This document shows positions 1 through 59,997 of a stretch of DNA of 59,997 nt, piece after piece (position 1 is the first letter of the stretch; each line of letters starts with the position of its first letter). The DNA is taken from assembly GCA_014874485.1 (NCBI GenBank), contig JADBJK010000047.1, positions 1-59,997 of the forward strand. The letters are read 5' to 3'. The position numbers were made by a program, and so were the translations under genes. The DNA is from Chloroflexota bacterium (GTDB taxonomy: Bacteria > Chloroflexota > Anaerolineae > DTLA01). The notes under the pieces are model-generated. The model saw only the letters and a list, made by a program, of their open reading frames with translations, was not told where the DNA came from and did not search any database.

Positions 1-74
1 CCAGGAGCAGGTTGTGCTGGGAGGCTTGGGGATTGGTCGTTCACAGGATATCCTAACTATTTAGCGAGAGGACC

Positions 75-905
75 ACTAAAGGGGCCAAGCCCTGCGGGCT
101 ATTCCAGCCCCAAGGGGGCTTCGTTCTTTCAGCGCGGGGGTTCAGCCCCGCGCGTGTCCGCCGTCGCCCGAGGCCAAAGCCGTCGGGCTAAAGGGGCCAA
201 GCCCTGCGGGCTACCAGCCCCAACGGGGGCTTGGCTGTTTCAGCGCGGGGGTTCAGCCCCGCGCGTGTCCGCCGTTGCCCGAGGCTGAAGCCGTCGGGCT
301 GAAAGGGCGAAGCCCTGCGGGCTATTCCAGCCCCAAGGGGGCTTCGTTCTTTCAGCGCGGGGGTTCAGCCCCGCGCGTGTCCGCCGTCGCCCGAGGCCAA
401 AGCCGTCGGGCTAAAGGGGCCAAGCCCTGCGGGCTATTCCAGCCCCAACGGGGCTTGGCCCGTTCAGCGCGGGGGTTTGGCCCCGCGCGTGTCCGCCGTT
501 GCCCGAGGCTGAAGCCGTCGGGCTGAAAGGGCGAAGCCCTGCGGGCTACCAGCCCCAACGGGGCTTGGCCCGTTCAGCGCGGGGGGTTTAGCCCCGCGCG
601 TGTCCGCCGTCGCCCGAGGCCAAAGCCGTCGGGCTAAAGGGGCAAAGCCCTGCGGGCTATTCCAGCCCCAAGGGGGCTTCGTTCTTTCAGCGCGGGGGTT
701 CAGCCCCGCGCGTGTCCGCCGTCGCCCGAGGCCAAAGCCGTCGGGCTAAAGGGGCCAAGCCCTGCGGGCTACCAGCCCCAACGGGGCTTCGTTCTTTCAG
801 CGCGGGGGTTCAGCCCCGCGCGGCGGCCTCGCCCGACCTATCGCGCCTTTCGCGCCCTTTCGCGGGTTTCGCGCGTTTCGCGATCCAAACGCCCCGCCCT
901 AGCAC
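75..905. repeat. Family A hairpin array, seven tandem copies
   Basis: The segment is a head-to-tail array of a unit that recurs every 110-114 bp. The GCGCGGGG-loop-CCCCGCGC hairpin starts near 131, 241, 353, 463, 573, 687 and 799. Each unit holds four successive hairpins: that one, a CCCGAGGC/GCCGTCGGG stem, a GGGC-loop-GCCC stem, and an AGCCCC-loop-GGGGCT stem. The array ends in a CTTTCGCGCC-rich tract (about 835-890) that ends other islands too. Small open frames inside are translations of the repeat and are not genes. Bases 1-74 show nothing recognisable. There are no unique spacers, so this is not a CRISPR array. Confidence 0.9.
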
Positions 906-966
906 CTCCCGTGGGGGCGAGGGAACGCGCGGCCTTCAGCCCGCTTGGGAAGCCGATATCCGACGC

Positions 967-995
967 TTGACACGCGCTCCGAAACGTGCTAGGCT
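967..995 (+). promoter_or_regulatory. Sigma-70-type promoter of the propeller lipoprotein
   Basis: TTGACA at 967-972, a 17-base spacer and TAGGCT at 990-995. It lies 55 bases ahead of the AAAGGAGG-led start at 1051, just outside the family A array. Confidence 0.6.
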
Positions 996-1050
996 TTGCT
1001 CAAGTTGCGGGAAAGAATGCATCGCGCGCTTGCGCAAAGGAGGCAGGGAA

Positions 1051-2496
1051 ATGAGAGATAGAGCACCATCGCCCGCCTGGGAATCTATTCGCGTTTCGGG
1101 ACGGGTTAGGCAGGTTGCCATGATTGCGATTGGCCTGGCGCTTGTGGCGGTCTTGGCCTTCTCCCTTGCCGCGTGCGGGGGGCGCGTATCTCTGACCACT
1201 GCCACCATCAAGAGCGCCGAGCTCGCCGAGGACGTGGATGCCGACTACAACCCAGTTGGGGTTACCGACCGCTACTCACCGGACGCACCCAGTTTTCACT
1301 GCGTGGTAAGCGTTGCCAATGCTCCAGAGGACACCGCTGTGCGGGCCGTCTGGATCGCAGTGGATGCCACGAGTACGCCCAACTACGTGATTGATGAGGC
1401 CACAATCCGCGTCTCCGGGACGCGCAGGGTGCATTTCCATCTGGACAGAGGAGAGCCGCCCTGGCCCGAAGGCGCGTACAAGGTGGAAATTTACCTGAAC
1501 GGCAAACTGGACAGGACGCTGGATTTCCGGGTGAAGGCTCCAGTGGTGCTGGCGTCGCCGACGCCCGTGCCCACCGACACGCCGACGCCGACACCTACCT
1601 CCACCGCTGAGCCAACCGCGACGCCGACGCCCGTGCCCACCGACACGCCGACGCCGACGGCTACGCTCACCCCTGAGCCAACCCACACGCCCAAGCCAAC
1701 CCCGCGCCCTGTTGCGAAGGGTAAGGTCAGTTATGCGATATGGGTGGAGGGTTGGCACTACCAGGTGTGGATCATGAACCTGGACGGGACCGACAAGAAG
1801 ATGATCGTGGATTATGCCAGTGAGCCGAGTTTCTCGCCAGACGGGAAGCAAATCGTGTACTACGACTGGCGAGCAGGCGGCTTTGCCATCGTCAACACCG
1901 ACGGGACCGACAAGCGCGTGATCTACCGGGATGACATCGCGGCATTCCCCACCTGGTCGCCCGACGGGAAGACCATCCTGTTTCAGGCCGGCGATTTTGT
2001 GAACTGGCGGTTCAACATCTACGCCATCAACGCGGACGGGTCCGGGTACCGACTGGTGGTGGATGGAGAGCAGCCAGCATGGTCGCCTGACAGCAGCCAG
2101 ATCATCTACAAGGGCTGCGTAGGCGGCGACTGCGGGATCATGATTGCCAACGCCGACGGCTCCGGCAAGCGGCGCATCACGATGGATCCCAACGACATGA
2201 ACCCGTCCTGGTCCCCCGACGGTCGCAGAATCGCCTTTGCAGGCAATCGCACCGGCAACTGGGAAATCTACGTCGCCAACGTGGACGGCAGCGGGATCAC
2301 GCAACTGACCAACCACGAGCGCACCGACGCGCATCCGACGTGGACGGCCGACGGCCGACAGATCGTGTTCCGTTCAGACAGAGAGGGCACATGGGCGATC
2401 TGGATCATGAACGCCGACGGGACCGGGCTTCGCAAACTGACCGACGCGAGCACGTCGCAACGCTGGCTCTGGGAGAAGATCTCGGTCAGCAAGTAG
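1051..2496 (+). CDS. Lipoprotein with TolB/WD40-like (PD40) beta-propeller
   Basis: A 482-residue exported lipoprotein. The ATG at 1051 is preceded by AAAGGAGG; the longer upstream frame runs into the repeat array and is unlikely. A hydrophobic segment ends in a lipobox, LAACGG (about residue 49), so the protein should be anchored on the outer face of the membrane. Residues ~50-170 form a beta-rich domain. Residues ~170-220 are a Pro/Thr stalk made of tandem TPTPVPTDTPTPT units. The rest carries about six PD40 blades, recognisable by W/FSPDG and NADG/NLDG motifs, as in TolB. PD40 propellers usually bind proteins or ligands; the partner is unknown. It is a single gene between repeat islands. 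Fold assignment is firm, function is not. Confidence 0.85.
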   Translation: MRDRAPSPAWESIRVSGRVRQVAMIAIGLALVAVLAFSLAACGGRVSLTTATIKSAELAEDVDADYNPVGVTDRYSPDAPSFHCVVSVANAPEDTAVRAVWIAVDATSTPNYVIDEATIRVSGTRRVHFHLDRGEPPWPEGAYKVEIYLNGKLDRTLDFRVKAPVVLASPTPVPTDTPTPTPTSTAEPTATPTPVPTDTPTPTATLTPEPTHTPKPTPRPVAKGKVSYAIWVEGWHYQVWIMNLDGTDKKMIVDYASEPSFSPDGKQIVYYDWRAGGFAIVNTDGTDKRVIYRDDIAAFPTWSPDGKTILFQAGDFVNWRFNIYAINADGSGYRLVVDGEQPAWSPDSSQIIYKGCVGGDCGIMIANADGSGKRRITMDPNDMNPSWSPDGRRIAFAGNRTGNWEIYVANVDGSGITQLTNHERTDAHPTWTADGRQIVFRSDREGTWAIWIMNADGTGLRKLTDASTSQRWLWEKISVSK

Positions 2497-2624
2497 GTAG
2501 CGCGGGCATTTGGCGGCCCAGGGCAGGAGTCCGGCGTGTACACCGCCGCCGCGGCGCCACACGCCCGAGGCTGTCGGGTTGCGGGTGGGAGGTAGGGGCC
2601 CAGCGTGCTGCGCCCCTACACACT

Positions 2625-2813
2625 GCGGGGGTTTAGCCCCGCGCGACCCCGCCTTCGCCCGAGGCTGAAGCCGTCGGGCTGAAAGGGCAAAGCCCTGCGG
2701 GCGGCCAGCCCCAAGGGGGCTTCGCCCGTTCAGCGCGGGGGTTCAGCCCCGCGCGTGTCCGCCTCATTCGCACCTTTCGCGCCCTTTCGTGGATTTCGCG
2801 ATTCAGATGCCCC
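2625..2813. repeat. Family A repeat copy between convergent genes
   Basis: One full hairpin unit (GCGGGGGTTTAGCCCCGC, then CCGAGGCTGAAGCCGTCGG, then the AGCCCC/GGGGCT stem), followed by a TTTCGCGCCCTTTCG tract. It lies between two converging genes and abuts the thrB stop codon, so it could also terminate transcription from both sides. Confidence 0.8.
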
Positions 2814-2814
2814 C

Positions 2815-3774
2815 TCACCAGTGATCCGCAGCCGATTGCTTGCCCGGCCTTCGGCGAGAGGGCCGCGTGAGTTCGGCCTGCGCACCCTCATCAGCCAGCG
2901 GGGCAACGAGCGCCCGTCCCGTTACGTCCAGTTGCTGGGCAGCGCGGGCCATGGCGTTGGCCACCCCCTGCGCATCCTCGCGGCACAGGGCGATGATGGT
3001 GGAGCCTGCGCCGCTGAGGAACACGCCCAGCGCCCCCGCCTCCCGCGCCGCCGCAAACAGCGCAGGCATGGCCGGGAAGATGGCCTCGCGGTACGGCTGG
3101 TGCAAGCGGTCGCGCGTGGCCACATCCAGCAGGTCGTAGCGGCGGCGGGCGATGGCGGCGACCAGCAACGCTACCCGCCCCATGTTGAACACGGCGTCGG
3201 CACGGGACACCTGGGCCGGCAGCACGCGGCGCGCCTCGGCAGTGGGCATGGGGAAGTCGGGCACGAACAGCGCAGCCGTCAGGTCCGGCGGGACGTCCAG
3301 CCGCTCGCAGATGAGCCCGCGCTCGTCCTGCACGGCGATGACCAGCCCGCCCAGCAGCGCGGGCGCCACGTTGTCCGGATGGCCCTCCAACTGGGTGGCC
3401 AGGGCCAGCAGGCGGTCGGTGGACAGCGGGTTGCCGCACAGGGCGTTGCCCGCCACCAGCCCACCCACGGTGGCCGCAGCGCTGGACCCCAGGCCACGCC
3501 CCAGGGGAATCTCGTTCCGCAGTTCAATGGACAGGCCGGGCAGGCGCTCGCCCGCTTCCTGGAACGCCAGACGCATGGCCCGCAGCACGCGGTTCTCCTC
3601 GCCCCAGCGCAGGTCTTCGGCCCCCTCGCCCTCAATCCGCACGCTCAGCCCGCCCGTGGTGGCATGCACCGTAACCGTGTTGTACAGCGCCAGGGCCATG
3701 CCCAGGCAGTCAAACCCAGGGCCCAGGTTGGCCGTGGTGGCCGGAACCCGCACGACGACCTTGCTCCCTACCAT
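2815..3774 (-). CDS. thrB: Homoserine kinase
   Basis: A 319-residue GHMP-family kinase that phosphorylates L-homoserine for threonine synthesis in the cytoplasm. The N-terminal signature [15 protein letters not shown] is the homoserine-kinase form of GHMP motif 1. GRGLGSSAA is the glycine-rich phosphate-binding loop, and [13 protein letters not shown] is the C-terminal GHMP motif. Length is normal. Its start overlaps the end of thrC by 7 bp, which implies translational coupling and gives the order thrC-thrB. The last residues lie at the edge of a family A repeat. Confidence 0.95.
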
Positions 3775-4814
3775 CCCAGCACCCCCTCAATCTCGGCCAG
3801 GTCGGGTGCGACCTCGGTGGGCCTGGGCGCGGCGGCGAGGGCGGTGTCGGGGTCCTTCAGCCCGCTGCCCGTGAGGACGCACACGATGCGCGTGCGTGGC
3901 GGGACCTTCCCCTGCCCGGCGAGTTTCAGCACGCCGGCCACCGACGCAGCGGATGCCGGCTCGCAGAAGAGGCCCTCGGTCTGGGCCAGCAGGCGCTGGG
4001 CCGCGAGGATTTCGTCGTCGGACACGGTGTCTATGAGGCCGCCGGACTCGTCGCGGGCGGCGATAGCCCCCTGCCACGACGCCGGGTTGCCGATGCGGAT
4101 GGCCGTCGCTACCGTGCGCGGTTCGGCGATCGGCTCGCCCCGGACGAGAGGCGCGGCGCCCTCGGCCTGGAACCCCCACATGCGCGGCAGCGCGCGGATG
4201 TGCCCGGCCTCGCGCCATTGGCGGAACCCGCGCCAGTAGGCCGTGATGTTGCCCGCGTTGCCCACGGGAATCGCCAGGATGTCGGGGGCCTTGCCCATGG
4301 CCTCGCAAATCTCAAAGGCGGCGGTCTTCTGTCCCTCTATGCGGTACGGGTTCACCGAGTTGACCAGCGCCACCGGGTGCCGCTCCACCAGTTGCCGCAC
4401 GAGGGCCAGCGCCTGGTCAAAGTTGCCGCGCACCGCCAGCACCTGTGCCCCGTGCATCAGGGCCTGGGCCAGTTTGCCCAGCGCGATGTTGCCCGCGGGC
4501 ACGATGACGATGGCTCGAAGGCCCGCGCGGGCGGCGTAGGCAGCGGCCGATGCGGCGGTGTTGCCCGTGGACGCGCAGATGACCGCCTTCGCCCCCTCCT
4601 CCGCCGCTTTGGACACGGCCACCACCATCCCGCGATCCTTGAACGAGCCGGTGGGGTTGCATCCCTCCACCTTGAGCCAGATGTCGGCGCGGGTGGCCTC
4701 GCTGAGGGCGGGGGCGGGGACCAGCGGCGTGTCGCCCTCACCCAGCGACAGCGGCGGCGTGAGGCGGGTGAACGGTAGGTAGTCGCGGTAGCGCAGCAGG
4801 ATGCCGGATTTCAT
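3768..4814 (-). CDS. thrC: Threonine synthase
   Basis: A 348-residue PLP enzyme that converts O-phosphohomoserine to threonine. The PLP lysine is K59 in [10 protein letters not shown], and the phosphate loop is seen in [17 protein letters not shown]. The ATG at 4814 has AAGGAGG five bases upstream; an earlier in-frame ATG at 4835 lies ahead of this site and is less likely. The length matches the short bacterial/archaeal class. It is the first gene of the thrC-thrB pair. Confidence 0.95.
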
Positions 4815-4975
4815 GGGTTCCTCCTTGCGGCACATTGTACCCGCGGCATTGGCGAACCGTCAAGGCGACGTCTGCGTTCGCTGCCGCGTGGCGAAGGCGC
4901 AGGCGGTGGTGGAATGAGCACGCGAGGCGTGTGGCCCGGAGCGGCTTCCTGCGGCCGTGCGACGCGCCGCACGTG

Positions 4976-5003
4976 TTGACCTGTGGCCGTTCTGTGGTAT
5001 CCT
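4976..5003 (+). promoter_or_regulatory. Promoter of the ECF sigma operon
   Basis: TTGACC at 4976-4981, 16 bases, then TATCCT at 4998-5003. It looks like a housekeeping promoter rather than an ECF self-promoter. The rest of 4815-5051 shows no gene. Confidence 0.45.
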
Positions 5004-5051
5004 ATGGCCTGCATCCTTTCGCCCAGAGGCGCATCCAAAGGAGTGTAACCC

Positions 5052-5636
5052 GTGCCCGACGAAGCGGCGCTCGTGCAGAGACTGCGTCAAGGCGACCCCC
5101 AGGCGTACCGCGAACTCGTGGACGCCTACTCGCCTCGCGTGTACCGGCTGGCCCTGGGCATGCTGGGCGACCCCGCCGAGGCCGAAGATGTCTTGCAGGA
5201 GACGTTTCTGAGCGTGTACCGGAACATCGGCGGGTTCCGAGGGGATTCGGGGCTGGGGACGTGGATTTACCGCATCGCGGCCAACGCCAGCCTGATGCGC
5301 CTGCGCCGCCACAAGGACGCGGCGTCGTTGGACGAGACGACCGAGGACGGCGCGGAGCCGAAGGTGGCCCCGTCGGGCGGGTTCTGGTTCTGGGATCCCG
5401 AAGCGGCAGCCCTGAGCGGCGAGGTGCGCCGGGTCATGACCGAGGCCATCGCCGCGCTGCCCGAGGCGCTGCGCATCGTATTCCTGATGCGCGACGTGGA
5501 GGACATGCCCGCGGCAGAGGTGGCCGACGCGCTGGGCCTCACGGTGGCGGCGGTGAAGTCCCGGCTCCACCGGGCGCGGATGTTCCTGCGCGACCGCCTG
5601 TACCCGTACCTCGTCGCGGGCGAGGAGACACGATGA
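5052..5636 (+). CDS. ECF-family RNA polymerase sigma factor
   Basis: A 194-residue group 4 sigma factor that starts at GTG 5052 behind AAAGGAG. Region 2 is clear (RVYRLALGMLGDPAEAEDVL then TFLSVYRNIGGFRG), including the GTWIYRIAAN part that melts and reads the -10 element. Region 4 holds the helix-turn-helix (VADALGLTVAAVKSRLHRAR) that reads the -35 element. A 40-residue acidic/aromatic linker lies between them. Its stop overlaps the start of the downstream anti-sigma gene (ATGA), a typical coupled pair. The regulon and signal are unknown. Confidence 0.93.
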   Translation: MPDEAALVQRLRQGDPQAYRELVDAYSPRVYRLALGMLGDPAEAEDVLQETFLSVYRNIGGFRGDSGLGTWIYRIAANASLMRLRRHKDAASLDETTEDGAEPKVAPSGGFWFWDPEAAALSGEVRRVMTEAIAALPEALRIVFLMRDVEDMPAAEVADALGLTVAAVKSRLHRARMFLRDRLYPYLVAGEETR

Positions 5637-5881
5637 GAGACGACGCTCACTGCCAGCAACTGCTGCATCGCATCTGCGAGTACATGGACGGCGAGTTGGA
5701 CACCGGCACGTGCGCCGAACTGGAAGCGCACCTGGCCGAGTGCTCCGACTGCCGCTCGCTCTTGGACAGTTTGCGCAAGACCGTTTCGCTGTACCGCCGG
5801 TGCGTGCCCGACGACCTGCCCCCTGACGTCCGCGCGCGGCTCCTTGCGGCGCTGAACCTGCCCCCGCCCGACGCGCAGTGA
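5633..5881 (+). CDS. Zinc-finger anti-sigma factor (ZAS type)
   Basis: An 82-residue protein whose ATG overlaps the sigma factor stop by 4 bases. The motif HLAECSDC gives the H-x3-C-x2-C zinc signature of ZAS anti-sigma domains, preceded by the usual CxxxxxxxxxYMDGEL helix. The protein has no membrane segment, so it should act as a soluble cytoplasmic regulator, released by redox change or a partner rather than by membrane proteolysis. It presumably holds the ECF factor encoded just upstream. Confidence 0.88.
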   Translation: MRDDAHCQQLLHRICEYMDGELDTGTCAELEAHLAECSDCRSLLDSLRKTVSLYRRCVPDDLPPDVRARLLAALNLPPPDAQ

Positions 5882-5890
5882 CCCGCGCGT

Positions 5891-7117
5891 CTAGAAGTCC
5901 CAGTCGGGGTGCGGCTCCGGCAGGCGCAGCACCGCGTCCAGGTCGCGCAGCAAGCCCTCAGGCCCCGACAGGGCATCGGTAACAGCCAAGCCGGTGGCAG
6001 GCCGTACCCCCAGCCACAGGCGCGTGAAGGCGTTGACCGTCGCGGTCAGGGTCGGCAGCGACGAATCCGTGCCCCGCTCCGCGCCCGAATTGGGCCCCAG
6101 CGTTACCACGTACTCGCCACCCACACCCCGCCAGCCGGCCCCATCGCCCAAATACCGTTCTATCGGATCCGACAGGCGCAGGTTGAACCGAACCTCGCCC
6201 CAGGGCAGGCGCGTGCGCGCCAGGCAGCCGGGCAGGTCGCAGATGCGCGCCTGATAGTAGGCTGTGGCCGTTATGGTGTTCTCCATGTCCGAGCCGCGAG
6301 TGGCCCGCCGGCTGCGGAAGGGGTGTTCCAGCAGGTCCTGAAGTTGGATTCCGGCCGGTTCGCGCAGTTGCACCAGGAGCACCTGGTCGCCCCAACTCCG
6401 CACCAGCGCCATGAGTTCCAGGAACTGCGCGGGCGTCTGGTAGGCCAGCCACAGGATGCGATAGGGGCCGATTTCGCGGTTGGCGGGCACGCACCACAGA
6501 TGATGGGTCAACGCGCCGTCAGGCCCGTCGGCATAGCCCAGGCCGAACCCGTCGTGCTCAATCATCTCGCCCAGGCTCATGCCCAGCGGCGGGAGGTTGA
6601 CGCTGCCGTGCCCCCGGCCCCGCGCCAGGCGGCAGGCGTGAATCGCAGGCGCATCGTCCAGCCCCAGGCGGCGCGGGACGCGGGGCCGCACGCTCACCTT
6701 CACGTCGGCCGGGTTGAAGCGGGCGATGCGCTCGTACGCGCCCGTGCCGAAGCCGAGCGTGTCGTAGAATCCCTGGTCAAACATTCCCAGGCCGGCGACA
6801 AGTGCGCCATCGGCGGCGGCCCGGGCCAGGGCGTGGGCCGTAACGCGCCGGGCGAGGCCCTGCTTGCGGGCGACGAAACTGGTGGCGACGGCGGCCACAC
6901 CGCAGAACGGCAGGTCTTCGTCCAGGTAGCGCATGGAACCGGGCGCGGTGGCCACGGCGCACTCGGGGCGGCCGTGGAGGTCGGCGACGTGCGTCTGGCC
7001 GGCCAGCAGGATGGCGTCCACGGCCTGCTCCTTGCCCTCTTTGAGCCAGCCGGTCTCCCACCAGATGCGGAGCACGGCATCGCGGTCTCTGGTCGGGTCG
7101 TAGCGGCGGATGTTCAT
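5891..7117 (-). CDS. Eis-like GNAT N-acetyltransferase with SCP2-like C-terminus
   Basis: A 408-residue protein. The ATG at 7117 (MNIRRYDPTRD) has GAGAGGT upstream; the frame extends further but only through low-complexity sequence. The first ~150 residues form a GNAT domain with the acetyl-CoA loop VARKQGLARRVTAHALARA and the typical GFYDTLGFGTGAYE. A second GNAT-like region follows, then a ~100-residue SCP2-type domain ending near TALSGPEGLLRDLDAV. This architecture matches the Eis family, whose members acetylate amines of aminoglycosides or peptides. The substrate here cannot be told. It converges on the anti-sigma gene with a 9-bp gap. Confidence 0.82.
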   Translation of the reverse strand: MNIRRYDPTRDRDAVLRIWWETGWLKEGKEQAVDAILLAGQTHVADLHGRPECAVATAPGSMRYLDEDLPFCGVAAVATSFVARKQGLARRVTAHALARAAADGALVAGLGMFDQGFYDTLGFGTGAYERIARFNPADVKVSVRPRVPRRLGLDDAPAIHACRLARGRGHGSVNLPPLGMSLGEMIEHDGFGLGYADGPDGALTHHLWCVPANREIGPYRILWLAYQTPAQFLELMALVRSWGDQVLLVQLREPAGIQLQDLLEHPFRSRRATRGSDMENTITATAYYQARICDLPGCLARTRLPWGEVRFNLRLSDPIERYLGDGAGWRGVGGEYVVTLGPNSGAERGTDSSLPTLTATVNAFTRLWLGVRPATGLAVTDALSGPEGLLRDLDAVLRLPEPHPDWDF

Positions 7118-7258
7118 GCGAGCACCTCTCAGGCGGAATGTGCGGTTCGGGGTCGGCTGACCGGGAACGCAGCGGGGATTGTACGCCCGGCGGCGCGGCG
7201 GGGCAAATGGGACCGGGACGCGCGCCCCCGCCCGCGGCCGGAGGCGCCGGTTGGGGGG

Positions 7259-7288
7259 TGTAGGGACGCAGCGCGCTGCGTCCCTACA
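7259..7288. repeat. Family P perfect palindrome, core GCAGCGCGCTGC
   Basis: A 30-bp perfect palindrome: TGTAGGGACGCAGCG followed directly by its reverse complement. The GTAGGGAC ends match other family P palindromes in this window (27979-28010, 42063-42088) while the core differs. Confidence 0.85.
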
Positions 7289-7575
7289 CACGGCGGGGGT
7301 TTAGCCCCGCGCGGCCCCCCTCACCCTAGCCCTCTCCCAGCGGGAGAGGGAACGTGCGGCCCCGCCCCCTTTCGCGTCTTTCGCGCCCTTTCGCGGATTT
7401 CGTGATCCGAACGCCACCGCCCGCGGCTGAAGCCGTCGGGCTAAATGGGCGAAGCCCTGCGGGCTGCCAGCCCCAACGGGGCTTGGCCCGTTCAGCGCGG
7501 GGGTCCAGCCCCGCGCAGGCTTTCGCGTCTTTCGCGTCCTTTCGCGGGTTTCGTGATCCAAGCGTCCCCGCCGCG
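7289..7575. repeat. Mosaic island: family A unit with CTTTCGCG tracts
   Basis: The island starts with a GCGGGGGTTTAGCCCCGC hairpin and continues with a CCCTCTCCC/GGGAGAGGG hairpin (about 7329-7350), a TTTCGCGCCC-to-CGTGATCC tract, one family A unit (7425-7520) and a second TTTCGCG tract. It separates the acetyltransferase gene from the toxin-antitoxin pair. It contains no gene. Confidence 0.8.
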
Positions 7576-7591
7576 CATCGCAACGGGCGCA

Positions 7592-8041
7592 CTACGTTCC
7601 GGACAGGCGCTTCCTGTACCAGGCCAGAAAGTCGCCTGGCGTGCCGATGGGGAAGGGCAATTGCCCTGCGCGTGGATTCCCAACCAGGTGCCTCTTGTCC
7701 AGCGACACGAAGTAGTCCATGCCCGCGGCCAGCGCCTCGGCCAGAACCTGGGCGTCGGGGAGATAGTCCACAACGGAGCACGCCTGCGACAGCACGTCGG
7801 GGGTTGCCGGCGGGCCCACCTGGACGTTGGCCTGGTGCAGCAGCAGGGCAAAGCGCGCCTTGCTCCCGGGCGACTTGCGGGTGAGCACGGCGTCGGCCTC
7901 GGCCAGCACCAGCGGCCCAACCCACAGCGACACCGCCCCCGCCTCGCCGAGTTTCAGGATCATGCGCGCGCCGCCCTCGTCCGAGGCAATGGCGGCGAAC
8001 AGCACGCTCGTGTCCAGGAAGACGCGCGGCTCACCGTCCAC
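7592..8041 (-). CDS. PIN-domain toxin (putative ribonuclease)
   Basis: A 149-residue PIN-fold protein. The acidic metal-binding set is visible: D10 in VFLDTS, E48 in PLVLAEADAVL, and D109/D115 in MDYFVSLDKRHL. PIN toxins of VapC type cut RNA, often tRNA. Its start lies 11 bp inside the end of the AbrB-type gene at 8031, so the two are one operon with the antitoxin first. The spacing and order are those of a type II toxin-antitoxin module. Confidence 0.87.
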   Translation of the reverse strand: MDGEPRVFLDTSVLFAAIASDEGGARMILKLGEAGAVSLWVGPLVLAEADAVLTRKSPGSKARFALLLHQANVQVGPPATPDVLSQACSVVDYLPDAQVLAEALAAGMDYFVSLDKRHLVGNPRAGQLPFPIGTPGDFLAWYRKRLSGT

Positions 8042-8285
8042 GGCTGTCGCGCTCCTCGCGAAGGGCCGCCAGCATGTCCTGGAGCGTCAGGCCGTCCTCG
8101 CCCCACTGGGCGGCGATGCTGTCGGCGATGGCGTCAATCTCGGAGCGCCGGGGGCTGAGCACGAAGACGCCGCCGAGGTCCAGCAGCGTGAACGTGTCGC
8201 CCGGCCGCAACCCGTAGGAATCGCGCACGGCCTTGGGGATGGAAATGACCCCCCGCTGCGCCATTTGCACCGTGATGGACCTCAT
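8031..8285 (-). CDS. AbrB/MazE-type antitoxin
   Basis: An 84-residue protein with an N-terminal SpoVT/AbrB swapped-hairpin domain: VQMAQRGVISIPKAVRDSYG followed by LRPGDTFTLLDLGGVFVLSP. The C-terminal 40 residues are helical and acidic, as expected for the toxin-wrapping tail. AGGAGGCG precedes the ATG. It should bind its own promoter; overlapping CTGA-based palindromes lie just upstream of its start. Confidence 0.88.
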   Translation of the reverse strand: MRSITVQMAQRGVISIPKAVRDSYGLRPGDTFTLLDLGGVFVLSPRRSEIDAIADSIAAQWGEDGLTLQDMLAALREERDSRGR

Positions 8286-8303
8286 GGCATCGCCTCCTGC
8301 GTT

Positions 8304-8350
8304 TCAGATTATCTGATTGTCAGTATAGCAGAAGAGCAGAGGGATGTCAA
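8304..8350 (-). promoter_or_regulatory. Promoter and probable operator of the antitoxin-toxin operon
   Basis: Read on the minus strand, TTGACA (8345-8350), 17 bases and TATACT (8322-8327) form a near-consensus promoter. Just downstream, two overlapping palindromes occur: TCAGATTATCTGA (8304-8316) and CTGATTGTCAG (8313-8323). Their place between the -10 box and the start codon suits autoregulation by the AbrB-type protein. Confidence 0.7.
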
Positions 8351-8354
8351 GTGT

Positions 8355-8650
8355 GGCGATTCGGAGCGCGAAGGGCACGAAACGACGCGAAATCCGCGGA
8401 AACCCCCTTCGCGTCTTTCGCGCCCTTTCGCGGATTTCGTGATCCAAACGCCTCCGCCCGCGGCCGAAGGCGCCGGTTGGGGGGCGGCGCGGCCCCGCGG
8501 TCGCCCGAGGCTGAAGCCGTCGGGCTGAGGGAGCGAAGCCCTGCGGGCTGCCAGCCCCCACGGGGCTTGGCCCGTTCAGCGCGGGGGTTCAGCCCCGCGC
8601 GGCACGCCCGCGGCCGAAGGCGCCGGTTGGGGGTCGTAGGGACGCAGGGG
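8355..8650. repeat. Mosaic repeat island (TTTCGCG tracts and family A unit)
   Basis: The island begins with GGAGCGCGAAGGGCACGAAA, a start shared with the island at 11625. It then has inverted CGCGAAA/TTTCGCG tracts, a CGGCCGAAGGCGCCGGTTGG element at 8460 that recurs at 8612, and one family A unit (8505-8600). There is no gene. It separates the toxin-antitoxin pair from the STAND operon. Confidence 0.8.
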
Positions 8651-8691
8651 CGCCGCCGGTGTCGCACCAGGGTTTGGAGCACGGTCTGGGG

Positions 8692-9120
8692 CTACTTCGT
8701 TACTTTGTTGTGGTCGCCAGTGATGATGGTGCTGCCTGTGATGCCCCCCACATTGCTGAAACTGCGATTGCCCACGGAGATGGCCACCCCGTCAGCCTTC
8801 GCCACATCCAGGAGCCGGGCGACCTCGCCTGCCAGTTCCGGGTCTTCGCTGAGAATCTTTCTCAATTGCACGCGCAAGGCGGCCTGGGAATCCGCATCGT
8901 CAGGGTGGGTGGCCACATCCTGGGCGGCTTCCAGAGCGGCAGGGCTGGCCTCCACCTTGGGGCGAAGCGCATGCCACAGGTTGTTGGCGTGTTCCCACGC
9001 TTTCTTGCCGACTTTCTTGATCGCCTCCTGCACCGCGGTGTCCCTGGCCTTGGTCAAGAGGTAGGGAAGGACGGGAGCAAGAAGAGCCGTCGCTTGCTGC
9101 GCGATCTGATTGACATCCAT
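8692..9120 (-). CDS. Small helical protein with C-terminal GSTIITGDHN motif; candidate effector partner of the STAND NTPase
   Basis: A 142-residue protein of unknown family. Residues 1-115 are predicted helical by eye and include a hydrophobic N-terminal stretch (ATALLAPVLPYLL). The last ~27 residues switch to a Gly/Asn/Ser/Thr-rich beta-prone tail (VGNRSFSNVGG then GSTIITGDHN at 129-138). The STAND protein encoded 3 bp upstream has the matching GTLIVTGDSN at its N-terminus. A helical domain plus a short motif shared with the N-terminus of an adjacent NLR-like protein is the layout described for bacterial Bell-domain/amyloid-motif pairs. That identification is an inference; no catalytic residues are visible. 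Confidence 0.6.
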   Translation of the reverse strand: MDVNQIAQQATALLAPVLPYLLTKARDTAVQEAIKKVGKKAWEHANNLWHALRPKVEASPAALEAAQDVATHPDDADSQAALRVQLRKILSEDPELAGEVARLLDVAKADGVAISVGNRSFSNVGGITGSTIITGDHNKVTK

Positions 9121-9123
9121 TTC

Positions 9124-11532
9124 TCATCCTCCATTCGCGGAACGGGATTTGTCGCAGCCCAGGCGCTCAAGGGCCCGACGGATGTTTTCCCGCTCCCTGG
9201 GCTTCTGCGGCCGAAGTCGCAATGCCTCGCTGTAGTGCTCGCAGGCTTCTTGCAAGCGGTTCTGGCGCTCCAACAGTTCACTCGCGTAGAAGTAGTGGAT
9301 GTGGCTATTACCCGAGTCCAACTTCAAGGACTGTTGAAACGCCGCGTCCGCCACCTGAAAGCGCTTAAGGCGAGCCAAGGCTCTCCCTTGTATGCAGTAC
9401 AAAGCCGCGAGAGCCTTGTCGCCGCGAGCCTGTTGCAACGCTCGCTCGGTCATTTCAACGGCGCCTGCGGGGCCCAACTGCAATTCCATGAGGGCCCAGG
9501 CCTGCCAGGTTGGGGCGTTTGTCGGATCGGCCTGGGTGCCTTTCTGGAAGAGTTCGCGGGCCTTGTCTATGTTGCCGCGTTCTTTTTCCATGAGGGCCCA
9601 GGCCTGCCACACTGGAGCATGGCTCGGATCGGCCTGGGTGCCTTTCTGGAAGAGTTCGCGGGCCTTGTCTATGTTGCCGCGTTCTTTTTCCATGAGGGCC
9701 CAGGCCTGCCACACTGGAGCATGGCTCGGATCGGCCTGGGTGCCTTTCTGGAAGAGTTCGCGGGCCTTGTCTATGTTGCCGCGTTCTTTTTCCATGAGGG
9801 CCCAGGCCTGCCAGGTTGGGGCGTTTGTCGGATCGGCCTGGGTGCCTTTCTGGAAGAGTTCGCGGGCCTTGTCTATGTTGCCGCGTTCTTTTTCCATGAG
9901 GGCCCAGGCCTGCCAGGTTGGGGCGTTTGTCGGATCGGCCTGGGTGCCTTTCTGGAAGAGTTCGCGGGCCTTGTCTATGTTGCCGCGTTCTTTTTCCATG
10001 AGGGCCCAGGCCTGCCAGGTTGGGGCGTTTGTCGGATCGGCCTGGGTGCCTTTCTGGAAGAGTTCGCGGGCCTTGTCTATGTTGCCGCGTTCTTTTTCCA
10101 TGAGGGCCCAGGCCTGCCACACTGGAGCATGGCTCGGATCGGCCTGGGTGCCTTTCTGGAAGAGTTCGCGGGCCTTGTCTATGTTGCCGCGTTCTTTTTC
10201 CATGAGGGCCCAGGCCTGCCACACTGGAGCATGGCTCGGATCGGCCTGGGTGCCTTTCTGGAAGAGTTCGCGGGCCGCGGCAAAATCGCCCACCCGCTTC
10301 AAGGCGAGCGGCAGCAGGGTCAGCAACTTGCACTCGGGCAAGTGCGGGTTCTCGCGGAGGCAAACCCCCAGTGTGTCAAACAGCGCGGCATACAGGTACC
10401 GGGATTCCCGCACCCAGCCGTTTCGCTCGGCCAGGGCGAGGACGCGCTCCGCGATGACCGGGTGGCGCGTGTACAGGCGCTCCCCGTAGGCCTCCGTCAT
10501 CTCCAGCAGTTCGCCCTCCAGTGGCCTCAGAATGCGGGGGCCAACGTCGGCCGGGTCCATGCCGAGCGCGCGCGCATACAGCGAGCGAGACAGCCAGTAG
10601 CCAAAGCGGTGAACCGATGCGAGCACTGCGTATGCCTCAACCAGAAAGGATCCGTTATCAAAGCGTTCACGAACCTTCTTGAGGACGCTCTCCACAATGG
10701 CCTCAAAACTGGTTGCGCCGTGTCGTGCCGTCAGCAAGGCGGGCAGCAATTGTCCGTCGGCTTCCAGACGGTGTAGGAAGTGGCGCACCTGGCGCTCGCG
10801 CGGCATGTCCGCCAGCGCGTCAAGTTTCCCCGCAGCATCCAGGCGGTCCAGCAAGTCGTTGACCTCATCGGGTTGCAGCCGCGTGATGGCGAAGGGCTGG
10901 AGTCGGTATATCGCGCGGCGCAACTCCGGTTCAAGTCCGGCGTTGCGCCATTCGTGATGCCTGGATGCGGCAAGTATGGTGTAGGGGATGCCGAATTGGG
11001 TCAGATCGTTGGCAAGCGCAGGCAGGTCTTTCTCCTCATCCGCCTGGTCAAAGCAGATGATGAGCGGCCGGTCATACTCCGCGAAGTCCACCGCAGGCGT
11101 GCTGAAGGCCACACCCGAGTGCCGCCACAAGACAGGGTATCCCGCTTCTGCCAGATCCCAGGCCAGGCGCATCAGAAGGGTGGTCTTGCCCTCGCCCGCA
11201 AGTCCCAGGATGAGTGCCATTCGCTGCGCGGGTAGCGAGGGGTCTTCCACGAATCGGCGTATGTCCTGGTACAGGATGCGGCGGGCGTCCTCGGCTCTTG
11301 CGATGTTCACCCAGTTGGGCGGGGTGCCGTCGTAGAATGATGCAGGGGCACGGCTTGCCAGCACCTCGCGAACCTTCTGGTCCAACACGTGAAACCAGAA
11401 CGCATCGCCCCGGTTGAGAGAGATGAAATTGCTGTCGCCTGTAACAATGAGGGTGCCATTGGCATTGCCAGCCAGGGCTGCGGCGCGGCTGCCCGTGGCG
11501 AGAGCGAACCGCCTTTGCAATTCGGTCATCAT
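9124..11532 (-). CDS. STAND-type P-loop NTPase with near-identical TPR repeats
   Basis: An 802-residue NLR-like protein. The start is ATG 11532 (a second ATG follows at once), with GGAG upstream. Residues 22-40 carry GTLIVTGDSN, the motif also found at the tail of the next gene product. The NTPase domain has Walker A GLAGEGKT (110-117) and Walker B PLIICFD ending at D162. A ~250-residue helical region follows, then about eight TPR-like 34-residue repeats, seven of them nearly identical (MEKERGNIDKARELFQKG). The sensor face varies only at one hexapeptide, SHAPVW or TNAPTW. Two further TPRs close the C-terminus. STAND proteins oligomerise after ligand sensing; defence against phage is a likely role but is unproven. 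It leads a two-gene operon. Confidence 0.85.
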   Translation of the reverse strand: MMTELQRRFALATGSRAAALAGNANGTLIVTGDSNFISLNRGDAFWFHVLDQKVREVLASRAPASFYDGTPPNWVNIARAEDARRILYQDIRRFVEDPSLPAQRMALILGLAGEGKTTLLMRLAWDLAEAGYPVLWRHSGVAFSTPAVDFAEYDRPLIICFDQADEEKDLPALANDLTQFGIPYTILAASRHHEWRNAGLEPELRRAIYRLQPFAITRLQPDEVNDLLDRLDAAGKLDALADMPRERQVRHFLHRLEADGQLLPALLTARHGATSFEAIVESVLKKVRERFDNGSFLVEAYAVLASVHRFGYWLSRSLYARALGMDPADVGPRILRPLEGELLEMTEAYGERLYTRHPVIAERVLALAERNGWVRESRYLYAALFDTLGVCLRENPHLPECKLLTLLPLALKRVGDFAAARELFQKGTQADPSHAPVWQAWALMEKERGNIDKARELFQKGTQADPSHAPVWQAWALMEKERGNIDKARELFQKGTQADPTNAPTWQAWALMEKERGNIDKARELFQKGTQADPTNAPTWQAWALMEKERGNIDKARELFQKGTQADPTNAPTWQAWALMEKERGNIDKARELFQKGTQADPSHAPVWQAWALMEKERGNIDKARELFQKGTQADPSHAPVWQAWALMEKERGNIDKARELFQKGTQADPTNAPTWQAWALMELQLGPAGAVEMTERALQQARGDKALAALYCIQGRALARLKRFQVADAAFQQSLKLDSGNSHIHYFYASELLERQNRLQEACEHYSEALRLRPQKPRERENIRRALERLGCDKSRSANGG
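9487..10276. repeat. 102-bp in-frame tandem repeats encoding TPRs
   Basis: Units start every 102 bp (9487, 9589 and so on to 10201) and encode 34 residues each. Apart from a 16-17 base segment, they look identical by eye. That segment exists in two forms, read along the protein as S S T T T S S T (S = SHAPVW, T = TNAPTW). Such uniformity points to recent unequal crossover or gene conversion. Confidence 0.93.
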
Positions 11533-11558
11533 CGCCCGCTCCGACGTTTGCTGCTCAC

Positions 11559-11587
11559 ATTGTAGCATATTTGCTATGGGGTTTCAA
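11559..11587 (-). promoter_or_regulatory. Promoter of the STAND operon
   Basis: On the minus strand, TTGAAA (11582-11587), 17 bases and TACAAT (11559-11564), followed after 26 bases by the start codon. The spacer is AT-rich compared with the surroundings. Confidence 0.65.
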
Positions 11588-11624
11588 ACGCGGTGGGGAC
11601 TGCCTTCCGGGATAGCATGGGGGC

Positions 11625-11870
11625 ATTCGGAGCGCGAAGGGCATGAAACGGCGCGAAGTGCGCGAAACCCAATTCGTCCCCTCACCCTAGCCCTCTCCCG
11701 CACGCGGGCGAGGGGACGCGCGTCGCACCGCCCGAGGCTGAAGCCGTCGGGCTGAAGGAGCGAAGCCCTGCGGGCTGCCAGCCCCCACGGGGCTTGGCCC
11801 GTTCAGCGCGGGGGTTCAGCCCCGCGCAGGCTTTCGCGCCGTTTCGCGGGTTTCGTGATCCAACCTCTCC
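11625..11870. repeat. Mosaic repeat island between divergent STAND and capsid genes
   Basis: GGAGCGCGAAGGGCATGAAA opens the island, as at 8355. A CCCTCTCCC tract, one family A unit (11728-11828) and a TTTCGCGGGTTTCGTGATCC tract follow. Bases 11871-11971 hold CCGCGGGCATTCGCGGAGG-like sequence and the capsid ribosome-binding site (CAGGAGG). No gene is present in the island. Confidence 0.8.
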
Positions 11871-11971
11871 CTTATCAACGCCCGCGCTGCGTGGTATATC
11901 CACCCCGCAATCCGCGTCATCCGCGGGCATTCGCGGAGGTTCGCGGATGAGTCCCGCACAGGAGGCACGCC

Positions 11972-13906
11972 ATGACGCAAATCCGCATCACCAACGCGCT
12001 GGACGCGGCGCGGGTCCCGGGCGCCACGCGCGAGGTGGAGGTTACCCTCATCCGCCCGGGCCTCAGCCTCAACGGGTGGCTGTGGACGCCGGAGGTGCTG
12101 GCCGAGGCCGCGCCGCTGTTTGAGGGCGCCACCGCCCTCATGGACCACGCCCCGCCCGGCCAGCACCCGTCGGTGCGGCAGGCGGTGGGCGCGTATCACT
12201 CGGTGCGCGCCACGCCCGACGGCCTCAAGGCCCGCCTGGCGTTCCTGCCCTCGGCCACGGACGCCTGGCACCTGGCGCGGGATTGCGTCCTAGCCCGCGA
12301 GCGCGGCCGACCCGTCCCCAACGTGGGCATCAGCGCCGACGTAACCGTGGAGTCGCGCCCGGTGCGCTACGGCGGACGCCCCGCCCGCCTGGTGGAGCGC
12401 ATCGCCGCCGTCCATTCCGCCGACATCGTCCTGCATCCCAGCGCCGGCGGCAGTTTGGATCGCATCGCCGAAGCCTACGACGCGGCGCGGCTGGAGTTGC
12501 ACCGCGGAGACGCGGAGGACACGGATGCAGGAACTGGACATGAGGAGTGGCACTGGAGAGACGCAGAGTATGCAGAGAAAGGAGTGAACGAGATGGAGAA
12601 CAGGGCAAACGAATCGCTGAACCGGCAAGCCGAAGTGCACCGCGGGGCCGCAGAGAGCGGCGAGGGGACGGCCGTCTTTGACTCCCTGCACCCCGGCGGC
12701 GAATCCATGCCGCGCCCGACGGGCCTGGAGACGGCGAAGCCGCTGGCCGCGCGCGAGTGGACGGGGGCCGCGCCGACCGTTGCGATGGGCCTCAGCCCCG
12801 ACGACGCGGTGCGTGCCGCGTGCTACCGTGCCTTCGGCATCGCGCCCGAGCACTGGGAGCCCGAACTGCGCGCCGCCGAGAGCCGCCTGGGCAACGGGCG
12901 CGTGCGGCCGTTCCTGGGCCTGCGCGACCTGTACGTGCACATCACGGGCGACTACGCCATCGCGGGCCGCTTCTGGGCGCGAGCGCAGGAAGCCGCCATG
13001 CTCACCACCGACCTGCCCAACCTGCTGGCCGACACGCTGAACAAGAAACTCCAGGTGGAGTACAACCACTATCCCCAGGACTGGCGCAAGTGGTGCAGCG
13101 TCGTGTCCATCCCCAGCCTGTCCGAGCAGGACAGCGTGCAGTTGGACGACCTGGGCGCGCTGCCTGAGGTGGCCGAGGGCGACCCGTACACCACCGCCGC
13201 GCTGGACGAGTTCAAGGCGTCGTACACCCCCCACAAGTACGGCGAACTCATCACCATCACGCGGGAGATGATCCTGCGGGACGATTTGCGGGGCCTGGCG
13301 CGGATTCCGGGGAAGTTGGCCCAGGCTGCGGCGCTGCGCCTGAACGACACGGTGTACGGCCTGGTGGAGGACAACACGACCATCTACGACGGCAAGGCGC
13401 TGTTCCTGGGGACGAGCGACCGCGGCGCGGCGGGGAACCTGGCGTCGGGCGCGCTGGACCCCGACTCGCTTGCCGACGCGCTGAGCAAGTTGCGGCGCGT
13501 GCGCGGCGGGGCCAACGCCAGCCCCATCGTGTTCCGCAGGGTGTGGCTGGTGGTGCCGCCCGCGCTGGAACTCACCGCCGCGCAACTGTGCGGGAGCGCC
13601 TACGCCTGGGGAGGGCAGGAGCCGCCCGCCACCGGCTACAACTTCTTCCGCCAGAGCGGGCTGGACTACATCGTGGCCCCGTGGAACGATTCGCAGGAGA
13701 AGTGGTGGATCGTGGGCGACCCCGCCGACTGCGCCGGGCTGGAAATCGGGTTCGTGCAGGGGGTGGACTCGCCGCAGTTGTTCATCCAGGACGACCCACG
13801 CGTGGGGAGCGTGTTCACCCACGACCAGATTTCGTACAAGGTGCGGTTTGAGTTCGGCGCGGGCATCGTGAACTGGCGGCCGTTTGTGGGGTACATGGGG
13901 GCGTAG
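11972..13906 (+). CDS. Orphan phage prohead protease-major capsid fusion protein
   Basis: A 644-residue phage-type protein starting at ATG 11972 behind CAGGAGG. Residues 1-175 resemble prohead proteases (VTLIRPGLSLNGWLWTPEVL, then LFEGATALMDHAPP and VGISADV). Residues ~285-644 resemble an HK97-fold or Mu gpT-like capsid (YNHYPQDWRKWC, FKASYTPHKYGELITITREM, FQ-type end VNWRPFVGYMG). In between, residues ~176-235 are encoded by sequence like the intergenic family B repeat (CACCGCGGAGACGCGGAGG), which gives HRGDAED- and HRGAAES-type peptides. No terminase, portal, tail or integrase gene is adjacent. It may be a domesticated shell, a remnant, or a satellite element; encapsulation has not been shown. 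Confidence 0.75.
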   Translation: MTQIRITNALDAARVPGATREVEVTLIRPGLSLNGWLWTPEVLAEAAPLFEGATALMDHAPPGQHPSVRQAVGAYHSVRATPDGLKARLAFLPSATDAWHLARDCVLARERGRPVPNVGISADVTVESRPVRYGGRPARLVERIAAVHSADIVLHPSAGGSLDRIAEAYDAARLELHRGDAEDTDAGTGHEEWHWRDAEYAEKGVNEMENRANESLNRQAEVHRGAAESGEGTAVFDSLHPGGESMPRPTGLETAKPLAAREWTGAAPTVAMGLSPDDAVRAACYRAFGIAPEHWEPELRAAESRLGNGRVRPFLGLRDLYVHITGDYAIAGRFWARAQEAAMLTTDLPNLLADTLNKKLQVEYNHYPQDWRKWCSVVSIPSLSEQDSVQLDDLGALPEVAEGDPYTTAALDEFKASYTPHKYGELITITREMILRDDLRGLARIPGKLAQAAALRLNDTVYGLVEDNTTIYDGKALFLGTSDRGAAGNLASGALDPDSLADALSKLRRVRGGANASPIVFRRVWLVVPPALELTAAQLCGSAYAWGGQEPPATGYNFFRQSGLDYIVAPWNDSQEKWWIVGDPADCAGLEIGFVQGVDSPQLFIQDDPRVGSVFTHDQISYKVRFEFGAGIVNWRPFVGYMGA

Positions 13907-13929
13907 TAGGCAAGGGGTGCGGCGCATCT

Positions 13930-14100
13930 GGTTTCACCGCAGAGACCGCGGAGCGCGCAGAGGGGGACAGGGATTCTCCGCGGTCTCTGCGTCTCTGCCG
14001 TTGGTCCTGGGCGAAGGACTTCGCACCGCAGAGATCGCGGAGAGCGCAGAGAGAACGGGAATACCCGCACTCTCTGCGCTCTGCCGTGAGGCTATTCCCG
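13930..14100. repeat. Family B repeats (CACCGCAGAGAC type)
   Basis: Alternating CACCGCAGAGACCGCGGAGC and its inverse (CTCCGCGGTCTCTGCG) form imperfect hairpins, with GTCCTGGGCGAAGGACTTCG between two copies. The same family occurs at 15325-15605, in part at 18650-18680, and within the capsid coding sequence. Confidence 0.85.
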
Positions 14101-14162
14101 CTGCAACGGCCTGCGAGGGGGGATTTAGGCCCGCCACGGTTCACTCGGCGGCGGAGACCACT

Positions 14163-15209
14163 TCAGTAGGGCGAGCCGTGAGACAATGACCCATGCGGCC
14201 CCAACGCCAGCGGCAGGTACCGCCGCTCCCCAGGGTGCAGATAGCCCACGTGCCGCACGCGGTATGCACCACCCATGGCGTCGTCGCGGTAGGCGTGGAA
14301 TCGCGTCAGGCCGCCGTCCACGTAGAAAACGAGGAACGTGCTTCGGGCACCTGGGTCGCCCAACCCGCGGGCATGCCCCGCATCAATCTGCCACACGCCG
14401 CCGATGCGCGCCGCGCTGAAGTTGTGCGTGTGGCCGCAAACATAGGCCCGCACCCCCGCGCTCGCCAGCAGCGCCCAGAAGCGGTCGCGGTGCGTTGGGT
14501 GTGCATTCAGGCTGTCGTCGGCGTGGCGCAGGCGGCCATTGTCCGCGTCGGGTAGCGGATAGGCCGGCTCGTGGCCGAAGACAAAGATATGTTCCTGGCT
14601 CGTCGCGGCGAGGTCTGCCGCCAACCAGTTGTACAGGTGGTCGGGAATATCGCCGTCGGTAGCGTGATCGCCCGCCGCGTCGCAGTACTCGTTCAGCACC
14701 ACGAAGTGAGCATTGCCATAGTCAAACGAGTACGTTGTGGTAGGACAGCCGCCAGGGCCCGGATTGACCAAGCCGTAGTTGTAGGCATTGAGCCAGGCCA
14801 GGTTTGCACCCAATGTCGGTTCGCGGCCCAGCCCCGGCAGTTCGTGGTTGCCGACAACGGGGTACCATGGAGTGGCACCGAGCGTGGTCGTGATCGTCCA
14901 ATACGTGCCCGCCACGGGGTCCATATCACCCGGGGTAACCAGGAACGCGACTCGCAATGGCGCAATGGCCTGTGTGGCACCGCGGAAGTATTGCGGTGTA
15001 TCGTACAACCCCGGGCCGGCGTAATAGCGCATGTCCGCGGCCACGGCAAAAGCGAATCGCGCGTCGGCGCTGTTGCGAGTTTCCGACAGCGGGGTCGTGC
15101 CCGCAAATGCTACAACGGCGAGCAGGAGCAGCGCAGCGCCCAGAAACGCCCCCCAGAGCGCAAAGCGCCCAAGTTTTCGGCGCAGCGTCCCGATCATTCC
15201 ATGGCTCAT
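14163..15209 (-). CDS. Membrane-anchored metallophosphoesterase
   Basis: A 348-residue calcineurin-like phosphoesterase. The ATG at 15209 gives a short basic N-terminus and one membrane segment (LWGAFLGAALLLLAVVAFAG, about residues 17-36), so the catalytic domain should face outward. Metal-site motifs are visible: LVTPGDMDP, VVGNHELPG, VFGHEPAYP and CGHTHNF. The first DxH motif appears as ADMR, so the usual histidine is missing there. Substrate is unknown; phosphomonoesters, diesters or nucleotides are possible. GAGG lies unusually close to this ATG, and ATG 15197 is an alternative start. It sits alone between two family B clusters. Confidence 0.8.
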   Translation of the reverse strand: MSHGMIGTLRRKLGRFALWGAFLGAALLLLAVVAFAGTTPLSETRNSADARFAFAVAADMRYYAGPGLYDTPQYFRGATQAIAPLRVAFLVTPGDMDPVAGTYWTITTTLGATPWYPVVGNHELPGLGREPTLGANLAWLNAYNYGLVNPGPGGCPTTTYSFDYGNAHFVVLNEYCDAAGDHATDGDIPDHLYNWLAADLAATSQEHIFVFGHEPAYPLPDADNGRLRHADDSLNAHPTHRDRFWALLASAGVRAYVCGHTHNFSAARIGGVWQIDAGHARGLGDPGARSTFLVFYVDGGLTRFHAYRDDAMGGAYRVRHVGYLHPGERRYLPLALGPHGSLSHGSPY

Positions 15210-15324
15210 ATCCTCACCGCCCGCGTGGCAATGGACGTAGGGCGGCACGGGTGTGGGGATGCAGTTCCCTTGCGCCACCCTGGGGGATTCTACACGCAGC
15301 CGCGCAGCATGTCAACCGCGTGCG

Positions 15325-15605
15325 GCGCATCTGGTTTCACCGCAGAGATCGCGGAGCGCGCAGAGGGGAACAGGGATTCTCCGCGGTCTCTGCGCTCTGC
15401 CGTTGGTCCTGGGCGAAAGACCCTGCACCGTAGAGGCCGCGGAGGGCGCCGAGAGGAACAAGGGGTTCTCCGCGGTCTCTGCGCTCTGCCGTTGGTTCTG
15501 CGCGAAAGACTCCGCACCGCAGAGATCGCGGAGAGCGCAGAGACAATGCAGCATCTCCGCGTTCTCTGCGTCTCGGCGGTGAGGCCCACGCGCGCCCGCA
15601 ACCTC
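15325..15605. repeat. Family B repeat cluster
   Basis: Three back-to-back inverted units: TTTCACCGCAGAGATCGCGG, then CTCCGCGGTCTCTGCGCTCT, with GTTGGTCCTGGGCGAAAGAC-type joins. The cluster is non-coding and occupies most of the gap 15210-15673 between divergent genes. Confidence 0.85.
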
Positions 15606-15673
15606 TGGCCCCCTCGGCGGTTTTCACAGTAGAACGCGCGCGACGCGCGGAACTGTCGGCTCGGGAGGCGGCG

Positions 15674-16492
15674 ATGAGCACACCGGTCTGGTTCGTGAAA
15701 CTGTTGCAGCGAATCTATCCCTCGCGGTTCGGCCTGGCGAAGGCGACGCGGTTCCGCCCCATTGGACGGCTCACCGACCGCCTGCTGTTCCACGGCGACG
15801 ACATCGTGTACCTGCCCAAGGACCGCGCCGTCATCGCCGTGAACGCGCCGCTGGATTCGCCCGAGAGCATCGTGCTCCCGTCGCAGGTGGTGGATCACTT
15901 CATCCGCCAGGCCCGCGTCCACTGGATCATGAACTTCTGCATCTGCCGCGCGTCGGAGAAGTGCAAGGACTACCCCATAGAGTACGGCTGCCTGTTCCTG
16001 GGCGAGGCCGCGCTGGGCATCAACCCGAAACTGGGCCGCCGTGTGTCCCAGGATGAGGCGCTGGACTACGTGCGCCGCTGCCGCGAGGCGGGCCTGGTGC
16101 ACCTCATCGGCCGCAACAAACTGGACACCATCTGGCTGAACGTCGGCCCTGGGAGCAAACTCCTCACCATCTGCAACTGCTGCCCATGCTGTTGCTTGTG
16201 GCGCATCCTGCCACACGTTACGCCCGAAATCGGCGGCAAAGTTACGCGCATGCCTGGGGTGCGAGTGGCTGTCTCCGACCGCTGCGTGGGGTGCGGGGCG
16301 TGCGCCCAGGGCGTATGCTTTGTGGACGCCATCCGCATGGTGGACGGGCGCGCGGTCATCGGCGAGGGGTGCCGGGGGTGCGGGCGATGCGCGGAGATGT
16401 GCCCCGCCCAGGCCATCGACCTCACCATCACCGACCCGACGTTCGTGGAGCAGACCATCCGCCGCATTGCGCCGCTGGTGGATTTGTCGTAG
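15674..16492 (+). CDS. Iron-sulfur protein with CICR and CNCCPCCC motifs and two 4Fe-4S sites
   Basis: A 272-residue cytoplasmic redox protein; GGGAGGCG precedes the ATG. Residues ~95-105 have FCICR followed by further cysteines, and residue ~180 has CNCCPCCC, six cysteines in eight positions. The C-terminus is ferredoxin-like: CVGCGACAQGVC and CRGCGRCAEMCP. The protein at 17580-18632 shares the same order of motifs and is a paralogue. The cysteine-rich part may hold an extra cluster or another metal. Its electron partner is unknown. The downstream DUF1858 gene may be co-regulated. Confidence 0.75.
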   Translation: MSTPVWFVKLLQRIYPSRFGLAKATRFRPIGRLTDRLLFHGDDIVYLPKDRAVIAVNAPLDSPESIVLPSQVVDHFIRQARVHWIMNFCICRASEKCKDYPIEYGCLFLGEAALGINPKLGRRVSQDEALDYVRRCREAGLVHLIGRNKLDTIWLNVGPGSKLLTICNCCPCCCLWRILPHVTPEIGGKVTRMPGVRVAVSDRCVGCGACAQGVCFVDAIRMVDGRAVIGEGCRGCGRCAEMCPAQAIDLTITDPTFVEQTIRRIAPLVDLS

Positions 16493-16499
16493 CGCGGAT

Positions 16500-16513
16500 A
16501 TGACGCACGTCAT
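16500..16513 (+). promoter_or_regulatory. TGACG palindrome ahead of the DUF1858 gene
   Basis: ATGACG-CA-CGTCAT, a perfect 14-bp inverted repeat directly after the stop of the iron-sulfur gene and 55 bases before the next start. Symmetry and spacing suit a CRP/FNR-family or other dimeric regulator; the regulator is not identified. Confidence 0.4.
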
Positions 16514-16568
16514 GGTGCGCTCGGGCCAGCGGTGGTATGCTGGTTATGTACACACAAGAGGCGTACCC

Positions 16569-16805
16569 ATGGACGAGCGGCAACCGATCACCGAAAAGAC
16601 GTGCGTGGAAGATATGACGCAGGAGCACCCCGAGACGGCCGTGCTGCTGTTGCGGATGGGCGTGCAGTGCGTAGGGTGCTGGATTTCGCGGTATCACACC
16701 GTGGCCGACGTGGCGCACGAGTGGCATCTGGATTTGCCCCGCCTGCTGCGCGATTTGAATGCGCTGGTGGACGAAGAGCGCGAGGAACCGGGCATGGCAC
16801 GCTGA
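16569..16805 (+). CDS. DUF1858-type small protein
   Basis: A 78-residue protein; AGAGG precedes ATG 16569. The pattern VEDMTQEHPETAVLLLRMGVQCVGC matches DUF1858 domains, in which a conserved Cys pair near G(M/I)xCxGC follows a helical repeat. Such domains occur alone or at the N-terminus of hybrid-cluster and other redox proteins, and are thought to bind or sense through the cysteines. It lies between two paralogous iron-sulfur genes, which suggests a shared redox role. Confidence 0.72.
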   Translation: MDERQPITEKTCVEDMTQEHPETAVLLLRMGVQCVGCWISRYHTVADVAHEWHLDLPRLLRDLNALVDEEREEPGMAR

Positions 16806-16884
16806 CCTCCCGCATGGCATCTTCTGGCCAAAATGGTCATGTTTGTGCTGGCGACGTGCAGGTCGCCCGTTGCGACATGGGCGA

Positions 16885-17500
16885 AGCGGGCTTGCCTTCG
16901 CCCGAGGCTAAAGCCGTCGGGCTACGTGGGCAAAGCCCTGCGGGCTGGCGCTTCGCTGGGGCGGGAATTGCACCTGCGACGGACCTCCGAGGTGCGTCGC
17001 AGGTTTGCCCCTCACCCTGGCTCTCTCCCACGCACGCCCTAACCCTCTCCCAGCGGGAGAGGGAACGTGCGGCCCCGCCCCCTTTCGCGTCTTTTGCGCT
17101 CTTTCGCGGATTTCGTGATCCAAACGCCCCCCCGCCCGGGGCTGAAGCCGCCGGGCTAAAGGTACAAAGCCCTGCGGGCTGGCGCTTCGCTGGGGCGGAG
17201 ATTGCACCTGCGATGCAACTCCGAGGCGCGTCGCAGGTTTGCCCCTCACCCTGGCTCTCTCCCACGCACGCCCTCACCCTAACCCTCTCCCAGCGGGAGA
17301 GGGAACGTGCGACCCCGCCCCCGCCCGAGGCTGAAGCCGTCGGGCTGAATGGACAAAGCCCTGCGGGCTGGGCGTAGAGGGCGCAGGGTGATGCGCCCCC
17401 GCCCCATCGGGGCTTCGCCCTTTCAGCGCGGGGGTTTAGCCCCGCGCGGCGACCCCGCCCCCTTTCGCGCTCTTTCGCGGATTTCGTGATCCAAACGCCC
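16885..17500. repeat. Mosaic repeat island (families A and E, CCCTCTCCC hairpins)
   Basis: Two related blocks in tandem (about 16900-17110 and 17135-17320). Each has a family A half-unit, a family E palindrome (16972-17004 with one mismatch; a more diverged copy near 17208-17241), a CTCACCCTGGCTCTCTCCCA tract and a CCCTCTCCCAGCGGGAGAGGG-type hairpin. A further family A unit ends the island at 17320-17450. The gap 16806-17507 has no gene. Confidence 0.8.
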
Positions 17501-17507
17501 CCACGCA

Positions 17508-17536
17508 TTGACATCCCCGCGCGGACGCGCTACAAT
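17508..17536 (+). promoter_or_regulatory. Strong promoter of the HTH iron-sulfur gene
   Basis: TTGACA (17508-17513), 17 bases and TACAAT (17531-17536). It starts where the repeat island ends and lies 44 bases before the start codon. Confidence 0.75.
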
Positions 17537-17579
17537 CGCCCCGGCACCCAAGAACGGCATCCCCGCGAAGGAGGCGACC

Positions 17580-18632
17580 ATGAACGACGACGTGTACGAG
17601 CGACTGGCCGACGCCCTGAACCGCCTGCCCAACGGTTTCCCCCGCACGGCCACCGGCGTGGAGTTGCGCATCCTGCAGAAGATTTTCTCGCCCGAAGAGG
17701 CGGCGCTGGCCTCGCAACTGCGCGGCGAGATGGAGCCGCTGGACTCCATCGCCGAGCGGCTGGGCATGGCCGAGGACCAGGCCCTGGCCGCGCTCAAGGC
17801 GATGGCCCGGCGCGGGCTGGTCTGGGGCGACAAGCACGAGGGCAAGCGACGCTACCGCCTGGCCCCCTTCGTCGTGGGCATCTACGAGTCGCACCTGGAC
17901 CAGATGGATCACGAGTTCGCCCACCTGTTTGAGGAGTACATGGCAGCGGGCGGCACGGCGGGCATCATGGGCATCCAGCCCGCGCTGCACCGCGTCGTGC
18001 CGGCGCGCGGGGCCGCCAAGACCGAGTGGATTCTCCCCTACGACGACGTGAAGGCGCTGCTGGTGGGCGCCAAGACGTTCCGCGTGCGCGACTGCATCTG
18101 CCGCGTCCAGCAGAAGCTCATCGGCAAGGGGTGCGACAAGCCGCTGCACACCTGCCTGGCGTTCTACGACATCCCCCTGCCGCCGGACCCGAACGACGTG
18201 TCGCTGGAGGGCGCGCTGGCTCTGCTGGACATGGCCGAGGAGGCCGCGCTGGTGCACACCGTCAGCAACGTGGCCAAGGGCGTCAACTACGTGTGCAACT
18301 GCTGTGGGTGCTGCTGTGGCATCCTGCGGGGCATCACCGAGTACGGCCTGGCCGATTCGGTGGCCGCCGCCAACTACTACGCCGTGGTGGACGCGGACGC
18401 CTGCACCGGCTGCGGCATCTGCGAGACCCGCTGCCAGGTGGGGGCCATCGCCGTGGGGGACGCGGTGGCCGTGGTGAATCTGGAGCGGTGCATCGGGTGC
18501 GGACTGTGCGCCAGCGGCTGCCCCGAGGGGGCCGTGTCCCTGCACCTGAAGCCGGAGCCGGAGATCGTCCACCCGCCGGAGGACTTCGCCGCGTGGGAAC
18601 GGGCGCGGCTGCGCAACCGCGGCCTGGCGTGA
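17580..18632 (+). CDS. Winged-helix iron-sulfur protein with CICR/CNCCGCCC and two 4Fe-4S motifs
   Basis: A 350-residue protein starting at ATG 17580 behind AAGGAGG. Residues ~15-100 look like a winged-helix module (EEAALASQLRGEMEPLDSIA, then LGMAEDQALAALKAMARRG). The middle has DCICRVQQKL and CNCCGCCC, as in the paralogue at 15674. The end has CTGCGICETRC and CIGCGLCASGCP, typical 4Fe-4S ligands. The layout suggests a redox protein whose winged helix could bind DNA or another protein, so it may be an Fe-S-dependent regulator; this is inference. It is monocistronic. Confidence 0.75.
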   Translation: MNDDVYERLADALNRLPNGFPRTATGVELRILQKIFSPEEAALASQLRGEMEPLDSIAERLGMAEDQALAALKAMARRGLVWGDKHEGKRRYRLAPFVVGIYESHLDQMDHEFAHLFEEYMAAGGTAGIMGIQPALHRVVPARGAAKTEWILPYDDVKALLVGAKTFRVRDCICRVQQKLIGKGCDKPLHTCLAFYDIPLPPDPNDVSLEGALALLDMAEEAALVHTVSNVAKGVNYVCNCCGCCCGILRGITEYGLADSVAAANYYAVVDADACTGCGICETRCQVGAIAVGDAVAVVNLERCIGCGLCASGCPEGAVSLHLKPEPEIVHPPEDFAAWERARLRNRGLA

Positions 18633-18839
18633 GGTGGGTCTCCGAACGGACTGACACCGCAGAGAGCGCCGAGTGCGCGGAAATAGCCTTCGCATTCCAT
18701 CATAAGCAGGGCGTTGTCTCGGCGAAGTCGCGGCCGGCATATGTTCCATCCGTTCGCCCGGCGGGGCAAATCTCGCACCCGCCCTGCCCTGCGACCAGGG
18801 TTTTGGGACACTCAGGGGCGAGTTAGGAGGAGCGCGGGA

Positions 18840-19652
18840 ATGAAATTGTCAAAAGAGGATGCCAACCTGTTCTGGGAACTCATGTGGCGACTGCAATTCT
18901 ACGTGAATCGGCGACTGGGCATCCTGCCGAAAGTGGGTTCGCCTGGGGCGCTGGCGGCTCTGCCCGTGCAGAAGAAACTGAAGGTGCGCGACGCCCTGTG
19001 GAAGCATTCGACCCTGATCGCCGACTACGTGCGGGAGAATCCGGACAGCCTGCCACCCGAACATCTGGACATCGTCCGGAAGTGGGAGAAGTTCATCGCG
19101 GGGAATTTCTTCATCGTCCGTTTCCTCAAATCGTACGCGGTGTTTCTCAGCAATGACAAGGTCTACGGCGTGCTGGCCCTGCACAGCGATTGGGAGGAGG
19201 TCGTCCCCGGTATCAGCCCTCCCGTAGCGGCCGAGGCGGTGTTGCTCCCGTTTCGCGGCAAGATCGTGTACGACGGCATGCTGCAGTTCTATCGCGTCGT
19301 GCTCGGGGGTGGCATGCGGCAGGCCATCAATGAGGCATACATGGCCGCGAAACAGAAGAGCGGCATCATCACTTCTTTGGAGGAGTCGCCGGCGGTACAG
19401 GCCCCCAAGCGCAAACGCGCACTGGGCAAAGACACCGCCGCCACGATAGATGAAATCGCGGCAACCTGCGAGCGGCTGCGCGGGGGCAACGCGATTCAAA
19501 GCGCCACCCTGACCCTGTTGCGCGCCAGCGCGGCCTTGGCCCAGGCGGCCGCGCAGAACCCTGACGACCCAGACCGGCTCGGGGGCCCGATGTCCAAGGT
19601 CGTGCAGGCGATCAAGCGGGTATCCCGCGCTTTGGAACGCGCCGAGGAGTAG
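18840..19652 (+). CDS. Conserved protein of unknown function
   Basis: A 270-residue soluble protein; GGAGGAGC precedes the ATG. Residues ~1-190 form a mixed domain with FLSNDKVYGVLALHSDWEEV and VLLPFRGKIVYDGML followed by FYRVVLGGGMRQAINEAY. Similar LLPFxxxIxYDGxL and FGGGIRxxxxxxY patterns occur in unassigned conserved proteins. The tail is Lys/Arg- and Ala-rich. It ends 28 bp before the PLP enzyme gene, so they probably share a transcript. The gap 18633-18839 holds only a family B fragment. Confidence 0.65.
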   Translation: MKLSKEDANLFWELMWRLQFYVNRRLGILPKVGSPGALAALPVQKKLKVRDALWKHSTLIADYVRENPDSLPPEHLDIVRKWEKFIAGNFFIVRFLKSYAVFLSNDKVYGVLALHSDWEEVVPGISPPVAAEAVLLPFRGKIVYDGMLQFYRVVLGGGMRQAINEAYMAAKQKSGIITSLEESPAVQAPKRKRALGKDTAATIDEIAATCERLRGGNAIQSATLTLLRASAALAQAAAQNPDDPDRLGGPMSKVVQAIKRVSRALERAEE

Positions 19653-19680
19653 GCTCACATCGCTAGGAGGAGACACGGCA

Positions 19681-21144
19681 ATGGCTGACAATCCCTATCG
19701 CCTGCCCGAAAAGGGCATCCCCAAGGATGAGGTCCTGGCCGCCATGCGGGCGCTCCGCGAGAAGGACGTGAAGTGGCAGGACGGCCGCCTGTTCAGCCTT
19801 GTGTACTACGCCGGCGAGGAGATCACCGACGTGCTGAAGGAGGCGGCGCTGCTGTTCTTCTCCGAGAACGGCCTCAACCCGTCGGTGTTCCCCAGCCTGC
19901 GCCAGATGGAGACCGAGGTGGTGGCCATCAGCGCCGACCTGCTGGGCGGCGATGCGCAGACCGTGGGCAACATGACTTCGGGCGGGACCGAGAGCATCCT
20001 CCTGGCGGTAAAAACGGCGCGGGAATGGGCACGTGCCCACCGGCCCGACATCCGCCAGCCGGAGATGGTCCTGCCGCTGACGGCCCACCCGGCCTTTGAG
20101 AAGGCGGCGCACTACTTTGACGTGAAACCCGTGCGCACGGCCATCGGCCCCGACTTCCGCGCCGACGTGGAGGCGGCGCGCGCGGCCATCACGCCCCGCA
20201 CCATCCTCATGGTCGGCTCCGCGCCGGCCTATCCCTTCGGCGTGGTGGACCCCATCGCGGAGATGGCCGCCATCGCCCAGGAGCGGGGCATCCTGTTTCA
20301 CGTGGACGCCTGCGTGGGCGGGTTCATGCTGCCCTTCGTCCGCAAGTTGGGCTACCCCGTGCCCGACTTTGACTTCCGCGTGCCGGGCGTTACGTCCATC
20401 TCGGCCGATTTGCACAAGTACGGCTACTGCGTCAAGGGGGCGTCGGTCATCCTGTACCGCGACGCGGCCCTGCGCCGCCACCAGTTCTTCGCCTATACCG
20501 ACTGGCCGGGCGGCATCTACGCCTCGCCGACGATGGCGGGCACGCGCCCGTCGGGGCCGATTGCGGCGGCGTGGGCCATCCTGCACTACCTGGGTGAGGA
20601 GGGCTACCTGGCGCTGGCCGCCCTGGTGATGGACACGGTGCACCGAATCCGCGCGGGGGTGGAGGCGATTCCCGGCCTGCGGGTCCTGGGCGAGCCGCAC
20701 ATGAGCATCATGGCGGTGGCGTCGGACACGCTGAACATCTACGAGGTGGGCGACGAGATGGCGCTGCGCGGCTGGCACCTGGACCGCCAGCAGTTCCCGC
20801 CCAGTCTGCACGTAACGGTGATGCCGGTGCACGCGGAGGTGGCCGATGGGTTCCTGCGGGACTTGGCCGAGGCAGCGGATGCGGCGCGACGGCTCACGCC
20901 CGCCAAGGTGCGCGACCGGCTGCTGGTGGGCCTGGCCGACACGGCCGCGCGCGTGCTGCCCCAGGCGTGGGTGAGTGGCCTCATGGCGCGGGCGTCGGCG
21001 CTGCTGGGCAAGAGCGCGGGGTCGGCCTCGGGGCGCTCGGCGGCCATGTACGGGATGCTGGGCACGCTGCCCAACCGTGGCGACCTGCGCGAACTGGTGC
21101 TGGATCTGCTGGACGGTCTCACGCGGCCCCGGGGAGAGTCGTGA
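19681..21144 (+). CDS. PLP-dependent lyase/decarboxylase, sphingosine-1-phosphate lyase-like
   Basis: A 487-residue group II PLP enzyme. Visible sites are TSGGTES (99-105, cofactor phosphate), HVDACVGG (D209, pyridine nitrogen) and SADLHKYGY (K246, Schiff base). The SADLHKYG form, with VDACVGGFMLPF before it, is closer to sphingosine-phosphate lyases than to glutamate or tyrosine decarboxylases. Those enzymes split phosphorylated long-chain bases into an aldehyde and phosphoethanolamine. No membrane anchor is seen, unlike eukaryotic forms. The C-terminal ~90 residues are Ala/Arg-rich. Start at ATG 19681 has AGGAGG upstream. The actual substrate is uncertain. Confidence 0.8.
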   Translation: MADNPYRLPEKGIPKDEVLAAMRALREKDVKWQDGRLFSLVYYAGEEITDVLKEAALLFFSENGLNPSVFPSLRQMETEVVAISADLLGGDAQTVGNMTSGGTESILLAVKTAREWARAHRPDIRQPEMVLPLTAHPAFEKAAHYFDVKPVRTAIGPDFRADVEAARAAITPRTILMVGSAPAYPFGVVDPIAEMAAIAQERGILFHVDACVGGFMLPFVRKLGYPVPDFDFRVPGVTSISADLHKYGYCVKGASVILYRDAALRRHQFFAYTDWPGGIYASPTMAGTRPSGPIAAAWAILHYLGEEGYLALAALVMDTVHRIRAGVEAIPGLRVLGEPHMSIMAVASDTLNIYEVGDEMALRGWHLDRQQFPPSLHVTVMPVHAEVADGFLRDLAEAADAARRLTPAKVRDRLLVGLADTAARVLPQAWVSGLMARASALLGKSAGSASGRSAAMYGMLGTLPNRGDLRELVLDLLDGLTRPRGES

Positions 21145-21290
21145 TCCACGAATCACACGAATCTACACGAATAGGGGACGGTTATCCGCGAATCACACGA
21201 ATCTACACGAATGGAGGAAGGTTATCCGCGAATAGCACGAACTGCACGGGTAGGGGCTACGGACGAATAGCGCGAGTCCATGCGAGTACA
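21145..21290. repeat. Family C direct repeats (CACGAATCTACACGAAT)
   Basis: Four diverging copies of a ~37-bp unit: ATCCACGAATCACACGAATC then TACACGAATAGGGGACGGTT, and repeats of it with substitutions. They end 12 bp before the GxxExxY gene. Short relatives occur at 43045-43075 and 21805-21832. Confidence 0.85.
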
Positions 21291-21302
21291 GAGGGAGGCC
21301 GT

Positions 21303-21722
21303 ATGACTGAACTCTTTCTGAAGGACGAAGTGTACGCCATCGTCGGGGCTGCAATGGAAGTGTACAACGTCTTGGGGCCTGGCTTCCTAGAGCCGGTGTA
21401 CCAAGAAGCCCTTGCATTGGAGTTCACGGAGCGCGGCATCCCATTTGAGGCGCAGAAGGAACTGCCGATACGCTACAAGAGCCATCTGTTACAGAAGACG
21501 TATATTCCCGATTTTGTCGCTTTTGGCAGGATCGTGGTTGAAGTCAAGGCTTTGGGCCAATTGACAGGGAATGAAGAAAGTCAGTTGCTCAACTATCTGA
21601 AGGCATCCGGGCTGGAGGTGGGCGTCCTCATCAACTTCGGTTCGTCGCAGAGGCTGGAATGGAGGCGGCGAATCTGGGCACCGGCAAGCCGCCGAGGCAT
21701 AGCCCAAGCCTTACATCCGTGA
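21303..21722 (+). CDS. GxxExxY family protein with PD-(D/E)xK signature
   Basis: A 139-residue protein; GGGAGG precedes the ATG. The family motif is G27-F-L-E30-P-V-Y33. The segment Y-I-P-D70 and V-V-E80-V-K82 fits a PD-(D/E)xK nuclease core, so a DNA-cutting or DNA-binding role is plausible but unproven. Residues 110-139 may come from repeat-like sequence. It is preceded by family C direct repeats. Confidence 0.83.
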   Translation: MTELFLKDEVYAIVGAAMEVYNVLGPGFLEPVYQEALALEFTERGIPFEAQKELPIRYKSHLLQKTYIPDFVAFGRIVVEVKALGQLTGNEESQLLNYLKASGLEVGVLINFGSSQRLEWRRRIWAPASRRGIAQALHP

Positions 21723-21850
21723 TGAGTGGATCGTCATCAGGCATTCCGCCTGGCCGTTCAGTAACTCGTTGGTCTGCATGTCCGAGGGCAAGGCTCTAGC
21801 ATTTGTGTCCATTCGCGTTATTCGTGGATGAATACACCAGGAGGGGAGGA

Positions 21851-23293
21851 ATGGGAGAGACGGCACCGACACAGGAGAAGCCGCTGTCGCGGCTGGTGAA
21901 ACTGGTCTACGGTTCCGGCGAGTGGAGTTATGCGTCCTTCGGCACCCTGCGGCAGATTTTCTACGCCATCTTCCTGACCGACGTGGTGGGCCTGGACGCG
22001 CGGCTGGCGTCCTTCGCGGCGCTCATCGGCATCATCTGGGACGCCGTGAACGACCCACTGGTGGGCGTGCTGACCGACCGCGCGCGGTCGCGCTGGGGGC
22101 GGCGCAGGCCGTTCCTGCTGTGGTTCTCCATCCCGTTCGGGCTGGGGTTCCTGGCCCTGTGGTGGGCGCCGCCGTGGCATAGCCAGGCCGCCCTGTTCGT
22201 TACCTGCATGTTGGCCTACATGCTCAGCGACACCTTCCAGACGCTGGTGTCGGTGCCGTATGCGGCGCTAACGCCGGAGATCGCACCCGACTATGATGAG
22301 CGCACCAGTGTTACCGGCTACCGCATGTTCTTCAACCTGCTGGCGTCGCTGGTAACGGCGGTGGCCGCGCCGATGGTGGTCAAGAGCACGCTGGCAGGCG
22401 GCGGCACGCTCCAGCAGGGGTACATCACCGTGGCGGCCATGTTCGGCGGGCTGGCGATTATCCCCTGGCTCCTCATCTTCGCCGTCGTCCGCGAGCGGCC
22501 TCGCACCGCTGCCCAACTGGCCGAGCCTATCTCGTTCCGCGAGTCGGTTCGGTCGGCCTGGGCCAATATCCCCTTCCGTTTCGCCACGGGCATCTACGTG
22601 CTCAACTGGATCACCTTTGACCTGGTGGCGCTCATGCTGCCTTTCTTTCTCACATACTGGGTCTCGCAGGGCAACCTGGTGGCGTCGCTGAACTTCCTGG
22701 GCGGGCCAATGGCCATTGAGTCGGTGGTGCTGGGGTTGCTGCTCATCACGGCGGTGGTGTCGCTGCCGTTCTGGACGTGGTTGGCGCGGAAACTGTCCAA
22801 GCGCACGGCGTACATCATCGCCATGGCGTTCTGGGCAGTGGTGCAGTTGGTTACGCTCCTGGTGCGCCCGTTCCAGACCACGTTCGTGCTGGTGCTGGCG
22901 GTGCTTGCGGGCATCAGCGTGGGGACGGCCCACGTGCTGCCCGACGCCATCTTCCCCGACGTGCTGGAGTGGGACGAACTGCGCACGGGCAAGCGCCGCG
23001 AGGGCATCTACTACGGCGTCAAGAACTTCGCGCGGAAACTGGCGGGGGCGGCGGCCATCTTCCTGGCGCTCCAGGTGCTGGGGTGGTTCGGCTATCAGAG
23101 CCCGCCCGAAGGGGTTACCCAGTTCGCGCAGGCACCCTCGGCGCTGGGGGCCATTCGGTTCATGGTAGGGCCGATGGGGACGATTCTGCTGTGCTGCGCC
23201 ATCGCGATGGCGTGGTTCTACCCGCTGACGCGCGAGCGCCACGCCCGCATTCGCCGCCTGCTGGCCAAGCGCAGGGCGCGGCTGGGCGCGTAG
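21851..23293 (+). CDS. GPH-family (MelB-like) sugar/cation symporter
   Basis: A 480-residue membrane protein with about 12 hydrophobic segments. The N-terminal half has the GPH signature DPLVGVLTDRARSRWGRRRP after transmembrane segment 2. Later motifs, VPYAALTPEIAPDYDERTSV and PDVLEWDELRTGKRREGIYY, are characteristic of MelB/GPH carriers that couple glycoside or uronide uptake to H+ or Na+. AGGAGGGGAGG precedes ATG 21851. The substrate is not evident, as no sugar-degrading gene is nearby. Confidence 0.87.
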   Translation: MGETAPTQEKPLSRLVKLVYGSGEWSYASFGTLRQIFYAIFLTDVVGLDARLASFAALIGIIWDAVNDPLVGVLTDRARSRWGRRRPFLLWFSIPFGLGFLALWWAPPWHSQAALFVTCMLAYMLSDTFQTLVSVPYAALTPEIAPDYDERTSVTGYRMFFNLLASLVTAVAAPMVVKSTLAGGGTLQQGYITVAAMFGGLAIIPWLLIFAVVRERPRTAAQLAEPISFRESVRSAWANIPFRFATGIYVLNWITFDLVALMLPFFLTYWVSQGNLVASLNFLGGPMAIESVVLGLLLITAVVSLPFWTWLARKLSKRTAYIIAMAFWAVVQLVTLLVRPFQTTFVLVLAVLAGISVGTAHVLPDAIFPDVLEWDELRTGKRREGIYYGVKNFARKLAGAAAIFLALQVLGWFGYQSPPEGVTQFAQAPSALGAIRFMVGPMGTILLCCAIAMAWFYPLTRERHARIRRLLAKRRARLGA

Positions 23294-23480
23294 GACCACG
23301 GGCGGACGGGCGCGAATCCCGAGCGGTTCCACCGCTTGTTGCGGATTCGCGTGGGTGCTCCCTTCGGCGCCGTTGCGGGCGAAGCAAACTTGCCCCTGCG
23401 GGAGGCCGCTTCGGGCGCTCTGCTCTCGCCCAGAGGCGGCCGCCCATGGGCTTCAGACTGGAATCGCACTCGCGCGCTTG

Positions 23481-23510
23481 TTGTTCGCGGGCCAAGAGCG
23501 GTGCTATAAT
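23481..23510 (+). promoter_or_regulatory. Promoter of the DUF523-DUF1722 operon
   Basis: TTGTTC (23481-23486), 18 bases and TATAAT (23505-23510), 27 bases before the ATG. Bases 23294-23480 hold no gene. Confidence 0.55.
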
Positions 23511-23537
23511 GTGCCCAACAACACAGGAGGCATCGCC

Positions 23538-24509
23538 ATGTCCCAGTTCCCAAGACCGCGAATCGTGGTGAGCAAGTGTCTGGGCTTCGCGCCTTGCCGC
23601 TGGAACGGCGTAACCATCCCCGACGAGTTCGTGAGCCGCCTGGAACCGCATGTGGAGTTTGTCCCCGTCTGCGCCGAGGTGGAGATCGGCCTGGGCGTGC
23701 CCCGCGATCCCGTGCGCGTTGTGTCGGTGGACGGCGACCTGCGGCTCGTGCAGCCCGCCACAGGCAAGGACTTCACCGACGTCATGCGCCGCTTTGCCAG
23801 GGACTACGTGGCCGCTCTGGGCGTGGCCGATGGATTCATCCTCAAGGGCCGTTCGCCATCCTGCGGCATCAGGGACGTGAAGGTGTATCCTGGCGCGGGC
23901 AAGATGGCCGTTTCGGGCAAGGGCACGGGGTTCTTCGCGGCGGCGGTGCTGGAGCGTTTCGGCGACCTGCCCGTGGAGGACGAGGGGCGGCTGACCAACT
24001 TCGCCATCCGCGAGCATTTCCTGACCCGCATCTTTGCGCTGGCGCGGCTGCGCGAGGCCCTTCAGTCGGGTGCCATGCGCGACCTGGTGGATTTCCACGC
24101 CCGCCACAAGTTGCTCCTCATGGCCTACAACCAGACCGAACTGCACGCACTGGGCCGCATCGTCGCCAACCCCCAGAAGCGGCACTTCGCCGACGTCGCC
24201 GCCGACTACGAGGCGCATTTCCGCAGGGCGCTCCTTCGCCTGCCGCGGATGGGTGCCATCATCAACGTGCTCATGCACGCCCTGGGCTACTTCTCCGACG
24301 GCCTGTCGGCCCGCGAAAAGGCCTTCTTCCTGGACTCGCTGGAACGCTACCGCACGCGGAAGATTCCCCTCAGCGCCGTTACCGCCGTCCTGCGCTCCTG
24401 GATCGTGCGGTTTGACAACGCCTACCTGGCCGCGCAGGTCTTCTTTGCCCCGTACCCAGAAGTCCTTGCCGAGGTTACGGATTCGGGAAAAGGTCGGGAG
24501 TTGGGGTAA
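23538..24509 (+). CDS. DUF523-DUF1722 fusion protein
   Basis: A 323-residue cytoplasmic protein behind CAGGAGG. Residues 1-150 are DUF523-like (VVSKCLGFAPCRWNG, FVPVCAEVEIGLGVPR, ILKGRSPSCGIRDVKVY), with conserved cysteines that could bind metal or thiolate substrates. Residues ~195-315 are DUF1722 (YbgA-like): DFHARHKLLLMAYNQTELHA and FFLDSLERYRTRKIPLSA. The fusion is common in bacteria, and its function is unsettled. Its stop overlaps the next start (TAATG). Confidence 0.85.
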   Translation: MSQFPRPRIVVSKCLGFAPCRWNGVTIPDEFVSRLEPHVEFVPVCAEVEIGLGVPRDPVRVVSVDGDLRLVQPATGKDFTDVMRRFARDYVAALGVADGFILKGRSPSCGIRDVKVYPGAGKMAVSGKGTGFFAAAVLERFGDLPVEDEGRLTNFAIREHFLTRIFALARLREALQSGAMRDLVDFHARHKLLLMAYNQTELHALGRIVANPQKRHFADVAADYEAHFRRALLRLPRMGAIINVLMHALGYFSDGLSAREKAFFLDSLERYRTRKIPLSAVTAVLRSWIVRFDNAYLAAQVFFAPYPEVLAEVTDSGKGRELG

Positions 24510-26434
24510 TGGCCGAGGGGACGAGCAGGCGCGGGGCCGTCCTTGCTGCCGCGCTGATGGCGTTTGCAGTTACGGCCGCACTGTACCGTCGCGCCGTCGG
24601 CCTGCCCTTCTACTCCGATGACCTGCTGCAAATCCTGTGGGTGCGCGCCACGCCCGTGCTGGACTTCTGGCGCTCGGTCAGTCCATACGGCGACTACCGC
24701 CCACTCCAATTCTCGCTGTGGAAGGCCCTGCAGGTTTTGGGGCTTCTGCAACCTGCTCCCGCCCACGCGCTGAACCTGCTGGCGCACGCCCTGTGCGGGG
24801 CACTGGTGGGTGCGCTGGCAGCCCGCCACGCCGCGCGGCCCGTGGCAGTTGCCGCCCTGTCCGCCGCGCTGTTCGCTGCCTTCCCCTTCGCCGTGGACGC
24901 CGTGGCGTGGGCCTCGTCGTTCTCGTATCCGCTGGGCCTGGCGTTGGCCCTGGGCGGCGTGCTGCTGGGCACAAGCGGGCCCGAACCCTCGCGTCGCAAC
25001 GCCCGCTACGGGGCGAGCCTGGCGCTGGTGGCGCTGGCGGGGTTCGCCCACGAGGCTGGAGTCGCAGCGGGGCTGGCCGCCGCGTTGGGCGCACTGCTGC
25101 TGGCGCGACCGCGGAGTTCGGGGCGCGCGCTGGGGTACCTCGCGGCGTCGGTCCTGCCCCTGGCGTGCATCCTGCGCTTCTCGCCCGCAGGGACAGCGTA
25201 CTCGCTAGCCGGGGCCAACTGGGGCGACAGCGCGGTGGTCGCTCTGCAAGCCCTGGCGTACCCCGTCGCACCCGTGGCCCAGTGGGCGTCGCGCGGCGGC
25301 TTGGATGCCCGCCTCGCCATGGCACTGGTGGGCCTTGCCGCAGGCGCTGCGCTGGCTGCCTGCGCCCACCGTCTGGCAGTGGCCGGCGACGGGAAGTCCA
25401 CGTGGCATCTGTTCGCATTCGGCCTGGCGTGGGCAATCCTGTGGAGCGCCATTCCCCTTGCGACCCAGCGGTTTGACTGGCTGCGCGACCCGCCCCGCGT
25501 CCTGTATCCGAGTGCTGCGGGCGCGGCCATGGTCTGGACGGCGGGCCTGGCGGGCTTTGCTATGGGCAGGCGCGCGGCGATGCGCGTGGCCGTTGCCGCT
25601 GTGGTGGCGTGCGCGGCGCTCGTGCCGGCGGCGGTGTTCGTCTGGCGCAGCATGGGGCTGTACGCCCGCGCGGGCGATGTCCTGTGGCAGGCGATTCGTG
25701 CGGCGGACGGCCCAAGCCCCGTGCTCCTCGTCAACCTGCCGGGCCGCATCACGCCGCCGACGCGCATGTACCCGCTGGGCCACGAGGGGGTCATCCCCAT
25801 GCCGCCGCCCTCCAACGCCGACCTGCTGGTGCAGGTGCATACGGGCCGCGCAGGGGCAGCCTTTGAGCGCGCAGCCGGGGCAATCCTGCCGCCGCTGCCC
25901 TACGGCGTGGAACTGGCCGGTCTCCCCCTGATGGCCGACGACATCCGTGCCGCCCGTCTTGTGCTGGTTACCGCTTACCGCCCCGATGGCACGATGGCGC
26001 TGGAGGAGGCGGGCGCGGTCCCGCGCGCGGACACAACGGGCGCGCCGCTGGCTCAATTGGGCGACGCCTTGCTCCTGCTGTCGGCAGACTGCCACAGGGA
26101 GGGCGACCGCATCACGCTGACAACCACGTGGCGGCTGAAAGGGCACGTGGACGGAACGCCCACGGTCTTCGCGCACTTGCTGGACGCCGACGGGCGACTC
26201 ATCGCCCAGGCCGACGGCGACCCGATTCGCGGGTTGGACCCGCTGGCGCAGTGGAATGTGGGCGAGACCGTGCGCGACGTCCGCACCTTTGACGGCGCGC
26301 CCCAAGGCCCGCTGACCGTCGCCTTCGGCGTGTGGGATCCGAGGACGGGCACGCGCTGGCCCGCGGTGGACGGGAACGGCGTGCGGCTGGCGGACGATGC
26401 GGTGCGGTGTCCGGTTGCACTGCCTGGAGAATGA
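24509..26434 (+). CDS. GT-C-like polytopic membrane protein with C-terminal beta-sandwich
   Basis: A 641-residue protein whose ATG overlaps the previous stop. The first ~390 residues hold about 10 membrane segments. After the first comes GLPFYSDDLLQ, a paired-acid loop like the catalytic DD/DE of GT-C glycosyltransferases that use lipid-linked sugars. The last ~150 residues are soluble (ITLTTTWRLKGHVDG, VFAHLLDADGRLIAQADGDP), a beta-sandwich often fused to such enzymes. Acceptor and donor are unknown, and a purely structural membrane role is possible. Ala content is very high. Confidence 0.65.
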   Translation: MAEGTSRRGAVLAAALMAFAVTAALYRRAVGLPFYSDDLLQILWVRATPVLDFWRSVSPYGDYRPLQFSLWKALQVLGLLQPAPAHALNLLAHALCGALVGALAARHAARPVAVAALSAALFAAFPFAVDAVAWASSFSYPLGLALALGGVLLGTSGPEPSRRNARYGASLALVALAGFAHEAGVAAGLAAALGALLLARPRSSGRALGYLAASVLPLACILRFSPAGTAYSLAGANWGDSAVVALQALAYPVAPVAQWASRGGLDARLAMALVGLAAGAALAACAHRLAVAGDGKSTWHLFAFGLAWAILWSAIPLATQRFDWLRDPPRVLYPSAAGAAMVWTAGLAGFAMGRRAAMRVAVAAVVACAALVPAAVFVWRSMGLYARAGDVLWQAIRAADGPSPVLLVNLPGRITPPTRMYPLGHEGVIPMPPPSNADLLVQVHTGRAGAAFERAAGAILPPLPYGVELAGLPLMADDIRAARLVLVTAYRPDGTMALEEAGAVPRADTTGAPLAQLGDALLLLSADCHREGDRITLTTTWRLKGHVDGTPTVFAHLLDADGRLIAQADGDPIRGLDPLAQWNVGETVRDVRTFDGAPQGPLTVAFGVWDPRTGTRWPAVDGNGVRLADDAVRCPVALPGE

Positions 26435-26439
26435 CCGTA

Positions 26440-26503
26440 GGGACAGTTCACGAATTGCCGCACATTTCGTGAACTGCCCCTGGGGCAATTCGTGAATTGC
26501 CCC
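26440..26503. repeat. Paired family P-like palindromes at the SIMPL 3' end
   Basis: A first imperfect hairpin (GTAGGGACAGTTCACGAA pairing with TTCGTGAACTGCCCCT) is followed by a perfect one at 26482-26503, GGGGCAATTC-GT-GAATTGCCCC. The second touches the stop codon of the minus-strand gene and sits between convergent genes, so it may act as a terminator. Confidence 0.8.
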
Positions 26504-27237
26504 TACCGGATGGCGTAGGTTACCTGCACGCTCATGGTCATCTCGTACTCGCCGGGCTGGATGGGCGTGGCCCCGCCCATGCCTTCCACCTTCGCGAGCC
26601 CGTAGTACACCGGGCTAGGCGTCCCGATGACCTCGCTGATGGAGATGACCTCGCCCACGCTGACGCCGCTCAGGGAGGCCAGGGCCTCGGCGCGCGCCTG
26701 AGCATCGGCGACGGCTTTCTCGCGGGCCTGGGCCTCCAACTCCGCCGTGCTCTCCATCCCGAAGTACACGCCGTACACGTTGTTCGCACCGGCCGCTACG
26801 GCCTGGTCCAGGATGTCGCCCAACTTGGCAACGTCGCGGATGGTCAGGCTGACCTGGTTGGACACCCGGTAGGAGACGGTGAACTCCTCCTTGCCGGTCG
26901 CTGTGGCGACGGGGCGCTGCTCCGTGTAGATGCTGAAGTTGCTGGTCTGGATGTCCTTCTCGGCGATGCCCAGGGCCTTGATCTTCTCCAGGAGCGTGGC
27001 CATCCGGGCGCGGTTGGCGTCCATGGCTTCCTGTGCCGACGGTGCCGACGTCTCCACGCCGATGTTGATGTGGGCGACGGTGGGCGCTCCGCTGGCCTTG
27101 CCCTGGCCGACGACGGTGATGGTGCGGATGGGCTGCTGGGTGCCGGTCTGGGACGCGGCAGGTGCGCCGCACGCGCTGAACATCAGCACGCCGGCGAGCA
27201 GGAGGGTTCCTGCGATGGTCAAACTGCGGTTCTTCAT
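26503..27237 (-). CDS. SIMPL (DUF541) domain lipoprotein
   Basis: A 244-residue exported lipoprotein: a signal segment ends in FSACG, and the ATG at 27237 has GAGGAGAG upstream. The SIMPL domain covers residues ~38-244, with ITVVGQGKASGAPTVAHINI at its start and the KAVADAQARAEALASLSG helix. SIMPL proteins form periplasmic or surface oligomers and have been linked to oxidative-stress or protease tolerance; the role here is not evident. Confidence 0.87.
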   Translation of the reverse strand: MKNRSLTIAGTLLLAGVLMFSACGAPAASQTGTQQPIRTITVVGQGKASGAPTVAHINIGVETSAPSAQEAMDANRARMATLLEKIKALGIAEKDIQTSNFSIYTEQRPVATATGKEEFTVSYRVSNQVSLTIRDVAKLGDILDQAVAAGANNVYGVYFGMESTAELEAQAREKAVADAQARAEALASLSGVSVGEVISISEVIGTPSPVYYGLAKVEGMGGATPIQPGEYEMTMSVQVTYAIR

Positions 27238-27322
27238 GGTCTTCTCTCCTCGGTCTATCGTCTTGGATGGTTCGGAGTTTAGACGCGAGGAGCCGCCGAA
27301 AGGTTCCCCGGCGGCGAAGAAA

Positions 27323-27344
27323 GAGGGCTCCGCGGGGAGCCCTC
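27323..27344 (-). terminator. Hairpin with minus-strand T-rich tail
   Basis: GAGGGCTCC-loop-GGAGCCCTC, followed on the minus strand by TTTCTTC. Its place upstream of the SIMPL start suggests that it ends a minus-strand transcript from the 27345-28062 gap, where no convincing gene is seen. Confidence 0.4.
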
Positions 27345-27734
27345 CGAGGTTTCGGGGCCTCTCGCCGGCCCGTGGGAGAGGTGGCGGGTTCGCGGGTTGT
27401 CCGCTCGCCGGCCGATGAGGCCCGCTGTTCGGTTGGGGGCACCGGTGCGCTGGGTGCCCTGCGGAGGATAGCGATTCCGGACTCGCTGGCCCGGCTGCCA
27501 CGTGGGTGCTGCGCCTGGCGGAGTGCGTTGGGACGCTGGACGCACTCCAGAACGGGAAAACGGGATAATTCTTGTGAACGATCGGCTATGATACCGCGCT
27601 GGTTTCGCTCGCCTTTTCCACGCCCATTATATGACGGGAATGCGGCGGCGGACGTGAAGATTGGGTAAATGTGGGGTGAACGTATCGTGAGCGGCCAGCC
27701 CCCGCTAGTGCTTTACCACAGAGAAAATTGCCCT

Positions 27735-28035
27735 TTGTCATTGCGAGCGAAGCGAAGCAATCCCAGGTCCTACTGTCATGCTGAGCGAAGCGAAGCATCA
27801 GCGAAGCGAAGCATCTCGTTGACGAGGTTCTTCGGCGCTTCGCGCCTCAGAATGACAGCCTACCGGGATTGCTTCGGGCGCTCCGCGCCCTCGCAATGAC
27901 AACGCCTGCCTGTCATTGCGAGCGAAGCGAAGCAATCTCGGTTGGCGAGATTGTTCGGCGCTTCGCGCCTCAGAATGACCGTAGGGACAATTCATGAATT
28001 GTCCCTACGGGCGCTCCGCGCCCTCGCAATGACAC
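27735..28035. repeat. Family D repeats (GCGAGCGAAGCGAAGC type)
   Basis: Four interleaved copies of TTGCGAGCGAAGCGAAGCAA or TCATGCTGAGCGAAGCGAAG with GGTTGGCGAGATTCTTCGGC and GGGCGCTCCGCGCCCTCGCA arms. A family P palindrome is inserted in one copy. With 27238-27734, where nothing else is recognised, this fills the 0.8-kb gap beside the orphan response regulator. Confidence 0.85.
27979..28010. repeat. Family P perfect palindrome, core AATTCATGAATT
   Basis: A 32-bp perfect palindrome: CCGTAGGGACAATTCA followed directly by its reverse complement. It interrupts a family D repeat. A 26-bp version of the same core is at 42063-42088, also inside family D. Confidence 0.9.
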
Positions 28036-28062
28036 ACCATCAAGCATCCCTGTGGCAGAGTG

Positions 28063-28794
28063 CTAGCCCGTTACCATGTACCCGTGGCGCGACACCGTGC
28101 GGATGTAGATGGGCTCGGCGGGGTCCGGCTCAATCTTCGCCCGGATATTGCGGATGTGGGCGCGAACCAGGTCGGTGCTCCCGGCCCCGGCCGGATAGCC
28201 CCATACCTCTTTGAGCAGGCGCTCGGAGGTGAACACGACCCCAGGGTGTTTCATCAGGTGCTGCATCAGTTGGAATTCCACGGGCGTGAGCAACACCTGA
28301 CGGTCGCCGGCCTCCAGGGTGAACGTGTTCAGATTGAGGGCGAGGCGGCCCACCCGCAGGACGTCGGCCTCTTCGGGGGCGCGGCGGATGCGCCGCAGGA
28401 GCGCCCGGATGCGCAGCGAAAGTTCGCGCAGGTCAAAGGGCTTGGGCAGGTAGTCGTCGGCTCCGGCCTCAAACCCACGGATGCGGTCTTCCACCGACTC
28501 GCGGCTCGTGAGGAACAGGACGGGGAGCGCGGCCAGATTCGGATGCTCGCGCATCCGGCGGCAGAGTTCCAGCCCGTCCATCTTGGGCATAATGACGTCC
28601 AGGATGGCGAGGTCAGGCTCCCATTCAAGGGCGACCTTGAGGGCTTCCTCGCCGTCGCGCGCCGTGATCACCTCGTATCCTTCGGGCTCAAGGCGGCGGC
28701 GGATGATGTCCAGAATTGATCGCTCGTCGTCCACCGCCAAGATGCGCGTCCGGCGGAGAGGAGACGGCGTTGTCTGCTGCGATGGCCCTGTCAC
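28063..28794 (-). CDS. OmpR/PhoB-family response regulator (orphan)
   Basis: A 243-residue two-domain regulator starting at GTG 28794 behind AAGGAGG. The receiver domain has the acid pocket D22-D23, phosphorylation site D66, T96 and K118. The C-terminal winged helix ends in IRTVSRHGYMVTG, typical of OmpR-type DNA binding. No histidine kinase gene is next to it; the flanks are a repeat block and the ribosomal operon. Its partner kinase must lie elsewhere. Confidence 0.93.
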   Translation of the reverse strand: MTGPSQQTTPSPLRRTRILAVDDERSILDIIRRRLEPEGYEVITARDGEEALKVALEWEPDLAILDVIMPKMDGLELCRRMREHPNLAALPVLFLTSRESVEDRIRGFEAGADDYLPKPFDLRELSLRIRALLRRIRRAPEEADVLRVGRLALNLNTFTLEAGDRQVLLTPVEFQLMQHLMKHPGVVFTSERLLKEVWGYPAGAGSTDLVRAHIRNIRAKIEPDPAEPIYIRTVSRHGYMVTG

Positions 28795-28857
28795 TGCGGC
28801 CTCCTTGTTGAAGCGGCTTCATGGGCTGCGACTTGCTGTGCGCTCCACACCACGCAC

Positions 28858-28886
28858 ATTATACACGCAAACCCTGCATTGCGCAA
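28858..28886 (-). promoter_or_regulatory. Promoter of the response regulator
   Basis: On the minus strand, TTGCGC (28881-28886), 17 bases and TATAAT (28858-28863). The same TTGCGC -35 box with 17-base spacing recurs at 37401 and 50260. Confidence 0.6.
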
Positions 28887-29024
28887 CGGTTTTAGACAAA
28901 TTGGGACTATTTTCCTACTCGGCAAACAAGCGGATGGGGCCGCCGACGAGACGCCTCGCTGGACCGGCGGAGGATTGGGCGGGGGTGAGGATGCGCGGGC
29001 GTGTCAACGCCGGGGCAGCCGTTT

Positions 29025-29053
29025 TTGACATTTCCGCCGATTGTCTCTATAAT
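29025..29053 (+). promoter_or_regulatory. Consensus promoter of the ribosomal protein operon
   Basis: TTGACA (29025-29030), exactly 17 bases and TATAAT (29048-29053), a perfect match to the housekeeping consensus, as expected for rplU-rpmA-rpmE. It lies 75 bases before the rplU start. Confidence 0.85.
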
Positions 29054-29127
29054 GTTTTTTCGCGGGTTGCAACGCAGATTGCCACGGCGTGCTACGCAAT
29101 CCAGATGTCTCGCGGAGGTATTGAGTC

Positions 29128-29439
29128 GTGTACGCGGTTGTGGAGACCGGCGGGAAACAGTACAAGGTCCAGGTCGGTCAGACGATTGAAGTGGATAAGT
29201 TGCCCCTCGCCGTCGGTGAGAAGGTGAGCCTGGACAAGGTTCTTCTCGTGGCGACGGACAAGGGCGTGAAGGTCGGGAATCCGAGCGTGCAAGGCGCCAA
29301 GGTTGAGGCAACGGTTACGTTGCAGGACGCCTACCGCAAGGTTCTCGTGTTCAAGTATCGGGCCAAGAAGCGGTATCGGCGGCGGTCGGGCCACCGACAG
29401 CAGTTCACCCGGCTCCGCATTGACCGCATCGTGGCGTAA
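29128..29439 (+). CDS. rplU: Ribosomal protein bL21
   Basis: A 103-residue 50S subunit protein that binds 23S rRNA, starting at GTG behind GGAGG. YAVVETGGKQYKVQVGQ is the family N-terminus, and KKRYRRRSGHRQQFTRLRI is the basic C-terminal rRNA-binding segment. It is first in the operon, 18 bp before rpmA, the usual bacterial order. Confidence 0.97.
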   Translation: MYAVVETGGKQYKVQVGQTIEVDKLPLAVGEKVSLDKVLLVATDKGVKVGNPSVQGAKVEATVTLQDAYRKVLVFKYRAKKRYRRRSGHRQQFTRLRIDRIVA

Positions 29440-29457
29440 CGGCAGGAGGGTTAGGAC

Positions 29458-29718
29458 ATGGCTCACAAGAAAGGCGGCGGCTCCAGCCGCAACGGACGCG
29501 ATAGCCAGGCCAAGCGCCTTGGCGTGAAGCGCTTTGACGGACAGTTGGTCTCGTCCGGGACGATCCTCGTGCGCCAGCGCGGGACGAAGATTCACCCCGG
29601 GCAGAATGTGGGTATGGGCGGCGATTACACGCTCTTCGCTACCATTGACGGCTACGTGAAGTTTGAGGACTTCCGCGGCGGTAGGAAGCGCGTGAGCGTG
29701 TACCCGGAGAGGCAGTAG
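29458..29718 (+). CDS. rpmA: Ribosomal protein bL27
   Basis: An 86-residue 50S protein. It begins directly with [10 protein letters not shown], the N-terminal tail that reaches the peptidyl-transferase centre, without the cleaved extension seen in Firmicutes. [19 protein letters not shown] and [20 protein letters not shown] are family-typical. AGGAGGG precedes the ATG. Confidence 0.97.
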
Positions 29719-29722
29719 GGCT

Positions 29723-30073
29723 ATGAAAAAAGGCATTCATCCGAAATACTATCCGAACGCAAAAGTCATCTGCTCGTGCGGCAACACGTGGACGACCGGC
29801 TCCACCAAGCCGGAAATCCACACCGACCTGTGCAACGTGTGCCACCCGTTCTTCACGGGCGAGCAGCGCATCGTGGACACGGCGGGGCAGGTGGACCGGT
29901 TCGTGAAGCGCCTTGAGGCCAAGGAAGAGTTTGAGGCCGCGGCCCGGCAGCGCGCCGAAGCGGCCGTCCGCGAGAAGGAAGAACGCAAGCGGCGTCGGCG
30001 CATGATCTTCGCGGAGACCGAGGCGGAGACCCCCGCGGGGGAGAGCGCTGAGTCGCAGCCCGCCGAGGAGTAG
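29723..30073 (+). CDS. rpmE: Ribosomal protein bL31 with acidic C-terminal extension
   Basis: A 116-residue protein; family members usually have 65-90 residues. The core is a zinc-binding C+ form: CSCGNTW, then LCNVCHPFFTG and QVDRFVKRL. After residue ~62 there is a charged helix (EEFEAAARQRAEAAVREKEE) and an acidic end (ETPAGESAESQPAEE). The ATG is only 4 bp after the rpmA stop. A strong terminator follows at 30124. The extension has no evident motif. Confidence 0.95.
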   Translation: MKKGIHPKYYPNAKVICSCGNTWTTGSTKPEIHTDLCNVCHPFFTGEQRIVDTAGQVDRFVKRLEAKEEFEAAARQRAEAAVREKEERKRRRRMIFAETEAETPAGESAESQPAEE

Positions 30074-30123
30074 TTCTCCTCGCGCCGGGACAGGAATCCG
30101 CACGTGAGCGCGACATGACACCG

Positions 30124-30159
30124 ATAGGGCAGGCCCGCAAAGGTCTGCCCTATTTATTT
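30124..30159 (+). terminator. Rho-independent terminator after rpmE
   Basis: A 12-bp stem (ATAGGGCAGGCC pairing with GGTCTGCCCTAT, including one G-T pair), a 6-base loop and a TTTATTT tail. It closes the L21-L27-L31 transcript 50 bases after rpmE. Confidence 0.85.
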
Positions 30160-30175
30160 GCACGAGGAGGCCAAG

Positions 30176-30778
30176 ATGTTCCACCCCCACACAGGCGGCT
30201 GGATTGAAGTGATCTGCGGGAGCATGTTCAGCGGCAAGACCGAGGAACTGATCCGCCGCGTCAAGCGAGCCACCATCGCGCGCCAGAAGGTGCAGGTGTT
30301 CAAGCCCGCGCTGGATACGCGGTACAACGCCGAGAAGGTTTCGTCGCACAACGGGATGCACTTTGACGCCCGCGTGGTGAGCACCGCCTCGGACATCCTG
30401 GCGCTTGTGGAGGACGACACCGACGTAGTGGCGGTGGATGAAGTGCAGTTCTTTGACTGGGCCATCGCCGACGTGTGCGCGGAACTGGCCGACCGCGGCA
30501 AGCGGGTCATCGTGGCCGGGCTGGACATGGACTTCCGCGGCGAACCCTTCGGCCCCATGCCCCTGCTCATGGCCCAGGCCGAGGTGGTGGACAAGTTGCA
30601 GGCCATCTGCGTGCGGTGCGGGGGCACGGCGAGCCGTACCCAGCGGCTCATCAACGGCCGCCCCGCGAATTACGACGACCCCGTGATCATGGTGGGCGCG
30701 GCGGAGGTGTACGAGGCGCGCTGCCGAGCCTGCCACGAAGTCCCCGGCAAGCCCAAGCCCGACGTGGGCGACCGCTAG
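30176..30778 (+). CDS. tdk: Thymidine kinase (type II)
   Basis: A 200-residue cytoplasmic enzyme of dTMP salvage. The P-loop is CGSMFSGKT, Walker B-like [10 protein letters not shown], and the lasso/zinc region has C-x2-C pairs (CVRCGG and CRAC). ATG 30176 is used, with GAGGAGG upstream; a TTG six codons earlier is within the terminator tail. The next gene starts at the base after its stop, so they are likely co-transcribed. Confidence 0.95.
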
Positions 30779-31399
30779 GTGTTGGGGCCAACGCTCATGC
30801 TGCAACGCTGGGCGCGGGCGGGAATTCGGCTGATTGACTACGTTGTGCGGCGGTCGCTGGGCGTGGTGGAGTTCACCAGCGACCCCGACTGCATCCTGCG
30901 CATCGGCCCAGCGCGGGCGGCCCAGGCTCGTACCCTCTCGGACGGCACCGCCATCCGCCCGGGCGACCTCCTGTGCGAAATCCACCTGTGGAACGAGCGA
31001 CTGCCCAAGATGGGGCTCGACGGCCCGGACCTGCAATGGGGCCTGGCGATGTACCGCGGGATGGTGCGCTCGTTGGAGTTGCTGGCGCAGTTTCTCCAGA
31101 CCAGCGCCGAGTATGCCGACGCCGTGGCCGTGCACGCCGAGGGCGCGGCCATGCGGGGCCCGGAGGCCGATCAGGTGCAGCGGCTGTTCGCGCGGCTGGG
31201 GTTTGACACCGCTCCCCGCCACGCCGTAACCCGCCGCGAGCGGTTCGTGCGCTGGTGGCAGAACCTGTACTCCACGTGGCTCATCTGGACGTTCAACCCG
31301 GCGTCGCTGAAGGGGAAGCGGATGTCGGGCTTGACCCACTGCGAGTTCTGGATTTCGCGCCGCGCGCTCATGGAGCGGTACGGGCGCGGGGGTGGGTGA
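30779..31399 (+). CDS. YkoP-like domain protein
   Basis: A 206-residue protein; GTG 30779 directly follows the tdk stop, and ATG 30797 is an alternative start with a similar weak ribosome-binding site. The core ILRIGPARAAQARTLSDGTA with GDLLCEIHLWNERLPKM resembles the YkoP-like domain found in Bacillus and in polysaccharide-deacetylase-linked proteins. The C-terminus is Trp/Arg-rich (WWQNLYSTWLIWTFNP), suggesting membrane contact. Function is unknown. Confidence 0.6.
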   Translation: MLGPTLMLQRWARAGIRLIDYVVRRSLGVVEFTSDPDCILRIGPARAAQARTLSDGTAIRPGDLLCEIHLWNERLPKMGLDGPDLQWGLAMYRGMVRSLELLAQFLQTSAEYADAVAVHAEGAAMRGPEADQVQRLFARLGFDTAPRHAVTRRERFVRWWQNLYSTWLIWTFNPASLKGKRMSGLTHCEFWISRRALMERYGRGGG

Positions 31400-31533
31400 G
31401 GAAACCGCACGCAGGGGTGATGGATACGCCGCCCCTGCGTTTTGGTTGGTTCGTTTCGTGCCTTTCGCGCCCTTTCCGCGGGTTTCGCGATCCAAACGCC
31501 CGCGGTTGTAGGGGCAGGTCGTAGGAGCAGGTC

Positions 31534-31562
31534 GTAGGGGCAGGTCTCAGACCTGCCCCTAC
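31534..31562. repeat. Family P-like palindrome between convergent genes
   Basis: GTAGGGGCAGGTCT, one C, then its reverse complement. GTAGG(G/A)GCAGGTC half-units repeat at 31507-31534. Its place between two converging genes makes it a possible bidirectional terminator. A TTTCGCGCCC tract precedes it (31450-31500). Confidence 0.8.
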
Positions 31563-31575
31563 TATTGCCCTACAA

Positions 31576-32931
31576 CTACGACACCAGCCCCGCCTCGCGC
31601 TCGGCCAGCGTCAGCACGTGGTCAAAGATGTCCAGGCCCTCTTCCAGGTGCTCCTTCGTGATGTTGAGCGGCGGCATGAACCGCACGGTGTTGGGGCCGC
31701 AGCCCAGGATGAGCAGCCCGTGCTCAAAGGCCTTCATCACCACGTCGTCGCGCAGTTTCGGGGCCATCTCCTTGGTCTCCCGGTTCTTGACCAGTTCCAC
31801 GCCGACCATCAGCCCCTTGCCACGGATGTCGCCGATGGAGGGGTGCTTGTGGCGGCGCTCCTCCAGGATTTCCATCATCCGCTGGCCCATGACGGCGGCG
31901 TTCTGCATGTAGCCGTTCTCAATCAGGCGGATGGTCTCCAGCGCAGCCGCGCACGACACGGGGTTGCCGCCAAAGGTGTTCCCGTGGGAGCCGGGCTTCC
32001 ACGTCATGAGCGATTCGCGGGCGATCATGGCGCCCAGCGGCATGCCCGACGCGATGCCTTTGGCCACGGCGAGGATGTCCGGGGCGACGCCCCAGTGCTC
32101 CACGGCGAACATCTTGCCCGTGCGCCCGAAGCCAGTCTGAATCTCGTCGGCCACCAGGAGTATCCCGTACTTGTCGGCGATTTCGCGCAGCATGGGCAGG
32201 AACTCCGGCGGCGGGACGATGTAGCCGCCCTCGCCCTGGATGGGCTCCACGAAAATGGCGGCGACTTCCTCGGGCGGGACCAGGCGCTGGAAGATGACGT
32301 CCTCCAGGTAGCGCACGCAGTCTATGCGGCACTTGCCGTAGGTCTTGCCCATGGGGCAGCGGTAGCAGTAGGCGTAGTGCGTGTGGGTTACTTCAGGGAC
32401 CAGCGGCGCGAACCCCGCCTTGTGCAGCGCCTTGGAGCCGTTCAGGGACAGCGACCCCATGCTCCGGCCATGAAATGCCCCGATGAATGCGATCATGCGC
32501 GGGCGGCGCGTGTAGTAGCGCGCCAGTTTCAGCGCGGCCTCAATGGATTCGGTGCCGGAGTTGGTGAAGAAGAGCCGTTTGGGTTCGCTGCCGGGGGCCA
32601 GAGCGTTGAGTTTCTCGGCCAGTTCAATCTGCACGGGGTAGTAGAAGTCGGTGCCCGACATGTGGATGAACTTGGCGGCCTGTTCCTGGATGGCTCGGAC
32701 GACGTCGGGGTGGCTGTGGCCGGTGGCGTTGACGGCGATGCCCGCGTTGAAGTCCAGGTAGCGGTAGCCGTCCACGTCCCAGACTTCGGTGCCCTGGCCG
32801 CGTTCCATCACGAACGGGTAGGAGCGCGTGTAGGACGGCGAGACGTTGCGCGCGTCGCGCTCCAGCAGGGCCCGCGACTTGGGGCCTGGAACTGGAAGTT
32901 TGAGCACACGCGTTTTGACTGGTGTTGACAT
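31576..32931 (-). CDS. Class III aminotransferase (GABA/ornithine type)
   Basis: A 451-residue PLP enzyme starting at ATG 32931 behind GAGGAGG. Sites seen are NSGTESIEAALKLAR (phosphate), VADEIQTGFGRTG (Asp binding the ring nitrogen) and AKGIASGMPLGAM with lysine K291. An insertion with four cysteines, C189-x2-C192 and C201-x3-C205 (CYRCPMGKTYGKCRIDC), is shared with thermophile/archaeal broad-range aminotransferases. The product would be an aldehyde (succinic, glutamic or malonic semialdehyde) or, if alpha-specific, a keto acid. The aldehyde oxidoreductase operon lies just upstream, but a hairpin separates them. Confidence 0.88.
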   Translation of the reverse strand: MSTPVKTRVLKLPVPGPKSRALLERDARNVSPSYTRSYPFVMERGQGTEVWDVDGYRYLDFNAGIAVNATGHSHPDVVRAIQEQAAKFIHMSGTDFYYPVQIELAEKLNALAPGSEPKRLFFTNSGTESIEAALKLARYYTRRPRMIAFIGAFHGRSMGSLSLNGSKALHKAGFAPLVPEVTHTHYAYCYRCPMGKTYGKCRIDCVRYLEDVIFQRLVPPEEVAAIFVEPIQGEGGYIVPPPEFLPMLREIADKYGILLVADEIQTGFGRTGKMFAVEHWGVAPDILAVAKGIASGMPLGAMIARESLMTWKPGSHGNTFGGNPVSCAAALETIRLIENGYMQNAAVMGQRMMEILEERRHKHPSIGDIRGKGLMVGVELVKNRETKEMAPKLRDDVVMKAFEHGLLILGCGPNTVRFMPPLNITKEHLEEGLDIFDHVLTLAEREAGLVS

Positions 32932-32988
32932 AAGAACCTCCTCATGGGAACTTGAATTCGGGCGCGGAAATCGTTGCGAGGGAGACAA

Positions 32989-33018
32989 AGCGGGCCGAGC
33001 GCCCTCGGTCGGCCCGCT
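32989..33018 (-). terminator. Hairpin between moaD-like gene and aminotransferase
   Basis: AGCGGGCCGA pairs with TCGGCCCGCT across a 10-base loop. On the minus strand the stem is followed by TTTG. It may end or attenuate the oxidoreductase transcript before the aminotransferase. Confidence 0.55.
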
Positions 33019-33029
33019 GCTCCTGCACG

Positions 33030-33254
33030 TCAGCCTCCGCCGATGAGCGGAATCAGGATGACGTGGTCTTCCGGTTGGATGATGTAGGTCTTGGGCTGTT
33101 GTCGGCCATTGACCATGACGAACGCCACCAGGTCTGCGGGCAGGCCCAGCGCCTGGATCACGTCGGCGACGGGCTTGCCGTCGGCGGGCCCCAGGTCTTC
33201 GGGCCGCACCTTTGCCTGCTCGCGCAGGATGCCCAGCAGTTCAACGGTGGCCAT
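33030..33254 (-). CDS. MoaD/ThiS-family sulfur carrier protein
   Basis: A 74-residue ubiquitin-like protein ending in IGGG; family members carry sulfur on a C-terminal GG. The fold is seen in VELLGILREQAKVRP and DHVILIPLIGGG. It lies 4 bp after the aldehyde oxidoreductase gene, so it is probably the dedicated MoaD for making its tungstopterin or molybdopterin cofactor. The extra final glycine would need trimming if a GG end is required. Confidence 0.87.
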   Translation of the reverse strand: MATVELLGILREQAKVRPEDLGPADGKPVADVIQALGLPADLVAFVMVNGRQQPKTYIIQPEDHVILIPLIGGG

Positions 33255-33258
33255 CGCG

Positions 33259-35091
33259 CTAGACCGCGGCGGCGAACTCGGTCAGGCCCAGTTCCTCCAG
33301 TTTCTGCGGCGAGGGCCTGCCGTTGGCGTCCCAGCCGCGCTTCTCGTAGTACATGTCCAGCAGGCGCTCCACGTCCTCCAGCGCCATGACCTTGCCCTTG
33401 GTGGGGCCGCTCACCACCGGCTCCTTGTAGAAGCGGGCGGGGGGCATGTCCCACGCGCGGCCAAAGCCGGGCACCTCGCGGAACCAGAACAGGCGCGTGA
33501 GGTTCCAGATGCGCTCGGAGACCTTCAGCAGGTCATCCCACGAGCGCTCCAGGCCGGTGAGCGCGGCGATGGTGGGCACGTACAGGTTCAGGTCCAGGCT
33601 CAACTCCACCCACTGCAGGCGGCACGCGCCCAGGGCGTCAAACAGCGGGCGCACATGCTGCAGGTAGATGACCCGCTCGGCCTTGTCGGGCGTAACGGTG
33701 TCGCGGCCGGTCTGGATGTCGTAGGTGATGGCCCACGAGCGGTTGTGGTGCGCGCCCACGTCGCAGGTCATGTACGACAGGAGCATGGACGGCGCGTTGT
33801 GAGATTCGTAGCCGCTGAACTCCATGCCCTTAGCCTGAATGGCGAAGACCTCGCTCCCCTTGTTGAAGACCTGGGAAGCGTGCTTGACGCCCTCGGCCAG
33901 GACCGCGCCGATGCCCTCCTTGTAGGCAATCTTCTTGAGCATGGCGAAGACGGCCTCGGCGTTGCCGAAGGTGAGTTTGATGCCGTCCGTGTCCTTGTCG
34001 GTGAGGATGCCGCGCTCGTAGCACTCCATGGCGAAGGCGATGACGTTGCCCGCCGAGATGGAGTCCAGGCCCAGGTCGTCGGCCAGGTAGTTGGCGTAGG
34101 CCACGTCCTCAATGTCGGTCAGGGCGCAGTCGCCGCCCAGGAGCGCGGTGGATTCGTACTCCGGCCCCTCCACGCGGACGCCGTACTTCTTGACGTGGGA
34201 CCACTTGCCGCAGGGGCTTGGGCAGCCGAAGCAGCCCTTGTCGGTGATAACGATCTTCTCGCGCATGACCTCGCCGCTGAGGTTCTCAAACCCCTCCAGT
34301 TGGCCGCTGGAGAAGTTGCGGGTGGGGAATGCGCCGATTTCGTTGGACCAGACGGTAACGCCCGCCGTGCCGTACCGCTGCCAGACCTGCAGGCCAGGGC
34401 TGTCCTTGCAGGCTTTGTACATGGCGCGTGCGGCCCTGCGGAAGGCTTGCACGTCGGCGACGGGGATGCTCTTGTTGCCGCGCACGGCGACGGCCTTGAC
34501 GTTCTTGGAGCCCATGACGGTGCCGACGCCGCCGCGCCCCGCCTGTCGCCCGTAGTCGGTGGTGATGCAGGCGTACTTCACGCCGTTCTCGCCGCCCGGG
34601 CCGATGGTGGCGATCTGAAACTCCTCGCCCAGGCGGTCCTTCAGAATCTTCTCGGTCTCCAGCGAGCCTTTGCCCCACAGGTCCGAGGCGTCGCGGATTT
34701 CCACCTTGTCGTTGTCAATGAAGATGTACACGGGCTTGGGGGCCTTGCCCTTGAGGATGATGGAATCGTAGCCCGCGTACTTGATTTCGGCGGTCAGGAT
34801 GCCGCCGACGTTGGAGCCGGCGTACCCGCCGGTGAGGGGCGACTTGCAGGCGATGTCCAGTTTGCCCGCGCCTGGCACCAGCGTGCCCGAAAGGGGGCCA
34901 GGGGAGAAGATGAGCAGGTTGTCGGGCCCCAGCGGGTCGGCGCCGCGGGGCATTTCGGTGAACAGGAAGTAGATTCCGAAGCCGCGCCCGCCCAGGAACT
35001 TCTCGGCCAGTTTGGGGTCGGTGGGCTCGGTGGTGATGGAGCCGGTGGTCAGGTCAATGCGCAGGATGTTTCCGCCGTATCCGTATAGCAT
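33259..35091 (-). CDS. Aldehyde:ferredoxin oxidoreductase (tungsten-type)
   Basis: A 610-residue AOR-family enzyme that oxidises aldehydes to acids and reduces ferredoxin. The N-terminal domain has GNILRIDLTTGSI and SPGPLSGTLVPGAGK for pterin binding. Three 4Fe-4S ligands are C287-x2-C290-x3-C294 (CFGCPSPCGKW), and the fourth is the cysteine of LGACRLQW near residue 490. Length matches the Pyrococcus AOR class. It lies between a four-cluster ferredoxin gene (10 bp upstream) and the moaD-like gene (4 bp downstream). The substrate is not evident; the nearby aminotransferase suggests amino-acid-derived aldehydes. Confidence 0.93.
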   Translation of the reverse strand: MLYGYGGNILRIDLTTGSITTEPTDPKLAEKFLGGRGFGIYFLFTEMPRGADPLGPDNLLIFSPGPLSGTLVPGAGKLDIACKSPLTGGYAGSNVGGILTAEIKYAGYDSIILKGKAPKPVYIFIDNDKVEIRDASDLWGKGSLETEKILKDRLGEEFQIATIGPGGENGVKYACITTDYGRQAGRGGVGTVMGSKNVKAVAVRGNKSIPVADVQAFRRAARAMYKACKDSPGLQVWQRYGTAGVTVWSNEIGAFPTRNFSSGQLEGFENLSGEVMREKIVITDKGCFGCPSPCGKWSHVKKYGVRVEGPEYESTALLGGDCALTDIEDVAYANYLADDLGLDSISAGNVIAFAMECYERGILTDKDTDGIKLTFGNAEAVFAMLKKIAYKEGIGAVLAEGVKHASQVFNKGSEVFAIQAKGMEFSGYESHNAPSMLLSYMTCDVGAHHNRSWAITYDIQTGRDTVTPDKAERVIYLQHVRPLFDALGACRLQWVELSLDLNLYVPTIAALTGLERSWDDLLKVSERIWNLTRLFWFREVPGFGRAWDMPPARFYKEPVVSGPTKGKVMALEDVERLLDMYYEKRGWDANGRPSPQKLEELGLTEFAAAV

Positions 35092-35101
35092 GGCTCACCT
35101 C

Positions 35102-35485
35102 CTACTCAATCCACAGGACGGACATGCCGCAGTGGGCGACGCACTGGCCGCAGCGGATGCACTTAAATGGCGCCTCGCGGTCGGGGTGGACGAAGATGAC
35201 GCCCTCGGGGCAGGCCTCCACGCAGGCCATGCAGGCGATGCACTTCTCGGGATCAATGTCGTACACCCCCTTCTTGTCCACGGGGATGGCATCCACGGGA
35301 CACACTTCGGCGCACGTGCCGCACTGGGTGCAGGTCCGGACTTCAAAGACACCGGGGTCGGGGAAATGGGGGTGAATCGCCAGGCGTGCCTTCTTGGGGT
35401 TGTTCTCGCCGAAGTTGGCCAGGGAGCAAGCCACCTGGCACGCCCGACAGCCACAACACTTGCTGCTGTCCGCTCTCAGATGCAT
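35102..35485 (-). CDS. Multi-cluster 4Fe-4S ferredoxin, likely AOR electron partner
   Basis: A 127-residue polyferredoxin with four Cys clusters: CCGCRACQVAC, CTQCGTCAEVCP, CIACMACVEACP and CIRCGQCVAHCG. This pattern fits the HycB/AOR-B type subunit that carries electrons from aldehyde or formate oxidoreductases. It is first in the operon, with a good promoter upstream and AAAGGAGAGG before the ATG. It has no membrane segment or signal. Confidence 0.92.
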   Translation of the reverse strand: MHLRADSSKCCGCRACQVACSLANFGENNPKKARLAIHPHFPDPGVFEVRTCTQCGTCAEVCPVDAIPVDKKGVYDIDPEKCIACMACVEACPEGVIFVHPDREAPFKCIRCGQCVAHCGMSVLWIE

Positions 35486-35541
35486 CTTGTCCTCTCCTTT
35501 GAAGGCTTGGTTCTGAAGGCTCGCAGGTGATAACTGCGTTG

Positions 35542-35570
35542 AGGATACCCGAACTTGGTGGAATTGTCAA
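35542..35570 (-). promoter_or_regulatory. Promoter of the ferredoxin-AOR-moaD operon
   Basis: On the minus strand, TTGACA (35565-35570), 17 bases and TATCCT (35542-35547). It adjoins the repeat island on its upstream side. Confidence 0.7.
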
Positions 35571-35574
35571 AGCG

Positions 35575-36510
35575 GGCGGGGGCGGGCGTTCGGATCACGA
35601 AAGCCGCGAAAGGGCGCGAAAGGCGCGAAATGGGGGCCGCGCGGGGGTGGCGCGCGGGCCGCGCGGGGCTGAACCCCCGCGCTGAAAGGGCGAAGCCCCG
35701 CTGGGGCTGGGCGCAGCCCGCAGGGCTTTGCCTATTCAGCCCGATGCTTCAGCGTCGGGCGGGGGCGGGCGTTCGGATCACGAAACTCGCGAAAGGGGGC
35801 GAAATGCGCGAAATGGGGGCCGCGCGGGGGCGGCGCGCGGGCCGCGCGGGGCTGAACCCCCGCGCTGAATGAACGAAGCCCCGCTGGGGCTGGGCGCAGC
35901 CCGCAGGGCCTTGCCTATTCAGCCCGATGCTTCAGCGTCGGGCGGGGGCGGGCATTTGGATCACGAAATCCGCGAAAGGGCGCGAAAGGCGCGAAATGGG
36001 AGCCGCGCGGGGTGGCGCGCGGGGGTGAACCCCCGCGCTGAATGAACGAAGCCCCGCCGGGGCTGGGCGCAGCCCGCAGGGCCTTGCCTATTCAGCCCGA
36101 TGCTTCAGCGTCGGGCGGGGGCGGGCAGGCGTTCGGATCGCGAAACTCGCGAAAGGGGGCGAAATGCGCGAAATGGGGGCCGCGCGGGGGTGGCGCGCGG
36201 GGGTGAACCCCCGCGCTGAATGAACGAAGCCCCGCTGGGGCTGGGGCGTGCGTGGGGGGAGGGCCAGGGTGAGGGGCAAACCTGCGACGCACCTCCGAGG
36301 TGCGTCGCAGGTGCAATCTCCGCCCCTACGGGCAGCCCGCAGGCCTTTGTCCCTTCGGCCCGACGGCTTTAGCCGCGGGCGGCGGGACCGCGCGGGGGTG
36401 GCGCGCGGGAGGGCTGGCCCCGCCGTCCCCTCTCCCGCCGGGAGAGGGCTAGGGTGAGGGGCGTTCGGATCACGAAATCCGCAAACCTGCGACGCACCCC
36501 GTAGGCGCGT
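35575..36510. repeat. Large mosaic repeat island (family A in reverse, families E and others)
   Basis: Four tandem ~185-bp blocks (about 35575, 35760, 35945 and 36115). Each holds a CGGATCACGAAAxxCGCGAAAGG tract, a GCGCGGGGCTGAACCCCCGCGC-type hairpin and a family A unit in inverse orientation to that at 75-905. A family E palindrome follows at 36280-36312, then a further unit and a CCCTCTCCC-CCGGGAGAGGG hairpin (about 36418-36450). No gene is supported in the 1.05-kb gap 35486-36536. Confidence 0.85.
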
Positions 36511-36536
36511 TGCAGGGGCACTCCGCTCCGCCGGCA

Positions 36537-37358
36537 TCACCGGCTCAGGCGGGCCGGTCCCCACCGCGCCACGACCACCGCCACCGCGACGGCCAACAGG
36601 AGCACCGTGAACCCGATGATTGCCAAGTTGACCTGCATGGCCGGCAGCACGATCCAGATGGACCAGTTCATGGCGGCGTGGAACAGCAAGGCGGCCAGCA
36701 CGCTGCCTCCTGTGTTGTTGTATATCCACGTGAACAGGATGCTGACCAGGATGATTTCAGGCGCGAGCGCGAGGAACAGCCCCAAGCCGTTCGCCATGAA
36801 CCTGCCCGGGACGAAGGCCAGCGGCAGGTGCCACAACCACCACAGGACGCCCAGGACGAGGCTCGCGGCCAGTGCGTTGAAGCGCCCTTGCAGGCGGGGC
36901 AGGGCGTAGCCGCGCCACCCGAACTCCTCCTGCAGCGGCCCCGCGGTCAGCAGGACCACCACGAAGCCGATGATGGCGAAGGGCGGATTGGACAGCACCG
37001 ACGTGTCCAGCGGCGTCGCCCCAACGGCCACGGACAGCAGAACGCCGCCCGCGAAGATGACCGGCGGCAGGAGCAGGATGGGCACGAGCCACACCTTGCG
37101 AAAGCGCGCGTCCACGCCACGCTTGAGCAGGGCGACCACGGCCTTCCACCCGCCGCCGGCCAACGAGAGAATCAGAGCGGCGACCAGTGGGCCAAACGCG
37201 GCGGGGTTGAGCGGCCCAGATAGGAACGCGGCCAGGCCCTGGGGGATGGCGAGGCCATTGGCGGCCAGCGCCTGGGGAATCCAGAACAACCAGGAGAATG
37301 CATAGGTGAGCAGGAAGAATCCCACGATGCGATTGGGGGCATGGGCCTTGTCGGTCAT
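36537..37358 (-). CDS. CPBP-family intramembrane metalloprotease (Abi/CAAX type)
   Basis: A 273-residue membrane protein with about eight hydrophobic segments. Conserved motifs are LQEEFGWRGY (EExxxR), WWLWHLPLAF (FxxxH) and LFHAAMNWSIW (HxxxN). These are the metal-site motifs of CPBP proteases, which process prenylated or other membrane substrates. The ATG at 37358 has AAGGAGG upstream. No bacteriocin genes are near, so a self-immunity role has no support. Confidence 0.88.
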   Translation of the reverse strand: MTDKAHAPNRIVGFFLLTYAFSWLFWIPQALAANGLAIPQGLAAFLSGPLNPAAFGPLVAALILSLAGGGWKAVVALLKRGVDARFRKVWLVPILLLPPVIFAGGVLLSVAVGATPLDTSVLSNPPFAIIGFVVVLLTAGPLQEEFGWRGYALPRLQGRFNALAASLVLGVLWWLWHLPLAFVPGRFMANGLGLFLALAPEIILVSILFTWIYNNTGGSVLAALLFHAAMNWSIWIVLPAMQVNLAIIGFTVLLLAVAVAVVVARWGPARLSR

Positions 37359-37400
37359 AGGCTGCTTACCTCCTTGTGGGTTTTGTGGTTGCCGCGTCGC

Positions 37401-37429
37401 ATTGTAGCGGATTGAGTTCCGGCGCGCAA
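37401..37429 (-). promoter_or_regulatory. Promoter of the CPBP protease
   Basis: On the minus strand, TTGCGC (37424-37429), 17 bases and TACAAT (37401-37406). Confidence 0.55.
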
Positions 37430-37708
37430 CCCGTGCCGACACGGGTTGCCTCTTTATCGTGGGGTCGGGACATCCGGCCCGTGCAATTCGGTGCCATGCT
37501 GGGCGCAGCGGAGCACCACGGGCGGGAACCGCGTCTGGGCGCGCATGTCCGCGAATTCCCCTCCGCGCCGATTGACGCCCGTTCGCGGCTTCTTCTGTCA
37601 TATTGAGCCGAAGGCGAAGCACCGCGGTTGGCGAGATTCTCCGCAGCGTAGCCGCTCAAAATCACGGTGAGCGACGGACCTCAGAACCGAATCCGCCATG
37701 CTCGCGGA

Positions 37709-37737
37709 TTGACGCCGGGGGCGCTTTGGCATATACT
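37709..37737 (+). promoter_or_regulatory. Promoter of corA
   Basis: TTGACG (37709-37714), 17 bases and TATACT (37732-37737). It lies 192 bases before the corA start and so produces a long leader. A family D-like repeat is just upstream (37595-37680). Confidence 0.6.
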
Positions 37738-37744
37738 GCTCTTG

Positions 37745-37920
37745 CGGCACAGTGCGGCGAAGGCTCGGACCCGGTCCGGTGACCGTGGCGACCTGCCTTA
37801 GCATCCCCTGCTCCGCCCTTCCGCAGAGTGCCGCAGCGGCCTTGCCCGCGCCCGCCGCGTTCCCCAAGGCCCTGATCGCCCGGCCACGCACCTACCCTGC
37901 TGGCCTGCGCAGACGAGGAG
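37745..37920 (+). promoter_or_regulatory. Long corA leader, possible structured RNA
   Basis: About 175 nt of GC-rich leader without a supported gene. TGCGGCAC (37743-37750) can pair with GTGCCGCA (37828-37835), and GGACC/GGTCC form a local stem. It does not show the M-box signature known to me. A magnesium- or ion-responsive element is possible but weakly supported. Confidence 0.3.
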
Positions 37921-37929
37921 GTGAAGCCC

Positions 37930-38859
37930 ATGATCACGATTTACCGAACACAAGATGGAATCCTGCAGACCGTAAGCGAGCCAACGCCCGGCTGCTGGAT
38001 CAATGTGGTAGACCCGACGCCCGACGAAATCGCGCGCCTCCAGGAATGGGGCTTCCCTCAGGACTTCCTCACGCCGCCCCTGGACCTGGACGAGCGGCCG
38101 CGCACCGAAAAGGAGGACGGCGAGGTTCTGATCGTCCTGCGCATCCCGTGCTTCCAGGGCGAAACGTCCGACATCCCCTACGCCACGCTGCCTCTGGGCA
38201 TCGTCCTCACCGACAGATGCGTGGTTACCGTTTGCAAGCGCGAGAATGGCGCGATCCAGGAACTCCTCGCCGGCAGGGTCAAGGGCCTGTCCACTGCCAA
38301 GCGTAACCGCCTGGTGCTGCACCTGCTGCTGCGGATCGCCGCGCGCTACCTGAACTACCTGCGGGAAATCAATCGCGCCGTGGAACTCGTGGAGGACAAG
38401 TTGCAGGCGTCCATGCGCAACCGCGAGGTGCTGGAACTGCTCAAGTACCAGAAGAGCCTGACCTACTTCACCACCGCGCTCAAGTCCAATGAGTTGGTAC
38501 TCCAGCGGCTCCAGCGCAGCCAACTGTTTCACATGTACCCGGAGGACGAGGACTTGCTGGAGGACGCCCTGACCGAAACCCAGCAGGCAATTGAAATGAC
38601 CAACATCTCGGCCAACATCCTCAGCCAGATGATGGATGCCTTCGCGTCCATCATCTCCAACAACCTGAACGTGGTCATGAAGTTCCTGGCGTCGGTTACC
38701 ATTGTCCTGGCGCTGCCGACCATGATCGCCAGTTACTACGGGATGAATGTGAGCCTGCCGCTGCAGGAACATCCGGCGGCATTTCTTGCCATCCTGGGAG
38801 TATCGGCTCTGGTGTCGCTGGTGGTGGTATTGGTTTTCTGGCGGAAGGACTGGTTCTAG
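37930..38859 (+). CDS. corA: CorA-family divalent cation transporter
   Basis: A 309-residue inner-membrane channel for Mg2+ (or Co2+/Ni2+). The C-terminal pair of membrane segments encloses YGMNVSLPL, the GMN selectivity motif, and the protein ends in the basic WRKDWF. The long N-terminal cytoplasmic domain has the helical region LLRIAARYLNYLREINRAVE. ATG 37930 fits GAGGAGG (37914-37920) better than GTG 37921. Confidence 0.93.
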   Translation: MITIYRTQDGILQTVSEPTPGCWINVVDPTPDEIARLQEWGFPQDFLTPPLDLDERPRTEKEDGEVLIVLRIPCFQGETSDIPYATLPLGIVLTDRCVVTVCKRENGAIQELLAGRVKGLSTAKRNRLVLHLLLRIAARYLNYLREINRAVELVEDKLQASMRNREVLELLKYQKSLTYFTTALKSNELVLQRLQRSQLFHMYPEDEDLLEDALTETQQAIEMTNISANILSQMMDAFASIISNNLNVVMKFLASVTIVLALPTMIASYYGMNVSLPLQEHPAAFLAILGVSALVSLVVVLVFWRKDWF

Positions 38860-38876
38860 CCCGCCCGCGCCGCGCG

Positions 38877-38905
38877 TTGTTCGCCAACCGTTTCTATGCT
38901 ACAAT
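38877..38905 (+). promoter_or_regulatory. Promoter of the restriction-modification operon
   Basis: TTGTTC (38877-38882), 17 bases and TACAAT (38900-38905), 40 bases before the methyltransferase start. No control-protein gene or C-box is seen. Confidence 0.6.
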
Positions 38906-38945
38906 GGATGTGCATCCAAAGACCTCGTGAGGCCAGACGAGTATC

Positions 38946-40175
38946 ATGTTGACAAACGAGGAGAAACGGGTTGTGCTCTATGCGGCCGACGTGCCGCCGA
39001 CCGTCGCCAGCGAAGTAACGCCCGACACGCCACTGGAGTCGCTCAACCTCAACTGGCGCGAGCGGGACCTGCCCGAACGCGAACGTACCAAGCACGTCCA
39101 TCGGCTGCACCCCTACTTGGGGAAGTTCATCCCGCAGTTGGTGGAAATCTTTCTGCGCAAGTACTTCCGTCCCGGGCAGACTGTGCTGGATCCCTTCTGC
39201 GGCTCTGGGACGACGCTGGTCCAGGCCAACGAGTTGGGCATCCATGCGCTGGGCTACGACGTGTCGGCATTCAATGTCTTGCTGTGCCGCGCCAAGACCG
39301 CGCGATACGACTACGCGCGGCTGCGCAGGGAGGTTCTGGGCATCCTGGAGCGTGTCCGCCCAGTGGCCCAGCAGGCGAACCGCCAATTGAGCCTCTGGGA
39401 AGAAGAAACGGTTCACGACGCCTCGCTGTCTGATACCGACAACGCCTACCTTCGGCTGTGGTTCGCGCCGCAAGCCCTGCGCGAGTTGCTCGCCTATCGG
39501 CACTGGATTGAGGCGGGTGGCTACGAGTACAAGGACCTGCTGAGGGTTATCCTGTCGCGATCGGCCCGCTCTGCCCGCCTGACGACCCACTTTGACCTGG
39601 ACTTCCCGAAGAAGCCCCAGACCGAGCCGTATTACTGCTACAAGCACTCGCGTATCTGCCAGCCGACGACCGAGGCGTTCAAGTTCCTTCACCGCTACAG
39701 CCTGGATACGCTCCGCCGCGTGCGGGAGTTTGCGGCGCTGCGCACCGATGCAACGGTAACCGTCGTCCATGCGGACTCGCGTACGGCCGACTTTCCCCCT
39801 ATAGACGGCGTCATCACCAGCCCGCCCTATGTGGGCCTGATTGACTACCACGAGCAGCACGCCTACGCGTACCATCTGCTGGGCCTGGACGACGCGCGCG
39901 AAAAGGAGATCGGCGCCGCGGCCAACGGTTCCAGCCAGCGCGCCAAGAGGCAGTACCAGCAGGACATCGCCGAGGTCTTCCGCCGCTGCCTGGCGGCGAT
40001 GCCCTCGGGCGGGCGGCTCATCGTCGTGGCGGGCGACCGCGAGAACCTGTACGGGGAGATCGCGGCGATGGTCGGCGTGGAGGTGGAGGCCATCCTCCAG
40101 CGCCACGTGAACCGCCGCACGGGACGCCGCGCCAGCGCGTTTTTTGAGTCCGTGTTCATATGGCGGAAGCCGTGA
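38946..40175 (+). CDS. Type II DNA methyltransferase (amino-methylating)
   Basis: A 409-residue SAM-dependent enzyme. The SAM motif is LDPFCGSGTT (81-90) and the catalytic motif is TSPPYVG (291-297), so they come in I-then-IV order with a ~200-residue target-recognition insert between. TSPPY is commoner in N4-cytosine enzymes, so m4C or m5-independent amino methylation is likely. A conserved HPYLGKFIPQLVE precedes motif I. It is followed 7 bp later by the restriction nuclease gene and should protect the same site. Confidence 0.9.
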   Translation: MLTNEEKRVVLYAADVPPTVASEVTPDTPLESLNLNWRERDLPERERTKHVHRLHPYLGKFIPQLVEIFLRKYFRPGQTVLDPFCGSGTTLVQANELGIHALGYDVSAFNVLLCRAKTARYDYARLRREVLGILERVRPVAQQANRQLSLWEEETVHDASLSDTDNAYLRLWFAPQALRELLAYRHWIEAGGYEYKDLLRVILSRSARSARLTTHFDLDFPKKPQTEPYYCYKHSRICQPTTEAFKFLHRYSLDTLRRVREFAALRTDATVTVVHADSRTADFPPIDGVITSPPYVGLIDYHEQHAYAYHLLGLDDAREKEIGAAANGSSQRAKRQYQQDIAEVFRRCLAAMPSGGRLIVVAGDRENLYGEIAAMVGVEVEAILQRHVNRRTGRRASAFFESVFIWRKP

Positions 40176-40182
40176 GGGAGAT

Positions 40183-41028
40183 ATGCCCAAGAAAGCCATC
40201 AGCACCGAGACACGCGCGAAGATCAAGGGCTACCTGGAAGGCTTCATTGAGAACGTGGTGCGCGACTACAAGGGGCGACCCATTCCTGCTCTGGACTCCC
40301 CATCTGCATACCTGGCGAAGTCGTCCCCGCGAGGCCAGTTGAAGCCGTTTCATGCCGCCATCATCCCGCCCGAACTGATGCGGGTGAGTGCCTTTGAGCG
40401 AGGCTTCAGCACAGCCCTCGGCACTACATTTGAGGAATGCGCCCGCCTGATCGCGCTGGAGCACCACGCCGACGCGCAGCGTGGGCACGCTCTCGTGGGC
40501 GAGGTCAGCCTTGCAGCGCTCGGCGAGATAGAGAGTCAGGTGGCAGCGTCAGAGGAGGCTGCGACCCGAGGCGAGCATCCGCCACCTTTGGCGCAGATGA
40601 TTCAGCGCGTCCTGGACGCCCGCAGGGACGACGACTTGGAAAGGCGCGGCACGCGCGCGGACTTGTATGTTCTGAGCAGAAGCGGCGTGCGCCTGTTCTT
40701 TGAGATGAAATCGCCCCAGCCTAACAAGGGCCAATGTCTGGAAGTAACCCAACGCATTCTGCGAATCCACCTCTTGCTGGGCCAGGCCAGGCCGACCGTG
40801 CAAGCCTATTATGCCATGGCCTACAACCCTTACGGCCCGACGCGCGCCGAATATCGGTGGTCTTTCGGTCGCATGTACATGCCCTTTGCCGACGCCGTGC
40901 TCATCGGACACGAGTTTTGGGACATCATCGGCGGCCCCACTGCCTACGCGGAGTTGCTGGACATCTACCAGGAGGTGGGGCGCGAGAAAGGCAAGTACAT
41001 GCTGGACACTCTGGCCTTTGGGTTCTAG
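40183..41028 (+). CDS. TdeIII-like type II restriction endonuclease
   Basis: A 281-residue PD-(D/E)xK nuclease. The catalytic set is D160 (RADLYV) and E174-x-K176 in FFEMKSPQPNKGQC, a segment characteristic of the TdeIII/MjaII family. As I recall it, family members cut GGNCC-type sites; the site for this enzyme is not known. The start at ATG 40183 lies in a GGGAG context, with the methyltransferase ending 7 bp before. Together they form a complete type II system. Confidence 0.85.
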   Translation: MPKKAISTETRAKIKGYLEGFIENVVRDYKGRPIPALDSPSAYLAKSSPRGQLKPFHAAIIPPELMRVSAFERGFSTALGTTFEECARLIALEHHADAQRGHALVGEVSLAALGEIESQVAASEEAATRGEHPPPLAQMIQRVLDARRDDDLERRGTRADLYVLSRSGVRLFFEMKSPQPNKGQCLEVTQRILRIHLLLGQARPTVQAYYAMAYNPYGPTRAEYRWSFGRMYMPFADAVLIGHEFWDIIGGPTAYAELLDIYQEVGREKGKYMLDTLAFGF

Positions 41029-41092
41029 CCCGCACTTATCAAGCCCTGCGACCTGCGCTACGCTGCCCGCGAAATCCCAGCGGGAGGCCACC

Positions 41093-41998
41093 ATGCTGCG
41101 CAGGGCTATCGTCCGCTCGTTTGACGCCGAAGCGCGCGTCGCCGTTGTGGAGTACTGGGGCGACGCCGACCGCCGCACGGAGTCGGTGCGCGCCGCTACC
41201 CATCTGGACGCCGACATGCTCGCCCCACGCACGCCGGTGGAGGTCTGGGCCAACCCCGCCGACCCGCCCGACCAGGCCGTCATCGTGGCATCGCGGGCAG
41301 CGCCCGCCAGCCCCGACCAGACCATCATGCACGCGCACGACCGGCTGGACAACGCCTTCGGCCCGGCATCGCTGGCCTCCCGCTGGTACAACCGCGTTGC
41401 CGCGCCCCTGTCCCCCGATATCCACGACGCCGAGTTCACGACTAGCCCCATCGGCTCCAACGGTTGGGCGTGGGCTGCGGAGCCCGTCGCGGCCACCGGC
41501 TCGGGCTGGAACCTGTCCTGGTATCCCCACTGGCTGTACGTGTGGCAGTCCACGACCGCCAACCCCAACCCCGCCGAACTGCGCTGCACCGACCCGGGCA
41601 ACCTGCCGCGCTACAAGATGACCGTGGTGTTTTTCTACCCCGCCACCAGCGCCAAACTCGTCCTGCGCTCGGTCAAGGATGCCGGCAACTACACCGAGTT
41701 TGAAATGTCCAGCGCGGGCATCAAGGCGTACAAGTGCATCGGCGGCGTCCGCACCCAGATTGGGAGCACGGTTCCCATCTACCCGATGTACTACTTCCTC
41801 ATCCTGGGCAACCACCCATCCACCGACTACCTGACGTGGCAGTGGGGCACGCCCTGGGGTGCGGGGTTCGTCAACTTGCCCGCCGATTCGTCGCCGGGAC
41901 TGCGTGCCGCCGACATCGCCTACTTCTCGCTCCAGTTCTACCGTGGCACGATAAACTTTGAGACGTTCCTGGTGGACGCGGTGCGGTTCTGGGCGTAG
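41093..41998 (+). CDS. Orphan phage-tail-like protein (uncertain)
   Basis: A 301-residue protein; GGGAGG precedes the ATG. Residues 1-70 are a small beta-rich domain (VEYWGDADRRTESVR, VEVWANPADPPDQAVIVASR) like those at the start of phage or tail-associated proteins. The remaining ~200 residues are rich in Trp, Tyr, Thr and Asn (SWYPHWLYVWQ, MTVVFFYPATSAKLVL) and look like a lectin-type beta-sandwich. No other phage genes are adjacent. A surface or carbohydrate-binding role is possible. It lies directly after the restriction operon and before a repeat block. Confidence 0.45.
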   Translation: MLRRAIVRSFDAEARVAVVEYWGDADRRTESVRAATHLDADMLAPRTPVEVWANPADPPDQAVIVASRAAPASPDQTIMHAHDRLDNAFGPASLASRWYNRVAAPLSPDIHDAEFTTSPIGSNGWAWAAEPVAATGSGWNLSWYPHWLYVWQSTTANPNPAELRCTDPGNLPRYKMTVVFFYPATSAKLVLRSVKDAGNYTEFEMSSAGIKAYKCIGGVRTQIGSTVPIYPMYYFLILGNHPSTDYLTWQWGTPWGAGFVNLPADSSPGLRAADIAYFSLQFYRGTINFETFLVDAVRFWA

Positions 41999-42034
41999 GA
42001 TGGCTGGTGCTGGACCGCAGGGGTTCTTGATGGT

Positions 42035-42475
42035 TTGTCATTGCGAGGGTGCGAAGCGCCCGTAGGGACAATTCATGAATTGTCCCTAGTGAGGCGCGAA
42101 GCGCCCCGAAGAATCTCGTCAACCGAGATGCTTCGCGCACAATGGCGTGAAAAGGCACGTGCGACGCACCTCCGAGGTGCGTCGCACGTGGGCCGACTGG
42201 ATTGCTTCGCTTCGCTCGCAATGACAGGTAGGGATTGTCATTGCGAGGGTGCGAAGCACCCGAAGCAATCTCCGGGATGCGAGATTGCTTCGCTTCGCTC
42301 GCAATGACAGCCCCCGCCCTGTCATTCTGAGCGGCGAAGCCGCGAAGAATCTCGTCAAGCGAGATGCTTCGCGCACAATGGCGTGAAAAAGCACGTGCGA
42401 CGCACCTCCGAGGTGCGTCGCACGTGGGCCGACTGGATCGCTTCGCTTCGCTCGCAATCACAGGTAGGGTTTGGA
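42035..42475. repeat. Families D, E and P in a composite block
   Basis: Family D arms (TTGCGAGGGTGCGAAGC, GCTTCGCTTCGCTCGCAATG) alternate with a family P palindrome (42063-42088) and two identical family E palindromes (42157-42189 and 42393-42425). The ~75 bp around each family E copy (ATGCTTCGCGCACAATGGCG to TGGGCCGACTGGAT) is duplicated. Bases 42476-42582 hold CGCGAAAG and family B remnants. No gene is present. Confidence 0.88.
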
Positions 42476-42582
42476 CCGCGGAAGCCACGAAAGAACGCGA
42501 AAGTCGCGAACCCCTTTGGCGCCCTTCGCGGTCCGAATCTACGGTCGTTTCTCTGCGCACTCTACGCCTCCGCGGTGAAGCG

Positions 42583-42993
42583 CTAGAAGATGCGGCGCGA
42601 TTTCCAGAGGAGATAGAACACGCCGCCCAGGGCCACGAGGATGAGCAGCCCGCGCCCGCCTACCCGCTGATACAGTTCCCCCAGCAGCACCAGGACCACA
42701 AACCAGGCGACGAAGTGGCGTGCTTGTTGCCAGGGGTCGGAGCGCGGGGCGTTGGGCCTGGCCGGGCGGGACACGGCACGGGCACGGTGCGCGTCGTAGG
42801 CGGCGCGCCGAGACGGGTCGCTCAGCACACGGTGCGCCTCGTTGATTTCCTGCATCCGCGCCGTGGCGTCGGGGCTTGGGTTCACGTCGGGGTGGTATTT
42901 GGCCGCCAGCCGCCGGTAGGCCGCTTCTATGACTTCCGGCTCGGCGTTCGGGTGCACCTGCAAGATGGCGTAGTAGTCGGGTTCCTGGCTCAT
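42583..42993 (-). CDS. Membrane-anchored J-domain protein
   Basis: A 136-residue protein. Residues 6-68 are a J domain: YYAILQVHPNAEPEVIEAAY and KYHPDVNP, with the HPD tripeptide that stimulates DnaK-type ATPases. Residues ~90-128 hold two short hydrophobic segments (HFVAWFVVLVLLGEL and GLLILVALGGVFYLLW). It is therefore a co-chaperone tethered to the membrane with its J domain in the cytoplasm. No DnaK gene is in the window. Confidence 0.9.
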   Translation of the reverse strand: MSQEPDYYAILQVHPNAEPEVIEAAYRRLAAKYHPDVNPSPDATARMQEINEAHRVLSDPSRRAAYDAHRARAVSRPARPNAPRSDPWQQARHFVAWFVVLVLLGELYQRVGGRGLLILVALGGVFYLLWKSRRIF

Positions 42994-43120
42994 GCCGCAA
43001 GTATAGCCGGAAGAGGGTGGCCCGACAAACCGAGCCGGTGGGGGAATCCGTCCGCGAATAGCGCGAATGTGCGCGAATTCGCACCGACGTTCAACCCGCG
43101 TGCAGGCCCGACGGCTTGCG

Positions 43121-45169
<2,049 letters not shown>

Positions 45170-46105
45170 TCACTGTGCCAGTCTGCGCACCTCGGTCTGC
45201 ACGTCGGTGCCGTTGACCGAGACGCGCACGTAGTGGTAGAACCCGCCCTGGTCCGCGCTGCGGGACAGGGGCGCGCCGCCCCCGCCCGAAATGACGTAGA
45301 TGACGCCGTCGCGCGTGGATTGGTCGTAGGCGCGGATGTGGCCGGCGAAGACGTAACGCACTCCCCGGTGGCGCATGAGGGTCGTGAACGCCTCGTTGCC
45401 CATGGTCAGCACCTGGCCGGAGCCACGCGGGTCAAAGGGCGGGTAGTGCAGCGCCACGATTTTCACCGGCTTCTGCGTGGCCGCCAGGTCCGCGTCCAGC
45501 CAGGCGGTCTCCTCGGCCACCAGATAGCCGCGCGACGCATCGGCGACGGCGAAGTGCACCTGCCCGATGTCAAAGGAGTAGTGGGGGCCCGGCGCGCCCG
45601 TAAAGGCGAGGTAGTTGGCGAGCGAGCCGTCCGGGGCGTCCTGGTTGCCCGGAACGGTGTACACCGGCAGCGGGAAGTCGGCCATGGACTCGCGCCACGC
45701 CTGGAACTCGGCCGCCGAGCCTTTGGCCGTCATGTTCCCCAGGTGGATGAGGAAACTGTTGCCGTCGGCTACAATCTGATTGAGCAGCGCCTTGTACACG
45801 TCGGGGTTGTCGGCAGACTCGCCGATGACCGCGAAGGAGTAGGTCGTGGCCGAGGGGTCCAGGGTGGGGCGCGCGGCGAGCGGCACGGGCGTCATGGTGG
45901 GCAGGGGCGCGGGCGTGGCCGACGGTCCGGCAGTGGGCGCGGCGGTGCGGTTCGCCGTCTGGGCTGCGGGCGGCAGGGTGGGGGCCGGTTGCGGCGCAGG
46001 GGCCCCGAGGAACGCATAGCCCAGCGCCATGCTGAGGACCACAACCCCGCTCAGGATGTAGAGAAAAATCTGGCCTGTGCTGCGCCGTCCGCGCCGTCGC
46101 GCCAT
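45170..46105 (-). CDS. Exported metallophosphoesterase with degenerate metal site
   Basis: A 311-residue protein; the ATG at 46105 has GGGAGGG upstream. An N-terminal membrane segment (FLYILSGVVVLSMALGYAFL) is followed by a Pro/Ala/Thr stalk (~residues 38-82) and a calcineurin-like domain. Metal-site motifs are altered: LIHLGNM instead of GD, VPGNQDAPDG instead of GNHD/E, LHYPPFDP, and AGHIRAYD instead of GHxH. Catalysis may therefore be weak or absent. It is 30 bp before ligA, probably in one operon without an obvious shared function. Confidence 0.78.
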   Translation of the reverse strand: MARRRGRRSTGQIFLYILSGVVVLSMALGYAFLGAPAPQPAPTLPPAAQTANRTAAPTAGPSATPAPLPTMTPVPLAARPTLDPSATTYSFAVIGESADNPDVYKALLNQIVADGNSFLIHLGNMTAKGSAAEFQAWRESMADFPLPVYTVPGNQDAPDGSLANYLAFTGAPGPHYSFDIGQVHFAVADASRGYLVAEETAWLDADLAATQKPVKIVALHYPPFDPRGSGQVLTMGNEAFTTLMRHRGVRYVFAGHIRAYDQSTRDGVIYVISGGGGAPLSRSADQGGFYHYVRVSVNGTDVQTEVRRLAQ

Positions 46106-46429
46106 GGATGCCCTCCCATGATGGAAGATATGATGCCTCGCCGGCGAGATTCCCACCGCCCGGAGCGCGAAGAACACAGCGAGAACGCGAGGTGGATTTC
46201 GGCGCGCTCTGCGGTGATCCTCTCAGCCCATTCGCGCGGCGCAATTATAGCACCCGCGGCGGGGGCGGGCAAACGCTGGCCGCCGGGTCTCGTTTCAACG
46301 CCCGTTGGCGGCACTGTGATTCTGCGCCGCGTCGCAGTGTGCAATCGCGCGGCGGCGCTTGTGCACGGGCGACGCATGCGCCGCCGGTACAGGCCACCAG
46401 CGACGCGCCTCAACGTAACAGTCTTCCCG

Positions 46430-46655
46430 TCCTTGCGAGCGAAGCGAAGCAATCTCACACCCCCGGGGATTGCTTCGGGCGCTACGCGCCCTCGCAATGA
46501 CACTCCCTCCACCGTCCTTGCGAGCGAAGCGAAGCAATCTCACACCCCCGGGGATTGCTTCGGGCGCTGCGCGCCCTCGCGATGACATTTTGTGCGTGTC
46601 GTTGCGAGCGAAGCGAAGCAATCTCACACCCCCGGGGATTGCTTCGGGGGCTGCG
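46430..46655. repeat. Family D repeats, three tandem copies
   Basis: Three ~82-bp copies of GCGAGCGAAGCGAAGCAATC, CACACCCCCGGGGATTGCTT and CGGGCGCTxCGCGCCCTCGC arms, the last one truncated. They lie upstream of the cytochrome promoter and contain no gene. Confidence 0.9.
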
Positions 46656-46713
46656 ATAAGATAGGCAAATGCACCTATTTGGATAAGATATGCAAATAAC
46701 TTGAGCAGGATAC

Positions 46714-46742
46714 TTGACAATGCGGGGCCGGTGTGGTATACT
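46714..46742 (+). promoter_or_regulatory. Promoter of the decaheme cytochrome leader
   Basis: TTGACA (46714-46719), 17 bases and TATACT (46737-46742). Transcription would start near 46749, about 580 nt before the coding region. Confidence 0.75.
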
Positions 46743-46748
46743 GTATCC

Positions 46749-47331
46749 AAGCCTCATCCAGGAGACAGGATTGGAAACCCGTGTTCCTTGAACCAAGGCC
46801 CTCGGGGGAACACGCATCAGGCGCTCGCGCAGGAGAGGGTTTCCGCGTTCCGCGCAGCAGGCGGCGACCTTCCCGGCGTGGGCGAGAAAGGAGGTGGTGG
46901 TCTAGAGTAGGTTCTTGCCGTTTCTCATCCGTAGCATGGGTGTCAAGCAGCATCACAACGCCGTGAAGCGCGATGCATGTGCTCCTGGTTACATCCCTAC
47001 CGCTCGTCCGTGCTATGCCAAGCACCGAGCGGATCGCGATGCGCTGCCGAGAGGGTAGCGCGGGGTCGTAACCGTCCATCCCAACCTGGCGGTTGGGGCG
47101 GTGGAGACCGGTAACCATGAGCCGCAAGGCGTTCGCCTGCATGAACACCGGCTGCCGTTGCACCTGTCAACCGCTTGTCCCGTCGGTCTGCGGCCCATTG
47201 GGGGCCGGAATGCGCCGACGCGGACCGTGTCGTTACCGAGGGCACGCGGGCTTCACCCCTTGGTGCGACGGGGCCACCCGTGTTCGTATGCGGACGCAAA
47301 CCCAAAACCAATTGCCTAAGGAGGAGGCAAG
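46749..47331 (+). ncRNA. Structured leader RNA upstream of the cytochrome gene
   Basis: No gene is supported here, but many complementary segments are. GGAAACCC (46773-46780) pairs with GGGTTTCC (46837-46844) and encloses GTGTTCC/GGAACAC (46781-46787 with 46807-46813) and a GCG-CTCG-CGC stem, giving a three-way junction. Further hairpins include GTGCT/AGCAC within GCTCG/CGAGC (about 47007-47034), GCGCTGCC-GAGA-GGGTAGCGC (near 47040-47062) and CCCAAC/GTTGGG (near 47081-47100). GGTTAC and GTAACC could close a larger domain. I do not recognise a known riboswitch. It ends in GGAGGAGG before the ATG. Confidence 0.5.
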
Positions 47332-49647
47332 ATGTCCAAGAAACTCATCGCTGCACTAGGGTTCTGCTTTGTCCTGCTGTTGGCCGCAGCGCTGATGGCA
47401 GGCTGCGCTGGCCCTCAGGGCCCCGCCGGCCCTCAAGGTCCTGCTGGCCCTCCGGGCCCTGCCGGTCCTCAGGGTCCTGCCGGCCCTACTACCCTCGTTA
47501 CGCTGCCCAGCCAGCCCGAGACTTGTACCGTCTGCCACAAGCGCGCGGGCGCCACGCACCAGACCTACTATGACCAGTTGTATCAGGATGGCGTCATCAA
47601 GGTTTCCGACATCACCTACTCGTTCACGCCGCCCGATACCAGCAAGGTCAGTTTCAAGTTGACCAAGAACGGCGCCCCCTTTGACGTGCGGCAGGCGGAC
47701 TCGTGGGCCGTGTACTTCGTACCCTACGCCGATTCCAAGTTCCAGTTTGAGCCCGCCCGCGGCCGTCTGTCCCTGAAAGGGAAGACCACCTATGACGGCC
47801 AGGGCGTTGCGACGACTGTGGTTACCGGCACCACGAACCTGGCGGCCATGAACGGTCTCATCGTCGTGTACGGCACGGATGAGATCGTCGGCAGGCTGCC
47901 CGCCCGCGTCAGCCAGGGCAAGTACCCGTTCGTGGGGATGAAGGAAACCGGCAAGGGTGTGGACTACACGTCCCCGGCCAACGTTGCGGGCTGCGAGAAG
48001 TGCCACACGGTGCCCTACCTGAAGCACGGCTACATCTATGCCCAGGTTGATGGCGACCCGGCAACGGACTTCTACACCTGCAAGGTCTGCCACCTGGACA
48101 ACGGCGAGGGCGGCCACTTTGAGTGGCAACTGCTGGTTACCGATCCGGCCAAGGCAATTCCGGTCCTGGAGAGCGAAGAGAACGTAACGCCTGAGATCAA
48201 GGCCCAGTTTGCGTACAAGACCACGGTGATGAACGACGTGCACATGTCGCACGCCATGGAGTTCCCGTATCCGCAGTCTATGGCCAACTGCGTAACCTGC
48301 CACGAGGGCAAACTGGACAAGATTCTGGCCGACGCGAACTTCAAGACGGAAGTCTGCAAGAGTTGCCACCCGGTAACGAGCGTTGAGGGTCTGGAGACCC
48401 ATGCGCCCGCGCTGAAGGGTATCCTGCCGTCGCCCATCCATGACAACCTGGACCTGAACACCGTGGATTGCACCACCTGCCACGGCGAGGGCAAGGCGGC
48501 TCGTGGCTTCAGCAAGATCCACACCGGCTACGACAAGGCCATCTACACCGCATCTGGCCAGAAGTACTCGGACGCCATCAAGGTCAGCATTGACAGCGCG
48601 TCCTTCGCCGACAACAAACTCACCTTCGCCTTCAGCGCGGCCGAGGATCCCGACCTGGAAGGCGTCAACGCGGCGGACATCGTTCCGACCGTGCTGGTCA
48701 GCCTGTACGGGTGGGACACGAAGGACTTCGTCCTCGGCGGTCATGAGCGCCTTGTGGACACCAACGGCGACGGCAAGATTGACCGCAACGACCAGCCGAT
48801 CCTGGAAGCCGCGCTGGGCGAGGAGCACCCGAACGTCAAGGTAACCTCAACCGGCGCCGGCAAGTGGGAGGCGACGTTTGACCTGTCCCAGTGGGCCGAC
48901 CTGCTGACCAACGGCTCCGTGAAGCGCGCGGAGGTCGCGGTCATGCCGGCTCTGAAGAACGCGGACGGCGTTATGGTCGCCCTGGTCGCCCCGTCCCGCA
49001 CCTTTGACTTCGGCGCCAACGCCTTTGACGACAAGTTCAACAAGCCCATCGTCAAGGTGGCCGACGGCTGCGACAACTGCCACGGCGCGCTGGGCACCAC
49101 GTTCCACACGCCAGATCGCGGCGGCAATGCGGTCGTCTGCCGCATGTGCCACATCACCAAGAGCGGCGCTGCCCATCTGGAGATGCAGTCGCGGTCGCTG
49201 GATTCCTACATCCATGCGACCCATGCGATGCAGCCGTACGACGTCGGCAGCATTGACTTCGCCGACCCGGTGCAGGCCATGCACTACGAGCACCACATTG
49301 AGTTCCCGTTCCCGACGCATGGTATCACCAACTGCGAGGCCTGCCACGTCAAGGGGACCTACGAGGCTGCGAGCGAGACCAAGTCGCTGCCCGGCCTGCT
49401 CTCGGCCAGCGCGACCCTGAAGAATCGGACCCGGAACATCGGTGCTGTTCCGTCGTATGTTACCGGTCCCGGCTCCAGGGCCTGCGGTGGCTGCCACCGG
49501 GCCGTCGCGATCAACGAGGATGCCGTTGGCGAACTGGTGGCCTTCAATGTGCACACCCAGAACGGCGGCTACCTCGTGGAAGCGGGCGACAAGCCTGTGG
49601 ATACCCTCATGAAGGTCATTGACGAGGTCATGGGGGCGTTCAAGTAA
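47332..49647 (+). CDS. Decaheme c-type cytochrome lipoprotein (OmcA/MtrC-like)
   Basis: A 771-residue exported protein. The signal peptide ends at lipobox LMAGC (C25), directly followed by a 26-residue collagen-like Gly-Pro stalk (residues 27-52, GPQGPAG repeats). Ten CxxCH heme sites are seen: CTVCH, CEKCH, CKVCH, CVTCH, CKSCH and CTTCH, then after a ~200-residue heme-free domain CDNCH, CRMCH, CEACH and CGGCH. That arrangement and size match OmcA/MtrC surface cytochromes of extracellular electron transfer. An EF-hand-like DTNGDGKIDRND lies in the middle domain. No porin or partner cytochrome is adjacent. Confidence 0.92.
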   Translation: MSKKLIAALGFCFVLLLAAALMAGCAGPQGPAGPQGPAGPPGPAGPQGPAGPTTLVTLPSQPETCTVCHKRAGATHQTYYDQLYQDGVIKVSDITYSFTPPDTSKVSFKLTKNGAPFDVRQADSWAVYFVPYADSKFQFEPARGRLSLKGKTTYDGQGVATTVVTGTTNLAAMNGLIVVYGTDEIVGRLPARVSQGKYPFVGMKETGKGVDYTSPANVAGCEKCHTVPYLKHGYIYAQVDGDPATDFYTCKVCHLDNGEGGHFEWQLLVTDPAKAIPVLESEENVTPEIKAQFAYKTTVMNDVHMSHAMEFPYPQSMANCVTCHEGKLDKILADANFKTEVCKSCHPVTSVEGLETHAPALKGILPSPIHDNLDLNTVDCTTCHGEGKAARGFSKIHTGYDKAIYTASGQKYSDAIKVSIDSASFADNKLTFAFSAAEDPDLEGVNAADIVPTVLVSLYGWDTKDFVLGGHERLVDTNGDGKIDRNDQPILEAALGEEHPNVKVTSTGAGKWEATFDLSQWADLLTNGSVKRAEVAVMPALKNADGVMVALVAPSRTFDFGANAFDDKFNKPIVKVADGCDNCHGALGTTFHTPDRGGNAVVCRMCHITKSGAAHLEMQSRSLDSYIHATHAMQPYDVGSIDFADPVQAMHYEHHIEFPFPTHGITNCEACHVKGTYEAASETKSLPGLLSASATLKNRTRNIGAVPSYVTGPGSRACGGCHRAVAINEDAVGELVAFNVHTQNGGYLVEAGDKPVDTLMKVIDEVMGAFK

Positions 49648-49670
49648 GCGACGCCTGCCTCTGGTAAGCG

Positions 49671-49697
49671 AGAAGGGCCCTTCGGGGCCCTTCTTTT
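49671..49697 (+). terminator. Rho-independent terminator of the cytochrome gene
   Basis: A 10-bp perfect stem AGAAGGGCCC / GGGCCCTTCT with a TTCG loop and TTTT tail, 24 bases after the stop codon. Confidence 0.93.
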
Positions 49698-49752
49698 GTT
49701 TCGGAGCGGCAAGCGCGCCCTTCGCGGGGAGCGACGGCCCGCGTACAACACT

Positions 49753-49781
49753 GAGAGCCGAGGTGGGCCGCCTCGGCTCTC
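49753..49781 (+). other. Second perfect hairpin after the cytochrome gene
   Basis: GAGAGCCGAGG, a 7-base loop, then CCTCGGCTCTC. It has no T-tract and may be a back-up stop. AAAAGGAGGAG follows at 49788 but leads to no supported gene. Bases 49800-50148 show nothing recognisable, though they are AT-richer than the surroundings. Confidence 0.6.
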
Positions 49782-50149
49782 TATGTGAAAAGGAGGAGAA
49801 GAAGAGATACCCTATGTAGGCATGGTTCCTGACACACGCTTTCGGGGGAAGCTCTGGGTCAGGCCACCAGCCATCCTGACATTATGGCCAAGAACCATGC
49901 CTTTGTTCTGCATACAGAATAGCACAACTCCCCGTGTGCTGCTTGACGCTTACCCTACGATTTCCCTACGATTGGCGTGCGGTCGCGGCCCCATGACGCT
50001 TGCGCCGCGCAACGTGCCCCAGCGGGGGCGCGGAACGGGGAAGCCCAATCGCAGGCGGGGATCATACGCGGTTCGCGACACGGGGCGAAACCGGTTGCGG
50101 CTACGGTTTTCGTTGGCGAGCCGGTACATGCGCCCTGTGTAATCCGCTG

Positions 50150-50212
50150 TCATGCTGAGCGAAGCGAAGCATCTCGGTTGGCGAGATTCTTCGCGGCTCG
50201 GTCAGAATGACA
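50150..50212. repeat. Family D single copy
   Basis: TCATGCTGAGCGAAGCGAAG, TCTCGGTTGGCGAGATTCTT and CGCGGCTCGGTCAGAATGAC arms form one imperfect palindrome. Confidence 0.85.
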
Positions 50213-50259
50213 CTGCTCCCAACGGAGATTGAGACCGACTGTGGCAGTTACAGAGGCGC

Positions 50260-50288
50260 TTGCGCAGCGCGGCGGCCCGCGCTATAAT
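50260..50288 (+). promoter_or_regulatory. Promoter of the TPR/zinc-ribbon gene
   Basis: TTGCGC (50260-50265), 17 bases and TATAAT (50283-50288), 28 bases before the ATG. Confidence 0.65.
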
Positions 50289-50316
50289 GCGCCCAGTTCG
50301 CACAGGGAGGTCAACG

Positions 50317-50877
50317 ATGCGAATGCCGCCACGAGCGCCCCGCGCCCGTATTGCCCTCATGCGCGCCGAGCAACTGCTGCGCGCCGGCCAGTACGCCGAA
50401 GCCCTGCCCATCTTCACCACGCTCGCCCGCGAAGCCGAGGAGCGTGGCCTGTACGAACCCGCCGCCGACGGATTTCTCCAGGCGGCGCGCTGCCTACTGG
50501 AACTCGGCCGCCCCCGCGAGGCCGCCGATGAGACGCTCCACGCGATGAGTCTGCTGGCGCTGGCGGGCCGGCCCGACCGCATCCGCTCGGTGGCCCAGCG
50601 CGCCGCGGCGCTCCTGGGCGAACGCGGCTACCCCGAACTGGCGGCCCGCCTGGTGCAGGAAGCCGAGACGCCGCCCGAAGCGCCCGCCGGCCCGCCGCGC
50701 CTCACGGAACGGCAGTACCTGCGGGCCGCTGCGTTGGCCGCGCGCCTGCCCGACCGATGCCCGTCCTGCGGCGCGCCGGTCATCCCCAGCGAACTCAAGT
50801 GGGTCAGTCCGGGCGTGGGCCAGTGCGCCTACTGCGGCAGCATCATCAAGCCTACCTTGCCGCGCACGGCCCACTAG
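50317..50877 (+). CDS. TPR-helical protein with C-terminal zinc ribbon
   Basis: A 186-residue cytoplasmic protein; GGGAGG precedes the ATG. Residues ~10-120 form three helical-hairpin repeats (AEQLLRAGQYAEALPIFTTL is TPR-like). Residues ~148-176 have two CxxC knuckles, CPSCGAPV and CAYCGS, forming a treble-clef or zinc-ribbon. Such small proteins often act as adaptors. The function is unknown. It converges on the SH3 gene with a 9-bp gap. Confidence 0.72.
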   Translation: MRMPPRAPRARIALMRAEQLLRAGQYAEALPIFTTLAREAEERGLYEPAADGFLQAARCLLELGRPREAADETLHAMSLLALAGRPDRIRSVAQRAAALLGERGYPELAARLVQEAETPPEAPAGPPRLTERQYLRAAALAARLPDRCPSCGAPVIPSELKWVSPGVGQCAYCGSIIKPTLPRTAH

Positions 50878-50886
50878 GGCCGCCAA

Positions 50887-51444
50887 TCAGGGCACAGGCT
50901 CCAGCCAGTTGGCCGCAGCCCAGCCGACCACGCCTTGGCTGTCCTGAACCTTCCACCACTGGTACCCGTCGGCGGTCTGCGGGCCTTCCAGCACGGTGAA
51001 CTCGTGCCCGTCCTCGGCGCGCGCCACGACGGCCGCGCTGGTGCCCGGCGCTTGGCGTATGTTCAGGCGGGCCACGCCGGTGCCGGTTACGCGCACTTTG
51101 CCGCCCACCGCGATGGTTCCGCTGGGCGCGCGGGTCGGCTCCGGCGTGTCCGTCGGCGCGGCGGTGGGCATGGACGTGGGTGGGACAGGCGGCAGGCCCG
51201 TGGGGATCGCCACCGTGGGCGTGGCGGTCGGCGTGGGCGTGTAGGCCACCACCTGGCCCGCACGCAGCGACGGCGCAACGAACCCGAACCACACGATGAC
51301 GAACGTCAGCACGGCGGCGAGGATCGCCACCGGCCAGACCCACCACGGGAACAGCGCCCGCCGCGGGTGCAGGTCTATGGCCTGCTTGCTCCACTTGGGA
51401 TTGGGCAAGTGGTCAATTTCCTTGGGGTCCTCGTTGTACGGCAT
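50887..51444 (-). CDS. Membrane-anchored bacterial SH3 domain protein
   Basis: A 185-residue protein. A cytoplasmic N-terminus of ~35 residues is followed by one membrane segment (WWVWPVAILAAVLTFVIVWF), a Pro/Thr stalk (PTPTATPTVAIPTG) and an extracellular SH3b domain (VTGTGVARLNIRQAPGTSAA, then GWAAANWLEPV). SH3b domains bind cell-wall peptides or ligands. It starts 33 bp after the polX stop, so it is probably the second gene of that transcript. Confidence 0.85.
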   Translation of the reverse strand: MPYNEDPKEIDHLPNPKWSKQAIDLHPRRALFPWWVWPVAILAAVLTFVIVWFGFVAPSLRAGQVVAYTPTPTATPTVAIPTGLPPVPPTSMPTAAPTDTPEPTRAPSGTIAVGGKVRVTGTGVARLNIRQAPGTSAAVVARAEDGHEFTVLEGPQTADGYQWWKVQDSQGVVGWAAANWLEPVP

Positions 51445-51477
51445 ATCTCCTCCGCAATCACACTGCGCACTCGCCGG

Positions 51478-53199
51478 CTACTTTGCCCTTGCGCGCTTCA
51501 GTTGCGCCCGCATCTCCTCGGCGGGCAGGGTATTCAGGATGTCCTTCGGCTCGGCCCAGCCGCGGCGCGCCGTCGCCACGCCGTAGGTCATGGCGTTCAG
51601 CCCCGCCGGATTGTGCGCGTCGCTGTTGATGGCCAGTTTCACGCCCATGCCGATGGCCCGGCGGATGTGGACATCGTCCAGGTCCAGCCGCAGCGGGATG
51701 GCGTTCACCTCCAGCGCCGTCCCCGTCTCGGCGGCGACCCGCAGCAGTGCCTCCACGTCTATAGCCGTCTCGTCGCGCTGGCCCAGGATGCGCCCCAGCG
51801 GGTGGCCGATGATGTCCACGTACGGGTTCTGCATGGCCCGCACCACCCGCGCCGTGATCTCCTCGCGCGGCTGGCGCAGCCCTGAATGCACCGACGCGAT
51901 GACCACGTCCAACTCGGCCAGCACGTCATCGGGCAGGTCCAGCATGCCGTCGCCGCGAATCTCCACCTCCACGCCCTGCAGGAGCGTGAAGTCGGCGTAC
52001 TCACTGTTGAGACGCTGGATTTCGGCCCGCTGTTCCCGCAGGCGCTCGGCGGTCAGCCCGCGGGCGATGCCCAGGCCCTGGGAGTGGTCCGAAATGACGA
52101 GGTACCGGTACCCCTTGCGGTGGGCGGCCTCGGCCATGACCTCCAGGCTTGCCGCGCCGTCGCTCCACTCGGTGTGGGCGTGCAGGTCGCCCAGGATGTC
52201 GGCCTCCTCCACCAGATGGGGCAGGGTCCCGGCCTGGGCCGCCTCAATCTCGCCGCGGTCCTCGCGCAGTTCCGGCGGAATCCAGGGCAGGCCCAGCGTG
52301 CGGTACACGTCCTCCTCGTCGGGGCACAGAATCTCCTCGTCGCCGCGCTTGAACCCGTACTCGCTGAGGCTCAGGCCCATGTCCTGGGCCAGGCCGCGCA
52401 GGTGGACGTTGTGCTCCTTGCTGCCGGTGAAATACTGGAGCAGCGAGCCGTACCGTTCCACCGGCAGGACGCGCAGGTCCGCTTGGAGCCCGTTACGCAG
52501 GATGACCGAGGTCTTGGTCGGCCCGCTGAGCGAGACCTCGGCGACCATGGGCAGCGCCGCGAAAGCACGCATGACCGGCTCGGGGTCCACGGCAGCCACC
52601 AGCAGATCAATGTCGCCGATGGTGGACTTGCGCCGGCGCAGGCTCCCCGCCGCCGACGCCTTGACGACGCCCGGCGTCTCGGCCAGGGCCGCCAGAATCT
52701 CATCGGCCACGGGCCAGGCGTCGGCCAGGGGGATGCGCCCGCTCCGCCGCCGCAGCCACTCTATGCCCTCCAGAATCTTCTGCTCGGAGCGCGCGCCCAT
52801 GCCCGGCAGGACGCGGATGCGGCCCTCGCGGGCGGCCTGCTCGGCCTCGCCGACGCTGGTGATGCCCAGTTTCTCCCACAGGAGTTTCGCCGTCTTGGGG
52901 CCGACGTCGGGGATGGCGAGAAGGTCCAGGACGCCCATGGGGACCTTCTCCTTGAGCCGCTCGTAGTATTCCAGGCGGCCCGTGGAGAGGAGTTCGGATA
53001 TCTTCTTTTCCATCGCCTCGCCGACGCCTGGGATGGTGCGCAACTCGCCGCGCTTCCAGACTTCGGTGATGGGCTCCGGCAGATGGGCGATCTGGTCGGC
53101 GGCGCGGCGGTAGGCGACCCCCTTGTAGGGGACCTCGCCGAGGATGTCCAGGATGTCGGCGATGCGCTCCAGGATTTCGGCGACCTCGCGATTGTCCAT
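51478..53199 (-). CDS. polX: DNA polymerase/3'-5' exonuclease PolX
   Basis: A 573-residue repair enzyme. The N-terminal half is a family X polymerase: HhH motifs (LRTIPGVGEAMEKKI and LLAIPDVGPKTAKLL), then GSLRRRKSTIGDIDLLVAA with the paired catalytic aspartates. The C-terminal half is a PHP exonuclease domain: DLHAHTEWSDG, ISDHSQGLGIARG, IIGHPLGR and INSDAHNP. Length and order are as in Bacillus and Deinococcus PolX, which act in base-excision repair. Confidence 0.96.
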   Translation of the reverse strand: MDNREVAEILERIADILDILGEVPYKGVAYRRAADQIAHLPEPITEVWKRGELRTIPGVGEAMEKKISELLSTGRLEYYERLKEKVPMGVLDLLAIPDVGPKTAKLLWEKLGITSVGEAEQAAREGRIRVLPGMGARSEQKILEGIEWLRRRSGRIPLADAWPVADEILAALAETPGVVKASAAGSLRRRKSTIGDIDLLVAAVDPEPVMRAFAALPMVAEVSLSGPTKTSVILRNGLQADLRVLPVERYGSLLQYFTGSKEHNVHLRGLAQDMGLSLSEYGFKRGDEEILCPDEEDVYRTLGLPWIPPELREDRGEIEAAQAGTLPHLVEEADILGDLHAHTEWSDGAASLEVMAEAAHRKGYRYLVISDHSQGLGIARGLTAERLREQRAEIQRLNSEYADFTLLQGVEVEIRGDGMLDLPDDVLAELDVVIASVHSGLRQPREEITARVVRAMQNPYVDIIGHPLGRILGQRDETAIDVEALLRVAAETGTALEVNAIPLRLDLDDVHIRRAIGMGVKLAINSDAHNPAGLNAMTYGVATARRGWAEPKDILNTLPAEEMRAQLKRARAK

Positions 53200-53228
53200 G
53201 CCCTTCCCTCACGGACAGTTCTGGGGGA

Positions 53229-53257
53229 ATTATACACCTCGGGGGGGCAGCGTGCAA
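53229..53257 (-). promoter_or_regulatory. Promoter of polX
   Basis: On the minus strand, TTGCAC (53252-53257), 17 bases and TATAAT (53229-53234). The MITE-like element starts 13 bases further upstream. Confidence 0.55.
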
Positions 53258-53270
53258 CCGCCTGTGCGAG

Positions 53271-53499
53271 GGGGTGCATTTCCATTTTGGGGCGAGAGTA
53301 ACCGAATGTCGTTAGGTTGTCGCGCAGAATCTACCTCACCTATCCCCACCCCGGCCCTCCCCTTTCCTCTCCGCCCGCGGAGAGGAAAGGGGAGGGTATG
53401 GGAGGGGTTAGGTGAGGTCAAGCGGCCCCATCGCCCTATGTCGGGTGGCGAAAAAGACTGCCCATTGCAGCAGCCTTGCCCCCGAACTGAAATGCACCC
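53271..53499 (+). mobile_element. MITE-like element, left copy (229 bp)
   Basis: The element is flanked by a 6-bp direct duplication TGCGAG (53265-53270 and 53500-53505). Its ends are imperfect inverted repeats, GGGGTGCATTTCCATTTTGG against GGGTGCATTTCAGTTCGGGG. It contains a 42-bp hairpin with a perfect 20-bp stem (53355-53374 with 53377-53396). It encodes no protein. The copy at 54731 is inverted and differs at about 13 of 225 compared positions. Confidence 0.85.
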
Positions 53500-53559
53500 T
53501 GCGAGGGTATCGCACGTCATTCTGGGGCGCGTAGCGACGAACTTCCCTGTTGCCAAGCA

Positions 53560-54537
53560 CTACCGCAGGCGGGCGAGGATCGCTCCGGGGTTGTCCACTT
53601 CCCCCAGCAGGTCGCGCGAGAACCGCAGCCGGTTGCCGCGGAGGTCCAGTTTTTTCAGATTCCTCAGGTTGGCCAGTTCGCGCGGCACCCAGTGCATCTG
53701 GTTCTCCTGGGCGTTGAGTTCCTCCAGGTTCGCCAGGCGGCCGATCTCCGGCGGCAGCCCGATCAGTTGATTGAACGCGACGACCAGCGTGCGGAGCCGA
53801 GACAGTTGGCCGATTTCGGGCGGCAGCGTCATCAGATCGTTGGCGTACAGGTTGAGCACCTCCAGGCTCGCCAGTCGGCCAATCTCCGGCGGCAGGTCCA
53901 TGAGGATGTTATCCGACACGTCCAGCGTGCGGAGTCGCGACAGGTTCCCGATCTCCGGGGGCAGTTGCCCGAGTCGGTTCTGGCTCAGGTCCAGCGTCTC
54001 CAGGTTCGTGAGATGGCCGATTTCCGGGGGCAGGGTGCTCAAATCGCTTCCGCTTAGGCTCAGGTAGCGCAGCCGGGTCAGGCGGCCAATCTCCGGCGGC
54101 AATGCCGCGATGTGGTTGGCGGTGAGGTCCAGCGTCTCCAAGTTGGCCAGGTTCCCGATTTCGGGCGGCAAGGCCTTCAGCCGATTCACGGCGACGTCCA
54201 GGGTTTTCAGCTGGCCCAGGCGTCCGATTTCCGGCGGCAGCGCGGTGAGGTGGTTGGATACCAGTTTCAGCGTGCGGAGCCGCGACAGTTGGCCGATTTC
54301 GGGCGGCAGTGTTTCCAGTGCGCTGGTCATAACGGACAGGGATTCCAAACTGGCCAGTTGGCCGATTTCCGGCGGCAGCGTCGTCAGGGGATTGCCGCCC
54401 AGATCAAGCGAGCGGAGTTCTGTGAGCCGCGCGATCTGCGGCGGGAGCGCCGTCAGGTCCTTGTAGCCCAAGTCCAGCGAGGCCCAGCGTTTGTCTGCAG
54501 CGCGCTGGAGGAGGGCGAGGAGTTCTTGCTCGTCCAT
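53560..54537 (-). CDS. Leucine-rich repeat protein
   Basis: A 325-residue protein starting at ATG 54537 behind GAGG. After a ~20-residue head (MDEQELLALLQRAADKRW), it consists of about twelve 23-residue LRRs of the bacterial LPPEIGxLxxLxxLDL type, closed by LRGNRLRFSRD. The repeats are very regular at both protein and DNA level. No signal peptide or membrane segment is seen, so it is cytoplasmic. LRR proteins usually bind other proteins. The gene lies alone between two inverted MITE-like elements, which suggests an acquired or mobilised cassette. Confidence 0.88.
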   Translation of the reverse strand: MDEQELLALLQRAADKRWASLDLGYKDLTALPPQIARLTELRSLDLGGNPLTTLPPEIGQLASLESLSVMTSALETLPPEIGQLSRLRTLKLVSNHLTALPPEIGRLGQLKTLDVAVNRLKALPPEIGNLANLETLDLTANHIAALPPEIGRLTRLRYLSLSGSDLSTLPPEIGHLTNLETLDLSQNRLGQLPPEIGNLSRLRTLDVSDNILMDLPPEIGRLASLEVLNLYANDLMTLPPEIGQLSRLRTLVVAFNQLIGLPPEIGRLANLEELNAQENQMHWVPRELANLRNLKKLDLRGNRLRFSRDLLGEVDNPGAILARLR

Positions 54538-54629
54538 TTCCTCAAACCTCCCGCTGTGGTGGACACAGGATAGCACAAGCCGCGCGGGCTTTCAAGGCGC
54601 GAATGGCGATGCGCAGTCCCTTTGCTCTG

Positions 54630-54690
54630 TCGTGCGGAGCCGAAGGGAAGCCTCTCGGTCGGCGAGATTCTTCGCGGCTCAGTCAGAATG
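54630..54690. repeat. Family D copy near the LRR gene
   Basis: GTCGTGCGGAGCCGAAGG, CTCTCGGTCGGCGAGATTCT and TCGCGGCTCAGTCAGAATGA arms, a diverged single copy resembling that at 50150. Confidence 0.7.
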
Positions 54691-54730
54691 ACGGGGAGCG
54701 GCGGCTGCCCGGTCCTGTGCGTGCGAGCGA

Positions 54731-54958
54731 GGGTGCATTTCAGTTTGGGGGCAAGGCTGCTGCAATGGGCAGCCTCTTTCGCCGCCTGACGTAGAGCGAT
54801 GGGGCTGCTTGACCTCACCTAACCCCTCCCACACCCTCCCCTTTCCTCTCCGCGGGCGGAGAGGAAAGGGGAGGGCCGGGGTGGGGATGGGTGAGGTAGA
54901 TTCCGCTCGGCAACCTAACGACATTCGGTTACTCTCGCCCCAAAATGGAAATGCCCCC
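54731..54958 (-). mobile_element. MITE-like element, right copy (228 bp, inverted)
   Basis: The element is flanked by its own 6-bp duplication GAGCGA (54725-54730 and 54959-54964), which differs from the duplication of the left copy, so the two insertions were independent. Its reverse complement matches 53271-53499 with about 94% identity by eye, and most differences are transitions. It has the same terminal inverted repeats and central hairpin. Confidence 0.85.
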
Positions 54959-54971
54959 GAGCGAGCGGCCC

Positions 54972-54999
54972 TTGACGCCGCGCCGGGATGTGCTACACT
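54972..54999 (+). promoter_or_regulatory. Promoter of the charged membrane protein
   Basis: TTGACG (54972-54977), 16 bases and TACACT (54994-54999), directly outside the right MITE-like element. Confidence 0.5.
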
Positions 55000-55051
55000 C
55001 GGCGCATTCGGCGCTGGCCGCCAAGGCCGCGCCGAGGAAGGAGGGCACGCG

Positions 55052-55771
55052 ATGCCCAGCCGTTCCATGACCCGCAAGGAGGAGAAGGAGAAGAAGAAAA
55101 AGGCGCGCGCGGCCTTCCTCCTGTACCTCAAGCGCCTGCGCGCCGCCTGCAAACTCCTCAACACCGCCGACGAATGGTACAGCCTCATGCGCGACTTGGC
55201 CGACCTGCTCCAGGAGTACGCGCCGGTGATTCCCCCCGAGCCCTACGAGCGCATCCAGAGCGCCATGCGGCCCACGGACACGACGCGCAAAGGGCTGAAA
55301 CAGGCCTGCAAGGTGCTGGACATGGAGATTGAGCGCCTGCTGAAGCATTTTCCCGCGGGGCGAGCGGGAGGCAAAATCCTGGCGGGCGCGTTCGTCGCGG
55401 CGGCAGTCATCGTCGGCGCGGCGGTCATCTACGGCGAGGCGACGGCGGTGGACATCACCATCGTCAACGAAGGGTGCAGCACCATCATCCTGCCCGGCAG
55501 CCTGCCGTTCCCCATCCCGGGCGTGAGCCTGCCGTCGGCTCCCATCCCGTCGGGCGGGTCGGGCAGCGTGTCGCTCCCCCGTCTGACCGTGGAGGTGGAC
55601 GCCACAGAGCCTGGCCGGGTGTCCGTAAGCGTGCTGGGTGTTGCTGTGCCCTACAACCTGGGCGGCGACGTGGTCAGCATCCGACTGGACGGGCAAGAAA
55701 TCCTGGGCGAGCGGGTGCGCGCGAAACTCGGCGACCGCAAGTCCCACGAACTGGTGGTGCGTTGCCGGTAA
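55052..55771 (+). CDS. Unknown single-pass membrane protein
   Basis: A 239-residue protein; AAGGAGG precedes ATG 55052. The N-terminus is strongly basic (RKEEKEKKKKAR). Residues ~20-105 are helical and charged. One membrane segment follows (ILAGAFVAAAVIVGAAVIYG, about 109-128). The outer ~110 residues are beta-rich and Gly/Pro/Ser-containing (PFPIPGVSLPSAPIPSGG, then VEVDATEPGRVSVSVLG). No known family is recognised. It is next to the LRR/MITE segment and upstream of the asparaginase gene. Confidence 0.7.
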   Translation: MPSRSMTRKEEKEKKKKARAAFLLYLKRLRAACKLLNTADEWYSLMRDLADLLQEYAPVIPPEPYERIQSAMRPTDTTRKGLKQACKVLDMEIERLLKHFPAGRAGGKILAGAFVAAAVIVGAAVIYGEATAVDITIVNEGCSTIILPGSLPFPIPGVSLPSAPIPSGGSGSVSLPRLTVEVDATEPGRVSVSVLGVAVPYNLGGDVVSIRLDGQEILGERVRAKLGDRKSHELVVRCR

Positions 55772-55841
55772 GGGACCGCCCGCGGTAACGAGCCTTCGGC
55801 CATCGGCCCTGGGCGCCCGTAGGCCCGCGGTTGCGGCACCT

Positions 55842-55870
55842 TTGACACGCCCCCCGAACTGCGGTATAGT
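55842..55870 (+). promoter_or_regulatory. Promoter of the asparaginase gene
   Basis: TTGACA (55842-55847), 17 bases and TATAGT (55865-55870). Confidence 0.7.
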
Positions 55871-55945
55871 CGCGTGCGGGGGACGTGCCTGTGCCTCTAC
55901 GCAGGCTCGCTTCCCCGCCACGACGACAGCCGAAAGGAGCGAACC

Positions 55946-56911
55946 GTGGGCAAGATACGCATTCTTACCACAGGCGGCACCATCGCCATGCGGGAGACCC
56001 AGCCCGGCCAGGGCGCGGTTCCCGCCCTCACCGGCGCCGACTTCCAGCGGTTTCTCCCGCCCGACGCGCCACCCGTGGAGGTGGAGGAAATCTGCAACAT
56101 CCCGGGCGCGCACATGACGATTGACCTGATGTGGACGATTCGGGGTCGGGTGCTGGCCGCCGCGCAGGAGTCCGATGTGGACGGCATCGTCATCACCCAC
56201 GGCACCGACACGCTGGAGGAGACCGCCTTCCTGCTGGACCTGACCATCCCCGGCGAGAAGCCCGTTGTGCTGACGGGGGCCATGCGCACGTCGTCGGACC
56301 TGGGGTACGAGGGGCCGGCGAACCTTGTGGCGGCGGTGCGGGTGGCGGCGGAACCTCGCGCGCGCAACCTGGGCGTCCTCGTGGTGCTGAACGACGAGAT
56401 TCACGCCGCCCGCCACGTAACCAAGATGCACACCCTGTCCCCCGACACGTTCGCCTCGCCCGGCTGGGGGCCGTTGGGCCGTGTGGACCCCGACAAGGTG
56501 TTTTTCGTCCATCGCATCTCCCGCAAGACCGTGCTGTGCGAGGCGCTGGAGCCGAAGGTGGCGCTCATCAAACTGGCCGTGGGCATGGAGGACGACTTCC
56601 TGCGGTGCGCCCTGGCGGCGGAGATGAAGGGCATCGTGCTGGAGGGGCTGGGCGGGGGGCGTATCCCGCCGTGGTGGCTGCCGGGCATCAGCAAGGCCAT
56701 CTCCAGGGGGACGACGGTGGTTATCGCGTCGCGCTGCCCCGAGGGGCGCGTGTACGACAAGTACGGCTTCTCGGGGTCGTACCGCGACAACCGAGCGAAG
56801 GGCGCCTACTTCGCGGGCGGTCTCAACGGCCAGAAGGCGCGCATCGGGCTGATGGTGGCGCTGGGCAAGGGCGCGCCCGCCAACGCGTTGGAAACGATCT
56901 TTGAACGGTAG
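55946..56911 (+). CDS. L-asparaginase (type I/II bacterial family)
   Basis: A 321-residue enzyme that hydrolyses asparagine to aspartate and ammonia. It starts at GTG 55946 behind AAAGGAG; the frame extends upstream without a ribosome-binding site. The first catalytic motif is TTGGTIA (T12), and the second is VITHGTDTLEETAF. MRTSSDLGYEGPANL is family-conserved. No signal peptide is seen, so it is cytoplasmic. Some relatives also use glutamine. Confidence 0.93.
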   Translation: MGKIRILTTGGTIAMRETQPGQGAVPALTGADFQRFLPPDAPPVEVEEICNIPGAHMTIDLMWTIRGRVLAAAQESDVDGIVITHGTDTLEETAFLLDLTIPGEKPVVLTGAMRTSSDLGYEGPANLVAAVRVAAEPRARNLGVLVVLNDEIHAARHVTKMHTLSPDTFASPGWGPLGRVDPDKVFFVHRISRKTVLCEALEPKVALIKLAVGMEDDFLRCALAAEMKGIVLEGLGGGRIPPWWLPGISKAISRGTTVVIASRCPEGRVYDKYGFSGSYRDNRAKGAYFAGGLNGQKARIGLMVALGKGAPANALETIFER

Positions 56912-56939
56912 CGGCGGCATCCACGAGTTTGCACAACGC

Positions 56940-57165
56940 CCACGAATGTCATCGCGAGCGGAGTATCTCGGCTGACGAGATTCCAGCAGCCTAGTCGGTT
57001 CACGTGCGACGCACCTCCGAGGTGCGTCGCACGTACCCTACCGCTCTGTCATTACGAGCGATGCGAAGCAATCTCGGTTGGCGAGATTCTTCGGCGCTCC
57101 GCGCCTTAGAATGACAGGGCACGGGGATTGCTTCGGGCGCTGTGCGCCCTCGCATGACAGATGAT
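56940..57165. repeat. Family D copies with an embedded family E palindrome
   Basis: Two family D arms (GTCATCGCGAGCGGAG to GGCTGACGAGATTC, and ATTACGAGCGATGCGAAGCA to GGCGCTCCGCGCCTTAGAAT) flank a 33-bp family E palindrome at 57002-57034. No gene is seen. Confidence 0.85.
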
Positions 57166-57225
57166 CAGGGGTAGGTTAGGTATCGCGCCCGATGGGGTGT
57201 GCCGTAAGGGCAAGGAGGACACACC

Positions 57226-58548
57226 ATGAGGCGTTTGCTCGTCGCCGCGTTGATTCTGCTGGCGGGCGGTGCTCCCGCTGTCCCGGCGGGGATGGCCGAC
57301 TGTGGCCTGCGACCGGCCATCGCCCCCGCCTCGCTCGCTACCCCCGCCGACTCCCCGCCGCTCACCTGGGAGCGGCAGTACGACAACCAGGGCAAGGCCG
57401 ACCTCGCCTGGGCCGTCGCCGAGACGCCCCAGGGGGACTTCGTCGTCGTGGGGGCGACCGGCCCCACCCCGTGCGTGCTGGGCTGCAACTACGATGGCTG
57501 GGTGGTCAAGATTGACGGACAGGGCGATGTCCTCTGGACACGCCAGTTGGGGGGCAACGGGGCCGACCTGCTGGTCTCGCTTGTCGTTCGGGGCGACAAT
57601 TACATCATCGCGGGCAGCAAGTATGTCTTCCTCTCCGCGAGACAGGCGTGGCTCGTGGAGATGACCCCCGACGGCGACGTGGCGTGGCAGAAGACGCTGG
57701 GCGGCAGCCTGGACGACTCCTTGGCGGAGATCATCCTGTCCTCCGATGGAAACCTCTTCGCCATCGGCGCGACCGCGTCCTACGGTGTCCAGGACGGGAA
57801 ATCCGACGTGTGGCTCCTGAAGATGACCCCGACCGGCGACATCCTGTGGGACAAAACCTATGATCTCGGAGCGACGGACGGGGGCGCGTCCATCACGCCG
57901 TTCCAAGATGACAAACTCCTTGTCGCCGCCGATACGTGTACTGCGGATTGCGGTGGTTTGTTCCAGCAGGGGTTTGCAACCTACCTCGTGCTGGACTCTG
58001 CCGGAAACCTTCTCAAGAGCAGGTCGTTCCCCGATGGGCCGAAGAGCAAGTTCATGAAAGTCAGGCCCACGGCGGATGGTGGGGCCATTCTCGTGGGCGC
58101 GACGAGCGTCGCCGAGCAGTTCCCCAGCGAGGATACGTGGATTGTGAAACTGGATGCCAGCGCGGACGTGTCGTGGACGCGGATTGTCCGAAGTCGGGGC
58201 CGCTATGATGGCGCTTTTGACGTTGTCCAGATGCCGGACGGCGGGTACGTGGTGTCGGCGTACTCCCAGGCGTATCAGACGCCGGAGATGAACTTTGACA
58301 ACTTTACCATGCTGCGGCTCGGCAGCGACGGCTATCCCCTGTGGATATGGATGTGGGGCGGGGCGGACAACGACGATGCGCGCGCGGTGATTCGGGCCTC
58401 CGACGGGAGCATCGTCCTCGCGGGGTTCCGCGATGCTGTGTCCTGGCCGCTGACGGAGATTCCGGGGCCGTCCGATTTCTACGTGGTGCGCACCACGGCC
58501 GACCGCGTGCGGGTGTTCCTACCGAGCGTGTTCAAGGGCGCGCAGTAG
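57226..58548 (+). CDS. Secreted beta-propeller-like repeat protein
   Basis: A 440-residue exported protein with signal MRRLLVAALILLAGGAPAVPAG. About eight ~50-residue repeats carry GDFVVVGAT/GDNYIIAGS and WVVKIDGQGDVLWTRQLGG motifs, the pattern of propeller proteins whose blades read as VxxDGxxxxxGxT and xxKxDxxGxxxWxxxxGG. The C-terminus RVFLPSVFKGAQ resembles the short VxLPxV tails of Chloroflexota exported proteins. No catalytic residues are recognised, so a binding or structural role is likely. Confidence 0.82.
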   Translation: MRRLLVAALILLAGGAPAVPAGMADCGLRPAIAPASLATPADSPPLTWERQYDNQGKADLAWAVAETPQGDFVVVGATGPTPCVLGCNYDGWVVKIDGQGDVLWTRQLGGNGADLLVSLVVRGDNYIIAGSKYVFLSARQAWLVEMTPDGDVAWQKTLGGSLDDSLAEIILSSDGNLFAIGATASYGVQDGKSDVWLLKMTPTGDILWDKTYDLGATDGGASITPFQDDKLLVAADTCTADCGGLFQQGFATYLVLDSAGNLLKSRSFPDGPKSKFMKVRPTADGGAILVGATSVAEQFPSEDTWIVKLDASADVSWTRIVRSRGRYDGAFDVVQMPDGGYVVSAYSQAYQTPEMNFDNFTMLRLGSDGYPLWIWMWGGADNDDARAVIRASDGSIVLAGFRDAVSWPLTEIPGPSDFYVVRTTADRVRVFLPSVFKGAQ

Positions 58549-58570
58549 GTCGGGCGCGGGCATGTAGCCC

Positions 58571-58599
58571 TTTACGCGCCTGCGGTTGTCCGCTATAAT
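58571..58599 (+). promoter_or_regulatory. Promoter of the degV-family gene
   Basis: TTTACG (58571-58576), 17 bases and TATAAT (58594-58599), 35 bases before the ATG. Confidence 0.6.
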
Positions 58600-58634
58600 G
58601 CGCGCAACCATCCCCCACGAGAGGAGACGAACTC

Positions 58635-59474
58635 ATGGTCAAGATCATCACCGACACCACTTCGGGGCTCCCCGCCGACATCGCGCGCCGTTACGACATC
58701 CCCGTTATCCCCCAGGTCATCATCTTCGGCGCGGATTCGTACCTGGAAGGCGTGGAGATGGACAACGCGGCGTTCATGGCGCGGCTCACCACGTCCCGCG
58801 AACTGCCCAAGACGGCCGCGCCCCCGCCCGAACTGTTCGCGCGGGAGTTCCGACGGCTGGTGCCCACGGGCGAGCCGATTCTGTGCATCCACCCGTCGGC
58901 GGACGTGAGCGGCACGGTGCGGTCGGCCACGGTGGCCAAGGACGACTTCCCCGATGCGGACATCCGCGTGATTGACTCGCGGGTCATCGGCAGCCCGCTG
59001 GCGCAGATGGTAACGCTGGCGGCGCAGTGGGCCGAGGCAGGGGCCACCGCCGACGAGATAGAGGCGCGGGTTCGGGACATGATTCCCCGCTGCCGCATCT
59101 ACTTCCTGGTGGCCACGCTGGAGTACTTGGCGAAGGGTGGGCGCATCGGCGGGGCGCAGGCGCTCCTGGGCGGCGTCCTGCAGATCAAGCCCATCCTCGC
59201 GTTCCGCGACGGGCGGGTGGATCAGTTTGACAAGGAGCGCACCCACAAGCGCGCCCTGGCCCGCCTGAAAGAGGTGGTGCTGGAGCAGTACCCGCGCAAC
59301 GCCGAAGGTTACCTGTCCGTCATGCACGCGGGCGTGCACGAGCAGGGCCAGGCGCTGGCCGACGAATTGGGGGCGGCGCTGGGCGTGGGGCACGTTCCCG
59401 TTCTGGACGTGCCGCCCGCCATCGTTACCCACGGGGGGCCTGGGGTGCTGGGCGTGGGGTTCTTCGTGGCGTAG
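58635..59474 (+). CDS. DegV/FakB-family fatty-acid-binding protein
   Basis: A 279-residue cytoplasmic protein. MVKIITDTTSGLPADIA, ILCIHPSADVSGTVRSA and DSRVIGSPLAQMV are the DegV motifs that form the lipid pocket. LEYLAKGGRIGGAQALLGG with LQIKPILAFRDGRV is the second half-site. FakB-type members present fatty acids to the FakA kinase; no FakA gene is in the window. GAGGAGACG precedes the ATG. Confidence 0.93.
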   Translation: MVKIITDTTSGLPADIARRYDIPVIPQVIIFGADSYLEGVEMDNAAFMARLTTSRELPKTAAPPPELFAREFRRLVPTGEPILCIHPSADVSGTVRSATVAKDDFPDADIRVIDSRVIGSPLAQMVTLAAQWAEAGATADEIEARVRDMIPRCRIYFLVATLEYLAKGGRIGGAQALLGGVLQIKPILAFRDGRVDQFDKERTHKRALARLKEVVLEQYPRNAEGYLSVMHAGVHEQGQALADELGAALGVGHVPVLDVPPAIVTHGGPGVLGVGFFVA

Positions 59475-59519
59475 GGTTGTAGCCGCCGCCTCGCCCGCAC
59501 GGGCGGCGTTAGGGTGAGC

Positions 59520-59905
59520 GCAAACCTGCGACGCACCTCCGAGGTGCGTCGCAGGTGCAACCCGCGCCAGGGCAGGGTCAGGCGTTCGGATCGCGAAGCC
59601 CGCGAAAGGGGGCGGGGTGGCGACGCGCGGGGCTAAACCCCCGCGCTGAATGGGCGAAGCCCCGATGGGGCTGGGGCAGCCCGCAGGGCTTTGTCCCTTC
59701 AGTCCGACGGCTTCAGCCTCGGGCGGGGTGGGTGTCGCCGCGTGGGGCTAAACCCCCGCGCTGGATGGGCGAAGCCCCGATGGGGCTGGGGCAGCCCGCA
59801 GGGCTTTGTCCCTTCAGTCCGACGGCTTCGGCCTCGGGCGTGTCGCCGCGCGGGGCTAAACCCCCGCGCTGAACGGGCGAAGCCCCGTTGGGGCTGGGGT
59901 GCGCC
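59520..59905. repeat. Mosaic repeat island (family E, then inverse family A)
   Basis: A family E palindrome occupies 59524-59556 (ACCTGCGACGCACCTC, one C, then its reverse complement). A CGTTCGGATCGCGAAGCCCG tract and three inverse family A units follow (GCGGGGCTAAACCCCCGCGC hairpins near 59627, 59741 and 59850; spacing ~112 bp). Confidence 0.85.
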
Positions 59906-59965
59906 ATTCCCTCTCCCGCTGGGCTTATCGTTACCCACAAGTGGCCCGCCAAGGCAGAAGTATGG

Positions 59966-59997
59966 TAGAATGGGCAGGAGTAGACCAAGGAGAGGAG
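59966..59997 (+). promoter_or_regulatory. Promoter remnant and ribosome-binding site of an off-window gene
   Basis: TAGAAT at 59966-59971 fits a -10 box, and AAGGAGAGGAG fills the last bases. A plus-strand start codon is expected just beyond the window. Confidence 0.45.

Follow-up and report, generated by a model that had tools for sequence, protein, structure and literature searches.

This locus raises the question of what a bacterial gene could gain from a run of almost identical TPRs that differ from one another in a single small patch, and whether the genes around it give this arrangement a meaning. The gene lies in a window of 59,997 nucleotides (the whole stretch of DNA that was analysed) from a member of the Chloroflexota class Anaerolineae. 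It has a small partner gene on the same strand, and the features of both are collected in Table 1.

Table 1. Features of the receptor gene, its partner and the flanking repeats (positions in the window).
Feature	Position	Strand	Remarks
STAND/NLR-type receptor gene, 814 aa	9124..11568	-	N-terminal motif, nSTAND_NTPase5, TPR/HAT array
N-terminal amyloid-like motif of receptor, residues 22-51 (ALATGSRAAALAGNANGTLIVTGDSNFISL)	11416..11505	-	match to partner C-terminus
nSTAND_NTPase5 domain, residues 77-211	10936..11340	-	Pfam PF25199, E 9e-26
Walker A GLAGEGKT of receptor	11182-11205	-	canonical GEGKT
Near-identical TPR array, 102 bp, 7.8 copies	9484..10276	-	Tandem Repeats Finder
Repeat unit 1, SHAPVW	10135..10236	-	starts residue 445
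Repeat unit 2, SHAPVW	10033..10134	-	starts residue 479
Repeat unit 3, TNAPTW	9931..10032	-	starts residue 513
Repeat unit 4, TNAPTW	9829..9930	-	starts residue 547
Repeat unit 5, TNAPTW	9727..9828	-	starts residue 581
Repeat unit 6, SHAPVW	9625..9726	-	starts residue 615
Repeat unit 7, SHAPVW	9523..9624	-	starts residue 649
Partial unit 8, TNAPTW, then diverged C-terminal TPRs	9484..9522	-	starts residue 683
Bell-like effector gene, 142 aa	8692..9120	-	3 nt downstream of receptor gene
Helical domain of effector, residues 1-109	8794..9120	-	AlphaFold2, pLDDT 72-95 by 10-residue block
C-terminal amyloid-like motif of effector, residues 113-141 (AISVGNRSFSNVGGITGSTIITGDHNKVT), predicted disordered	8698..8784	-	match to receptor N-terminus, model
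Left copy of 103-bp direct repeat	8502..8603		98% identical to right copy; brackets gene pair
Right copy of 103-bp direct repeat	11729..11831		brackets gene pair

Judged by its domain content, the receptor is an NLR-type STAND protein. Pfam places TPRs C-terminal to the nSTAND_NTPase5 domain, and this combination of a STAND NTPase of NLR type with C-terminal repeats is one of the features by which BASS pairs are recognised. In the AlphaFold2 model (mean pLDDT 85) the NTPase leads into a long helical superhelix of TPRs, for the most part with pLDDT >90. A sequence search of the PDB with an alignment of the NTPase gave weak matches only, mostly at the P-loop, and the best solved structure spanning both the NTPase and the TPRs is human SAMD9 (9zjr; Z 18.2, rmsd 4.8, 435 aligned). 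SAMD9 is STAND-like and has an antiviral function (PMC5445408), and SAMD9 and SAMD9L have the NTPase and TPR fold in common with the receptor and, presumably, an immune role as well. However, SAMD9 is devoid of the Walker lysine (GG for GK, PMC5445408) while the Walker A of the receptor is canonical, and its AlbA, Sir2-like and OB domains have no counterpart among the 25 Pfam matches listed; on these grounds the likeness is to be considered as resemblance and not as membership. PADLOC returned no convincing defence-system match on the locus: its PrimPol and PDC-M71B matches on the TPRs were rejected, as was a weak match of mad8 to the P-loop.

The partner gene appears to encode the effector. 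Its AlphaFold2 model consists of a helical bundle at residues 3-109 and a disordered tail at residues 117-142. No credible Pfam family was found for it (DUF5995 stays below the cut-off, and none of the Pfam matches is to a Bell profile), and nothing significant came out of fold searches with the model, the E values being no better than 0.7 and the Z scores no higher than 3.6; HeLo and MLKL are absent among the fold matches listed, which in itself proves nothing. In 16 of 17 members of the family hydrophobicity is highest at the N-terminus, with KD19 values of only ~0.8-1.5 (0.97 in the focal protein, up to 1.49 in its relatives); the usual cut-off for a transmembrane segment is higher than the focal value. 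Of the 396 genomes of the class, 58 have a homologue at E 1e-5, some of the weak matches possibly being due to the motif alone, as this is included in the search alignment. In many loci of the class the homologue directly adjoins a STAND-type ORF. Gene coordinates, model and homologues agree on a small helical effector gene next to the receptor, as in BASS pairs. In L059, L062, L063, L070, L076 and L082 the Bell-like domain, the motif and a Walker A NTPase are fused into one protein.

The two proteins are connected by a short amyloid-like motif. Alignment of the effector tail AISVGNRSFSNVGGITGSTIITGDHNKVT with the receptor N-terminus ALATGSRAAALAGNANGTLIVTGDSNFIS reaches a score of 57, which was attained in none of 20,000 shuffles. 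Relatives of the receptor extend this observation. The single receptor protein, used as a query, found no related loci, but the NTPase alignment retrieved eleven close orthologues (L085-L095), all from metagenome-assembled Chloroflexota genomes (Anaerolineae, Ardenticatenia and similar), and two distant matches outside this phylum. An HMM built from Bell-like proteins matches the N-terminal motif in 9 of these 11 orthologues (best E 4e-5). Within the receptor motif, G34, T43, G44 and N47 are invariant in five orthologues, and G34, G44 and N47 in ten. Across 13 partner pairs, the motifs of true partners resemble each other more closely than those of partners exchanged between pairs (permutation p = 1e-5), and the pairs included in this test have distinct types of motif, such as VNI.QAGIVQ (L081) and a D.S.I.GV.Q type (L078); the motif types thus covary between partners across the 13 loci. 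Shuffles, permutation and HMM cross-matches all point to one motif at the effector C-terminus and the NLR N-terminus, which is another feature of BASS pairs. Motif families other than the focal one, the two types just named among them, are common to Bell-like and neighbouring STAND-type proteins at L078, L081, L064 and L071.

In some orthologues, a TIR domain takes the place of the effector gene: TIR_2 (E 1e-26) is fused ahead of the motif in L087, and by inspection a TIR domain is likewise fused in L089, the motif being kept in both. The shared motif, the linked effector and the TIR fusion are the features that characterise amyloid signalling by NLRs in described systems (PMC7889193, PMC8086366), and the locus has the gene-pair architecture of HET-S/NWD2 and BASS/Bell. 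According to what two reviews relate of the BASS NLR/Bell pairs (Dyrka et al. 2020 via PMC7889193, PMC8086366), these also consist of adjacent genes sharing a motif between effector C-terminus and NLR N-terminus, with a small helical effector and TIR as an alternative effector. There are differences as well. The focal locus belongs to the Anaerolineae, whereas the reviews speak chiefly of Actinobacteria, Cyanobacteria and some Archaea; its receptor has nSTAND_NTPase5; the gene order is NLR and then Bell; and the receptor bears near-identical repeats with a variable patch.

It is in these repeats that the locus stands out. Tandem Repeats Finder and the 814-aa reading frame both agree with the original prediction of near-identical 102-bp TPR units in the order S S T T T S S T, where S denotes SHAPVW and T denotes TNAPTW. 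Units 1-7 are 100% identical at the nucleotide level outside one 14-nt patch, which holds 8 differences (p ~1e-6 for 8 random differences all landing inside 14 nt). Partial unit 8 matches the array units over its first 39 nt only, and unit 0 over its last 40 nt only. Variation had been expected over a window of six codons; the two cassettes are indeed the predicted ones, and the only two types in the array, but just three of the six residues change, with A, P and W constant, S/T, H/N and V/T varying and one additional silent codon change. The seven 34-aa units are at least 91% identical in amino acids and at least 92% in nucleotides, which exceeds the 85%/100-aa mark of fungal-type repeat conservation. 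Within the same genome, seven other TPR loci have a best self-identity of 0.19-0.43, compared with 1.00 in the receptor array. The DNA of the 102-bp unit was not found in viral contigs.

The patch was predicted to lie in the sensor, and its place there can be specified. The variable residues are TPR positions 33, 34 and 3; in the predicted superhelix, 33 and 34 are situated just ahead of helix A and residue 3 within its first turn. In TPRs, variability is greatest at positions 2, 5, 9, 12, 13, 33 and 34, all of them on the concave, ligand-facing side (PMC1261162), and by this numbering patch positions 33 and 34 face the ligand. Orthologues vary at this patch too. In L094, ten near-identical units share a nearly constant backbone and carry the cassettes NDAVSW, KHAPTL, KNAPTL and KHAPVW, and L085 varies at the focal patch and at other sites. 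By TPR numbering, variation is concentrated at ligand-facing positions, as in fungal-type repeats.

The array contains no synonymous difference outside the patch, indicating a recent expansion, and its two cassettes are just three residues apart. Both facts would suit the view that an ordinary TPR scaffold protein recently underwent neutral tandem duplication, with the patch not under selection. This seems unlikely, since independent orthologues, ~45-57% identical, have their variable site at the same patch (in L094 all three focal positions are within the six most variable, p = 0.003, the cut-off of six having been picked post hoc), since no such homogenisation is seen in the other TPR proteins of the genome, and since the receptor has a STAND domain, a motif and an effector partner.

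How the cassettes came to be distributed is another matter. They were thought to have been copied as blocks, but the order of runs is indistinguishable from random (runs test p = 0.37), so that the focal array alone does not support block copying. A related system offers a clear block duplication: L055 (6047-9490, +), a more distant WD40 NLR of the same class with an N-terminal motif of the same kind, has a sensor of eleven or twelve near-identical units, in which a block of four (RP, DA, NW, DE) occurs twice in succession and the most variable sites are 7, 8, 10, 26 and 28, as in HNWD. Diversity-generating retroelements (DGRs), which act on STAND sensors in multicellular bacteria (PMC10907252), could also be imagined to have written the patch. 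Those systems resemble the focal one in that the sensor of a STAND receptor diversifies rapidly, but they rely on reverse transcription of C-type lectin folds (PMC10907252), whereas no RVT_1 reverse transcriptase was matched in the assembled focal genome and a DGR origin was rejected for this reason; two discrete cassettes with changes beyond adenines make it highly improbable too.

A more serious possibility, though not the one we consider the likelier, is that the repeat family is real while the assembly itself produced the number of units and their order (S S T T T S S T), its path through the graph of near-identical units having collapsed or invented some. Arrays of this sort are not assembled reliably from Illumina reads, and units may be omitted or created (PMC12222747). 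The source genome is in 122 contigs, 6 of the 11 orthologue contigs break off within the array at 107-528 bp past the NTPase match, and L090 and L091 are out of frame within it. The focal array, on the other hand, is intact, in frame and has diverged caps at both ends, and a uniform backbone with a variable patch recurs in the read-through relatives L085, L094 and L055. Because short-read misassembly of NLR repeats is known and orthologue arrays are broken or out of frame, the focal copy number and order are provisional; if the genome was assembled from short reads, array length and cassette order may be in error (PMC12222747). This is compatible with the explanation of the locus as a two-gene NLR module, and both may hold.

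The surroundings of the gene pair bear on its possible mobility. The direct repeats that bracket it belong to a dispersed GC-rich family of ~110 bp (window 76-836, 8502-8603, 11729-11831, 35660-36245 and 59610-59899), of which many tens of copies are present in the source genome and in both same-genus genomes. Neither the receptor gene nor the Bell-like gene was found in these two genomes, with the exception of a weak motif-only match to the latter in one of them (G001). A Phage_capsid_4 gene (Pfam E 2e-39; 11972-13906, +) adjoins the receptor gene, and this neighbour is present in G001, which is without the receptor pair. No clean empty site was found in G001: the capsid-side flank is conserved and the other flank is different. 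Gain or loss of the gene pair by recombination between the direct-repeat copies is plausible. A PIN-domain toxin and a MazE-type antitoxin lie beside the pair (window 7592-8290, -). Elsewhere, the window contains an 18-bp tandem repeat, GGCCCTCAGGGCCCTGCC (47407-47487), collagen-like if translated, and a 138-bp tandem repeat (53713-53964), leucine-rich-repeat-like in appearance.

Presence and absence of the pair at the genus level could also mean that the same machinery serves kin or self/non-self recognition between filaments and not phage defence. There is a direct parallel with fungal HET-E/HET-D, and such a role has been proposed for diversified STAND systems of multicellular bacteria (PMC10907252). 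Yet the bacterial STAND proteins characterised in the part of the literature that PMC10907252 cites act in phage defence, and a role in kin recognition is regarded here as rather improbable.

The parallel with fungal NLRs, already drawn in the original prediction, is well supported and reaches further than was foreseen, since it extends to the amyloid-like motif shared by the two proteins and to the effector partner. Fungal NLRs (HNWD, NWD2/HET-S and those with TPR or ANK repeats; PMC4986451, PMC12222747) likewise have repeats >85% identical, variation limited to a few exposed positions and a link through an amyloid motif with a neighbouring effector gene. The differences are that the focal system is bacterial, with an nSTAND_NTPase5 NTPase, and that its TPRs are of 34 aa, whereas 42-aa TPRs are common in fungi (PMC4986451, PMC12222747). 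The locus is a bacterial amyloid-motif NLR pair, the receptor of which has fungal-style, internally conserved and patch-variable repeats. Near-identical variable repeats are not described for bacterial amyloid-motif NLRs in the literature covered, which takes in the primary 2020 work through reviews.

It is fairly probable that the two genes form an NLR-type immune or self/non-self module, in which a ligand-triggered receptor signals by amyloid templating to a Bell-like effector and is diversified by repeat recombination. The STAND NTPase would be kept in check until the TPR superhelix binds a proteinaceous ligand. The ligand-bound receptor would then oligomerise and gather its N-terminal motifs, which could fold as a cross-beta seed and template the matching C-terminal motif of the Bell-like protein. 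The helical domain of the latter would subsequently act as the effector, most likely as a membrane-disrupting cell-death domain. On the side of the sensor, recombination among near-identical 102-bp units may homogenise the repeat backbone, while selection may maintain alternative residues at the one exposed patch. Ligand specificity could thus be changed through the number and order of units, and exchange between identical units, if such shuffling is ongoing, would retune the sensor with the reading frame intact.

It is tempting, but quite tentative, to extend this to the Anaerolineae as a whole, which would then possess a class-wide, recombination-diversified NLR repertoire built from TPR and WD40 units, exchangeable Bell-like or TIR effectors and covarying amyloid tags, for an adaptive-like recognition of non-self or kin. 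If the proposed module is real, three hallmarks of fungal allorecognition NLRs would co-occur in bacteria, namely near-identical shuffling repeats, hypervariability at the ligand face and an amyloid hand-off to a neighbouring effector. The diversification of bacterial receptors by repeat recombination would become directly testable, and the many natural motif pairs are offered for the study of signalling specificity.

Follow-up and report, generated by a model that had tools for sequence, protein, structure and literature searches.

A long leader with an upstream Shine-Dalgarno motif and a predicted four-way-junction RNA before a decaheme cytochrome gene of Anaerolineae

The cytochrome gene, its promoter and the extent of the leader

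In an uncultured Anaerolineae bacterium, the start codon of a decaheme cytochrome gene stands 589 nt downstream of the -10 element of its promoter, raising the question of what so long a leader contains and how it might serve the message. The gene (47332-49647; coordinates refer to the window, that is, the whole 59,997-nt stretch of DNA analyzed, and the features named lie on its + strand) encodes an MtrC/MtrF-like c-type lipoprotein of 771 aa. It bears out an initial call of a decaheme cytochrome at 47332, in that the product carries 10 CXXCH motifs and matches Mtrc-MtrF_II-IV_dom (MtrC/MtrF domains II/IV) as well as other multiheme families; it is an outer-surface protein for extracellular electron transfer. 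A collagen-like GPQ/GPA linker follows the lipobox, with GPQGPAGP repeats at 47404-47490, before the heme domain. This segment is possibly a stalk, and such repeats are also found in cytochrome homologues from other genera.

The sigma-70 type promoter (46714-46742) comprises TTGACA (46714-46719) and TATACT (46737-46742) separated by a 17-nt spacer, with 11 of 12 consensus letters and a TG before the -10. The first-pass annotation, which had placed a near-consensus promoter about 590 bp before the cytochrome start, was thus correct, and transcription would be expected to begin near 46749. Comparison was made within a genus set of three genomes, namely the source genome of the window (G000), G001 and G002. 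Both promoter hexamers are identical across the three, and the spacers of G000 and G001 agree at 7 of 17 letters only; the distance from the -10 to the ATG is 589 nt in G000 and G002 and 603 nt in G001.

Upstream of the -35 lies a direct repeat, GATAAGATANGCAAAT, with copies at 46655-46670 (GATAAGATAGGCAAAT) and 46682-46697 (GATAAGATATGCAAAT), 27 nt apart from start to start. Two matches within three mismatches occur across the window (0.20 expected), and the arrangement beside the -35 is largely retained in G002 and was not seen in the upstream region of G001. The repeat (46655-46697) is a candidate transcription-factor binding site or operator. A separate 76-nt repeat (TTGCGAGCGAAGCGAAGCAATCTC...) is present three times in tandem at 46427-46671, just 5' of the promoter, with a spacing of 84-85 nt; its core occurs again at 27743, 27918 and 42281, and related copies are found upstream in G002, with none seen upstream in G001.

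The whole leader sequence is present once in the 3.74 Mb host genome. A DNA search of 100 relatives recovered the whole leader from G002 at 93% and a short patch from G001, whose leader was located through the cytochrome gene (94% identical in protein); this search also gave a 27-nt match to a region in G004. Leader identity is 533/576 between G000 and G002 and 321/569 between G000 and G001, and the four-fold sites of the cytochrome gene are identical at 322/380 and 290/389, respectively. The leader is therefore well preserved between G000 and G002, and between G000 and G001 it has evolved more quickly than the silent sites, a divergence beyond the four-fold sites that points to weak constraint over most of it. 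The contrast between G001 and G002 might reflect recombination that moved the gene but not its leader. Changes between the G000 and G002 leaders show no codon periodicity (11/16/16 by position) and no ORF is common to the G000 and G001 leaders, and a coding leader or a leader peptide was rejected as the main reading on this basis. The leader is real and partly structured and, judged by its sequence, untranslated.

Structure within the leader

None of 100 dinucleotide shuffles folds as well as the 583-nt leader (z -3.28), which agrees with the original description of the leader as long and structured. A single fold spanning the whole leader is nevertheless unsupported, since the genomes do not preserve its MFE fold: 47 of 114 changed pairs are kept, against a null of 0.36 +/- 0.07, and from G000 to G002 the count is 7/24. 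The three aligned leaders have 61 helices in common, compared with 40.6 +/- 9.8 in 30 shuffles; shared helices with several double changes (6 vs 4.2 +/- 2.5) are not above the null, so that the shared-helix scan alone proves nothing.

The stems to which attention had first been drawn fall in the 5' part of the leader (46743-46885), for which a conserved fold is unsupported. Across the 5' half (46743-46990) the alifold z is -0.57 (3 sequences, 200 column shuffles), and single-sequence z values against dinucleotide shuffles for the 5' part are -1.13 in G000 and -0.64 in G001. The 8-bp helix 46773-46780/46837-46844 is indeed present in the sequence but is not special, having a pair probability of 0.014 in the 583-nt ensemble; the leader holds two 8-bp stems of that kind against a shuffle mean of 1.38, and 181 of 500 shuffles reach two. 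Given this chance frequency, the low pair probability and its absence from G001, it was rejected as a structural core. The covariation in homologous leaders that had been proposed as a check is likewise absent from the half with these stems and is present further downstream, at 46983-47120.

Modeling predicts that this central segment (46983-47120) forms a four-way junction, closed by P1 (46986-46992/47111-47117) and composed further of P2 (47001-47031), P3 (47041-47061, capped by a GAGA loop of the GNRA type) and P4 (47064-47109). Its alifold z is -6.25, with none of 200 column shuffles of the three sequences as good, and single-sequence z values against dinucleotide shuffles are -3.59 (G000), -4.10 (G002) and -5.07 (G001). 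Folded alone, each of the three sequences gives the same junction, with a P1 probability of at least 0.93 and slightly different inner details of P2 and P4 in G002. Two genomes have TGGTTAC/GTAACCA as P1, where the third has TGGCCGC/GCGGCCA, and junction pairs changed on both sides number 7 vs 2.3 in shuffles, none of 500 shuffles reaching 7, a covariation signal drawn from three sequences that represent in effect two lineages. One-sided changes in the junction (C-G to U-G) are consistent with the + strand. P3 forms in every single-sequence fold and pairs in 75-83% of cells of the covariation alignment, where its poor pairing is due to a misplaced gap. A 3' hairpin domain follows (47121-47310), in which a conserved long stem is less well supported: alifold z over 47125-47300 is -4.5 (3 sequences), less strong than for 46983-47120, and single-sequence values are -2.02 (G000), -0.73 (G002) and -2.63 (G001).

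Each of the three genomes has the junction as a single copy, 5' of one electron-transfer gene. A covariance model of it (R1) gave three strong E-values among 100 relatives, all from the genus members, with three more matches at E 0.09-0.76; among 396 genomes of the class it returned the three genus members and one match at E 0.07, and among 49 sources, including other cytochrome-homologue leaders, the window's own domain and three weak matches. Nothing convincing was thus found beyond the genus in these three sets, within which the predicted junction is an orphan of one genus. A weak minus-strand match of the model (46928-47050, 20.5 bits) falls on the palindromic P2 hairpin.

An upstream Shine-Dalgarno motif in the genome and the class

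Between the 5' part and the junction lies a feature absent from the account in the first-pass annotation, an upstream Shine-Dalgarno motif, GAAAGGAGGTG (46886-46896), placed 446 nt before the start codon. It is complementary to the 16S 3' end (CACCTCCTTTC) and pairs over 11 nt with that of the genome's own 16S gene, which ends ...GGATCACCTCCTTTC; with this 3' end, GAAAGGAGGTGATC-type motifs could form 14 nt of pairing. The aligned place is occupied by AAAGGAGGTG in G002 and by AAGGGAGGTG in G001.

The genome contains GAAAGGAGGTG at 16 sites, compared with one for the reversed word. In eleven of the 16 cases the word precedes, by 89-120 nt, a start equipped with a ribosome site of its own; the remainder are the cytochrome leader (446 nt), the 16S gene read backwards, two ordinary ribosome sites and one unassigned site. 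No consistent start codon is found 4-10 nt behind the motif in the 11 cases. Solute-binding proteins are encoded behind 7 of 9 sites tested, the other genes being those for CstA and a prismane/CO dehydrogenase family protein. The genome also encodes RNase J (C-terminal domain PF17770, 70.9 bits, over the cut-off).

Across 150 genomes of the class, the pattern of AAGGAGGTG with GGAG-N5-10-ATG 60-90 nt behind it was found 886 times, compared with 168 for a scrambled first word, 180 for a spacing of 170-200 nt and 88 for the pattern backwards. At a distance of about 85-110 nt upstream of the start of the gene it precedes, the motif is therefore about five-fold over-represented across the class, with 117 of the 150 genomes above the scrambled control and 13 below. 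Among 30 class loci, solute-binding proteins follow in 16 of 20 tested, and 21 of the 30 pass a crude signal-peptide rule (two unresolved loci counted as misses) vs 5 of 19 window genes. In the phylum the pattern occurs in 159 of 301 genomes, 33 of 38 in Anaerolineae and 126 of 263 elsewhere; most counts outside the class are 0-2, near background, marking it as mainly a class feature. By sequence, then, the motif is common in Anaerolineae, mainly before ABC solute-binding protein genes, an association that merits separate study.

Leaders of other cytochrome homologues from several genera also carry the motif, 86-300 nt before the start (L037, L040, L041, L042, L043, L056 and G003), and among those listed it is missing from L038, L039, L044, L058, L059 and L085. 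Folding the seven motif-bearing leaders gave a lean to structure for L043 (z -2.46) and G003 (z -1.85) but not for the other five.

A modular reading of the leader and its relation to known systems

The reading we prefer, whose chances of being right or wrong we judge to be evenly balanced, is of a modular 5' untranslated leader made up of a promoter, a 30S-holding GAAAGGAGGTG and a cis-regulatory four-way-junction insert. The sigma-70 promoter would start the leader near 46749; about 140 nt in, GAAAGGAGGTG, with no consistent start codon behind it, would pair with the 16S 3' end and most likely hold a 30S subunit, blocking 5' to 3' decay by RNase J by analogy with the STAB-SD of cry3A. The genus would have some 320 nt of additional RNA (46983 to about 47300) between the motif and the cytochrome ribosome site, the first 138 nt being the junction predicted from three independent folds and compensatory changes, which may act in cis on translation or mRNA stability via a ligand or a bound protein. 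Counting against this explanation are the position of the motif, 446 nt from the start rather than the usual 85-110, the unconserved MFE fold of the whole leader, its rapid divergence between G000 and G001, covariation drawn from what are in effect two lineages, and the failure to find an expression platform. Most likely the leader is transcribed, from a start placed by the promoter sequence, and combines 30S-mediated stabilization with a genus-specific cis-regulatory RNA. A broader proposal is that an upstream motif for 30S docking is a standard component of leaders in Anaerolineae, where it stabilizes mRNAs for exported proteins made in abundance, ABC solute-binding proteins foremost among them, and that the genus added a new four-way-junction RNA controlling the decaheme cytochrome; this we advance tentatively, as somewhat less probable than its contrary.

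Other readings assign different roles to the same parts. The structured insert might bind a protein (a regulator, ribosomal protein or RNase) or be a processing site, the structure being the signal without any small ligand. Its stable G+C-rich stems, the rapid change of its sequence with the fold kept and its position, with the 30S-binding motif on its 5' side and the ribosome site on its 3' side, would all suit such a role; this reading comes without a candidate protein, and we consider it possible but doubtful.

That the junction is instead a metabolite riboswitch controlling the ribosome site, possibly responding to heme, redox or a cyclic dinucleotide, seems unlikely. Its fold is conserved with covariation in three sequences, its single copy stands before one electron-transfer gene in each of the three genomes, and Geobacter has GEMM-Ib before many cytochrome genes (PMC6456294). 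Against this, the junction is known from one genus, one gene and three sequences, and no GEMM or other riboswitch match accompanies it: no Rfam family reaches its gathering score anywhere in the window, and below cut-off 46650-47400 gave two eukaryotic snoRNA/scaRNA matches at chance level (E 3.4 and 6.4), far below their cut-offs, so that a known RNA family was rejected for the leader. GEMM-I and GEMM-Ib match neither at the gathering threshold in the window nor at E values up to 10 within 46650-47400, consistent with the initial remark that the core of a cyclic-dinucleotide riboswitch is absent. A tRNA-like gene was likewise rejected, none being found. The ribosome-binding site AAGGAGGAGG (47318-47327) sits in a small hairpin, TTGCCT/AGGCAA (47312-47330), that is weak and no stabler than shuffles, and no + strand terminator was found within 46000-48000; hence no expression platform was identified. 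The suggestion of an undescribed leader is supported in so far as this is a long structured untranslated RNA without an Rfam match.

It is quite improbable that GAAAGGAGGTG serves a short regulatory frame, or leader peptide, as its ribosome site rather than acting as a stabilizer: it is a strong Shine-Dalgarno sequence and short frames occur nearby in each genome, but the 11 cases in the genome lack a consistent start codon 4-10 nt after the motif, no frame is common to G000 and G001, and codon periodicity is missing. Least credible is a leader of mostly neutral G+C-rich DNA below a distant promoter with its fold due to chance, a reading that would account for the fast divergence and the 5' half without structure support and that is countered by three sequences folding to the same junction (z -3.6 to -5.1) with compensatory changes exceeding every shuffle.

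If the modular reading holds, the stabilizer would help to explain how transporter operons yield abundant binding protein and would offer a simple, testable rule applicable to leaders throughout the class. The junction, for its part, would give an extracellular electron-transfer protein a candidate regulatory RNA, and none of that kind is named for the phylum in the open literature surveyed.

Among known systems, the closest parallel to the upstream motif is the STAB-SD. PMC4113751 describes a long cry3A precursor in Bacillus thuringiensis starting 558 nt upstream, with a STAB-SD near -129, and elements of this type in Bacillus and other Gram-positive bacteria. Such elements are characterized by not directing translation initiation and by a bound 30S subunit that stabilizes the message and fixes where its 5' end lies. 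Shared with these are a Shine-Dalgarno sequence far 5' of the true ribosome site with no consistent start codon behind it, complementarity to the 16S 3' end, and RNase J in the host genome. The Anaerolineae motif thus resembles STAB-SD in sequence, position and the presence of RNase J, and an effect on stability would follow by analogy. It differs in belonging to another phylum, in lying, in this leader, 446 nt ahead of the start codon and separated from it by a structured insert, and in being found in Anaerolineae mainly before solute-binding protein genes; judged by titles and the starts of abstracts, the open papers listed include no STAB-SD-type report for Chloroflexota. The GEMM-I and GEMM-Ib RNAs of Geobacter (c-di-GMP, cGAMP) are likewise structured leaders before multiheme cytochrome genes, but here there is no covariance-model match, the fold is a four-way junction and there is no terminator platform, so that no model match favors a cyclic-dinucleotide riboswitch of the Geobacter type. 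A third comparison is with the orphan leader motifs among 104 candidates from a comparative genomics screen (PMC2864571), which are covarying structures upstream of genes without an assigned ligand; the junction differs in being known from three sequences of one genus, and the Chloroflexi-1 and pan motifs, for which that paper gives Rfam accessions, do not match the leader. Read from its sequence, the leader would be a known kind of 5' element, common in the class, newly combined with an orphan four-way junction of one genus, an arrangement that suggests an undescribed way of controlling or stabilizing a cytochrome message.

Follow-up and report, generated by a model that had tools for sequence, protein, structure and literature searches.

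The two 228-bp elements that face each other across a leucine-rich-repeat (LRR) gene in the window (the whole 59,997-nucleotide stretch of Chloroflexota contig JADBJK010000047.1 that was analysed) are copies of a MITE family. The family was in all likelihood moved in trans by an ISKra4-family transposase, and the pair would represent two independent promoter-directed landings (probability roughly 0.9). According to this reading, an ISKra4-family (p-MULT 4, Mutator-like DDE) transposase would act in trans on the MITE and insert its substrates ~14–17 bp upstream of the -35 box of sigma-A-type promoters. It would generate 8–9-bp target duplications and favour one element end beside the promoter. 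The two copies would have been inserted independently, in the preferred orientation, at the outward-pointing promoters of polX and of a gene for a 239-aa protein, and the LRR gene would merely be located between the two landings. The source element would have been lost from the genome, or would be missing from its assembly. The features of the locus are the following.

51478–53199, minus strand: polX, encoding DNA polymerase/3'-5' exonuclease PolX, 573 aa (NF006375, 549 bits), the target gene of the left copy
53229–53257, minus strand: predicted polX promoter, -35 TTGCAC at 53252–53257, -10 TATAAT at 53229–53234, spacer 17, 14 nt from the MITE
53265–53271, no strand: target duplication TGCGAGG, outer side of the left copy
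53272–53499, plus strand: left MITE copy, 228 bp, left end toward the polX promoter
53272–53296, plus strand: left TIR of the left copy, 80% complementary over 25 nt
53333–53418, plus strand: central 86-bp palindrome of the left copy (42-nt arms, 2-nt loop)
53475–53499, minus strand: right TIR of the left copy
53500–53506, no strand: target duplication TGCGAGG, inner side of the left copy
53560–54537, minus strand: LRR gene, 325 aa from ATG, between the MITE copies
54567–54595, minus strand: putative own promoter of the LRR gene, read from the sequence, -35 TTGAAA at 54590–54595, -10 TATCCT at 54567–54572, spacer 17
54725–54730, no strand: target duplication GAGCGA, inner side of the right copy (7–8 bp if the edges are shifted)
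54731–54958, minus strand: right MITE copy, 228 bp, inverted, left end (54958) toward the promoter of the gene at 55052
54812–54897, minus strand: central 86-bp palindrome of the right copy
54959–54964, no strand: target duplication GAGCGA, outer side of the right copy
54972–54999, plus strand: predicted promoter of the 239-aa gene, -35 TTGACG at 54972–54977, -10 TACACT at 54994–54999, spacer 16, 13 nt from the MITE
55052–55771, plus strand: 239-aa gene, function unassigned (MPSRSMTRKEEK...), the target gene of the right copy, with a 239-aa orthologue in the congener G002

The locus contains an inverted repeat of 229 nt, 94% complementary, whose arms (53272–53500 and 54730–54958) are separated by 1229 nt. 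As the first-pass annotation had described, two elements about 94% alike face each other here with imperfect terminal inverted repeats. It gave their lengths as 229 and 228 bp; both are 228 bp (GGGTGC...GCACCC). The terminal repeats of each copy are 25 nt long, imperfect (80% alike) and start with GGGTGCATTTC. One end of the right copy starts with GGGGGCATTTC, and GCCCCC is the reading at the promoter-facing end of this copy. In the center of each copy is an 86-bp palindrome, composed of 42+42-nt hairpin arms and a 2-nt loop. The left copy is bounded on both sides by TGCGAGG, an exact 7-bp duplication, and not by a 6-bp one as had been proposed. The right copy is bounded on both sides by the 6-bp GAGCGA that had been proposed, which lies within a GAGCGAGC run and extends to 7–8 bp with shifted edges. 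Since each copy has its own matching duplication, the earlier proposal of two independent insertions holds.

The host genome (3.74 Mb in 122 contigs, completeness 95.7%) contains at least 40 two-ended copies, far more than chance would give, and their boundaries are identical to the ends that had been proposed from the pair. Forty of these, including degenerate ones, were collected and aligned, and several further ones end at contig breaks. The TIR-bearing contig ends that were inspected lead into the MITE rather than an IS, and the element accounts for the frequent contig ends of the assembly inside the MITE. By length, the copies form two main classes (228 and about 267 bp), and the longer one contains a ~39-bp insert near the right end. 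Exact 7–9-bp duplications are seen at 22 of the 40 copies (7 bp, n = 8; 8 bp, n = 9; 9 bp, n = 5), against 0.02 expected (null mean, flanks re-paired at random). A fixed length of 6 bp, as originally thought, is thus not characteristic of the family, whose duplications are mostly 7–9 bp. No transposase gene is found inside the MITE copies, and Rfam yielded no match. A 3.3-kb pair of TIRs on contig C79 does not qualify as an autonomous element, as a regular MITE copy makes up its right part.

The congener G002 holds only a few copies, and the congener G001 contains zero with these ends. Orthologous sites were read in about 1.28 Mb of G002. Here, the site of one copy (L016) is a clean empty site in which the target is present once, and the site of another (L019) is an empty site of equal length, which provides the empty sites that the first-pass annotation had proposed to look for. 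The promoters beside three further copies (L008, L020, and L026) are also present in G002 without the element. These facts indicate that the family spread, at least in part, after the species parted. The element is short and non-coding, has TIRs, target duplications, empty sites and dispersed copies with the same boundaries, and shares its ends with an autonomous element; it is a MITE. The MITE-like and non-autonomous nature suspected at first is supported.

The family that had been left unassigned could be recognized from its ends and target duplications, which match those of an ISKra4-family IS. The TIR pattern GGGTGCATTTCNRTTTNGGGGC was scanned across 84,980 prokaryote genomes, and 85 stretches matched, nearly all titled Chloroflexota. 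One match (L143, JAUWYN010000021.1) is in a MAG titled Hadesarchaea, and might be a mis-binned Chloroflexota contig. Another (L097:4571–6095) spans 1525 bp and carries the same ends, which agree with each other at 23 of 24 nt. Two ORFs in this element match NF033572 (ISKra4-family transposase; 3.5e-10 and 8.2e-55), each scoring below the whole-protein cut-off of the model, as expected of a split gene. Based on the split into two ORFs and a short internal duplication, this transposase copy is probably inactive. Eighteen other TIR ends adjoin C-terminal fragments of NF033572-type transposases in other Chloroflexota. A related element in G031 retains a 459-aa open frame and has a 9-bp duplication, CACCGTTCA, at its flanks.

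These characteristics fit the published superfamily, in which direct repeats are 8 or 9 bp and terminal repeats 18–39 bp (Guerillot et al. 2014, PMC3942029). Its p-MULT 4 elements are known from Chloroflexi. The ISKra4 IS and the MITE are alike in the GGGTGCATTTC start of the TIR (L097), in the 8–9-bp duplications and in the insertion upstream of promoters. They differ in that the MITE has no transposase, is only 228 or about 267 bp long and contains a hairpin with 42-bp arms. The MITE itself is not a member of ISKra4, as it has no transposase; it is a derivative or satellite of that family. A transposase gene with the same ends, whose existence had been raised as a check, is thus present in other Chloroflexota (L097) and not found in the MITE's own host assembly. 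Neither there nor in the two congeners did protein and family-model searches recover an ISKra4-family transposase, and we therefore infer the partner enzyme from other genomes. The absence is weak evidence, because assemblies of this kind readily lose ISs present in multiple copies. In common with bacterial MITEs in general (PMC10969869), the element is short and non-coding, has TIRs and duplications, reaches tens of copies and lacks a transposase. In the openly licensed papers searched, there is no earlier report of an ISKra4-derived or promoter-directed MITE, and nothing specific was found on MITEs in Chloroflexi.

The target sites also link the MITE to this family. Several ISKra4-group elements insert 13–17 bp from sigma-A promoters, and in the superfamily the asymmetry of the ends fixes the orientation of insertion (Guerillot et al. 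2014, PMC3942029). Promoters were scored here as at least 8 of 12 matches to TTGACA plus TATAAT with a spacer of 16–18 and the -35 start 12–18 nt beyond the element end; they are sequence predictions of the sigma-A type, not mapped transcripts. By this score, 36 of the 40 copies have a predicted promoter at one or both ends. The promoter is at the left end only in 26 copies, at the right end only in six and at both ends in four (30 left and 10 right ends in total), so copies with a single promoter end show a 26:6 bias toward the left end. Shuffled flanks, with a slightly wider distance range, give means of ~0.8/39 on the left and ~0.6/40 on the right. The distance from the MITE end to the -35 box is mostly 14–17 nt. 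In the profile of the left end, 30 promoters fall in the 14–20 bin, five in the 7–13 bin and 0–2 out of 40 in each of the other 7-nt bins. The control with promoters in the opposite direction yields 1/40. No good promoter match is seen for four copies; for two of these (L016 and L019), weaker promoters can be recognized by eye.

The same distance is seen outside the host genome. A promoter is found there at 14 of the 18 transposase-linked TIR ends, and at 35 of all 86 same-TIR ends outside the host genome, compared with 4.9 in shuffles. The MITE and the IS have their ends, duplication length and target rule in common.

As a rule, small elements persist in the intergenic parts of bacterial genomes. 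Random insertion followed by selection sparing only intergenic copies might thus mimic an association with promoters. Such selection would not yield a distance ruler, and what is observed is a narrow window for the -35 box (mostly 14–17 nt), few promoters elsewhere and the 26:6 bias between ends. The recurrence of this distance at transposase-linked ends and in the published family (PMC3942029) makes selection alone barely credible as the explanation, and insertion directed by the transposase accounts for the pattern much better.

Promoter-directed insertion has already been published for ISKra4/ISLre2/TnGBS transposases (PMC3942029), and it is seen here for a MITE. TnGBS/ISLre2 (p-MULT 3, PMC3942029) resemble the MITE in targeting sites 15–17 bp upstream of promoters with one preferred end. 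Unlike the MITE, they belong to another transposase lineage and are autonomous ICEs and ISs, mainly in Firmicutes. For other bacterial MITEs (PMC10969869), promoter-directed insertion was not found in the papers searched. Few bacterial transposases are specific for sites adjacent to promoters, and this specificity is not well understood. That a 228-bp MITE keeps this specificity suggests that TIR sequences and a transposase acting in trans are enough for targeting. The MITE is a small substrate for testing how promoters are recognized by the transposase, for example via the RNA polymerase holoenzyme. It is also a natural promoter marker in an uncultured bacterial group.

Both copies of the pair obey the rule through the preferred left end, which is 14 nt from the predicted promoter of polX and 13 nt from that of the 239-aa gene. 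The copies face each other because the two target promoters point away from each other. Both promoters are conserved without a MITE in G001 and G002. The ORF that holds the 239-aa gene (55052–55771) has no Pfam or NCBIfam match.

The first-pass annotation raised the possibility that the pair could mobilize the gene as a composite unit. If so, the two MITEs would have brought the LRR gene to the site together. Neither congener has the LRR gene, and synteny breaks at this locus: in G001 and G002, different genes adjoin polX and the 239-aa gene. Besides, composites bounded by MITEs do exist for Tn3-type TIMEs (PMC13367494), and in TIME-COMP, as in this pair, two MITEs in direct or inverted orientation bound a gene. 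However, a composite insertion would generate one shared duplication, at the outermost ends only. In this pair, the duplications on the outer and inner sides match within each copy (TGCGAGG left, GAGCGA right), which, unlike in TIME-COMP, leaves no sign of joint movement. The facing orientation is already accounted for by the promoters. A composite origin is therefore extremely unlikely, and this part of the earlier proposal finds no support; two separate, promoter-directed insertions are favored. The MITEs give no explanation for the arrival of the LRR gene at this locus. No MITE adjoins the putative promoter of the LRR gene, and the gene probably just lies between the copies and is not part of the element.

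It had also been suggested that recombination between the copies could invert the 1.2-kb interior. Such an interior might act as a switch. Inverted repeats of 228 bp with 94% similarity and a separation of 1.2 kb could undergo homologous recombination. An inversion would leave the duplications unmatched, and both are still matched. Their integrity at each copy indicates that the orientation of insertion has been retained, or that the number of flips was even. The flanking promoters point outward, so a flip would switch nothing on from outside. The suggestion finds no support in these observations, and an inverting switch is quite improbable.

The surroundings of polX vary among the genomes compared. 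Its upstream neighbour differs among all three congeneric genomes (L228, L313, and 53199–53260 of the window). In G001, polX has a divergent gene beside it; the probable orthologue of this gene is found in G000 beside a MITE where contig C93 ends.

Sequence comparison of the copies reveals that the 86-bp core is more conserved than the rest of the element. It diverges by 3.8% on average between copies, about four times less than the sequence outside it (16.1%). It can be speculated that co-option has turned the MITEs into upstream regulatory elements or insulators of the adjoining genes. The strong conservation of the hairpin core (mean divergence 0.038 versus 0.161 outside) would agree with such a role, as would the position directly upstream of the -35 boxes, where the element replaces the upstream control regions. 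Insertion specificity alone suffices for this position, however, and no individual site is conserved across species among the sites examined. Co-option is unlikely on balance, and promoter-directed insertion remains the preferred explanation for where the copies are found.

In relatives, among them G001 and G007, the palindrome is also found lacking the GGGTGCATTTC ends. In G007 (L073 and L086), which belongs to another family of the class, it is located between quite different ends, TCGACATTGTTA..., and these candidate ends of the hairpin repeats show no clear duplication. Judged from these sequences, the palindrome looks like a module that predates the MITE or is independent of it, and that is common to different repeat elements.

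The occurrence of the palindrome without these ends, together with Y1_Tnp matches in the host genome, could be taken to mean that a Y1 (RAYT) transposase mobilized the element as a REP/REPIN-like palindrome, with the ends being secondary. Next to one MITE copy without its right part (L320, G000:C95:38400–39000), there is a fragment that reads VMPNHVHGVIVI in a by-eye translation. We take this fragment to resemble a motif of Y1/RAYT transposases, and count it for the same idea. To our knowledge, Y1 transposition generates no 8–9-bp duplication and does not need long terminal repeats. The MITE copies have both 7–9-bp duplications and long terminal repeats, making a REP/REPIN-like nature of the element highly improbable, and mobilization by an ISKra4-family transposase is favored. 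The palindrome itself may still be of Y1/RAYT origin.

The two-base loop of the palindrome is CC in 18 of 38 copies and GG in 14. On a tree of the outer sequences, the loop states need 17 changes by parsimony, compared with a mean of 16.1 for shuffled states. In three of the 38 copies (L016, L053, and L055), the whole 86-bp core is reversed. The toggling between CC and GG without phylogenetic signal and the reversed cores could be explained by recurrent inversion of the extruded palindrome, or else by mis-assembly, as short-read assembly of a near-identical 86-bp palindrome could scramble the loop states between copies. It is conceivable, though doubtful, that extrusion and inversion of the palindrome take place in vivo at dozens of promoters, ~15 bp upstream of them. 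If this is true, a structure that flips would sit at each tagged promoter and might influence its upstream control or read-through transcription.

The window contains several other repeats. GTCATTCTG pieces are found at both inner sides of the MITE pair and are related to repeats of the CATTGCGAGCGAAGCGAAGCAATC... type at 27910–27979, 46427–46671 and 57046–57115. Palindromic repeats of about CTGCGACGCACCTCCGAGGTGCGTCGCAG are seen eight times in the window (16968, 17202, 36276, 36481, 42153, 42389, 56998, and 59520). Clustered CCAGCCCCAACGGGGCTTCG...CAGCGCGGGGGTTCAGCCCCGCGC repeats are located at 104–834, 35646–36294, 59610–59899 and other positions, and those at the start of the window form tandem-like arrays with a unit of ~111 bp. 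An 814-aa protein is encoded at 9124–11568 on the minus strand, and its N-terminal part is P-loop NTPase-like by eye. It contains approximately eight near-identical 34-aa TPR-like repeats (102-bp units), which suggests a recent expansion.
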